Source of the DNA: Verrucomicrobiota bacterium
GTDB lineage: Bacteria > Verrucomicrobiota > Verrucomicrobiia > Opitutales > Opitutaceae
Assembly: GCA_030601755.1 (NCBI GenBank)
Contig: JAUWBF010000036.1
Span: forward strand, 1 to 35,507
Direction of reading: 5' to 3'
Length of the DNA stretch: 35,507 bases
Shown here: positions 1-35,507 of the stretch, in pieces
How the letters are laid out: each line of letters starts with the position of its first letter
Numbering within the stretch: the first letter of the stretch is position 1
Notes under the pieces: generated by a model
The model's input: the letters and a program-made list of their open reading frames with translations, nothing else
The model's database searches: none
What the model was told of the DNA's origin: nothing
Program-made: the position numbers and the translations under genes

Positions 1-251
1 CGAGACGCGGCCCGGAGGTCCGCGTCCACCTTGGGTCGTCAGCCTGCGCTACCCGCAGGCTGCGAATTCGGTCCGACAGCGGGTGGCGTTTGGTGTCACG
101 GGGCGCGGAGGCGAAACGGCTCCGCCGTTCCGCTACGGGCGGCGGGACGGCGCGATCTTGTCGCGGGTAGGGTGGCGCGGGGTCCCCGAGCTCACGCTCG
201 GGGCCACGGAGGCTGCCGGAGCGCGGGGGGCTGCCGGGGCACGGGGCGGGA
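1..251. repeat. Gene-free left edge with short hairpin repeats
   Basis: No convincing gene is seen here. The stretch holds several GC-rich inverted repeats: a 9-bp stem at 40-48/54-62 (CAGCCTGCG), a 5-bp stem around AACGG/CCGTT near 115-130, and a 7-bp stem CCCCGAG/CTCGGGG at 184-190/197-203 with loop CTCACG. The last one, with its flanks (181-209), closely resembles a segment at 17632-17660, so it belongs to a dispersed family. None is followed by a T-tract, so terminator function for the efflux gene that ends at 252 is not shown. Confidence 0.5.
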
Positions 252-983
252 TCAGAGCTCGATCTGGCAGCGCAGGCCGGGCTTGAGGGCTACGTCGGCG
301 TTATCAAGGAGGATCTTGACGCGGAGCAGGCCGCTGGCGGCGTCGACGCGGGGGTCGATGAAGTCGATCTTGCCGGTGAAGACGCGCTCGGGGTCGACGA
401 CGGGGCAACGGACCTTGAGGATCTGGCCGGTGCGCAGGTCGCGGGCATCCTCGGCGCGCACGTAGAACTGCACGTAGAGCTTGGAGATGTCGACGATGCG
501 GAAGAGGGGCTGCGAGGCGGTGACGGTCTCGCCGACCTCGCGGTTGCGCTCGACGATGAGGCCGCCGATGGGGGCGAGCACGGTGCGCTGGCGGTAGAGT
601 TCGTCGGCCTGCTGGAATTGCAGGCGGGCGAGGTCGAGCTCGATCTTGTTTTTGAGGGCCTCGTCCTCGGAGATGATCTTGTCGGCGTAGAGGTTGGCGG
701 CGCTGCGGTTGTCGAATTCCTTCTTCTCGAGGGCGGCCTTGGTGCGGAGCATCTCGAGTTCCTCGATGCGGCTGTAGAGGGTGGCGAGGGTGTCGCCGGC
801 CTTCACGGTGTCGCCTTCCTTGAGGGGTTGGGCGGTGAGGGTGCTTTGCACGGGCGAGGAGACGACGACCTCGCGGAAGGGGAGGACGAGGCCGTCGAGG
901 CGGACGTCGGCGGCTTGGAGGCCGCCGGCGAGCAAGGCGAGGACGGGGAGGGCGTGGCGCAGGGTGCGTTGGAGGGATTTCAT
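252..983 (-). CDS. HlyD/RND-type periplasmic adaptor subunit
   Basis: Membrane fusion protein of an efflux pump, joining an inner-membrane transporter to an outer-membrane channel. The 243-residue product begins with a signal peptide (basic MKSLQR, hydrophobic core, likely cut after GGLQA at about residue 24). A first lipoyl-like half follows (EGDTVKAGDTLATL), then a helical hairpin at about 70-135, the second lipoyl half (APIGGLIVERNREVGETV) and a beta-barrel region with FIDPRVDAASGLLRVK. It is short compared with the 350-400 residues of many RND adaptors and ends soon after the barrel, so a membrane-proximal domain is reduced or absent. It lies 44 bp behind the TolC-like remnant in the same direction, which fits an efflux operon. 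No inner-membrane pump gene is visible in the window; the pump could lie left of the edge. Confidence 0.85.
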   Translation of the reverse strand: MKSLQRTLRHALPVLALLAGGLQAADVRLDGLVLPFREVVVSSPVQSTLTAQPLKEGDTVKAGDTLATLYSRIEELEMLRTKAALEKKEFDNRSAANLYADKIISEDEALKNKIELDLARLQFQQADELYRQRTVLAPIGGLIVERNREVGETVTASQPLFRIVDISKLYVQFYVRAEDARDLRTGQILKVRCPVVDPERVFTGKIDFIDPRVDAASGLLRVKILLDNADVALKPGLRCQIEL

Positions 984-1027
984 CGACGGGGAGGCGTGCG
1001 TGGTGGCGGGTGGCGCGACGGCGGGGG

Positions 1028-1680
1028 TTACTCGGCGTCGACGTGCACGCGGAGGTGTTCGTCGAGGGTGCCGATGACGAACTGGAGTTGGGCGACGGCC
1101 TTGTTGAGGTCGACGAGGGTGGCGAGTTCGCGGGAGCGGGCCTGGCTGAGGTCGCGCTGGGCCTGGGAGACTTCGTAGCTGGTGGTCTTGCCGGAGCCGA
1201 GCAGGCGTTGCTGGGCGTCGAGGGTCTCGGCGGCGAGCTTGACGGTATCCTGCACGAGGCGGTTGCGTTAGAGGGCGCTGGAGATGTCGCGTCGGGCGCT
1301 GTCGAAGGCGCTCAGGAGGGTGACTTCGGCGCGCTTGAGGTTGAAGAGGGCCTGGCGCTTGCGGTTGTTGGCCTCGATGACGCGGTAGCGACCGGCGCGG
1401 TTGCCGATGGGGATGTTGACGACGACGCCGACGCTGTAGTTGGGCTGGTCGCGGGAGCCGTAGTCGTCATAGGCACGGGTCCAGCCGTCGTTGAGGCCGG
1501 TGTAGCCGAGCGAGGCCTTGAGGTCGACGCGGGGCCAGAGCTGGTTCTTGGCGTAGGCGACGCGGACTTCCTCGGCCTTCACGAGTTCGAGGCTGGCGAG
1601 GTAGGTGGGGTTGTGGGCGAAGAGAGTTTGCAGGGAGGACTCGGCGTCGATCTCGGGGGCCTCGTGGACGACGAACGAGG
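1028..1680 (-). pseudogene. TolC-family outer membrane efflux protein, 5'-truncated and with in-frame stop
   Basis: Two pieces in one frame read as the C-terminal two-thirds of a TolC-like channel. The upstream piece contains an NPTYLASLELVKAEEV helix, a WPRVDLKASLGYTGLND strand and SARRDISSAL; the downstream piece contains LVQDTVKLAAETLDAQQ, then SGKTTSYEVSQAQRDLSQAR, and ends HVDAE. A TAA codon at 1268-1270 separates them. The flanking helix reads on smoothly as ...SSAL-stop-RNRLVQ..., and a GAA (Glu) to TAA change would explain it, so a single-base nonsense mutation or sequencing error is likely. The 5' end is lost: similarity fades near 1,660-1,690, where an unrelated coding sequence begins on the other strand. 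The gene sits directly upstream of the adaptor at 252-983. Confidence 0.75.
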
Positions 1681-2386
1681 TGTCGACGTCACCGTCACCG
1701 GCACCCTCGACACCGACGGTGACATCCTTGTCGACAACCTCACCACCGGTGCCCTCGCCGAGGACACCGCCACGCTCGGCCTGAGCGGACTCGACGGCAG
1801 CGGCGGCTCGCTGTCCTTCGGCGCGCTCGACGTCACCATCGACCAGACCGCCACCAGCACCTTCGGCGGCAACCTCGACGGCACCGGCAACCTCACCCTC
1901 AACGCCACCGGCTCGGCCACGCTCACCTCCACCGGCGTGCTCGGCAACTTCGCCTCCGTCACCATCGGCGGCGACGGCACCGGCACGGTCGACCTTGCCG
2001 GCGACAGCACCTACACCGGCGGCACCACCGTCGCCACCGGCGGCAGCGTGCTCTTCACCGGCACCAGCCAGTCGGCCACGCTCGACATCGCGACCGGCGG
2101 CACCGCCACGCTCGCCTCGTCCGACCGCCTCGTCGACACCGCGGTCGTCACCAACGCCGGCACCTTCGACCTCGGCGGCAGCACCGAGACCGTCGCCGCC
2201 TACACCAGCAACGGCGGCACGCTCTCCGGCACCGGCACGTTGACCGCCGCCACCTACGCGCTCAACGACGGCACTACCATCGATGCCAACCTGGGTGACG
2301 GCGCGGTCACCACCGCCGGCACCGTCGTCGTCAACGGCGACATCGGCGACGGCACCGTCATCGTCAGCGGCGGCCTGAGCTTCTAA
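1680..2386 (+). pseudogene. 3' fragment of an autotransporter-like passenger protein
   Basis: From about 1680 to the TAA at 2384-2386 the plus strand encodes a Gly/Thr/Ala/Asp-rich beta-helix-like repeat sequence, with units such as GTGNLTLNATGSATLTSTG, DSTYTGGTTVATGGSV and NGGTLSGTGTLTAATYALN. These match passenger-associated transport repeats of autotransporter adhesins, which are secreted surface proteins. There is no start codon, signal peptide or C-terminal beta-barrel. The frame stays open upstream to 1010, but that part is only the antisense reading of the TolC remnant. The protein therefore looks like a piece of a much larger gene fused here by rearrangement or misassembly. It ends abruptly (VSGGLSF) in the loop of a hairpin. 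Confidence 0.6.
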
Positions 2387-2413
2387 AGGCTCAGGCCGGC
2401 CTTGCCGGCCGGC
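2372..2413. repeat. Tandem GC-rich hairpins at the autotransporter fragment's end
   Basis: GGCCTGAGC at 2372-2380 pairs perfectly with GCTCAGGCC at 2389-2397. The loop holds the TAA stop codon of the upstream fragment. A second palindromic stretch of GCCGGC type follows at about 2394-2413. No T-tract follows, so intrinsic termination is possible but weak. Confidence 0.45.
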
Positions 2414-2445
2414 GTCAGCCCCGTCTCACTCCTCCTTCCTTTCCC

Positions 2446-3027
2446 ATGACCAAAATCCTCAGCAACGGCACCCCTCAGCGCATCATCCGTGACAACCAGT
2501 CCTTCCAGCTGGTCGCGATCATCGAAGGCGCGTCGGCCAACACCCAGTTTATCCAGAATCTCCAGCTCGTCGGCCAGCAGCGCCGCGCCGTCGACGAGTT
2601 GGCCAAGAAGGTTTCCGAGGCCGCCCCGGCCGAGAAGGAAGCCCTGCAAAAGCAGCACGCCCAGGTGCAGGAAAGCCTGGCCAAGAACCTCGAGTTCATG
2701 GTCAAGAACTACGGCTATTCGGTGAACCACAACTACCTGCTCGTCCCGTCGCAGGCCGCTCTCCTGCTCAAGGCGCTCGACGACAAGGGCGCGCCCATCG
2801 AGGACGAGTCCAAGGCCACGCTCGTGGCCGAGTTCCTCACCGCCGAGGCCTACGAGGAGCTGCAGATCCTGCGTCAGCGCGCGCTGACCTTCGCCGCCCA
2901 GCCCGAGCAGCAGGAGGCCTTCGAGAAGCTCAAGGTCGAGCTCAAGGAGAAGTTCGATTTCGAGGTCGGAAAGCACTACTTCCTGCAGGTCCGCAAGGGC
3001 GCCCTCTACGCCACGATCAACGGCTGA
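2446..3027 (+). CDS. Conserved cytoplasmic protein of unknown function
   Basis: The 193-residue product is soluble, with no signal peptide or membrane segment. It begins MTKILSNGTPQRIIRDNQSFQLVAI and contains a charged helical stretch at about 45-85 (RRAVDELAKKVSEAAPAEKE) that could form a coiled coil. A mixed region follows (NYGYSVNHNYLLVPSQAALLL), then a Glu/Lys-rich helical C-terminus ending in a strand-like YFLQVRKGALYATING. The family is not recognised. The ATG at 2446 follows a pyrimidine-rich leader without a clear Shine-Dalgarno sequence. It is a single-gene unit closed by an intrinsic terminator at 3075-3104. Base composition and codon use match the housekeeping genes nearby, so it looks native and expressed. 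Confidence 0.7.
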   Translation: MTKILSNGTPQRIIRDNQSFQLVAIIEGASANTQFIQNLQLVGQQRRAVDELAKKVSEAAPAEKEALQKQHAQVQESLAKNLEFMVKNYGYSVNHNYLLVPSQAALLLKALDDKGAPIEDESKATLVAEFLTAEAYEELQILRQRALTFAAQPEQQEAFEKLKVELKEKFDFEVGKHYFLQVRKGALYATING

Positions 3028-3074
3028 TCGCACCGGACTCACGTTCGATAGATTACGCGCTGTCAGGCGTGTTG

Positions 3075-3104
3075 GCCCCGGCGGTTGTTCGCCGGGGCTT
3101 TTTT
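3075..3104 (+). terminator. Intrinsic terminator
   Basis: GCCCCGGCG at 3075-3083 pairs perfectly with CGCCGGGGC at 3090-3098 across a 6-nt loop, and six T residues follow at 3099-3104. It ends the transcription unit of the gene at 2446-3027. Confidence 0.85.
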
Positions 3105-3216
3105 GTGTCTGGTAACACCGACCGCGCCAAGGAGCGCCTGCTTGCCAGACTCGGCGGCGCGGGGCAGCGTGGCTTCGCGGTCAAACGCAGCCCGGCGATG
3201 CGCGGCTGGCCGCCGC

Positions 3217-3555
3217 ATGTCCTCCACGACTCCCTCCGATTGTCTGCGTTGCGGTGTTTGTTGTCACTCCGACCTGCCGGCCTACGTGCGGGTCATGGGC
3301 GACGACTGGGCGCGTCTCGGCGATCAGGCCGAACGCGTGGCGCACTTCATCGGCCACCGCGCCTACCTGCGCATGACCGGCGGCCACTGTGCCGCGCTGG
3401 CGATCCGGCCCGCGGCCGACGGCTCTGGCGCGACGGAGTATTTTTGCACGATCTACGAACACCGTCCGCAAATCTGCCGCGACCTCGCCCGCGGCTCGCC
3501 CGAGTGTGCCGGCGAGCTGGCGACCAAGGCCGCGCGGGTGACGGGCTTAAAGTAG
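3217..3555 (+). CDS. YkgJ-type cysteine-cluster (zinc/iron-chelating) protein
   Basis: The 112-residue protein carries the CxxCxxCC signature near the N-terminus (CLRCGVCC) and further cysteines in GGHCAAL, EYFCTIYEHRPQIC and SPEC. This is the pattern of the YkgJ/UPF0153 family of putative metal-binding proteins. The downstream CxIYExRPxxC segment is typical of that family. The biochemical role of the family is not established. ATG 3217 is preferred because the cluster normally lies near the N-terminus; a longer frame to 3085 would run through the upstream terminator. The TAG stop (3553-3555) lies inside a perfect 23-bp inverted repeat, so the present C-terminus may have been set by repeat insertion. 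Confidence 0.8.
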   Translation: MSSTTPSDCLRCGVCCHSDLPAYVRVMGDDWARLGDQAERVAHFIGHRAYLRMTGGHCAALAIRPAADGSGATEYFCTIYEHRPQICRDLARGSPECAGELATKAARVTGLK

Positions 3556-3611
3556 CGCAGGCTTCCAGCCTGCATTCCGATTTCGACGGCAGGCTGGAAG
3601 CCTGCGCTACT
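3551..3611. repeat. Perfect 23-bp inverted repeat between convergent genes
   Basis: AGTAGCGCAGGCTTCC... at 3551-3573 is perfectly complementary to 3589-3611, with a 15-nt loop. Each outer end carries TAG in the reading frame of the gene that runs into it: 3553-3555 for the YkgJ-type gene (plus) and 3607-3609 for the FeoB-associated peptide (minus). It has no T-tract but would form a very stable RNA hairpin on either strand, so it may act as a shared 3' barrier. Confidence 0.85.
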
Positions 3612-3765
3612 TCCGGGGTTGTGCCTTCGGCTTGTCGACGGAGCACCCGCAGCCCTTGCCGCAGCCGGAGCCGGGGGCTTGGCGGCCGCGCCACCAGCAG
3701 CGCGCGAGGTAGGCCGCGGCGCCGAGCACCACGAGCATTGCCACGGGAGTTTGCCAGTCGTTCAT
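3607..3765 (-). CDS. FeoB-associated Cys-rich membrane protein
   Basis: A 52-residue peptide beginning MNDWQTPVAMLVVLGAAAYL. It has one hydrophobic segment at about 7-22, then a basic stretch (RCWWRGRQ) and a cysteine-rich tail (SGCGKGCGCSVD). This layout is that of the small FeoB-associated Cys-rich membrane proteins (compare FeoC-like/P19-type partners) found behind feoB. The start lies 24 bp after the feoB stop, so it is the last gene of the feo operon. A role as membrane partner or iron-binding accessory of FeoB is inferred from context. Its TAG stop is supplied by the 3551-3611 inverted repeat, and the last residues (PKAQPRK) lead directly into it. Confidence 0.8.
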   Translation of the reverse strand: MNDWQTPVAMLVVLGAAAYLARCWWRGRQAPGSGCGKGCGCSVDKPKAQPRK

Positions 3766-3789
3766 GGGATCAACCTACACCCGGTTGGT

Positions 3790-5937
3790 TCAAAAGCCCA
3801 GCGCGGTGCCGACTTGATAGACGCCGAGGCACACCAGCCACGCGAAGCCGGTCATGTAGCCGAGTTGGAAGAGCGGCCATTTCCAGCCGTTGGTCTCGCG
3901 CTTCACCACCGCGAGCGTGCTGATGCACTGCATGGAGAAGACGTAAAAGATCATCAGGTTGAGGCAGATCAACGGCGTGAACAGCGGCGTGCCGTCGGGG
4001 CGCTCGGCGGCGCGGATCGCGTCGCGCAGGTGGCCGGTGTCGGCGTCCTCGTCGCCGGTTTCCTCGACGGCGAAGATCACGCTCATGGCACTGTTGAACA
4101 CCTCGCGGGCGGCCAGCGATTGCACCAGACCGATGCCGATGCGCCAGTCGAAGCCAAGTGGCGCGATGGCCGGCTCGATGACGTGGCCGGCGCGGCCCGC
4201 GTAGCTGTGCGCGAGTGCGTCGGTGTCGTTTTGATCGTCCGGCACCTTGGGATAACTCGCGAGGAACCACAGCACGACCGACAGCGCGAAGATCACCGTG
4301 CCGGCGCGCTTGATGAACAGGCCGCCGCGCTCGACCATCTGCATAAACACGTCGCGCAGACGCGGCAGGCGATACGGCGGCAGCTCCATGATCATGAGCG
4401 GAGGCGCGCCGCGCAGCAGGGTCTTCTTAAAGAGCCACGCAAAGCCGAACGCGCCGAAGGTGCCGAGCGCATACATGAGCAACATCAGGCCGACCTTGGT
4501 GCCGATCGGAACCTCGTCGGTGGGCATGATCGCGGCGATGAGCAGCAGGTAGACCGGCAGGCGCGCCGAGCAGCTCATGAAGGGCGCGACGAGGATGGTG
4601 ACGAGGCGGTCCTTGGGTTGCTCGATGGTGCGCGCGGCCATGATGCCGGGAATCGCGCAGGCGTAGGAACTGAGCAACGGGATGAAGCTGCGGCCGTTGA
4701 GCCCGACCTTGCTCATCAACCGGTCCATGATGAACGCCGCGCGCGCCATGTAGCCGGTGCTCTCCAGCAGGCCGATGAAGAGGAACAGAATCAAAATCTG
4801 CGGCAGGAAGATGATCACGCCCTCGATGCCGGCGAGGCCGCCGTCGATGATGAGGTCGTGCAGTTCGCCCTCGGGCAACAGTGCCGAGACCCAGCCGGAG
4901 ACCGTGGCCATGAGGCCTTCGATCCAGCCCATGGGCACGCCGGCGAAGGTGAAGATGGAGAGGAACATCACGGCCATGATCGAGCCGAGCACGACCCAGC
5001 CCCAGACCGGGTGGGTTGCCACGGAGTCGATGCGGTCGCTGGCGCTCGGACCGGCGGCGAGGTCGCCGGCGGTGTGCACGACCTCGGCGGTGAGTTCGCC
5101 GATGGCGTCGTAGCGGGCGTTGACGAGCACGCCGGCCCAGTCGGTGCCCTCGGTTTCCCAACGCTTTTCCCAGCCGCGCAGGATCTCCTCGGTGCGCGCG
5201 GAGAGCGGGGTGGAGCCGGCCACGCGCACGCTGTCCTGATCCGTGAGCAGGAGGAGCGCCTCGGCGCGGGCGATGAGGGGCGGCTTCTTGTCGTTGTCCT
5301 GCAGCGAGGCCTGCAGCTCGGAGACGGCGGTGGCGATGGCGGCGGGGACCGTCCAGGCGTGGCGCGAGAGCGGCAACTCGGGGCGGCTCATGGCGAGCTT
5401 GAGGTCGATGATGCCGGTGCCCTTGGACGCCTCGCAGGCGATGACGGGGATGCCGAGTTCCTTCTCCAGGCGGGCCACGCGGATGTCGAGGCCGGCGGCG
5501 CGGGCGAGGTCCATCATGTTGAGGACCAGGATGACGGGGCGGCCGAGGTCGAGGATCTGGTGGACGAGGTAGAGGTTTCGCTCTAGGTTGGTGGCGTCGA
5601 CGATGCAGACGATGCGGTCGGGCATCGCGGTGTCGGCGCGGCGGCCGAGGAGCACGTCGCGGGTGACGGCCTCGTCGGGCGAGCGGGCGGCGAGCGAGTA
5701 GGTGCCCGGCAGGTCGATGAGGGTGAGCGGGTGGCCGTGCTGGGTGTAGGCGGTGCCGACCTTGCGCTCGACGGTGACGCCGGGGTAGTTGCCGACCTTT
5801 TGTTTGAGGCCGGTGAGGGCGTTGAAGAGGGTGGACTTGCCGCAGTTGGGGTTGCCGACGAGGGCGTAGACCGGCTGGCGGGAGGGCGTGCCGGGCGTGG
5901 CCGCGGGCGCGATGTGCGAGGGCAGTTTGGACGACAT
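3790..5937 (-). CDS. feoB: Ferrous iron transporter B
   Basis: FeoB is the inner-membrane Fe(II) transporter with a cytoplasmic G domain. The 715-residue product shows G1 GNPNCGKST (28-36), the switch region NYPGVTVE, G3 DLPGTYSL (75-82), G4 NMMD (140-143) and a G5-like CEASKGTG (168-175). A helical spacer follows, then the polytopic membrane region with two Gate-type repeats (first about LEGL/STGYMARAAFIMDR, GLNGRSFIPLLSSYACAIPGI; second ending SLAAREVFNSAMSVIF). Length is within the usual range of about 700-780 residues. It starts 14 bp after the second feoA and is followed by the Cys-rich peptide, so all four genes probably form one transcript. No frameshift or missing motif is seen. Confidence 0.97.
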   Translation of the reverse strand: MSSKLPSHIAPAATPGTPSRQPVYALVGNPNCGKSTLFNALTGLKQKVGNYPGVTVERKVGTAYTQHGHPLTLIDLPGTYSLAARSPDEAVTRDVLLGRRADTAMPDRIVCIVDATNLERNLYLVHQILDLGRPVILVLNMMDLARAAGLDIRVARLEKELGIPVIACEASKGTGIIDLKLAMSRPELPLSRHAWTVPAAIATAVSELQASLQDNDKKPPLIARAEALLLLTDQDSVRVAGSTPLSARTEEILRGWEKRWETEGTDWAGVLVNARYDAIGELTAEVVHTAGDLAAGPSASDRIDSVATHPVWGWVVLGSIMAVMFLSIFTFAGVPMGWIEGLMATVSGWVSALLPEGELHDLIIDGGLAGIEGVIIFLPQILILFLFIGLLESTGYMARAAFIMDRLMSKVGLNGRSFIPLLSSYACAIPGIMAARTIEQPKDRLVTILVAPFMSCSARLPVYLLLIAAIMPTDEVPIGTKVGLMLLMYALGTFGAFGFAWLFKKTLLRGAPPLMIMELPPYRLPRLRDVFMQMVERGGLFIKRAGTVIFALSVVLWFLASYPKVPDDQNDTDALAHSYAGRAGHVIEPAIAPLGFDWRIGIGLVQSLAAREVFNSAMSVIFAVEETGDEDADTGHLRDAIRAAERPDGTPLFTPLICLNLMIFYVFSMQCISTLAVVKRETNGWKWPLFQLGYMTGFAWLVCLGVYQVGTALGF

Positions 5938-5951
5938 GGGCGCGGCGTGGC

Positions 5952-6197
5952 TCAGTTGGCGGCGGCGGGTTCGACGAGGATCTCGGCGGCCTCGCTCTTG
6001 CGCAGGGTCAGGCTGTAGCCGCGGACTTTTATTTCGATGGGATCGCCGAGCGGGGCGACGCGCACGAGGCGAACGGGGGTGCCGGCCATGAGGCCCATCT
6101 CGCGCAGGCGGATGAAGGCGACGCCGGCCTTGGGCATCTCGCGGACGGTGCCGCTCTGGTTGACGGCGAGTTCGGACAGTTTGAGCAGGGCGGACAT
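5952..6197 (-). CDS. feoA: FeoA-family SH3-like protein (second copy)
   Basis: An 81-residue FeoA domain protein, a small cytosolic partner thought to modulate FeoB. It begins MSALLKLSELAVNQSGTV and has the family core FIRLREMGLMAGTPVRLVR, then GDPIEIKVRGYSLTLRKSEA and ILVE, consistent with an SH3-like barrel. ATG 6197 gives the usual FeoA length; a longer frame exists upstream but overlaps the preceding feoA. It lies between the other feoA (26 bp upstream) and feoB (14 bp downstream). Confidence 0.92.
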   Translation of the reverse strand: MSALLKLSELAVNQSGTVREMPKAGVAFIRLREMGLMAGTPVRLVRVAPLGDPIEIKVRGYSLTLRKSEAAEILVEPAAAN

Positions 6198-6223
6198 GAA
6201 GTGGGCGGGGAGGCGCGGGGGTC

Positions 6224-6493
6224 TCAGCGCAGGCGTCCGGTGACTTGCTCGACGAGGATCTGGCTGGCGGCCTGGTGGCTGAGCGCGATGCGACAGCCGT
6301 TGACCTGGCAAAGGATGGTGGAGTTGCCGGAGACCTTGGTCACGAGGGCCTTTTCGCCGAAGCCCATCTCGCGCACGCGTTGGCAAAAGGCAGCGTCGCC
6401 TTGGAGGTTCATCACGCGCCCGATGCCGCCGGCCGGCAGCTGACACAGCGGCAGGTCGTGAGGGCGGTGGCGCTCGGGCGTGGAATCAGGCAT
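6224..6493 (-). CDS. feoA: FeoA-family protein (first copy of the operon)
   Basis: An 89-residue protein starting MPDSTPERHRPHDLPLCQL. It carries a FeoA-like core (GGIGRVMNL, then QRVREMGFGEKALVTKV, NSTILCQVNGCRIALSHQAA, ILVEQV). It differs from the second FeoA by having four cysteines (LPLCQL, AAFCQR, ILCQVNGCR), which could bind iron or a cluster; that is inference. ATG 6493 is preferred over an upstream ATG at 6574, because the longer version would overlap the Fur-box candidate and palindrome. It is the first gene of the feo operon. Confidence 0.88.
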   Translation of the reverse strand: MPDSTPERHRPHDLPLCQLPAGGIGRVMNLQGDAAFCQRVREMGFGEKALVTKVSGNSTILCQVNGCRIALSHQAASQILVEQVTGRLR

Positions 6494-6521
6494 GAGACGG
6501 CGAAAACGGCTTCGAGCCAAC

Positions 6522-6536
6522 TGAGACTCATTTTCA
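6522..6536 (-). promoter_or_regulatory. Candidate Fur box upstream of the feo operon
   Basis: Read on the minus strand, TGAAAATGAGTCTCA fits the 7-1-7 Fur consensus TGATAATNATTATCA at 12 of 14 defined positions. It lies 28 bp before the first feoA start. A TTGACA hexamer (minus strand, 6543-6538) directly precedes it and could be the -35 element, placing the box inside the promoter as expected for iron-dependent repression. The matching -10 is weak. Confidence 0.6.
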
Positions 6537-6566
6537 ATGTCAACCAGCCGTTGGCCGCTCCGCCGG

Positions 6567-6589
6567 TTTGTCACTTATTAAGTGACAAA
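6567..6589. repeat. AT-rich palindrome, copy 1 of 3
   Basis: TGTCACTTATTAAGTGACA, extended here to 11-bp arms around one central base (TTTGTCACTTA/TAAGTGACAAA). The 19-bp core recurs exactly at 9225-9243 and 34768-34786. This copy is intergenic, between the feo operon and the gene ending at 6632. It is strikingly AT-rich for this genome. Function unknown. Confidence 0.85.
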
Positions 6590-6631
6590 ATCAGCCGGTC
6601 GGCGGTGGGGCTGTGGTAATCGGCGCGCAGG

Positions 6632-7903
6632 TCAGCGAGCCTTGAGCGCTTGCAAATCTTGGTAGGACTGTTCGGCGTGGGCACGGAAGGTCTCCATGGG
6701 TATCCAGAAATAGGAGCCCATCTTATCGTGTAGGACGATGCCGTCCGGGGTGAGGTTGATGCGCAAGGCGTTTGGGTGAAGGTCCAGCAGGTTGAGACGA
6801 GAGCGTTCGCCGACAGGGTGGGCGGTGGGCTTGATGCCGTGGTTTTCGAAGTCGAGGGGGAGGTTGATGTCATCCAACCCCACGGCTCGGACGTTGATGT
6901 GGTCGGTTCTAAACGAGGAGGATATCTTCCAGTAGCGTTTGTCCCATAGAAAGCTGTCATAGGCGTTTTCTTGCGCGGTTCTGGTGGATTTGGCCTTGGA
7001 GACTTCCTGCGCGGTCATCTGTCGCCATTGGCCGGACGCAAACTCGTAGGCATACGCCGACAGGCGGTATTGTTCGCTGAAGGTCACGGCGTCGTCTCCC
7101 ACGGGCATGATGCGCCGGTAGATCTTCATGTTCTCGGCCAGCAGCGGGGTCTCGAGCTTGTTGACGCCGATGGCCGCTATGACCGTGTCCTCGCCGGTCG
7201 ACAAGTTTACGTGGCAGAGACCGAAGGTGCGGGCTCCCTTTTTCTCAATGTCATCGGCCGTGCTTTTGGCGGTGGCGTCGGGATTGTCGATGTAGGCGTA
7301 GAACAGGTGATCGCCGATCAGTCGCATCGCCCGCATGCCCTTGGGCGTGCCGCGGGACGCGATCTTGGTAAATGCCCAGTCTTCGGCATCGGTTCTGAAA
7401 ACGTAAAAACCTTCGAAGTTGGTGCCCTCGCCCGGGCCGTAGTAGGTGGTGTTGGCCGCCTCGTGTGGAATCACCCACCAGCGGTCGTTTTGTTGGGCCG
7501 AGATGGCACGGGCGTCCTGTTTGAAGCGGACGAAGCGCATCTCCTGGGGGAGCAAGCGTCGATCCATGGGTTGTCCGGTCGCGTCGAAGCGGAAGGCATA
7601 ATAAACATGATCTTGTGGCCGATAGCCCATGACCGGCGTGTAGTCCGCCTGAACCACACGCATCTCCACGATGAACCAAGGGGTGGGGCCGGTTATCGTG
7701 CTCTGACTCCGGACAGGAGCGCTGAAATACTCCAGTTGAAGCGGAGACAGATCACCAGCCCATGTCAGAAACGGGTTTTGCATGCGGCCCAAGGCGATGG
7801 GATCGCCCCTGACCACGCGCTTTTGCCCTGTGGCGAACGAAACGGAGGGAATGATCAGCAGCAGCGTGGCCAGCAAACCGCGCAGTAATCGTGACGTTGT
7901 CAT
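6632..7903 (-). CDS. Exported protein of unknown function
   Basis: The 423-residue protein has a clear signal peptide (MTTSRLLRGLLATLLLIIP, cleavage near SFA-TG at about residue 26). The mature part is rich in Tyr, Phe and Trp, with short alternating strands (YYAFRFDATGQPMDRRLLP, FEGFYVFRTDAEDWAFTKI, YWKISSSF), suggesting a beta-rich fold, possibly a propeller. No catalytic motif or known family is recognised. Only one cysteine is seen (FGLCHVNLS) and there is no lipobox. The ATG lies 5 bp after the stop of the flavodoxin-like gene, so the two are probably co-transcribed. Its GC content looks somewhat lower than its neighbours', which could mean later acquisition. Confidence 0.75.
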   Translation of the reverse strand: MTTSRLLRGLLATLLLIIPSVSFATGQKRVVRGDPIALGRMQNPFLTWAGDLSPLQLEYFSAPVRSQSTITGPTPWFIVEMRVVQADYTPVMGYRPQDHVYYAFRFDATGQPMDRRLLPQEMRFVRFKQDARAISAQQNDRWWVIPHEAANTTYYGPGEGTNFEGFYVFRTDAEDWAFTKIASRGTPKGMRAMRLIGDHLFYAYIDNPDATAKSTADDIEKKGARTFGLCHVNLSTGEDTVIAAIGVNKLETPLLAENMKIYRRIMPVGDDAVTFSEQYRLSAYAYEFASGQWRQMTAQEVSKAKSTRTAQENAYDSFLWDKRYWKISSSFRTDHINVRAVGLDDINLPLDFENHGIKPTAHPVGERSRLNLLDLHPNALRINLTPDGIVLHDKMGSYFWIPMETFRAHAEQSYQDLQALKAR

Positions 7904-7908
7904 GGGAG

Positions 7909-8817
7909 TCAGCTCAGCCAGCGGTCATGGAGGTGTTCGCGGTCGACGGGCCAGGCGGTGTAGGCCTCGCGCGGCATGCGGGTGGCGGCGAGCAGGTTGG
8001 CGGCCACGGTGGCGAGGTCGTCGACGGACCAGTAGTCGGTGGCGGTCTCGGGGCGTTCCTCGGCGGCGGTGAGGGCGGCGCGCGAGAGCACTAGGCCGCT
8101 CATTGGCGGGATGGCGCAGCCGAGGGTGACGAGCACGCCTTGGAGGCGCGAGAGCACGGCCTTGCCGCCGACGCTGTGCTCGGTGACGACGCAGGCGGCG
8201 GGTTTGCCGAGCAGGGCGGGCTTGCCCTCGTGCGGCGTGAGCGCCTCGAGGAAAGCCTGCAGGTGGCTGCTCCAGGCGTCCCAGTGGGTGCCGGTGGCGA
8301 ATACGAAGGCGTCGGACGCGGCGATGAGCTCGACGGTTTTTTCGAACGGCGGTTTGGCGGCGAGGGTCACGCGGGCGAGGTCGACGTGGGGCCGCAGGTG
8401 TTTGGCGAGGTGGTCGAGCGCGGCGGCGGTGTTGCCGTCGGTGCCGCCAAGGCTGGCGTTGACGAGCAGGATGCGCGGGCGGCGTTCGCTGTTTTCGGGT
8501 GTGGCGACCGAGGGAGCCGGCGCGGTGTGCAGCGGCGCGGGCGTGGTCGGGCGCGGCGTGGCGGCCGGCGAGAGCGCGGAGCGTCGGTCGCTGGAGAACC
8601 AACGGCGGCGCACCGGCACGAGCACCACGGCGGCGACGAGGCAGGCGATGCCGGTGGTGGTGTAGTCGGGCAGTTGGCGCGAGTAGCCGTAGAGGCAGAG
8701 CAGGATGCCGCCGACCAGCGTGACGATGTGCACCAAGAGTAGCAGGCGGCTGAGAATATCGCGTCCGGAGCTGAGCGTGGTGTCGCGGCGGACAGGTTTC
8801 TTCATCGGGTTTTGCAT
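7909..8817 (-). CDS. Membrane-anchored NADPH-dependent FMN reductase/flavodoxin-like protein
   Basis: A 302-residue fusion. The N-terminus has two hydrophobic segments (about 22-43 and 54-69) separated by a short loop. A Pro/Ala/Thr-rich linker (about 80-110) follows, then a flavodoxin-like domain: RPRILLVNASLGGTDGNT (phosphate-binding loop), FVFATGTHWDAWSSHLQAFLEAL (the usual P-x-Y-N of NADPH-dependent FMN reductases is replaced by THWDAWS) and KPAACVVTEHSVGGKAVLSRLQ. Such domains reduce FMN, quinones or metals with NAD(P)H. Tethering to the membrane suggests an electron-transfer role near the cytoplasmic face; this is inference. Start ATG 8817 (MQNPM) or the ATG five codons later. It is followed 5 bp later by the exported-protein gene. 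Confidence 0.7.
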   Translation of the reverse strand: MQNPMKKPVRRDTTLSSGRDILSRLLLLVHIVTLVGGILLCLYGYSRQLPDYTTTGIACLVAAVVLVPVRRRWFSSDRRSALSPAATPRPTTPAPLHTAPAPSVATPENSERRPRILLVNASLGGTDGNTAAALDHLAKHLRPHVDLARVTLAAKPPFEKTVELIAASDAFVFATGTHWDAWSSHLQAFLEALTPHEGKPALLGKPAACVVTEHSVGGKAVLSRLQGVLVTLGCAIPPMSGLVLSRAALTAAEERPETATDYWSVDDLATVAANLLAATRMPREAYTAWPVDREHLHDRWLS

Positions 8818-8856
8818 GGGCGGTGTGACGGAAGAGATTTATCAGCAACGTGTTCG

Positions 8857-8887
8857 AAAAAGACTAACGTAGCTGGTTAGCCTTTTT
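8857..8887. repeat. Palindromic repeat of the GACTAAC type, copy 1
   Basis: AAAAAGACTAAC (8857-8868), loop GTAGCTG, then GTTAGCCTTTTT. Related copies are at 25615-25643 and 25726-25756. The single mismatch becomes a G-U wobble in a minus-strand RNA. Lying just after the ligase-family gene (stop at 8896) and ending in T residues, it could serve as that gene's intrinsic terminator despite a short stem. Confidence 0.75.
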
Positions 8888-8895
8888 CGAGAGGT

Positions 8896-9666
8896 TCAGC
8901 GGAAAGTGTTCCACTCGGGGGTGGTGTAGTGGTCGGCGAGGGTTTCCTGGGCGCCTTCGGGGAAATCGGGCCAGGGCGTGGGCACGGCCTCGGCGGCGAG
9001 TGTGGCGGCTAGGCGGGCGATGAAGGCGGCGGCAAAGGCGTCCCAGTCGAAGTCGCCCACGGCGGCGCGGTCGACCGAGCCTTGGCAGAGGAGGCCGTGC
9101 TTGGAGCGTTTCTGGGCGGCACCGGCGAGCTTGCGGCCGGTGGCGGGGTCGATGACGTCGTGCTTCTCGGCGCGGGTGAAACAGACGGTGGGACCGGCGG
9201 GCGCGCGGCCGGGCCGGCCGGGTTTGTCACTTATTAAGTGACAATCGGCGTCGGCGGGGCAGGTGGTCTGGAGGGTGGCGGGGCGGCCGAGGTCGCGGAG
9301 GGCGGCGGCGAGGTCGGCGTGGATGCGTTCGTAGCTGACGGGCGCGGGGGCGTCGGCGAGGTCGTGGCCGCGGGGAAGCACGAGGGCGTAGGTCCAGTCG
9401 TCGCGGTGGTCGACGACGCCGCCACCGGTGGGACGACGGCAGAGGGTGAGGTCGGCGGGGTCGGCGTCGGGGCCGAGCAACGCGGGCAACTGGTCGCGCA
9501 CGAAGGCGATCTTTTGCGAGTAACCGAAGGTGACCGAGGGGCGGTGCCAGTCGTAGTGGCGGAAGCGGGCGTTCTTCGCCGCTGGGTAGTGCTGCAGCAG
9601 GAGGAAGTCGGCGGCCATGTTGCCGGCGGCGGAGTCGGCGCGGTCGGGGAGGAGGTCGAGCTGCAT
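8896..9666 (-). CDS. Lipoate-protein ligase/octanoyltransferase family protein
   Basis: A 256-residue BPL/LPL-domain protein for attaching or transferring lipoyl or octanoyl groups. Visible motifs: SVTFGYSQ (44-51), CRRPTGGGVVDHRDDWTYAL (76-95, the RRxxGGGxVxH substrate loop) and GRKLAGAAQKRSKHGLLCQGS (177-197). The last contains the Lys (179) expected to contact the acyl group. Which of LplA, LipM or LipL activities applies cannot be decided from sequence alone. ATG 9666 is preferred, because a longer frame only translates a tandem repeat upstream. Residues 142-147 (CHLISD) are encoded by an exact copy of the 19-bp palindrome, in a loop rich in Pro, Gly and Arg that looks like an insertion. 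The frame is intact. Confidence 0.85.
   Translation of the reverse strand: MQLDLLPDRADSAAGNMAADFLLLQHYPAAKNARFRHYDWHRPSVTFGYSQKIAFVRDQLPALLGPDADPADLTLCRRPTGGGVVDHRDDWTYALVLPRGHDLADAPAPVSYERIHADLAAALRDLGRPATLQTTCPADADCHLISDKPGRPGRAPAGPTVCFTRAEKHDVIDPATGRKLAGAAQKRSKHGLLCQGSVDRAAVGDFDWDAFAAAFIARLAATLAAEAVPTPWPDFPEGAQETLADHYTTPEWNTFR
9223..9245. repeat. AT-rich palindrome, copy 2 of 3, inside a coding sequence
   Basis: The exact 19-bp core TGTCACTTATTAAGTGACA lies within the ligase-family gene and is translated there as CHLISD. On either strand, two of the three frames of this element contain a stop codon; it sits in the single open frame. This contrasts with the intergenic copies at 6567 and 34766. 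Confidence 0.9.
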
Positions 9667-9849
9667 CAAGTGAGAAGTATGAAGTAAGAAGTATGAAGGA
9701 CGGAGGTCCGGAGTTTTAACGCAAAGGCGCAAAGGCGCAGAGGGCGCGAAGCGTGCAGGCTTGGTTTTGGGTAGGCCGCCTGCTGGCAGGCGCGAGGATC
9801 GTTCCGGTGGTTTGGCGATGAACGCGCCTGCGAGCAGGCGGCCTGCGGG
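9667..9849. repeat. Repeat-filled spacer of 183 bp
   Basis: No gene is seen. From left to right it holds a tandem pair of AGAAGTATGAAG (9673-9684 and 9687-9698), then a half-copy of the TTAACGCAAAGGCGC element (about 9714-9751) that is complete elsewhere in the window. A long imperfect inverted repeat follows (9771-9794 with 9823-9846, about 22 of 24 paired, core GGCCGCCTGCTGGCAGGCGCG-like). It lies between the ligase-family gene and the stop of the reductase gene, and on the minus strand is transcribed as leader or trailer RNA. Confidence 0.7.
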
Positions 9850-10776
9850 TTATTGTTTAAAATACCAGTCGCGCACGGGGGGCGGGAGGACGAGTTGATC
9901 CAGCTGGGCGTCGAAGGATTCGACGGGGGTCTTGAGCAGGCCGGCGAGGGGCTTGAGGTTGAGGGTGAGGTCGGCCTGGCGACCGGCGGCGAGGGCGGGT
10001 TCCTCGGCGCGACGGACGACGCGCAGGGGGGCGGACTTTTCGTCGAGCTTGAAGTGGTCGCGGATGCGGCGGGCGAGCTCGGCGCGGGAGAGGGGCTCGG
10101 CGCCGGCCCAGTGAAACACGCCGCGCAGGTCGTCGCGCTCGGCGCACTCGAGCATGGCCTCGGCGAGGTTTTCGGCGGTGCAGGGCTGGCGTATTTCGTC
10201 GGCGAATACGGCGGGGGTTTTGCCGGCGGCCCAGTCGGCGAGCAGGCGCTCGTGCAGGCTGCGCGCGCCGGAGGGGCTGTTGCCGGTGAGCAGGGGGGCG
10301 CGCAGGGTGATGGCGAACTCGGAGGCGGCGGTGTGCACGGCTTCCTCGGAGGCGAGTTTCTGGCGGCCGTAGAGATTGATGGGGTTGGTCGTGGAACCGG
10401 TGGAGTAGGGGGCGGCGGTGCCGTCGAAGACCTGCTCGGAGGAGAGGTGGATGAGCTTGGCGCTGACGTGGTGGGCGACGCGCGCGAGGGCGGCGGGCAG
10501 GGCGACGTTGAGCTGGTGCGAGCGGACGGGGTCGGCATCGCATTTGCCGGGCTCGGAGACGGCGGCGCAGTTGACGATGAGGTCGGGGAAGGCCTCGAGG
10601 ATGGCGGCGGTGACGGCGGCCTCGTTGGTGAGGTCGAGGCGGCGCTGGGTCTTGGCGCCGGCGACGGGGGCGGTGGACGTGCCGGTGATGGCGGTGACGG
10701 TGTGGCCGCGGCGGCGGGCGGCCTTGGCGAAGGCGCCGCCGACGAGGCCGGAGGCGCCGGTGAGGAAGATGTGCAT
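9850..10776 (-). CDS. RmlD-like NAD(P)-dependent sugar-nucleotide reductase (SDR)
   Basis: A 308-residue extended short-chain dehydrogenase related to dTDP-4-dehydrorhamnose reductase. It has the nucleotide-binding motif TGASGLVG (6-13), the conserved VNCAAVSEPGKCD segment (68-80), the LSSEQVFDG strand (111-119) and a catalytic YGRQK (Tyr136, Lys140). The RmlD family binds NADPH and reduces 4-keto sugars. No other rml genes are nearby, so the substrate is unknown; a methionine adenosyltransferase beta-like role is also possible for this family. Its start is 3 bp behind the sixA-type stop, indicating one transcript with the two genes upstream. Confidence 0.85.
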   Translation of the reverse strand: MHIFLTGASGLVGGAFAKAARRRGHTVTAITGTSTAPVAGAKTQRRLDLTNEAAVTAAILEAFPDLIVNCAAVSEPGKCDADPVRSHQLNVALPAALARVAHHVSAKLIHLSSEQVFDGTAAPYSTGSTTNPINLYGRQKLASEEAVHTAASEFAITLRAPLLTGNSPSGARSLHERLLADWAAGKTPAVFADEIRQPCTAENLAEAMLECAERDDLRGVFHWAGAEPLSRAELARRIRDHFKLDEKSAPLRVVRRAEEPALAAGRQADLTLNLKPLAGLLKTPVESFDAQLDQLVLPPPVRDWYFKQ

Positions 10777-10779
10777 GGG

Positions 10780-11280
10780 TCAGACGAGGGGAAGGAGTTC
10801 GGGGCTGAGTTGCCAGCGAACTTTCCAGCGGGGGCGGCCGGACTTTTTGTGGGTGTCGCCGCTGGCCTCGAGGGCAAGCACGGCGGATTTTTTCAGGTGG
10901 AAGGAGGTGCTGTGGGGCTTGCCGCGGACGAGGAGGGTGGCGAGGGCGCCGAGGTGGGGTTCGTGGCCGACGAGGGCGACGGGGATGTCGGCCGCGTGGG
11001 TCTCGATGCGGCGGGCGAGGGGCTCGGGGTCGTCCTCGGGGAGGAGGCCGGGGGTCTCGACGAGGATGGCGTCGAGGTGGAGTTCGGCGAGGAGCAGGGC
11101 GGCGGTCTCGGCGGAGCGTTGCAGGGGGCTGTGCCAGAGCTGGGCGGGGCGAAAGGCGGGGTTGCCGCGGAGGAAGGCGGCGAGGCGACGGGTCTGGGCG
11201 AGGCCGCGGGGGCTGAGGGGACGGAGGGGGTTCTCGGCTTCGTCGAGGGCGTGGGCGTGGCGGACGAGGTGGAGGAGCAT
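10780..11280 (-). CDS. sixA: SixA-type phosphohistidine phosphatase
   Basis: A 166-residue histidine phosphatase. The catalytic RHA motif is at 7-9 (HLVRHAHALD), a conserved arginine in SPLQRSAETA (Arg55), an acidic ETPGLLPEDDP stretch and the second catalytic histidine in LVGHEPHL (His106). SixA proteins remove phosphate from histidine of phosphotransfer domains; the target here is unknown. The C-terminal part (KKSGRPRWKVRWQLSPE) matches the usual end of the bacterial family. It is coupled tightly to both neighbours (4 bp upstream, 3 bp downstream). Confidence 0.88.
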   Translation of the reverse strand: MLLHLVRHAHALDEAENPLRPLSPRGLAQTRRLAAFLRGNPAFRPAQLWHSPLQRSAETAALLLAELHLDAILVETPGLLPEDDPEPLARRIETHAADIPVALVGHEPHLGALATLLVRGKPHSTSFHLKKSAVLALEASGDTHKKSGRPRWKVRWQLSPELLPLV

Positions 11281-11284
11281 CGGG

Positions 11285-12610
11285 TCAGGGTTTCTTGGCG
11301 GGCGCGGGCTTGGGCAGGCGGCGGGTGTGTTGGCCGCCGTGTTCGTCGTAGGTGGTGATGTTGCCTTTTTCGAGTTCGCCGATCCAGCGGAAGGAGCTGT
11401 TTTTGAGGATGATCTCGGCGGCCTCGGCGCCGAGCTGGGCGCGGATTTGGTCGCGGGCGGTGTCGGCGAGCGCGGTGAGGCCGGCGCGTTTTTGCTCGTC
11501 GGTGAGATTGGGATCGTCGGCGATGCGGTTGGCGTCGGAGGGAATCTCCTGGCGGAGGGCGTAGACTTTGCGCGGGGTGTCCTCGGGCAGGCCGAAGCGG
11601 AGGGCGGCGGCCCGGACCTGTTGAAAGCCGTGGTCGTTGCTCATGACGTAGTCGAGGTAGCGTTCGTCGCCGATGGTGGCGCGGATCTGGGCCTTGAGTT
11701 CTTTTTCGGCTTCCTGGCGGGCTTTCCAATAGGCTTGGTCGCGCTCGACGGGTTCGGCGTGGTTCTGGTGATCGTTGTAGAGTCGGTCGTAGTTTTTCTG
11801 GAGGTCGAAGATTTTGAGGTATTCTTCCTCGCTGGCGTCCATCTGGGTCATTTTCCAGCGGAGTTGCTGGGCGGTGGGCGAGTTGCGCAGGTCGTAGGCG
11901 CGGAGTTCCTCGGGGGTGAGCAGGCTTTCGATGTCGCGGCGTTTTTCCTCGTTGAGGAAGCGGAGTTGCTCGCGGTCGGATGGGAGTTGGAAGCCCATGG
12001 TCTCGTTGTTCACCTCGCCGATGAGTTCGTTGTAGTCCTGCTCGACGCGTTGCAGGAGCTCGCGTTTTTCGTCGGCGAGGAAGCCGTATTGGCGTTGTTG
12101 CCAGGGGTTGATCTGCGGGGCGTCGGGTTTGCCGAGGAGGGCCTCGGTCTCCTCGCGGATGGCTTTGTGCAGTTCGCGGCTGGCCTCGCGTTGTTCGCGG
12201 GTCTGGGACTGACGCTGGTGGCGGAGTTGCTCGGGGTTCTTCCACCAGATGGCGGGGTCGGGCTGGGTCTGGGGTTGCAGGGCCTTGAAGCGGGACTCGT
12301 ATTTTTTCCAGACGCGCTGGCTGACGAGCTGGCGGACGGTCTCGTCGTCGACGCCGGCGGCGCGGAGTGCGTCCCGGAGTTGTGCGGGGTCGTCGGAGTT
12401 GAGGGCGAGGGCGAGGGTTTTGTCCGAGGGGGCGGCGGTGATGGCGGAGGGGGAGCCGGTGGAGGTGGAGGGGTGCCCGGAGGCGGTCGCACCGGCGATG
12501 TTTCCGGCGGCCGACCGGGCCTCCGCGGAGGGGGGGCGGAGGAGCGTGCTGGCGAACCAGGCCGCGTTGGCGGCGAGGGAGGTGGCCAGGAGCAGGGGAA
12601 GGGCCTTCAT
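11285..12610 (-). CDS. Exported helical protein of unknown function
   Basis: A 441-residue protein with an N-terminal signal or anchor (MKALPLLLATSLAANAAWFA), a Ser/Thr/Pro/Ala-rich linker at about 25-65, and then an almost entirely helical, highly charged region with many Gln, Glu and Arg (REQREASRELHKAIREE, LADEKRELLQRVEQDYNEL, SLLTPEELRAYDLRNSP). A short segment near residue 60-95 (LALALNSDDPAQLRDALRAAGVDDETVRQLV) resembles a small helical repeat. No enzymatic motif is seen. A periplasmic coiled-coil or scaffold is a reasonable guess. ATG 12610 is preferred because it gives a signal peptide; the frame is open further upstream without one. It is the first gene of the unit that continues with sixA and the reductase. 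Confidence 0.7.
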   Translation of the reverse strand: MKALPLLLATSLAANAAWFASTLLRPPSAEARSAAGNIAGATASGHPSTSTGSPSAITAAPSDKTLALALNSDDPAQLRDALRAAGVDDETVRQLVSQRVWKKYESRFKALQPQTQPDPAIWWKNPEQLRHQRQSQTREQREASRELHKAIREETEALLGKPDAPQINPWQQRQYGFLADEKRELLQRVEQDYNELIGEVNNETMGFQLPSDREQLRFLNEEKRRDIESLLTPEELRAYDLRNSPTAQQLRWKMTQMDASEEEYLKIFDLQKNYDRLYNDHQNHAEPVERDQAYWKARQEAEKELKAQIRATIGDERYLDYVMSNDHGFQQVRAAALRFGLPEDTPRKVYALRQEIPSDANRIADDPNLTDEQKRAGLTALADTARDQIRAQLGAEAAEIILKNSSFRWIGELEKGNITTYDEHGGQHTRRLPKPAPAKKP

Positions 12611-12668
12611 CGCGCCGAGCTTGGCCGTCTGCCGCCACTCGGCAACTCCCGAGCGGGTTTCTTCCGGC

Positions 12669-14108
12669 TCAGCGGGTTGCCGGCCGAAGTTCCGCGAGGG
12701 CGAGCAGCATCTCGCGTGAACAGGGGACAACCGCGATCCACTCGGACCAGCCGGAGGCTCCGGGGTCGTGGCTTGCGGCGAACTGAAAATACTCGGACTG
12801 AACGCGCCCGGTCTCCTGCAGCATATGTTCGGCCTTTGCGCGCAGCTGATCCTGGCCAAGGAGGGTGGATGCCAGCCAAAGGTCGCCGGCGCAGTCGTCG
12901 GGGACTTTGGCGGGCAGTTTGTTGGCAATGGCGGCAAGCCAGACCGGATCCGAGGAAAGGAGGGCATCGGAGAGCAGCTGTTGCAGCGCGCTCGGGGAGT
13001 CTGCGAAATCGACCAGGGTGAGGCGCAGCGCGGACGGATCGCGGGTGGAATTGGGGAAGCGCAGCCGGTAGCGGTTTTGCAACCTCAGGTCGCGAAACAC
13101 GTCCGGCAGCATGATGAGCGCGCCAAACGCATCGGCGGCGAGCGAGGTATCGCCGGTGCGGGCGGCGTGTTCGATGGCGATGGTGGCGAAGAGTTCAATC
13201 TGCCCGGAGGGAAAGTCGGGACCGGGTGCCGTTTCATCCAAGATTCGCTGGATAAAGCCGCGCCAGACGGCGGGCAACGCGTCGACCTGTTGGCGATGAG
13301 TCTCGGAGAAGCCGCTGGCGTCCGGTAGCATGTCGATAGCCAGGACCAGGGTGCGCAGCCACGGGCCTGTTCCCGAAGCCTCGGGGTCCAGCTGCTCGAG
13401 GCTGAGCTGCGCGAGCGTTGGCCATCGACCCGAGATCAGGAGGGCATCGCGGTAGTTGACGTTTATGCGGAGCCGGTGCTCGGGATAGCCTTGGACCAGC
13501 CTGTGGTGCAGTTGGTCGGTGAGCACGTATTGGTTGCGTTGTTCCGACAGTCGCAGCGCGAGCAGGCCGGTTTCCAGATTGGTGCCCGGCGCAATCTCCT
13601 CGGCCGTGGTGAGTGCGAGCAGCACGGTGGCATAGTCTCCGCCTTGCAGTGAGCGCAGGGCGTTTTGCCGGAAGGCGTCGGCGCGGGCGTTGCCGATCCG
13701 TTCCCAGCGCCAGGGCAGGGCGAGGTCGAGCGGTGTGATCGAGTCGGCTCCGGTTGCGCGCAGGAGGGTGAACATGCCGAGGATCGCCACGAGCAGGACG
13801 CTGCCAGACAGGAGGCCGAGATGCAGCGCGGCCTTCGTCCAAAACGGCCTCACTTCAGCGCGTCCGCCTGAACAGCGCCATTCGTCGCCTTGCCGGACGA
13901 GCAGCGGACAGACCCGTCGGAAACGTTCGGGCTTGTGCCAGTAAATGACGGCTTCACACCGGGCCTGGCCGGGGCCTGTCGGGTCGCTGGGATTAAGACA
14001 CGGGCAATATCCTGCGCGTCCGCGCGCGATCCAGCGCGATTTTCTGTAGTTCCAATACAGATACGCCCATGGCAGGCGAAGGTAGTCGAACCATCCGGCG
14101 GTCGACAT
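12669..14108 (-). CDS. Membrane protein of unknown function behind a PEP-CTERM-type protein
   Basis: A 479-residue protein. The N-terminal 90 residues are cytoplasmic-looking and contain cysteines in a spaced pattern (GYCPCLNPSD, QARCEAVIYWHKPERFRRVCPLL, EWRCSGG), which could bind a metal. One strong transmembrane segment follows at about 95-116 (LGLLSGSVLLVAILGMFTLL). The rest is helical with alternating Leu/Ala pairs and TPR-like character (DAFRQNALRSLQGGDYATVLLALTTAEEI), presumably periplasmic. The family is not recognised. The start lies 8 bp behind the PEP-CTERM-type gene, which implies co-expression and perhaps a joint role at the envelope. Codon use is somewhat less GC-extreme than in the housekeeping genes. 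Confidence 0.72.
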   Translation of the reverse strand: MSTAGWFDYLRLPWAYLYWNYRKSRWIARGRAGYCPCLNPSDPTGPGQARCEAVIYWHKPERFRRVCPLLVRQGDEWRCSGGRAEVRPFWTKAALHLGLLSGSVLLVAILGMFTLLRATGADSITPLDLALPWRWERIGNARADAFRQNALRSLQGGDYATVLLALTTAEEIAPGTNLETGLLALRLSEQRNQYVLTDQLHHRLVQGYPEHRLRINVNYRDALLISGRWPTLAQLSLEQLDPEASGTGPWLRTLVLAIDMLPDASGFSETHRQQVDALPAVWRGFIQRILDETAPGPDFPSGQIELFATIAIEHAARTGDTSLAADAFGALIMLPDVFRDLRLQNRYRLRFPNSTRDPSALRLTLVDFADSPSALQQLLSDALLSSDPVWLAAIANKLPAKVPDDCAGDLWLASTLLGQDQLRAKAEHMLQETGRVQSEYFQFAASHDPGASGWSEWIAVVPCSREMLLALAELRPATR

Positions 14109-14116
14109 CGATTTGA

Positions 14117-15031
14117 TCAGGCGACCGCGCGACGGCTCGGGCGGCGTGCGAAAGCCGAGAGTATCAGGCCGGCGGCGTAGGCGAAGCTGGACAGCTCAGG
14201 CACGGGATTGCCCGAACTGTCGACGTAGTCGGTGAAGCCGCCGCCCGGGGCGTCGAACCGGACCGTGCTGCTGAGACCGCCGTTCAGGCCGTAGATGTCG
14301 CGATTGATCGCTTTGGACTGGGTCGAGGTGAACGCGATGAAGCGGACGAAGGAGTCGGGCGTGATCGAGATGCCGGTCTTGGCCAGCAGCGTGCCGGCCA
14401 GAGCCTCGAAGGAGATTGCGAACGTGAGCTGGGCGGCGGCACCGCTGATGCCGGTGTCGACGTAGCTGTAGGTGGCGTTGGCTCCGCTTTCGACAAAGGC
14501 GTTGGGTGTTTCGGTTCCGCTGCTCAGATCACCGTAATCGCTCGTCAACGACGAGGTGCTGGGTGAGATGTTGGCTCCGCCGGTGGGGTCCTGAAAATAG
14601 ATGCCGTTGCTGTTGCCGCCGTAGCTCGGGCCAAAGTAGAGGTCGACCGCGCCGTCGGCATTGGCGTCGATGCCCAGGCGGAGGTTGGCCTGAAAGCCTT
14701 GCGTGCGGTATTCGCGGAAGGTGAAGCGAATGACCATCATTTCTTCGCCGTTGGCGAAGGTGCCGGTTTTGATCAGAAAGCCCGAGCTGCCCGCGGTGCC
14801 GACAAAGTCGGCCGAGGCGTGACCTGTCTGCTGATCGTTTGAGGGATCCTGCATGTAGCTTCCGTAGTTCGCCGTTATTGGCGTGAACGTGGAACTGGCG
14901 TCGGTGACGGCGATGGTGGTTTGCGCCTTGGCTTCCTGCGCGGACAGTAGTGAAAGCGCCACGATGAGCATGGTCATCGTGCGGATCGCCCATGCATGGG
15001 ACGATCTCCGCGAAGTCTGGTGCGCTTTCAT
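14117..15031 (-). CDS. Secreted protein with PEP-CTERM-type sorting signal
   Basis: A 304-residue exported protein. It has a long signal peptide (basic start, then MTMLIVALSLLSAQEAKA, cleavage near residue 36). The mature part is rich in Ser, Thr, Gly, Asn and Asp, typical of secreted beta-sandwich surface proteins (FVGTAGSSGFLIKTGTFANG, FREYRTQGFQANLRLGIDANADGAVDLYFG). The C-terminus has NPVPELSSFAYAAGLILSAF followed by RRPSRR, i.e. a Pro-Glu motif, hydrophobic segment and basic tail. This is the PEP-CTERM layout, recognised and processed by exosortases in Gram-negative bacteria. An exosortase gene is not in the window. The GIDANADGAVDLYF segment may bind calcium. ATG 15031 is preceded by an AT-rich promoter-like region. 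Confidence 0.82.
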   Translation of the reverse strand: MKAHQTSRRSSHAWAIRTMTMLIVALSLLSAQEAKAQTTIAVTDASSTFTPITANYGSYMQDPSNDQQTGHASADFVGTAGSSGFLIKTGTFANGEEMMVIRFTFREYRTQGFQANLRLGIDANADGAVDLYFGPSYGGNSNGIYFQDPTGGANISPSTSSLTSDYGDLSSGTETPNAFVESGANATYSYVDTGISGAAAQLTFAISFEALAGTLLAKTGISITPDSFVRFIAFTSTQSKAINRDIYGLNGGLSSTVRFDAPGGGFTDYVDSSGNPVPELSSFAYAAGLILSAFARRPSRRAVA

Positions 15032-15066
15032 TACCCACCATTAGGGTAAAACACCTATTTTATATC
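15031..15066 (-). promoter_or_regulatory. Candidate promoter and start-proximal hairpin of the PEP-CTERM-type gene
   Basis: On the minus strand TGATATAAA (15066-15058) fits an extended -10 element. Just downstream, TTACCC/GGGTAA (15031-15036 with 15044-15049) forms a 6-bp inverted repeat that abuts the ATG, with no clear Shine-Dalgarno sequence between. It could be an operator or a hairpin affecting translation. The assignment is tentative. Confidence 0.35.
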
Positions 15067-15128
15067 AAAATGTATTAAGCACCTATCGGGGTGGTCTGAA
15101 AGGAGTTTCGCAATGGGTATTTATGGGC

Positions 15129-16538
15129 CTATCTCGATTGTGGCATTAACCGAACCACCCGGCCCGGGCTTTCCATCGAGACATACAGCAACCCGTCGGG
15201 GCCCGTCGCCACGTCGCGGATACGGCCGATGCCTTTGTAGATCACTTCCTGATGCACGGCCTGTCCGTTGGAGTCGATGATCACGCGGCGCAGCTCCTGG
15301 GCGGCGAGCGAACCCACGAAGAGTTGGTTCTTCCAGCTCGGAAACTGGTCGCCGGTGTAGAACCCGATGCCGCATACCGCCAGCGACGGTGTCCAGTGGA
15401 TCACCGGCTGCTCCAGGCCCGGGCGCGCGGTCTCGGCGGTGATGGGCGTGCCGTTGTAGTTCATGCCGTAGGTGATTAGCGGCCAGCCGTAGTTGAGTCC
15501 GCGGCGCACGTGGTTGAGCTCGTCGCCTCCTCGCGGACCGTGTTCGGTCGACCACAATTCGCCCGTTGTCGGATGAAACGCGATGCCCTGCGGATTGCGA
15601 TGACCGTAGCTCCAGATCGAGGGCAGGGCTCCCGGCGTTTCCACGAAGGGGTTGTCGGAGGGAATGCGACCGTCGTCGTGCAGGCGGTGGATCTTGCCGT
15701 TGGGTCGCGAGAGATCCTGTGCCTGGTCCTGCGCGCCGCGGTCGCCGATGGAGAAAAACAGGTAACCGTCGCGAAACACGATGCGCGTGCCGAAGTGCAC
15801 GCCCGCGCGGCGATAAAGCCCGGCCGGCGCGCGATACACCGTCTCCTCGTCGAGCCACGCGCCGTCGCGGATGCGGCCGCGCACGATGGCCGTCATCGCC
15901 TCGTCGTTTTCGCCCGAGTCGCTGAAGCCCAGATAAATCCAGCCGTTGTCCGCGTGGTCGGGATGCGCCGCCACCGCCAGCAGCCCGCCCTGGCCCTTGG
16001 CCCACACCGCCGGTGTGCCGCTCACCGCGCGCTCCTCAAGGCCGTCCGGTCCGATGATGCGCAGCCGGCCCGGGCGCTCGGTGACGAGCAACCGTCCGTC
16101 GGGCAACCACGCCATGCCCCACGGCGAGTCCAGCCCCTCGGCGACCACCTCGAGGCGGTAGGCGTGTTCCTCGCTTTGCGTGACGGCGTCGGGAAACGGC
16201 GCGGGCGCCGGCGCGGCGGCGTTGGCGGCGCGTTGCGCGGCCTCGCGCATAAAGATCACCAGGCCGCGCACAGCCGCCTCGTCGAGTAGCGCGGCGAAGC
16301 CCGGCATGCCGGCGTCGGGCTGACCTTTCAGGATGCTGCGCGTCAGGCTCATGTCGTCGGCGCCGTGTTTCCACACCGGATCGATCAGGCTCGGGCCCGC
16401 GCCGCCCTGCAGCTTGTCGCCGTGACACGACGCGCAGTATTGCGCGTAGAGCCGGTCGACCTTTTCCGCCGCGGACGACACGGACGGGGACAACACGGTG
16501 AACGCACACAGGCCGGCGGCGACGAGGCGATGGGTCAT
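15129..16538 (-). CDS. Cytochrome c domain fused to PQQ-dependent aldose sugar dehydrogenase
   Basis: A 469-residue periplasmic enzyme: signal peptide (about 1-24), a cytochrome c domain with CASCH haem site (35-39) and methionine ligand in AGMPGF (Met78), an Ala/Pro-rich linker at about 100-118, then a six-bladed soluble glucose/aldose dehydrogenase-like propeller. The propeller begins [20 protein letters not shown] and includes [40 protein letters not shown] and a C-terminal [16 protein letters not shown]. The family oxidises aldoses with PQQ. The fused haem domain could pass electrons to the respiratory chain; this is known for related fusions and inferred here. ATG 16538 gives the signal peptide. 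It stands alone, divergent from the DUF5069-like gene. Confidence 0.88.
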
Positions 16539-16646
16539 GGCCGCCAGCCAATCGCCAACCCGCCGCCGTGCAAGTCCCGGCGCGGATTGGCGTCCTGTTC
16601 GCGACATTGCATTTTCCCGCGCGCGCGGCTTCGGTGTGCCCCAGCC

Positions 16647-17108
16647 ATGCCCTCCAAGCCCATTCCCGGTTCCACCGGCGAAGTCCTCACCTGCCTGCCC
16701 TCGCCCTACCGGCCGCACCCCGCGACCGGCCTGCTCTACCTGCCGCGCTTCCTCGCCAAGTGCGCCTACGTGAAGGCGCACGGCGCGCTGCCCAAGAGCT
16801 ACGCCAAAAACTACAAGCGCGGCCTCGACCGGTTCCTGTGCATGCACCTCGGCGTCGACCCCGCGGCCGTGGAGAAGATCGTCCACGACGCGACCACCGA
16901 CGAAGAGATCGAGGCCGGCCTGCGCGCGCTGCTGCCGGCCGACGTGCGCGCCGAGAAATGGAACCGCGAGCTCGTGCAAAAGGGCATGACCGACGCCGGC
17001 CGCGAGTTCCTCACCGAGGCGTTGACCAACATGGGTTGCGCCGACCGCATCGGGCAAATCATCAGCGTGCCCGACCTCATCGACTTCGACGAAGGCCGCA
17101 TCGACTAA
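16647..17108 (+). CDS. DUF5069-like protein
   Basis: A 153-residue soluble protein. Features are [45 protein letters not shown], then a helical, acidic region and [18 protein letters not shown], ending [12 protein letters not shown] recognise the overall pattern as the DUF5069 family, whose function is unknown. ATG 16647 is chosen over a longer frame because the upstream extension runs antisense into the dehydrogenase gene. A small conserved gene follows 45 bp downstream in the same direction, so the two may be co-transcribed. Confidence 0.75.
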
Positions 17109-17153
17109 GCCCGCCCTTCGCGCCAAGCTCTCCGCAACCGTTTCGACCGCATC

Positions 17154-17501
17154 ATGATCAAAGGCCAGAAAGTCGTCTGCATCAACGACACCTTCCCCGA
17201 GTTCGTCCGGGCCATCTACAAGCAGCTCCCCACCAAGGGCGTCACCTACACCATCCGCGAGGTGTTCCTCGGCCGCGAGAAGATCGTGAAGGGCGGCGAC
17301 ACCGCCACCGTCGGCCTGCTCCTCGAGGAGCTGCACAACCCGCCCGACCCCTTTCACCAAGGCCAGCAGGAGCTCGGCTTCACCTCGGAGCGCTTTGCCC
17401 CGCTCGAGGAACTGCCCGACGAGGAACGCGAGGAACTGGCCGGCGTCGGCGCCGGTGTCGGCGAGGAATACACCTCGCACGTCGGCAGCTGGCAGAACTG
17501 A
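17154..17501 (+). CDS. Small conserved protein of unknown function
   Basis: A 115-residue soluble protein. The N-terminal half looks like a small beta-barrel ([17 protein letters not shown], then [34 protein letters not shown]), similar in style to SH3/KOW-like folds. The C-terminal third is acidic ([17 protein letters not shown]) and ends TSHVGSWQN. The family was not identified. It follows the DUF5069-like gene by 45 bp and is followed by a repeat-rich spacer. Confidence 0.7.
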
Positions 17502-17565
17502 TCGCCGCCGCGTCGTGCCGCGTCCGTCGACTGCCCGGCGCCACGTCTTCCGTGGCCCTCCTCTC

Positions 17566-17660
17566 CCGTGGCCCGAGGCGTGAGCCGAGGGACTCGCTCG
17601 CGGCATGGCGCGCGCGTTTCCTTTCGCAAACCATCCCCGGGCTCACGCCCGTGGCCACGG
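17566..17660. repeat. Pair of CTCACG-loop hairpin repeats, opposite orientation
   Basis: 17632-17660 (CCCCGGG-CTCACG-CCCGTGG, then CCACGG) closely matches 181-209 at the left edge, where the stem reads CCCCGAG/CTCGGGG, so paired positions have co-varied. A more diverged copy in the other orientation lies at 17566-17595 (CGTGGCCCGAGGCGTGAG...). The spacer 17502-17715 holds nothing else that I can support. Confidence 0.6.
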
Positions 17661-17715
17661 GGGCGTCGGTTGCTCGTGGCGTTGCGCGACGCGTGCCCCG
17701 CGTGCGACCGTCGAC

Positions 17716-17745
17716 AACAAAACAGCCGCCCCTTGCGGGGCGGCT
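17716..17745 (-). terminator. Intrinsic terminator of the H1-like gene
   Basis: On the minus strand AGCCGCCCC, loop GCAA, GGGGCGGCT (9-bp perfect stem, 17745-17724), followed by GTTTTGTT. It lies 32 bp after the stop of the histone-like gene. Confidence 0.8.
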
Positions 17746-17777
17746 GGTAGGCACGGATCGATTGCTCGACCGGATGC

Positions 17778-17948
17778 TTACTTCTTCTTGGCGACGGCCT
17801 TCTTGGCAGCGGCCTTCTTGGCGGGCGCCTTTTTGGCAACGGCCTTCTTGGCCGGAGCCTTCTTGGCGGCGGCCTTCTTGGCCGGGGCTTTCTTGGCAAC
17901 GGCCTTCTTGGCGGCCGGTTTCTTAACCGTCTTCTTGGCTTTGGCCAT
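17778..17948 (-). CDS. Histone H1-like lysine/alanine-rich DNA-binding peptide
   Basis: A 56-residue very basic peptide, [20 protein letters not shown] followed by further xAKKA pentads and ending AVAKKK. It consists almost only of Lys, Ala, Pro and Val. This composition is that of eukaryotic H1 tails and bacterial H1-like proteins such as those of chlamydiae, which bind and compact DNA; that role is inferred. ATG 17948 is supported by AGGAG nine bases upstream, so the alternative start 14 codons earlier is unlikely. The gene is monocistronic, with its own terminator. The coding DNA is a tandem array of near-identical 15-30 bp units, so copy number could vary between strains. Confidence 0.85.
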
Positions 17949-18270
17949 ATGGTTTCTCCTGTGGGTATTTTTTGGTTCTGGTTCTGACACCGCGCGGGGA
18001 AATTTTCACCGCGAGGACGCGATGCGCACTATGCGCTGCGCAGCAGGAGCTTCAATGAGCGCCGATGAATTGCAAGTATGCTTTGCGATTGACGCGCGGA
18101 TTTCGAACGGAATTCCAACCACAAAAACCGCGTATTTAAAAACCAACTACAACCCTCGCGCCGGAGCCGGTTTCTCCTCTGAGGATTGACCTCGGCGTCC
18201 GTTGCCCAACCTTGTGCACACCCCTCCGGCCGGCACGCGACCGGCTTCACGGCCCGAAAAAAAATTCGTC
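17949..18270. other. 322-bp divergent spacer between the H1-like gene and the symporter
   Basis: No convincing gene is present. The minus-strand frame at 18029-18250 has no family resemblance or ribosome-binding site. The middle (about 18060-18150) is AT-richer than its surroundings and probably holds the two divergent promoters, but no clear -35/-10 pair could be assigned. A possible -35 (TTGACC, 18186-18191) lies upstream of the symporter. Confidence 0.4.
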
Positions 18271-19527
18271 ATGACCAAGCCCCACCACCTCACCCGAAAC
18301 ATCATCGTCGGCATGGCGCTCGGCATCGCCACCGGCACGATTCTCAATCGCGTCGGCGTCGACGGACCGGTCGCCGGCTTCCTTGTGAACGACGTGTTTC
18401 CGCTCATCGGCAGCGTGTTCATCCGCTCGCTGCAACTGCTCGTCGTGCCGCTCGTGCTGCTCTCGCTCATCACCGGCACGGCCGCGCTCGAGGACGTGCG
18501 CCGGCTCGGCCGCATCGGCGCGAAGACCCTCGCCTTCTACCTCGTGACGACCGCCATCGCCATCAGCATCGCCATCGGTCTCGGCCTGTTGTTGCGGCCC
18601 GGCGCCGGCTTCGAACTCGACCACACGAGCGACTTCAGCGTGGCCGACAGTCCGCCGTTCTCGCAGGTGCTGCTCAACATTTTCCCGAGCAACCCCTTTG
18701 CCGCGATGGCCGAGGGCAACATGCTTCAGGTGATTGTGTTCGCCATCCTCTTCGGCCTGGCGATCTGCCTCTCCGGCGATGCGGGCAAGCGTGTGCTGGC
18801 CATCGCCGCCGATCTCAACGAGGTCGTGCTCAAGCTCGTCTCGCTGCTGCTGCTGGCCGCGCCGTTCGGCGTGTTCGCGCTCATCGCCCGCACCTTCGCG
18901 CAGGAGGGTTTCGGCGCGATCCTCGCGCTCGGCCAATACTTCTTTCTGGTGCTGCTGGCGCTGGTCGTGCACGGCACGGTCGTCTACGGCGGCCTGCTGG
19001 CGCTCTTCGCGCGGGTCAGCCCCCTGCGATTTTTCAAAAAGATGCGAAAGGTGCAGCTCTTCGCCTTCTCGACCGCGAGCAGCAACGCGACCATCCCCGT
19101 CACGCTCGAGACCGTCGAGAAGCGCGTGGGCGTGAACCGCGCGGTCGCCTCCTTCACCGTGCCGCTCGGGGCGACGGTCAACATGGACGGCACCGCCATC
19201 ATGCAGGGCGTGGCCACGGTCTTCATCGCGCAGGCGCTCGGCATCGACATCGGCCTGCAGGGTTACCTCATGGTGATCCTCACCGCCACGCTGGCGTCGA
19301 TCGGCACGGCCGGCGTGCCGGGCGTGGGGCTGGTGATGCTCGCGATGGTCTTCCAGCAAGTCGGCCTGCCGGTCGCGGCCATCGGTGTCATCTACGGCGT
19401 GGACCGCCTGCTCGACATGGTGCGCACGGCGGTGAACGTGACGGGTGACGCGGTGACGTCCGTCATCGTGGCGCGCGGCGAAAAGGAATTCGACGAGGCG
19501 GTCTGGGCGACGGATCACTCCGACTGA
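18271..19527 (+). CDS. Dicarboxylate/amino acid:cation symporter (DAACS family)
   Basis: A 418-residue inner-membrane transporter. It has about eight hydrophobic segments, starting NIIVGMALGIATGTILN and PLIGSVFIRSLQLLVVPLVLLSLI. The hairpin loop TASSNATIPVTLE corresponds to the serine-rich HP1 motif, and NMDGTA is the sodium/substrate site in TM7. A GTAGVPGVGLVMLAM segment (HP2) and the TM8 region VDRLLDMVRTAVNVTGD complete the family signature. Such proteins take up glutamate, aspartate or C4-dicarboxylates with Na+ or H+. Arg in RLLDMVRTAVNV occupies the place where acidic-substrate carriers usually have their determinant, so an acidic substrate is likely. ATG 18271 gives a normal N-terminus. 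Confidence 0.93.
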   Translation: MTKPHHLTRNIIVGMALGIATGTILNRVGVDGPVAGFLVNDVFPLIGSVFIRSLQLLVVPLVLLSLITGTAALEDVRRLGRIGAKTLAFYLVTTAIAISIAIGLGLLLRPGAGFELDHTSDFSVADSPPFSQVLLNIFPSNPFAAMAEGNMLQVIVFAILFGLAICLSGDAGKRVLAIAADLNEVVLKLVSLLLLAAPFGVFALIARTFAQEGFGAILALGQYFFLVLLALVVHGTVVYGGLLALFARVSPLRFFKKMRKVQLFAFSTASSNATIPVTLETVEKRVGVNRAVASFTVPLGATVNMDGTAIMQGVATVFIAQALGIDIGLQGYLMVILTATLASIGTAGVPGVGLVMLAMVFQQVGLPVAAIGVIYGVDRLLDMVRTAVNVTGDAVTSVIVARGEKEFDEAVWATDHSD

Positions 19528-19556
19528 CAGGAGCGCTCAACGCACCCGGACTTCAC

Positions 19557-19660
19557 CGCGGATTGCACGGATGAGCACGGATTGATCGGCTTGTATCCGT
19601 GGCCATCCATGTGATCCGTGGTCGGAATCTTTGGCGCAAAGGCCCGCGATCAATCCGCGG
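19557..19660. repeat. Dispersed-type inverted repeat with CACGGAT units
   Basis: The outer ends CCGCGGATTG (19557-19566) and CAATCCGCGG (19651-19660) are perfect inverted copies. Inside lie GCACGGATGAGCACGGATTG and, opposite, ATCCGTGGCC...GATCCGTGG, which pair imperfectly. The whole could fold into one long hairpin. No coding frame. It sits between the convergent symporter and mlaA-type genes. Confidence 0.65.
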
Positions 19661-19674
19661 ATAGCATGAGTTCA

Positions 19675-19711
19675 CAAAAAAGGGCGGGCACCTTGCGCGC
19701 CCGCCCTTTTT
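19675..19711. terminator. Bidirectional intrinsic terminator
   Basis: AGGGCGGGC (19681-19689) pairs perfectly with GCCCGCCCT (19699-19707). A-tract on the left and T-tract on the right make it work for both the symporter (plus) and the mla operon (minus), whose last gene ends at 19719. Confidence 0.88.
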
Positions 19712-19718
19712 GCCGGCG

Positions 19719-20492
19719 TTACTTCGCCACCTGCTCGTTGCGGTAGCTGATGGTGCCGTCGCGCACCGCGATGTAGGGATCGAGCGCCGAGCCCTTCAGC
19801 TCGCGATAGATGCGCAGGCCCTGCGGCAGCGAGCTGATGGTGTCGGCGGCGCCGACGGCGGTCTCGGTCTGCCAGTTCCACTCGCCGGTCCATTCGCGGC
19901 CGTCCCACTCGACGTATTTCCAACCGAGCGGATAGACGACGGTGTCGCCGGCGCGGCCGACGAGGTCGCGGCTGCTCACGCCGCCGAAGATCGGGAGCAC
20001 AATGTAGGGACCGTGGCCGATGCCCCACGCGCCGAAGGCCTGGCCGAGGTCCTCGGCGGGCACGTTGGCGAGGGCGGGCATGTCGGCGGAGACGCGGATG
20101 AGGCCGCCCATGCCGACGGTGGTGTTGACGATGAACTTGCTGGTCTCCTGCGCGGCGCGGTCGAACTTGCCCTGCAGCAGCGAGCCGACGAGGCGCACGG
20201 GATAGCGCAGGTTGTTGAAGGCGTTGGAGACGGCGGTGCGCACGTCGCCGGGGACGGCCTTTTCGTAGCCGCGGGCGACGGGCCAGAGGGCGTGCTCGTA
20301 GACGACGTCGTTGAACTTGAAGATGGCGCGGTTGACCGGCTCAAGCGGGTCGCTGACCTCGACGCGCTCGTAGTTGCCGTAGTCGTCGAGCGGATCGGGT
20401 TCGTTGGCCGGGGCGGCGGGGGCCTGCGCGGAGAGCCGCGGCAGGAGGGCGGAGGTGGCGACGAGGCCGAGGAGGATGAGGCGGGTCTTCAT
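19719..20492 (-). CDS. mlaA: MlaA/VacJ-family phospholipid-transport protein
   Basis: A 257-residue exported protein of the Mla pathway, which removes mislocalised phospholipid from the outer leaflet of the outer membrane. Signal peptide at about 1-22 (MKTRLILLGLVATSALLPRLSAQA). Family motifs: DPLEPVNRAIFKFND, RNAFNNL-like SNAFNNLRYP, NTTVGMGGLIRVSAD, DLGQAFGAWGIGHGPYIVLP and FGGVSSRDLVGRAGD. No lipobox cysteine is present, so unlike E. coli MlaA this is probably not a lipoprotein. ATG 20492. It is the last gene of the mlaE-F-D-C-A operon and precedes the bidirectional terminator. Confidence 0.92.
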   Translation of the reverse strand: MKTRLILLGLVATSALLPRLSAQAPAAPANEPDPLDDYGNYERVEVSDPLEPVNRAIFKFNDVVYEHALWPVARGYEKAVPGDVRTAVSNAFNNLRYPVRLVGSLLQGKFDRAAQETSKFIVNTTVGMGGLIRVSADMPALANVPAEDLGQAFGAWGIGHGPYIVLPIFGGVSSRDLVGRAGDTVVYPLGWKYVEWDGREWTGEWNWQTETAVGAADTISSLPQGLRIYRELKGSALDPYIAVRDGTISYRNEQVAK

Positions 20493-20547
20493 TGGGTCGG
20501 TCGTTGGGCTGGAGGGTCTTGAAAAAGGAGAACGCGCGGGACGCGGA

Positions 20548-21162
20548 TCAGGATGCCGGCGCGGGCTCGGCGGCCTTGGCCTCGAGGGTCTTGATGATCT
20601 CGGCGGCGCCGCCCTTGTTGTAGAGCGCGGCGAACTGGCCGCGGTAGTTGGCGACCATGCTGACGCCCTCGATGATGACGTCGTAGATGCGCCAGGCACC
20701 GGCGTCCTCGGACATGCGGTAGACGACGGAGTAGACTTGGCCCTGGTAGGTGACGGTGGTGGGCAGCTCGAGCTTGCCTTTGCCGAGGTCGGTGCCGGCG
20801 AGGTAGGCGATGGTCGGGCGCGCGTCGCCGGTCAGGCGGCGGGTGTAGGTCTTGATGACGAGATCGCCGAAGAGCTCGGTGACGCGGGCGCGCTCCTCGG
20901 GGGTGAACTGGCGCCAGCCGGGGCCGACGGCGAGGCGCGTGGTGGTTTCAAACTGGAAGTGTTTGTCGAGCAGGGGGCGCAGCGCGGCGGCGAGTTCCTC
21001 GGTGGTCTGGGTCTTGTAGATGAGGTTGAGCACCTCGTCGACGCCGGCGCGCAGGGTGGCGGTGGCGGTCTCGACGGGCGTGGCGGCGCGCAGGGCGGCG
21101 GGCGCGAGCAGGGCGAGGCCGAGGCCGGCGAGCAGGGAGAGGAAACGGAGGCGGTTGATCAT
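20548..21162 (-). CDS. mlaC: MlaC-family periplasmic phospholipid-binding protein
   Basis: A 204-residue exported protein with signal peptide (MINRLRFLSLLAGLGLALLA, cleavage near ALRA-AT). The mature part reads LNLIYKTQTTEELAAALRPLLDKHF, LFGDLVIKTYTRRL, VTYQGQVYSVVYRMSEDAGAW and RIYDVIIEGVSMVANYRGQF. This is the MlaC/Ttg2D fold, which ferries phospholipid between the outer-membrane MlaA complex and the inner-membrane MlaFED. The ATG overlaps the mlaD stop by 4 bp (ATGA), indicating translational coupling. Confidence 0.92.
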   Translation of the reverse strand: MINRLRFLSLLAGLGLALLAPAALRAATPVETATATLRAGVDEVLNLIYKTQTTEELAAALRPLLDKHFQFETTTRLAVGPGWRQFTPEERARVTELFGDLVIKTYTRRLTGDARPTIAYLAGTDLGKGKLELPTTVTYQGQVYSVVYRMSEDAGAWRIYDVIIEGVSMVANYRGQFAALYNKGGAAEIIKTLEAKAAEPAPAS

Positions 21163-21647
21163 GGCGTGGCGGGTTGGTCGTTGGCGGCGGGCGCGGCGGC
21201 GGAGTTGACGTTGCCGAAGGCGAAGCGGCTGATGAGCGACTCGAGGTCGACGGCGGACTCGGTCTCGACGATGAGATCGCCGGCGGCGAGGTCGTCGAGC
21301 GCGCCGCCGGGGGAGAGCGCGACGAACTTGTCGCCGATGAGGCCGGTGGTGCGGATGGAGGCGATGGTGTCCTCGGGCAGCTTGACGTCGCCGTGCAGGC
21401 GCAGACCGACGATGGCGGAGAAGGCGTCGTCGAGCACGACGGACTCGACCTTGCCGACGTTGACGCCGGAGACGGCGACGTTGGCGCCGGGCTTGAGGCC
21501 GCCGACGTTGGTGAAGCGGGCCTTCACGAGGTAGGTGTCGCGGCCGATGAGCGTGCCGCCGCCGATGCTGAGGGCGAAGAAGGCGATGGCGGCGAGGCCG
21601 GCGAGGACGAGGGCGCCCACGGCCAGTTCGAGTGCTGAGTATTTCAT
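21159..21647 (-). CDS. mlaD: MlaD-type MCE-domain protein
   Basis: A 162-residue inner-membrane-anchored protein. One transmembrane helix lies at about 8-29 (LAVGALVLAGLAAIAFFALS). An MCE domain follows at about 38-115 (YLVKARFTNVGGLKPGANVAVSGV, GKVESVVLD, IRTTGLIGDKFVALSPG) and a short acidic, Ala-rich tail. MlaD hexamers form the substrate-binding ring of the MlaFEDB transporter. It overlaps mlaF and mlaC by 4 bp on either side. Confidence 0.95.
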   Translation of the reverse strand: MKYSALELAVGALVLAGLAAIAFFALSIGGGTLIGRDTYLVKARFTNVGGLKPGANVAVSGVNVGKVESVVLDDAFSAIVGLRLHGDVKLPEDTIASIRTTGLIGDKFVALSPGGALDDLAAGDLIVETESAVDLESLISRFAFGNVNSAAAPAANDQPATP

Positions 21648-22450
21648 GACGGGTCGTCGTTGTGCAGAGTCTCGCCGCGGCGGATGGCGGCGATGCGGTG
21701 TTCGAGGTGGTCGGCGCTGTCGCGGAAGGCGGCGACGGCCTGGGTGGTGCAGGCGCGGAAGGCGGCGGCGTCGCCCTCAAAGTGGGTGCGGCCGGCGTCG
21801 AGCAGGGAAACGCGGTCGCAGGCGGCGAGGGCCTCGGGCAGGTCGTGCGTGACGACCACGGCGGTGAAGCCGAACTCGATGCGGTAGCGCGCGATCATCT
21901 CGAAGACGCCGTTGCGGCGGATCGGGTCGAGGCCGGCGGTGGGTTCGTCGAAGAGCACCAGTTCGGGCCGGGTGACGATGGCGCGGGCGAGTGCGAGGCG
22001 TTTTTGCATGCCGCCGGACATCTGGCCGGGGTAGCGGTGGGCGTCGCCGCCGAGTTCGAGCCGGTCGAGGGCGTGCTTCACGCGCTCGGCGATCTCCTTC
22101 TTGGGCATGAGCGTGGTCTGCTCGAGGGGCAGGGCGACGTTCTCGCGCGCGGTGAGCGAGTCGAGGAGGGCGTTGCTTTGGAAGAGGTAGCTGCAACGGC
22201 GGCGAAAGGCGGCGCGGGATTCGTCGTCGCCGTCGCCGAGGGGTTGTCCGTCGAAGAACATCTCGCCGGCCTCGGGTTTGAGGATGCCGGCGAGGCACTT
22301 GAGGAATACGGACTTGCCGGTGCCGCTCTTGCCGATGATGGCGACGACGTTGCCGCGCGGCACGGTGAGGCTGACGTGTTCGAGGACGACGTGGTCGCCG
22401 AATTGTTTGCGCAGTCCGCGCACTTCGAGGAGCGGGGGCTGCGCGGTCAT
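21644..22450 (-). CDS. mlaF: MlaF-type ABC transporter ATP-binding protein
   Basis: A 268-residue ABC ATPase. Walker A GKSGTGKS (40-47), Q-loop near LFQSNALLDS, signature MSGGMQKR (144-151), Walker B LVLFDEPT (164-171) and switch histidine THD (His202). The phrase LFQSNALLDSLT and the DPIRRNG segment are typical of the MlaF/Ttg2A branch. It powers phospholipid transport by MlaFED. It is coupled by 4-bp overlaps to mlaE upstream and mlaD downstream. Confidence 0.96.
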   Translation of the reverse strand: MTAQPPLLEVRGLRKQFGDHVVLEHVSLTVPRGNVVAIIGKSGTGKSVFLKCLAGILKPEAGEMFFDGQPLGDGDDESRAAFRRRCSYLFQSNALLDSLTARENVALPLEQTTLMPKKEIAERVKHALDRLELGGDAHRYPGQMSGGMQKRLALARAIVTRPELVLFDEPTAGLDPIRRNGVFEMIARYRIEFGFTAVVVTHDLPEALAACDRVSLLDAGRTHFEGDAAAFRACTTQAVAAFRDSADHLEHRIAAIRRGETLHNDDPS

Positions 22451-23223
22451 ACGAGGAAGGAGGTGATGATGTAGTCGGCCGCGAGCACCGCGATGCTGGA
22501 GAGCACGACGGCGCGGGTGGTGGAGGCGCTGACCGCGCGCGCGCCGGTCGAGCCGGTGCGGCGATGGGCGTTGAAGCCGTTGTGGCAGCAAAGCGAGACG
22601 GTGATGACGCCGAAGACGACGGCCTTCACGAGACACTCGCGCACATCGACGAGGCCGACCGCGCTGTAAACGGACGACCAATACACGCCGCCCTCGAGCG
22701 CGAGCAGCACCGAGGCGGAGAGCCAGCCGCCGGTCAGGCCGATCAGCGTGAAGAACACCGTCATGATCGGGTAAACCAGCAGCGCGGCGATCAGGCGCGG
22801 AGCGATCAGGTAGCCGTAGGGGTCGATGCCCATGGTCTCGAGGGCGTCGATCTGCTCGCTGTTGCGCTGGATGCCGAGCTCTGCGGTGAGCGCGGAGCCG
22901 GCCTGGCCGACGATCATCAGCGCGGCGAGCACGGGCGCGAGTTCGCGGGCGAGGGTGAGGGCGACGAGTTGGCCGAGCAGGCCGGTGGAGCCGAACTTGT
23001 TGAGCGTGTAATAGCCCTGCAGGCCGAGCACGAGACCGGTGAACAGGCCGACGATCAGGATGACCGGCAGGCAGCGCACGCCCTGCTCGTAAACCGAGCG
23101 CACGAGCCGGCGGCCGAGACGGCGCGAGCCAACGGCGGAGGCGTAGCCGCGCACGACGAAACGGGCGAGGTCGCCCAGCTCCGCGATGACGGCAAGGGTG
23201 TGTTGTCCGGTGGCTCGGATCAT
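22447..23223 (-). CDS. mlaE: MlaE-type permease
   Basis: A 258-residue permease (MlaE/YrbE, DUF140 family). Family motifs: PVILIVGLFTGLVLGLQGYY, TLARELAPVLAALMIVGQAGSAL, ELGIQRNSEQIDALETMGIDP, APRLIAALLVYPIMTVFF and SLCCHNGFNAHRRTGSTG (usually xxxCxxG). Five to six membrane segments. ATG 23223 gives the usual length; TTG codons further upstream add up to 14 residues. It is the first gene of the mla operon. No ribosome-binding site is obvious. Confidence 0.94.
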   Translation of the reverse strand: MIRATGQHTLAVIAELGDLARFVVRGYASAVGSRRLGRRLVRSVYEQGVRCLPVILIVGLFTGLVLGLQGYYTLNKFGSTGLLGQLVALTLARELAPVLAALMIVGQAGSALTAELGIQRNSEQIDALETMGIDPYGYLIAPRLIAALLVYPIMTVFFTLIGLTGGWLSASVLLALEGGVYWSSVYSAVGLVDVRECLVKAVVFGVITVSLCCHNGFNAHRRTGSTGARAVSASTTRAVVLSSIAVLAADYIITSFLV

Positions 23224-23384
23224 TTTTTGAACGCGTGAGCCAATCAGGTTGTCCAATGAGCGCAAGCGCGCGGGCGCGCTTGCAGATCTCCGGTTCGCGG
23301 TAGGGGCTGCCGCGGTCGTGGCGGGAGAAGGTCCGGGCGGATTGACGCTGGCATTCGCCGGGGCGGGCGGTATTGGCTGGGCGG

Positions 23385-23975
23385 ATGCGAATCAGCGGAG
23401 GTCAGGCGCGGGGAATCACGTTGTCGGTGCCCAAGGGCGACGCGACGCGGCCGGCCACGGACGGACTGCGCCAGTCGGTGTTTTCGTCGCTGGCGGCGTG
23501 GGTGCCGGGCTCGCGGTTTCTGGACCTGTTCGCGGGCAGCGGCGGCTACGGGTTGGAGGCGATGAGCCGCGGCGCGGCGGGAGGCGTGTTTGTTGAGAGC
23601 AACGCCAAGGCGGTTGCCTGCATCCGCAAAAACATCGACGCGGTCGGCAAGAGTTTGGGCGGCGGCGCGGCCATGGCGGGTGTGCGCGTTGTGCAGGGGG
23701 ACGCGCTGGTGCTGGCCGGCGTGGATGCGGGCGAGGCGGGGACGCCGGATGCTCCGGATCTTGTTTTTGTTGATCCGCCCTACGAGATGATCCCGAAGAT
23801 CGCGCCCGCCCTGTTGGCTCGATTGGCGGAGTTGCTGGCCGGCAAGGCCGACCCGGTGATCGTGTTCGAGCTGCCGGGCGAACTGGACCTCACCCCGCCC
23901 GAGGGCTGGGTGCTGGCCAAGCGCTTGGGCAAAGGCGCGCGCCAGCCGACGGTGCAGTTTTTGCGGAAGGCGTGA
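23385..23975 (+). CDS. rsmD: 16S rRNA (guanine966-N2)-methyltransferase
   Basis: A 196-residue Rossmann-fold methyltransferase. It starts MRISGGQARGITLSVPKG, has the RPATDGLRQSVFSSL element characteristic of RsmD, the SAM motif FLDLFAGSGGYGLEA (45-59), ES following in motif II, and the catalytic VDPPYE (129-134). It methylates N2 of G966 in 16S rRNA during 30S assembly. ATG 23385 is chosen; a TTG four codons upstream is possible. It is transcribed divergently from the mla operon across a 160-bp spacer with no other feature seen. Confidence 0.92.
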   Translation: MRISGGQARGITLSVPKGDATRPATDGLRQSVFSSLAAWVPGSRFLDLFAGSGGYGLEAMSRGAAGGVFVESNAKAVACIRKNIDAVGKSLGGGAAMAGVRVVQGDALVLAGVDAGEAGTPDAPDLVFVDPPYEMIPKIAPALLARLAELLAGKADPVIVFELPGELDLTPPEGWVLAKRLGKGARQPTVQFLRKA

Positions 23976-23980
23976 TTCTG

Positions 23981-24060
23981 CACGGCTCGACCTTCGGTCG
24001 AGCCGTGAGCGAGGTAGGATGTCGGTGGATGCCGCACGCGGCCGGATACAAGGTCCGGCC
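23981..24060. repeat. Hairpin pair after rsmD
   Basis: CACGGCTCGACC (23981-23992) and GGTCGAGCCGTG (23996-24007) form a 12-bp perfect stem; the apex reads C-TTCG-G, a very stable tetraloop. A second hairpin GGCCGGA/TCCGGCC (24040-24046 with 24054-24060) follows, flanked by GTAGG/CCTAC. Neither has a T-tract. They lie between convergent rsmD and purB and could block read-through from both sides. Confidence 0.6.
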
Positions 24061-24079
24061 CTACTTGGCGGGGTTGCGC

Positions 24080-25498
24080 TTAGAGCAGCTTGCCTGGCTC
24101 GTATTTGTTGGCGCCCTTCACCTTGCCGGCGACGGCCTTGACGGTGGCGACGAACTGGTCGACCTGCTGCGGAGCCGCGCCGACGAAGCGGCTGGCGTCG
24201 CTGAGGATCGCGCGGAGTTGCTTCTCGGGCAGGCCGAGGCGGGCGTCGGCGGCGAGCAGGACCACGAGGTCGCTCTCGCCCTTGCCGGTGCGGATGGCCT
24301 TGGCGGCGGCGAGGGCGTTTTCCTTGATCGCGAGGTGGGCGGACTCGCGGCCCACGCCGGACTTCACGGCCTCCATCAGGATGGTGGTGGTGGCGAGGAA
24401 GGGCAGCTGCCGCTGGATCTCGGCGCCGATGGCGGCCTCAAAGACGTCCATCTGGTTGAGCACGGCGAGGAGCGTCTCCAGCAGGCCGTCGATCGCGTAG
24501 AAGGCGTCGGGCAGGGCCACGCGGCGGACGACCGAGCAGGAGACGTCGCCTTCGTTCCACTGGTGGCCGGAGAGCGCGCCGAGCATGGTGACGTAGCCGG
24601 AGAGGATCGTTGAAAAACCGCAGATGCGCTCGCAGTTGCGGGCATTGACCTTGTGCGGCATGGCGGAGGAGCCGACCTGGCCCTTCTGAAAGCCTTCGGT
24701 GAGCAAGCCCTGACCGGCCATGAGGCGCAGTGTGGTGGCGAAGCTGGCGGCGGCCGCGCCGACCTGGTGCAGGGCCGAGACAACCTCGAAGTCGAGCGAG
24801 CGCGGGTAGACTTGGCCGACAGCGTTGAGGGTGGTCTTGAAGCCGAGGTGCTTGATGATGCCGGCCTCGAGTTTGGCGACCTTCTTGGCGTCGTTGAAGA
24901 GGGTGAGTTGGTCGAGCTGGGTGCCGACGGCGCCCTTGAGTCCGCGGACGGGGTAGCGGGCGGTGATCTCGTCGAGGCCGGTGAAGGCGGCGAGGAGTTC
25001 CTGACCGAACATCGCGAAGCGTTTGCCGAGGGTGGTGGGCTGCGCCGGCACGTTGTGGGTGCGGCCGGTGAGCATGAGCAGGCGGTATTGCTTGGCGCGC
25101 TTGGAGAGCTTGAGCAGCGCGGTGGCGGTTTTCATGCGAATCACGCCGAGCGAGCGGGCAACCTGCAGTTGCTCAACATTCTCGGTGAGGTCGCGCGAGG
25201 TGAGGCCGAGGTGGATGGACTCGAAGCCGGAGAGGGCGTTGAAGGCCTCGATGCGGGCCTTGACGTCGTGGAGCGTGACGCGCTCGCGGGCGTCGATGTC
25301 GGCGAGGTCGATGTTGCCCTTCACCTTTTCGTAGGCGGCGATGGCCTTGGCGGAGATGTCGAGGCCGAGGTCGCGCTGGGCCTTCATGACGGCGATCCAG
25401 TAGTCGCGCTCGATGGCGATGCGACCGGTCGGGGACCAGATGTCTTTGATCAGGGGCGAGGCGTAGCGCTCGGCGAGGACGTTGGGAATGGCGGACAT
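24080..25498 (-). CDS. purB: Adenylosuccinate lyase
   Basis: A 472-residue fumarase/aspartase-superfamily enzyme catalysing two beta-eliminations in purine synthesis (SAICAR to AICAR and adenylosuccinate to AMP). Motifs: GLTSRDLTENVEQLQ, the TGRTHNVPAQPTTLGKR segment with the catalytic His, and the superfamily signature GSSAMPHKVNARNCERI with the mobile-loop serines. It begins MSAIPNVLAERYASPLIKDIW, the usual purB start. Length is normal. The Phe-Leu-Ala-rich C-terminus ends ANKYEPGKLL. ATG 25498. It is a single-gene unit facing away from miaB. Confidence 0.95.
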   Translation of the reverse strand: MSAIPNVLAERYASPLIKDIWSPTGRIAIERDYWIAVMKAQRDLGLDISAKAIAAYEKVKGNIDLADIDARERVTLHDVKARIEAFNALSGFESIHLGLTSRDLTENVEQLQVARSLGVIRMKTATALLKLSKRAKQYRLLMLTGRTHNVPAQPTTLGKRFAMFGQELLAAFTGLDEITARYPVRGLKGAVGTQLDQLTLFNDAKKVAKLEAGIIKHLGFKTTLNAVGQVYPRSLDFEVVSALHQVGAAAASFATTLRLMAGQGLLTEGFQKGQVGSSAMPHKVNARNCERICGFSTILSGYVTMLGALSGHQWNEGDVSCSVVRRVALPDAFYAIDGLLETLLAVLNQMDVFEAAIGAEIQRQLPFLATTTILMEAVKSGVGRESAHLAIKENALAAAKAIRTGKGESDLVVLLAADARLGLPEKQLRAILSDASRFVGAAPQQVDQFVATVKAVAGKVKGANKYEPGKLL

Positions 25499-25826
25499 GG
25501 CGTTTGAAAACGGTTGAAAACCGCAGACCGAATCAAACGCCCGCCCCCTGCGCAAACGCCAAAACCACCCGCCGCTCCCGCTCCCAATCCACGTCCTCGC
25601 CGACTTGCCCCCAGAAAAGACTAACCAGCTACGTTAGTTTTTTTCGGCCGGCCCTGCGGCTGGAGCGTCGAGTGCCGCCATCGTCCACGCGTTCCTTTTG
25701 GCCGGTGGGTGCATGGCGTGTTCGTAAAAAGACTAACGTATCTGGTTAGTCTTTTTCCGGCGTGTCGCGGGGGGATTCGCGTTTGACCCATGGCAGGGGG
25801 GGTGGCATGGGTTCGCGTTTCTTTTT
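25499..25826. repeat. Divergent purB/miaB spacer with two GACTAAC-type palindromes
   Basis: A 328-bp gene-free region that must hold the divergent promoters of purB and miaB. It contains two palindromes of the GACTAAC type: one at 25615-25643 (one mismatch in the stem, reads in the minus orientation) and one at 25726-25756 (perfect 12-bp arms AAAAAGACTAAC/GTTAGTCTTTTT, loop GTATCTG). They are about 110 bp apart and in opposite orientation. Because neither follows a gene end, they are probably not there as terminators. No reliable -35/-10 pair was found. Confidence 0.65.
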
Positions 25827-27203
25827 GTGAACCGGGTCCACATCAAAACCTACGGGTGCCAGATGAACGAGCGCGACAGCGAGGCCGTCGCGGCGATGCT
25901 GCGCGCCCGCGGCTATCGCATCGTCGACTCCGAGCACGATTGCGACGTGCTCCTGCTCAACACCTGCTCCGTGCGCGACGCGGCCGAGCAAAAGGCCATC
26001 GGCAAGGCCGGCCATGTCGCCGCCCGCCACCGCAAGAACCCCGACTTCGTCCTCGGCATCCTCGGCTGCATGGCGCAGAACCGCGGCGCCGAACTCCTCG
26101 ACAAGCTGCCCGACGTCGACCTGATCGTCGGCACCCAGAAATTTCACCAGGTCCCCGACTATCTCGACAACCTCCGCGCGGCCCGCGAGGCCGGCGTGCC
26201 CATCGCCGAGACCATCGTCGACATCGGCGAGGAGGCCGGTTCGCAAAACACCATCCGCGACCACCTCGACACCGAGGAGAAACAGGTGACCGCCTTCGTC
26301 TCGATCCAGCAGGGGTGCAACATGGACTGCCACTTCTGTATCGTCCCGAAAACCCGCGGCGACGAACGCTCGCGTCCGATGGAGGACATCGTGGCCGAGT
26401 GCCGACAGCTCGCCGCCAAGGGTGTCAAGGAGATCACCCTGCTCGGCCAGATCGTCACCAGCTACGGCCGCCGCGACTACGTGCACACGGGCGGCGTGTC
26501 GCCCTTCGTGCAGCTCATCGAAAAGGTCCACGAGATCGACGGCATCGAGCGCATCCGCTTCACCTCGCCGCATCCGCGCGGCTTCAAGGACGATCTCGTC
26601 GAGGCCTACGGACGTCTGCCCAAGCTCTGCGAATACGTGCACCTGCCCATGCAGAGCGGCAGCGACCGCATCCTGAAGGCGATGAACCGCCCGTATTCGT
26701 CGGCTCGCTACAAGGAGATCGTCGACGCCCTGCGCGCCGTGCGGCCCGACATGTATTTCTCGACCGACATCATCGTGGGTTTCCCCGGCGAGGCCGAGGA
26801 GGACTTCGAGCAGACGCGCGCGCTCTTCGAGGCCTGCAACTACGACATGGCCTACATTTTCAAATACTCCATCCGCAGCGGCACCGTCGCCGCGGACCTC
26901 GGCGACCAGATCCCCGACGAGGTGAAGGAGCATCGCAACCAAGTCCTCCTGGACATCCTTCGCAAGAACTCCGAGCGCCGCAACGCGTCCCTGCTCGGCA
27001 CCGTCGAGGAAGTCCTCGTAGAGGGTCCGGACAAGACCGGCCAGCGCTTCACCGGCCGCACCCGCGGCAATCGCGTCTGCATCTTCGACGCGCACCCGCG
27101 CCTCGTCGGCCAGCTCGTGCCGCTGCGCATCGATCGCGTGAGCGTGAGCTCGCTCTACGGCGAGCTGGTGCTCTCCGGCGTGGGCGAGACGGTCGACGCC
27201 TGA
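25827..27203 (+). CDS. miaB: tRNA-2-methylthio-N6-dimethylallyladenosine synthase
   Basis: A 458-residue methylthiotransferase that adds the 2-methylthio group to i6A37 of tRNA. It has the N-terminal UPF0004 domain with cluster cysteines Cys11 ([11 protein letters not shown]), Cys47 (LLNTCSVRD) and Cys81 (LGCMAQ). The radical-SAM CxxxCxxC follows at 165-172 (CNMDCHFC), then [32 protein letters not shown] and a C-terminal TRAM domain (about 390-455). QIVTSYG replaces the more common QNVNSY. The start is GTG 25827; the only nearby ATG (25807) is out of frame and stops at once. No Shine-Dalgarno sequence is visible. First gene of a four-gene unit. Confidence 0.95.
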
Positions 27204-27261
27204 GGGAACAACCGCCACTCCCGCGCAATCCAAGCCAACTCTCCCGCACCTTTCGCCTCCG

Positions 27262-27804
27262 ATGTCCCTGCAACTCGCCACGCTCCTGCCCGGTATCCTG
27301 CTTCTCCTCCTCGGCGGCGCGCTGGCCTCGGGCCACTCGCTGGTGACGGCGACGCTCAAGTCACTGCCGCGTTCGCAGCGCGCGGCCTACGTCTTCTTCG
27401 GCATCGGCGCGGCGTGGTTCCTGTGGGAGGTGTGGCACCTGTCGCAGGCCGACTTTGGCGACTACCGCAAGCTGCTCTTCGTGGGCTTCGCGGCGGTCGC
27501 GTTGCTGTCGTTCAAGTTTGTGCCGGACTTCCTCGCGGTGCGCGGCCTGTGCGTGCTCACGCTGATGGCGGCCAATCCGCTGCTGGGCGCGGCCTACCTC
27601 GAGCACTACGACCAGCCGCAGCGCCTGTTCATGGTGAGCGTGGTTTATCTCGCGGTCGCCGCGGCGATCTATCTCGGCGCGTCGCCATTCCGGCTGCGCG
27701 ATTTTTTTGAATGGCTGTTCCGCGTGCCGGGCCGCGCCCGCGTGGTCGGCGGCGTGCTCGCCGCCTACGGCCTGCTGCTGGTCGGCGTGGCGTTCACCTA
27801 CTGA
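27262..27804 (+). CDS. Polytopic membrane protein of unknown function
   Basis: A 180-residue protein with about five hydrophobic segments: [72 protein letters not shown] and [18 protein letters not shown]. Loops are short and basic. No transporter or enzyme motif was recognised. It lies 58 bp behind miaB and 24 bp before gmk, so it is probably part of the same transcript, and its role is not hinted at by its neighbours. Confidence 0.75.
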
Positions 27805-27828
27805 GCCGTATCCTGACAACCACTACCG

Positions 27829-28431
27829 ATGTCCGACCAGTCTCCCGTTCTCCTCGTGCTCGCCGGTCCGGCGGGCTCCGGCAAGACCACCCTTTGCGAA
27901 CGCATGGTGGCGGAGCATCCGGAGTTCTCGCGCGTGGTGACGGCGACGACTCGCGATCCGCGTCCGGGCGAGGTCAATGGCGTTCATTACCACTTCCTGT
28001 CGCCGGCCGAGTTTGACGCGAAGGTCGCCGCCGGCGCGTTCCTCGAGTGGGCCTGGGTGCATCAGAAAAACCGCTACGGCACGCTGGCGTCGGCCGTGCT
28101 CGGGCCGCTCGCCGAGGGCCGCAGCCTGATCATCAACGTCGACGTGCAGGGCGTGGAAAACTTTCGCAACGCCGCCCGAGAGCACCCCGCGCTGGCCCGG
28201 CACATGGGCACGGTGTTCATCAATGTCCCCATCCCGGTCCTGCGCGAACGCATGGCGGGACGCGGCACCGAGGCGGAGGCCGAGGTCGAGCGTCGCATGC
28301 AGACCGCGGAGAAGGAGCTGCTGCTGGCCGGTGACTTCGACTTTGTGATCGAGAGCGCCGACCGCGAGGCGGACTTCGCGGCGCTGGAGGCCATCTGGCG
28401 CGCGGTCCGGTCGCGTGTAAACGCGCTCTGA
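27829..28431 (+). CDS. gmk: Guanylate kinase
   Basis: A 200-residue kinase that phosphorylates GMP to GDP. P-loop GPAGSGKTT (13-21), GMP-binding TATTRDPRPGEVNGVHYHFL (family TTRxPRxGExxGxxYxF), FLEWAWVHQKNRYGT, and INVDVQGVENFR, which corresponds to the DVQG element. The C-terminus (FVIESADREADFAALEAI) fits the family. Length is typical (about 200-210). ATG 27829, 24 bp after the membrane-protein gene. Confidence 0.94.
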   Translation: MSDQSPVLLVLAGPAGSGKTTLCERMVAEHPEFSRVVTATTRDPRPGEVNGVHYHFLSPAEFDAKVAAGAFLEWAWVHQKNRYGTLASAVLGPLAEGRSLIINVDVQGVENFRNAAREHPALARHMGTVFINVPIPVLRERMAGRGTEAEAEVERRMQTAEKELLLAGDFDFVIESADREADFAALEAIWRAVRSRVNAL

Positions 28432-28492
28432 AACCTCGCGCGCCCGACAAGGCCGCTTGCGAACGGGCGGCCGCCGCGTAATCTCGTCCGGC

Positions 28493-28789
28493 ATGAGCGC
28501 CCAGGTCGCCGACAAGCCCAACAATCTCGAACACGCGTGGCAAAAGCTGCAGGACGTGCCGGTGTCGTTCTGGCTGACGTTGCTCGGCGTCGTGGTCGGC
28601 ATCTTCGTGATCGTGCGCGTGTGGCGCGCGTTGAAGGATTTCAACGACTTCGCGCCCTACATCGCGCTGCTCGCGGTGCTGGCGCTGGGCACGCTCTACG
28701 TGGTCTACGAGCGCAAGGAGCCGGCGTTCCTGTCGCCGTTTGTGGACTCGCTCGCGCAGTTTTTGCCGACGCGACCGGTGGAGAAGTGA
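28493..28789 (+). CDS. Small two-helix membrane protein
   Basis: A 98-residue protein. After a hydrophilic start (MSAQVADKPNNLEHAWQKLQ) there are two membrane segments, VSFWLTLLGVVVGIFVIVRVW and YIALLAVLALGTLYVVYE, and a short C-terminal tail FLPTRPVEK. The family is not recognised. It follows gmk by 61 bp in the same direction and may be translated from the same message. ATG 28493 is the only good in-frame start near the N-terminal motif. Confidence 0.65.
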   Translation: MSAQVADKPNNLEHAWQKLQDVPVSFWLTLLGVVVGIFVIVRVWRALKDFNDFAPYIALLAVLALGTLYVVYERKEPAFLSPFVDSLAQFLPTRPVEK

Positions 28790-28825
28790 ATCCGGTCCGG
28801 CCGTCGAGTTGCGCGGTGCGCCAGC

Positions 28826-29197
28826 TCAGGGCTGGCGCACGGGGTGGTCGGCGACCGACTTGATCCGGTTGCCCGGATTGAGCAGCACCACGCGGGAGCT
28901 GTGGCCGGCGATCTCGTCGTTGGTCAGCGCGCAGTAGCCTACGATGATCACGAGGTCGCCGACGTTGACCAGCTGGGCGGCCGCGCCGTTGACCTGAAGT
29001 TCGCCGGGGCCGCCGTAGATGACGTAGGTCGTGAAGCGGGCGCCGTTGTTGATGTCGAGCACGTCGACCTGCTCAAACTCCAGCAGTCCGGCGGCCTTGC
29101 AGAGCTCGCGGTCGACCGTCACCGAACCCTCGTAGTCGGGGTCGGCCGCGGTGATGGTGGCGCGGTGCAGCTTGGTCTTGAGAAATGTGCGGATCAC
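28826..29197 (-). CDS. panD: Aspartate 1-decarboxylase
   Basis: A 123-residue pyruvoyl enzyme making beta-alanine for pantothenate. With the GTG start at 29197 the numbering falls exactly on that of E. coli PanD: Lys9 (LKTKLHRAT), Tyr22, the self-cleavage site Gly24-Ser25 (YEGSVTVD), Arg54, Thr57 and Tyr58 (NGARFTTYVI). This match is the main reason to prefer GTG over an upstream ATG at 29242, which would overlap coaB. The start is 19 bp past the coaB stop, placing it last in the pan/coa cluster. Length and motifs are complete. Confidence 0.94.
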   Translation of the reverse strand: MIRTFLKTKLHRATITAADPDYEGSVTVDRELCKAAGLLEFEQVDVLDINNGARFTTYVIYGGPGELQVNGAAAQLVNVGDLVIIVGYCALTNDEIAGHSSRVVLLNPGNRIKSVADHPVRQP

Positions 29198-29216
29198 GGG
29201 AATCGAACTGGTTAAA

Positions 29217-29873
29217 TCAACGGTTTTTGGCCGTCGGCGCAAGCGTGGTGTCGAGCCAGTCGATCAGCGCCTCCAGACCGGCGAGGGGCTCGGGCCGGGG
29301 CGAGCCGGCGAGGTAGGCGCGAAACGGACGGGCGTCGCCCTCGGTCGCCATCTCGCGCAAGTCGTTCTGGATGACGGCATCAACCGTGCCCGCCGCGAAG
29401 AGCCTGGCCACGGCGGCGGCGCGCCCGGCCTCGTCGGCGCCGGAGGTGAGCTTGAAGCCGACGACCAGCGGCGCGCGGCCGGCGGGCGCGAGGGTCTTCA
29501 GGGTCGGCAGGAGCTTGGGCGTGGGCACTAGGCGGATGGTCAGCTCGTCGGCGTAGGAGGTCAGCTTGCCGTCGGTCACGGTGTCCGGCCGGTAGTCGGA
29601 AACGGCCGCGCACTGGATGACGACGTCGAAGCGTCCGGTGCCGAGTTGCGCGGTCAGTTGTTGTTGCAGATCGGCGGTGGAGCCGAAGGTGGACACTTCG
29701 GCCACGTCGCGCGGGATGACGGCACCCTCGCCGCGCAGCACGGTGACCGCGTGGCCGCGCGAGGCGAGGGCCTCGGCGATCTTCGCGCCGGTGCCGCCGG
29801 TGCTGACGTTGCTCAGAAAGCGCACGTCGTCGATCGGTTCGCGCGTCGCGCCGCTGGTGATGAGGATGGTCAT
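29217..29873 (-). CDS. coaB: Phosphopantothenate-cysteine ligase domain protein (stand-alone CoaB)
   Basis: A 218-residue CoaB domain that joins 4'-phosphopantothenate to cysteine. It starts TILITSGATREPIDDVRFLSN, then VSTGGTGAKIAEAL (nucleotide site), VIQCAAVSDYRPD, LVPTPKLLPTL and VVGFKLTS. The sequence VIQNDLREMA near the C-terminus corresponds to the VxNxxxxxx segment of the family. In most bacteria this domain is the C-terminal half of bifunctional CoaBC (Dfp). Here it is a separate gene, with coaC lying 142 bp upstream, the gap filled by a hairpin repeat. Start ATG 29873. Confidence 0.9.
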   Translation of the reverse strand: MTILITSGATREPIDDVRFLSNVSTGGTGAKIAEALASRGHAVTVLRGEGAVIPRDVAEVSTFGSTADLQQQLTAQLGTGRFDVVIQCAAVSDYRPDTVTDGKLTSYADELTIRLVPTPKLLPTLKTLAPAGRAPLVVGFKLTSGADEAGRAAAVARLFAAGTVDAVIQNDLREMATEGDARPFRAYLAGSPRPEPLAGLEALIDWLDTTLAPTAKNR

Positions 29874-29893
29874 GGCAGGAAGGCGAGGAACCG

Positions 29894-29990
29894 GAGTTTT
29901 AACGCAAAGGCGCGGAGGCGCAAAGGGCGCGAAGATGGTCGGAGGATTGGAAACGTTGCGACCTCTGCGTCTTGGCGGCTTTGCGTTAAA
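29894..29990. repeat. TTAACGCAAAG-type hairpin element between coaC and coaB
   Basis: TTTTAACGCAAAGGCGCGGAGG at the left faces CTTGGCGGCTTTGCGTTAAA at the right (29962-29990), giving an imperfect long hairpin. Same family as the elements at 30590-30681 and 31556-31648 and the half-copy at about 9714-9751. No coding content. It lies inside the presumed pan/coa transcript. Confidence 0.8.
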
Positions 29991-30015
29991 GGGATCGAGG
30001 TTTGGCCATTTAGAC

Positions 30016-30576
30016 TCAGGCGATCTTGGTGCCGAAGTGGGCGAGGATCTCGTTCACCAGTTGCTCGGGTTCGAGCAGGCGGCCCTCGCCGGTCTCGCCG
30101 CAGGCGAGCTGGCCGGTGCCGGTCGGGAGGATGCGCACGCCGAGGCCGGCGAGTTTGTCGAGGGAGGCTCGGGTGATCGGGTGCTTGAACATCTGGGTGT
30201 TCATGGCGGGGGCGATCCACCACGGCTTCTTTTGCAGCTCCCAAGCGAGAAAGAGCGTGCCGACCGGGTCATCGGCGAGGCCCGCGGCAAGGCGGTTGAT
30301 GGTGTTGGCGGTGCCGGGGGCGAGCACGGCGAGGTCGGCCCAGCGCGCGAGGTCGATGTGGTCCATGGCCTCGCCGGCTTTCCACAGGTCGCTGAAGACG
30401 GCCTTGGTGGTGAGGCCCTCGAGCGTGGCGTTGCCGACGAACTGCAGCGCGGCGGGCGTGGCGGCGGTGCGCACCTCGAAGCCGGCCTGCACGAGCTTCG
30501 AGATCGCGAAGCAGGCCTTGTAGCAGGAGATGGAGCCGCTGAGGAGAAAGAGGATGCGGTTGGGTTGGGCGGCCAT
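30016..30576 (-). CDS. coaC: Phosphopantothenoylcysteine decarboxylase (stand-alone CoaC)
   Basis: A 186-residue HFCD flavoprotein that decarboxylates 4'-phosphopantothenoylcysteine. It has FLLSGSISCYKA near the FMN site, His73 in MDHIDLARWAD (catalytic His), APGTANTINRLA, the PAMNTQM loop (123-129; P-x-M-N motif) and Cys159 in LACGETGEGR (catalytic Cys). All residues required in the family are seen. It is separate from coaB rather than fused. ATG 30576; a hairpin element lies between it and panB upstream. Confidence 0.93.
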   Translation of the reverse strand: MAAQPNRILFLLSGSISCYKACFAISKLVQAGFEVRTAATPAALQFVGNATLEGLTTKAVFSDLWKAGEAMDHIDLARWADLAVLAPGTANTINRLAAGLADDPVGTLFLAWELQKKPWWIAPAMNTQMFKHPITRASLDKLAGLGVRILPTGTGQLACGETGEGRLLEPEQLVNEILAHFGTKIA

Positions 30577-30589
30577 GGACGGTTTTATT

Positions 30590-30681
30590 TTAAACGCAAA
30601 GTCGCAAAGGCGCGAAGGTGTGGGCGGGTGTCTTGTTCAGAAACTTTGCGTCTCTTGGTGGCTTAGCGTCTTTGCGTTTAA
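30590..30681. repeat. TTAACGCAAAG-type hairpin element between panB and coaC
   Basis: Perfect 12-bp ends TTAAACGCAAAG (30590-30601) and CTTTGCGTTTAA (30670-30681), with imperfect complementarity inside. 92 bp long. It ends 4 bp before the panB stop and starts 14 bp from the coaC ATG, so it makes up almost the whole spacer. Confidence 0.85.
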
Positions 30682-30684
30682 TCC

Positions 30685-31470
30685 TCAGTAGCTCTCGCGG
30701 TCGGAGGGAAAGGTCCGGGCGGTGACGGCGTCGTGGTAGGCTTTGAGGCCTTCGGTCACCAGTTTATTTCCGTCGGCGAAGGTGCGCACGAATTTCGCGG
30801 AGAAGCCGGGGTTGAGTCCGAGCATGTCGTGGAAGACCAGCACCTGTCCGTCGCAGCCCGCACCCGCGCCGATGCCGATGGTGGGGATGGCGATGGCCGC
30901 GGTGATCTCGGCGGCGAGGTCGGCGGGCACGCACTCGAGCACGACGCCCGAGCAACCGGCGGCCTCGACGGCCTTGGCCTGGCGCAGGAGGTTGGCGGCG
31001 CCCTCCTTGGTCTTGCCCTGCACCTTGTAGCCGATGCTGTGCACGGACTGCGGGGTGAGGCCGAGGTGGCCGATCACCGGGATGCCGGACTGCACGAGAT
31101 GGCGGAGCACATCCTCGTGGCCGTCGACGCCCTCGATCTTCACGGCGTGGGCGCCGGCGCGCAGCAGCAGCGCGGCGCAGTCGAGCGCGGGGCCGATGCC
31201 CTTGCGCGCGGCGAGCAGGGGGAAGTCGGCGATGAGAAACTTTTGCCCGCCGAGAGCGCGCGCCATCGCTGCGGTGTGCCGTGCCATGATCTCGGGCGTG
31301 GCGGCGACGGTGGTCGGCTCGCCGTCGACCACGGTGGCGACGCTGTCGCCGACGAGCACGCAGTCGACCGGCGAGGCGGCGAGGAACTTGCCCTCCCAGT
31401 GGGTGTAGGCCGAGACCATGCTGATCGGGGCCTTGCCCTTGCGGGCCTTGAATTCGACGGCGGACTTCAT
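30685..31470 (-). CDS. panB: 3-methyl-2-oxobutanoate hydroxymethyltransferase
   Basis: A 261-residue TIM-barrel enzyme that makes ketopantoate. The catalytic and metal ligands are present: VGDS (Asp), ADFP (Asp), VKIEG (Lys, Glu), GHLGLTPQSVH and LECVP (Glu), followed by IGIGAGAGCDGQVLVFHDMLG. The usual TAYD near the N-terminus reads SAYTHWEGKF here: the substrate-contact Tyr is kept but the following Asp is replaced by Thr. ATG 31470 is preferred over a TTG five codons earlier. It is the first gene of the panB-coaC-coaB-panD cluster, which together covers pantoate, beta-alanine and two CoA steps; panC and coaA/coaD/coaE are elsewhere. Confidence 0.94.
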   Translation of the reverse strand: MKSAVEFKARKGKAPISMVSAYTHWEGKFLAASPVDCVLVGDSVATVVDGEPTTVAATPEIMARHTAAMARALGGQKFLIADFPLLAARKGIGPALDCAALLLRAGAHAVKIEGVDGHEDVLRHLVQSGIPVIGHLGLTPQSVHSIGYKVQGKTKEGAANLLRQAKAVEAAGCSGVVLECVPADLAAEITAAIAIPTIGIGAGAGCDGQVLVFHDMLGLNPGFSAKFVRTFADGNKLVTEGLKAYHDAVTARTFPSDRESY

Positions 31471-31555
31471 GAGACGAATCGCCAAAGTAGCCCGCGGTCA
31501 GGCTTTCGGCAAGCCCGGGCGCAGAGGGGCATCCTCAGTGTTTGGAGAGAAGAAT

Positions 31556-31648
31556 TTTTAACGCAAAGGCGCGAAGTCGCAAAGCAGGTAGTTGAAGGAC
31601 CGTAAGGTTCTTTGCGTCTCTCTGCGCCTCTGCGTCTTTGCGTTAAAA
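31556..31648. repeat. TTAACGCAAAG-type hairpin element between pntB and panB
   Basis: Perfect 13-bp ends TTTTAACGCAAAG (31556-31568) and CTTTGCGTTAAAA (31636-31648), with further pairing between GGCGCGAAG and CTGCGCCTCTGCG segments. 93 bp. It occupies the spacer ahead of panB (31471-31669), where the panB promoter must also lie; no promoter was identified with confidence. Confidence 0.85.
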
Positions 31649-31669
31649 CTCAGTCTTTCAGTTTTTGGC

Positions 31670-33103
31670 TCAGCTCGCGGCGAGGGCCTTGAACTCGGCC
31701 ACGACGCCCTGGAGCGTGCCCTTGGCGTCGCCGTAGAGCATGCGGGTGTTGGGCATGAGAAAGAGCTGGTTCTCCAGGCCGGAGAAGCCGGTGCCCTTGC
31801 CGCGCTTGAGGCAGATGCAGGTGCGGGCCTCGTGCGCCTTGATGATGGGCATGCCGTAGATGGGGGAACTCTTGTCGCTGGCGGCGGCGGGGTTAACGAC
31901 GTCGTTGGCGCCTATGACCACGGCCACGTCCATCTGCGGCATGAGCGGGTTGATGCTGTCCATCTCGACCAACTGCTCGTAGGGCACGCTGGCCTCGGCA
32001 AGCAGCACGTTCATGTGACCGGGCATGCGGCCGGCGACCGGGTGAATGGCAAAGCGCACCTCGGCGCCGTTTTGCTCCAGCAGCTCGGCGAGCTCACGGA
32101 CGACGTGCTGGGCCTGCGAGACAGCCATGCCGTATCCGGGAATGAATACAACCTGACGCGCGGCCTCGAGCACCGCGAAGGTGTCCTCGGGGGAGATGGG
32201 CTTGAGCTCGCCTTGGAACGCGCCCTCGGTGGAGCCGCCGCCAGCGTCGGCGCCGAAGCCGGAGAAGAGCACGTTGACCAAGGTGCGGTTCATGGCCTTG
32301 CACATGATGAGCGTGAGGATGACGCCGCTGGTGCCGACGAGGCAGCCCGCGACGATGAGCACGTTGTTCGCGATCACGAAGCCGGCCGCCGCGGCGGCGA
32401 GACCGGAGAGACTGTTGAGCAGCGAGATGACGACGGGCATGTCGCCGCCGCCGATCGGCATGACAAAGGTCCAGCCGAGGATCAGCGACAACACGAGGAA
32501 AGCGGTGAAGGCGACCAACGCGAGCTGCGGCGAGCCGGTGAGGGCGAAGAGCACGCCGGCCGCGGCCATGACCATGAGCATGGCGATGTTCATGGTGTGT
32601 TGTCCGGCCCAGCGCACGGGCTTGCCGCTGACGAGGCCGGCGAGCTTGGCGAACGCGTAGACCGAGCCGGTGAAGGTGATGCCGCCGATCAGGATGGTGA
32701 GGAAGATGACGAGGCCGGTGAAGACGGGGTTGCCGGAAAACTCGGCGAGGTAGGCGTCCCAACCATAGGCGCGGATCTTGCCGTATTCGGCCCAGCCGAC
32801 GAGCAGCGAGGCGAGGCCGCCGAAGCCGTTGAGCAGGGCGACCATCTCGGGCATGGAGGTCATCTTGACCGCGCGGGCGCAGACGACGCCGATGGCGGTG
32901 CCGGCGATGAGGCCGGCGACGATCCAGGTGTAGGAGACGACGTGGTGGTCGAGCAACGTGACCACGATGGCGAGCAACATGCCGACGGCGGAGAGGGCGT
33001 TGCCTTTGCGTGCGGTGGCCTGACGGCCGAGCATCTTGAGGCCGAGGATGAAGAGGATCGCGGCCGCGATGTAGGCGAGGTTGATGAGGTTGGCGGAGTT
33101 CAT
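31670..33103 (-). CDS. pntB: Proton-translocating NAD(P) transhydrogenase subunit beta
   Basis: A 477-residue subunit with about nine membrane segments followed by the NADP(H)-binding dIII domain (about 300-477). The latter contains VVFIPGYGMAVSQAQHVV, AIHPVAGRMPGHMNVLLAEA, VVIGANDVVNPAA and IYGMPIIKAHEARTCICLKR, all standard PntB signatures. The complex couples proton entry to NADPH formation. The ATG overlaps the pntAB stop (TGATG); a GTG codon one position earlier is possible. Last gene of the three-gene operon. Confidence 0.96.
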   Translation of the reverse strand: MNSANLINLAYIAAAILFILGLKMLGRQATARKGNALSAVGMLLAIVVTLLDHHVVSYTWIVAGLIAGTAIGVVCARAVKMTSMPEMVALLNGFGGLASLLVGWAEYGKIRAYGWDAYLAEFSGNPVFTGLVIFLTILIGGITFTGSVYAFAKLAGLVSGKPVRWAGQHTMNIAMLMVMAAAGVLFALTGSPQLALVAFTAFLVLSLILGWTFVMPIGGGDMPVVISLLNSLSGLAAAAAGFVIANNVLIVAGCLVGTSGVILTLIMCKAMNRTLVNVLFSGFGADAGGGSTEGAFQGELKPISPEDTFAVLEAARQVVFIPGYGMAVSQAQHVVRELAELLEQNGAEVRFAIHPVAGRMPGHMNVLLAEASVPYEQLVEMDSINPLMPQMDVAVVIGANDVVNPAAASDKSSPIYGMPIIKAHEARTCICLKRGKGTGFSGLENQLFLMPNTRMLYGDAKGTLQGVVAEFKALAAS

Positions 33104-33402
33104 CACTTGGTCTCCTTTCCGCTGTCCTTCTTTTTGAACATGCCGAGCATGCGGTCGGTGACGAGGTAGCCGCCGACGACGTTGATGGTGGCCAGCACGA
33201 CGGCGGCGGTGCCGAGCACGGTGGTGAGCCAGGAGTTGTCGTCGACGCCGGCGGCGATGATCGCGCCGACGATGGTGATGCCGGAGATGGCGTTGGAGCC
33301 CGACATGAGCGGCGTGTGCAACTGCGAGGGCACCTTGGCGATGAGCTCGAAGCCGAGAAAGGCCGCGAGCGTGAAGATGAAGAGCAGGAGGATGAGGTCC
33401 AT
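33103..33402 (-). CDS. pntAB: Transhydrogenase alpha subunit, membrane part
   Basis: A 99-residue membrane subunit with three to four helices (MDLILLLFIFTLAAFLGF, LHTPLMSGSNAISGITIVGAI, TTVLGTAAVVLATINVVGGY). SQLHTPLMSGSNAISG is the hallmark of the PntA membrane region. In E. coli it is fused to the NAD-binding part; here it is a separate gene, the three-gene layout. It overlaps pntB and lies 14 bp after pntAA. ATG 33402. Confidence 0.95.
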   Translation of the reverse strand: MDLILLLFIFTLAAFLGFELIAKVPSQLHTPLMSGSNAISGITIVGAIIAAGVDDNSWLTTVLGTAAVVLATINVVGGYLVTDRMLGMFKKKDSGKETK

Positions 33403-33416
33403 GGCGGTGGAGAGCT

Positions 33417-34550
<1,134 letters not shown>

Positions 34551-34838
34551 GATGCGCCGGCGGCGGAAGCCGGCACCCTGATCGTTTCACGAAGCGGGTT
34601 TAACCGGCAATCGGCATAGCGGGGCGGAATTTGCCGAAGGCTGCGCACGCCTTGCGCGCGGCGCGCCTGGTGAAAGAGTAACCTATTGGGTTACTCTTTG
34701 TGCAGATTCGCGCGCGGTGCCTCTGGCCGTTGGGGGGGGCGGAGGCGGGTGCGCCGGGAGCGGCGATTGTCACTTATTAAGTGACAATCGGTTTGTGGCG
34801 CGGGCGTGTGTGTGGGGGCCGTGGTGGCGGGAGGGGCG
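34551..34838. repeat. Spacer upstream of pntAA with two AT-rich palindromes
   Basis: Holds no gene. AAAGAGTAACC (34673-34683) and GGTTACTCTTT (34689-34699) form perfect 11-bp arms with loop TATTG. The third exact copy of TGTCACTTATTAAGTGACA lies at 34768-34786 with ATT/AAT extensions (34766-34788). Either could be an operator for pntAA or simply a member of a mobile palindrome family. The -35/-10 elements were not resolved. Confidence 0.7.
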
Positions 34839-35507
34839 TCAGTTGGCGTCGCCGAGGTGGCGTTCGCGGAAGAGGCGCCAGAGGTCGCTTTGTTCGATCT
34901 CGAGCATGGCGACGTTGAGGGGCTTGCGCAGGGGGCTGTTGAGCGGGAGGGCGATGGCGTAGTCGCGGAGGTCGAAGCTGGCGGGCAACAGGGCGAGGCC
35001 GGCGCGCTGGCGGAGGTGATGCTTTAGGATGGCGGCGTCGTAAACGCAGGCGTCGGCCTTGCCCGAGGCGACGGCGTCGAGCGCGGCCTCCACGGAATCA
35101 ACGGTGACCATGGGGACGCCGTTTTCGTTGAGATAACGGGCGGCGATGGAGTTGCCGACGGTGGTGACGTCGTGGCGGGGGAGGTCGGCGGGACCCTTGA
35201 TGGAGGTGTTGAGGGTGTTGACCGTGAGCGAGGCGGCGATCTGCGCGGTGAAGCCGGAGATGATGATCACGCTGGTGAACATCCAGACGAGGCCGATGAC
35301 GCGGCCGCCGAGGGTGCGGGGGGCTTTGTTGCCGTAGCCGACGGTGGTCATGGTGACGGCCGACCACCAGAAGGCGGAACCGAGGCCGTGCGCGGTGTCG
35401 CCGCCGAATTGCTCGGCGTTGGCCTTGCGTTCAAAGAGCCACACGCCGAAGCCGGCGGCGAGCAGCACGAGCGAGAGCGCGAAGACGACCTGCAAAAAGC
35501 CGAAGGA
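34839..35507 (-). CDS. GluR0-like ligand-gated potassium channel, 5' end cut by the window edge
   Basis: The 3' part of an ionotropic glutamate-receptor-like protein, at least 222 residues visible. Order: membrane helix (LQVVFALSLVLLAAGFGVWL), a pore loop with the potassium filter TVGYG (AVTMTTVGYGNKAP), a second membrane helix (IGLVWMFTSVIIISGFTAQI), then the second half of a periplasmic solute-binding domain (SLTVNTLNTSIKGPADLP, VTTVGNSIAARYLNENG, GKADACVYDAAILKHHLRQR, DYAIALPLNSPLRKPLNVAML). This split binding-domain/pore layout is that of prokaryotic GluR0 channels. The first binding-domain half and the signal peptide lie beyond the right edge. The frame is open to the last base. The ligand cannot be predicted. 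Confidence 0.85.
   Translation of the reverse strand, partial: SFGFLQVVFALSLVLLAAGFGVWLFERKANAEQFGGDTAHGLGSAFWWSAVTMTTVGYGNKAPRTLGGRVIGLVWMFTSVIIISGFTAQIAASLTVNTLNTSIKGPADLPRHDVTTVGNSIAARYLNENGVPMVTVDSVEAALDAVASGKADACVYDAAILKHHLRQRAGLALLPASFDLRDYAIALPLNSPLRKPLNVAMLEIEQSDLWRLFRERHLGDAN

Follow-up and report, generated by a model that had tools for sequence, protein, structure and literature searches.

REPINs are inverted REP doublets, according to the portion of PMC3116915 available to us. For GTAG REPs, the accessible sections of PMC3733652 report that Opitutus terrae has the highest number of in-gene copies, that these REPs occur within genes and as dimers, and that they can supply stop codons; the same sections describe recB of two Xanthomonas species, in which different REPs lie at about the same site. 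Both the in-gene REPs of O. terrae and the in-frame rickettsial elements are already published there.

The palindrome and its host gene

The window analyzed here is the whole 35,507-nucleotide stretch of an Opitutaceae contig (JAUWBF010000036.1), and contains on its minus strand a lipoate-ligase-family gene (8896-9666; PF21948, 39.9 bits, cut-off 27), which starts with ATG at 9666 and runs for 257 codons with a GC3 of 0.89. We find that the palindrome TGTCACTTATTAAGTGACA, with nine paired bases per side and one unpaired centre base, occurs exactly at 9225-9243, 6569-6587 and 34768-34786, with no match in 100 shuffles of the window. A preliminary description had given the in-gene element as 9223-9245; the 19-mer itself occupies 9225-9243 and the adjoining bases 9224/9244 do pair, whereas 9223/9245 do not. 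This copy spans codons 142-147 and encodes CHLISD in the gene's one open frame, with DKPGRPGRAPAGP next to it, as that description states, this Pro/Gly/Arg-rich stretch being at most a possible part of the element, and the palindrome carries a stop codon in four of six frames, two of the three on each strand. By sequence match and our own gene calls, the other two window copies are each flanked by two minus-strand genes, confirming that both are intergenic and lie between same-strand genes. The only TTA, ATA and AGT codons of the lipoate ligase gene fall within the palindrome. A G-rich outward tail of the in-gene copy, ATCGGCGTCGGCGGGG (9244-9259, plus strand), may belong to the element, and the motif ATCGG adjoins the copies of this genome on 18 of 110 sides, an enrichment over the 2.9 expected. 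A sister palindrome of the form AGTAACC-TAWTR-GGTTACT is present in the window as AGTAACCTATTGGGTTACT (34677-34695), 91 bases from the 34768 copy, and also elsewhere. A separate hairpin-like sequence, CGAAAAAGACTAACGTAGCTGGTTAGCCTTTTTCG (8855-8889), lies between an FMN-reductase-like gene and the lipoate ligase gene and is perhaps a terminator.

Residues 140-158 had been taken for an insert in a loop. Between chosen anchors the loop measures 34 residues here and 19-40 (median 24) in 29 homologues, four of which equal or exceed our 34 residues; the residues of the CHLISD region are absent from all 29 (the best 29 of 111 matching relatives). A loop of variable length is thus borne out, and a clean insert is not. 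An insertion into the lipoate ligase loop is likely, though its ends cannot be drawn, and it may have occurred directly at this site. A search of solved structures with the single lipoate ligase sequence returned none, and a profile search gave weak matches to the lipoate ligases 2ars and 3r07, too loose for loop placement.

Copy number, arm variation and paired copies

The genome (3,550,296 bases in 152 contigs) holds 55 exact copies of TGTCACTTATTAAGTGACA, all of which were inspected with their flanking sequence, and 76 sites with at most three mismatches, while the reversed-pattern control gives 0 in both searches, a large genome-wide excess; nine of the 55 are in genes. The exact core is found in eight of 140 relatives (19 copies in G089 and 1-3 in each of the remaining seven). 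Eighteen genomes reached via individual loci hold 57, 46, 43, 34, 22, 21, 6, 6 and 4 copies, with 1-3 in the other nine, and the reversed control is 0 in all 18, so that exact-core copy number ranges from 0 to 57 across related genomes. A scan of 84,980 species yields at least 107 stretches with the exact core, and among the matches listed all but two are from Verrucomicrobia; viral contigs gave no exact match to the 19-mer. The two exceptions are lone exact copies in Paenisporosarcina and Marmoricola records (L134:7540-7558 and L073:1192-1210), which may reflect chance, transfer or contamination.

A degenerate skeleton, GTNACYTAWTRRGTNAC, spans both the 19-mer and the sister palindrome. It matches 85 times in our genome and is present in 36 of 140 relatives, comprising 34 of 89 within Opitutaceae and two of 51 outside, each of these two with a single match; because the reversed skeleton gives up to one match per strand, in six genomes, one-match carriers may reflect chance. 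Genome G003, which we take to be O. terrae PB90-1, has 10-12 skeleton matches. In G020, three same-orientation skeleton copies about 270 bases apart (C1:2022720-2023277) suggest a tandem repeat, and another perfect palindrome, ATGTTCGTAATACGAACAT, occurs twice in the inspected stretches of our genome (L012:1760-1778 and L069:11967-11985), both times outside the skeleton.

Among the matches listed, the dominant arms differ by genome: G020, G063 and G017 carry mostly GTCACCTAWTRGGTGAC, G022 and G086 carry GTAACCTATTGGGTTAC, G039 carries GTAACCTAWTAGGTTAC, and G089 carries GTCACTTAWTAAGTGAC, the type of our genome. Just outside the 19-mer, the first three base positions are paired in 52, 42 and 33 of our 55 copies (shuffled means 50, 27 and 22), with no excess from the fourth base on, and in 106, 90 and 69 of 115 copies from other genomes (shuffled 73, 60 and 49), copies less than 30 bases from a locus end being excluded. 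These outer bases pair while varying between copies, showing that palindromy is preserved as the sequence changes. This bears on an alternative we judge unlikely, that the palindromes are sites for a dyad-symmetric DNA-binding protein, a chromosome organizer or regulator, which would emerge wherever they are tolerated and, within a genome, all shift together when the specificity of the protein changes. Exact conservation of 19 bp at 55 places and the symmetry of the arm changes both suit such sites, but variable outer bases that still pair do not, as a protein dimer needs no such pairing.

Many copies are arranged as inverted pairs. Our genome has 21 such pairs within 110 bp, most commonly at distances of 53 (n = 5) and 65-66 (n = 9), while G046 has ten distinct pairs at 42-44 and G039 has ten, eight of them at 54. 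The G046 pairs have outer flanks that differ and a common spacer that reads attgcYccctcggRRaaaaccgatt or the complement of that sequence, and the spacers of the ten pairs have a mean similarity score of 17.5, compared with 8.8 when shuffled (maximum 9.4). In nine of these ten pairs, each palindrome is, by eye, imperfect alone and a perfect inverted repeat of its partner, which suggests that the unit is the pair. Spacers in G039 are weakly alike (13.4 vs 11.3 shuffled, maximum 12.4). An undirected local alignment of all our own spacers does not rise above chance (11.5 vs 11.0 shuffled), and ungapped comparison within distance classes gives 117 vs 79 shuffled (maximum 95) for class 53 (n = 5) and 351 vs 237 (maximum 271) for spacers at exactly 66 (n = 7), scores that none of 300 shuffles reaches in either class. 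Pairs have been copied between separate places, clearly in G046 and, in more diverged form, significantly in two classes of our own genome, with a weak signal in G039. Our own spacers are 53% G+C, against 67% for the window, and two pairs folded as single-stranded DNA each give one long hairpin, much more stable than that of shuffled sequences (z of -6.3 for L031 and -7.9 for L332). Across three genomes (ours and those of L316-L335), paired-palindrome distances group at 42-44, 53-54 and 65-66, in steps of about 11-12 bases. Grouped distances would also fit sites for a DNA-binding protein, but spacers common to several pairs mark copies rather than sites.

We consider it probable that the palindrome forms one of the end-hairpins of a mobile element that is non-coding and REPIN-like, a reading that builds on what was observed: the copy number, the inverted pairs and the spacers they share, sublineages specific to individual genomes, and in-frame copies with foreign codons. 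The element would comprise two inverted palindromes around a spacer of mostly 25-49 bases, or a single palindrome; in single-stranded DNA the pair could form a single long hairpin, which a trans-acting enzyme may recognize so as to copy the element elsewhere, and single palindromes would be half-elements or decayed pairs. We also considered a CRISPR-like array and rejected it, as the copies in our genome are single or paired; a terminator was set aside too, most copies having, by eye, no adjoining T-run.

Copies inside genes and shared coding loops

By our own gene calls, 12 of the 55 copies touch genes; nine are internal, all in frame 0, and three provide the stop codon. The remainder lie between same-strand genes (29), between convergent (5) or divergent (1) genes, or in unclear contexts (8). 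Elsewhere, 21 of 118 copies touch genes: 16 are read in frame 0 and five lie at gene ends. Intergenic copies in these other genomes number 0.33 per kilobase in tandem, 0.34 in convergent and 0.19 in divergent intervals, at most a weak placement bias. We built the gene caller ourselves on the basis of codon usage; for 8 of our 55 copies and 34 of the other 118 it assigns no gene on one side. Internal copies are all in frame 0 because this is the only stop-free frame, and the pattern thus reflects survival.

The nine host genes of our genome, which by sequence reading include MetX-like, P-type-ATPase-like and methyltransferase-like genes (the profile check covered the lipoate ligase only), have 16 of their 17 TTA, all eight ATA and 12 of 17 AGT codons inside palindromes that make up just 72 of 3,687 codons. 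This concentration is strong evidence that the palindromes were implanted into host genes at the DNA level. In-frame copies with foreign codons occur in unrelated genes, the host proteins being predicted ones. The earlier proposal of a spreading palindrome tolerated inside proteins is supported by the outcome of the check that could have refuted it, as the residues are seen in none of the 29 lipoate ligase homologues and the genome-wide excess is large. An in-gene copy of the REPIN-like element would survive only in a stop-free frame and a tolerant loop, where it would add about 7 to 30 residues, either CHL[LI]SDK or a pair of motifs of this kind with the spacer translated between them.

Several genes hold copies at one position in different genera. 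In the loop of a methyltransferase (L023 in our genome), a 19-base palindrome with at least seven of nine pairs is present in 20 of 29 readable loci, a fraction somewhat inflated by four loci (L148, L267, L269 and L273) known through the palindrome itself; four further loci have six pairs and five have fewer, and random 60-base windows contain a palindrome of at least seven pairs in 687 of 5,800 cases. The set comprised 29 of 30 loci plus L148, with L296, a distant second copy in G089, omitted and L294 unreadable. The arms at this one site are TGTCACTTA in our genome, G141, G143 and G146, TGTCACGTA in G158, the pair TGTAACCTA in G039 and the pair AGTAACCTA in G142, TGTCATATA in G153 and GGTAGTCTA in G070. 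For a formyltransferase, 20 of 27 loci are readable at the corresponding loop and 8 of these 20 contain a palindrome, our own gene having none. Both loops are filled in six genomes, a small sample, and carry identical palindromes in four, a pattern that G142 and G027 do not fit. Mean palindrome identity is 0.90 within a genome, 0.78 at the same site across genomes and 0.81 between different sites in different genomes, as compared over 16 of the 20 methyltransferase and 8 formyltransferase loci with the centre base ignored and the better orientation used.

Such occupancy of the same coding loops across many genera is not predicted by simple random insertion. The loops of G146 (with the palindrome) and G147 (without), 90% identical in this region, differ along their whole length, with no simple insert, and an all-against-all comparison of loci revealed no clean empty site among the comparisons listed. 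We read the shared filled loops, from these alignments, as long-lived sites at which the element has probably either inserted again or been converted. Tentatively, the element may have a non-RAYT mobilizer of its own that rewrites copies in place, such that orthologous loops would keep a palindrome across genera, its arms would be converted to each genome's current type, and the dispersed 19-bp sites would evolve in concert. The use of the same coding loops across many genera would also suit the binding sites discussed above.

Compensatory arm changes at one methyltransferase site are what would be expected if the palindromes were conserved RNA hairpins that act in messages, in stability or as stops, and this would also fit the position of copies in other genomes nearer to the upstream gene end (median 82 bp) than to the next start (216 bp) in 43 tandem cases. 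We regard RNA hairpins as highly improbable, since the host genes are unrelated, palindrome-free orthologues are common, and one arm sequence is common to many copies per genome, which structure alone does not require; moreover, an Rfam search of six loci finds no family at the element, only a tRNA.

Mobilizer searches and comparison with known systems

Classical REPs or REPINs are moved by a RAYT in trans, and it is conceivable, if quite unlikely, that this is the case here, with the tag and the flanking RAYT copy lost or too diverged. Y1_Tnp genes are indeed found in our genome (three) and in all but one of 16 genomes with palindromes that were tested, and O. terrae, which belongs to the same family, is reported to have many GTAG REPs (PMC3733652); but Y1_Tnp genes are also found in 104 of 140 relatives, many of them palindrome-free, and are undetected in G046, G017 and G087, which carry 30, 13 and 9 copies (completeness 84, 97 and 93%). 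The skeleton GTNACYTAWTRRGTNAC is at none of 63 Y1_Tnp (RAYT-type) loci, searched with about 1.5 kb of flank or less at contig ends, though the positive control, GTAG-tagged hairpins, is present beside two of these 63. In those two, L223 (1157, 1805) and L234 (1314, 1906), GTAG-tagged GTCGGG..CCCGAC hairpins flank RAYT-type genes on both sides; these are ordinary REPtrons in relatives from the same clade. GTAG is absent within 14 bases of all 110 sides in our genome (0.5 expected) and occurs on 3 of 222 others (2.8 expected), and CGTC at the flanks is likewise not enriched (5 of 110 vs 7.0 expected; 4 of 222 vs 15.3 expected). By these tests the palindrome is neither a GTAG REP nor a CGTC REP. 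A neighboring gene as carrier was rejected, as the 203 genes found near copies in other genomes form no cluster with more than four members.

The 19-mer as text had no match in a literature search run mostly outside subscription journals, and a search for Opitut* returned no REP paper, which means little since PMC3733652 gives O. terrae only in abbreviated form. Given the 10-12 skeleton matches in G003, part of the superfamily may already be drawn among the O. terrae REPs of that paper. What seems new is a family-wide, tag-less superfamily with no RAYT flanks and with shared coding loops that carry genome-specific arms. A REPIN population of this kind, apparently RAYT-independent, matters in a field that holds RAYTs to be the mobilizers. 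Its implants in proteins, each recognizable by foreign codons, form a clear record left by nature, and loops with different palindromes in different genera offer a way to test whether very short repeats home or are converted.

Compared with REPINs as presented in the available part of PMC3116915, the element described here shares inverted palindromes, a spacer that varies while its length is set, dispersal in many copies, a long hairpin and singles beside doublets, but no RAYT gene was found beside its copies, and it has ends that are each a near-perfect palindrome and is frequently found in genes. GTAG REPs of Opitutus terrae, in the accessible text of PMC3733652, are similar in bacterial family, in-gene copies, dimers and stop-codon supply, and differ in the GTAG tag, which the copies here lack. 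The same text describes RPE-4 and RPE-6, rickettsial CGTC REPs, as in-frame palindromes in unrelated protein genes with no dedicated transposase known, and the present element resembles them in both respects. The likeness to rickettsial elements proposed at the outset thus holds for how the element works, as a protein-coding palindromic element, and not for the CGTC tag of RPE-4 and RPE-6, which is not enriched here, nor for the sequence, which is different.
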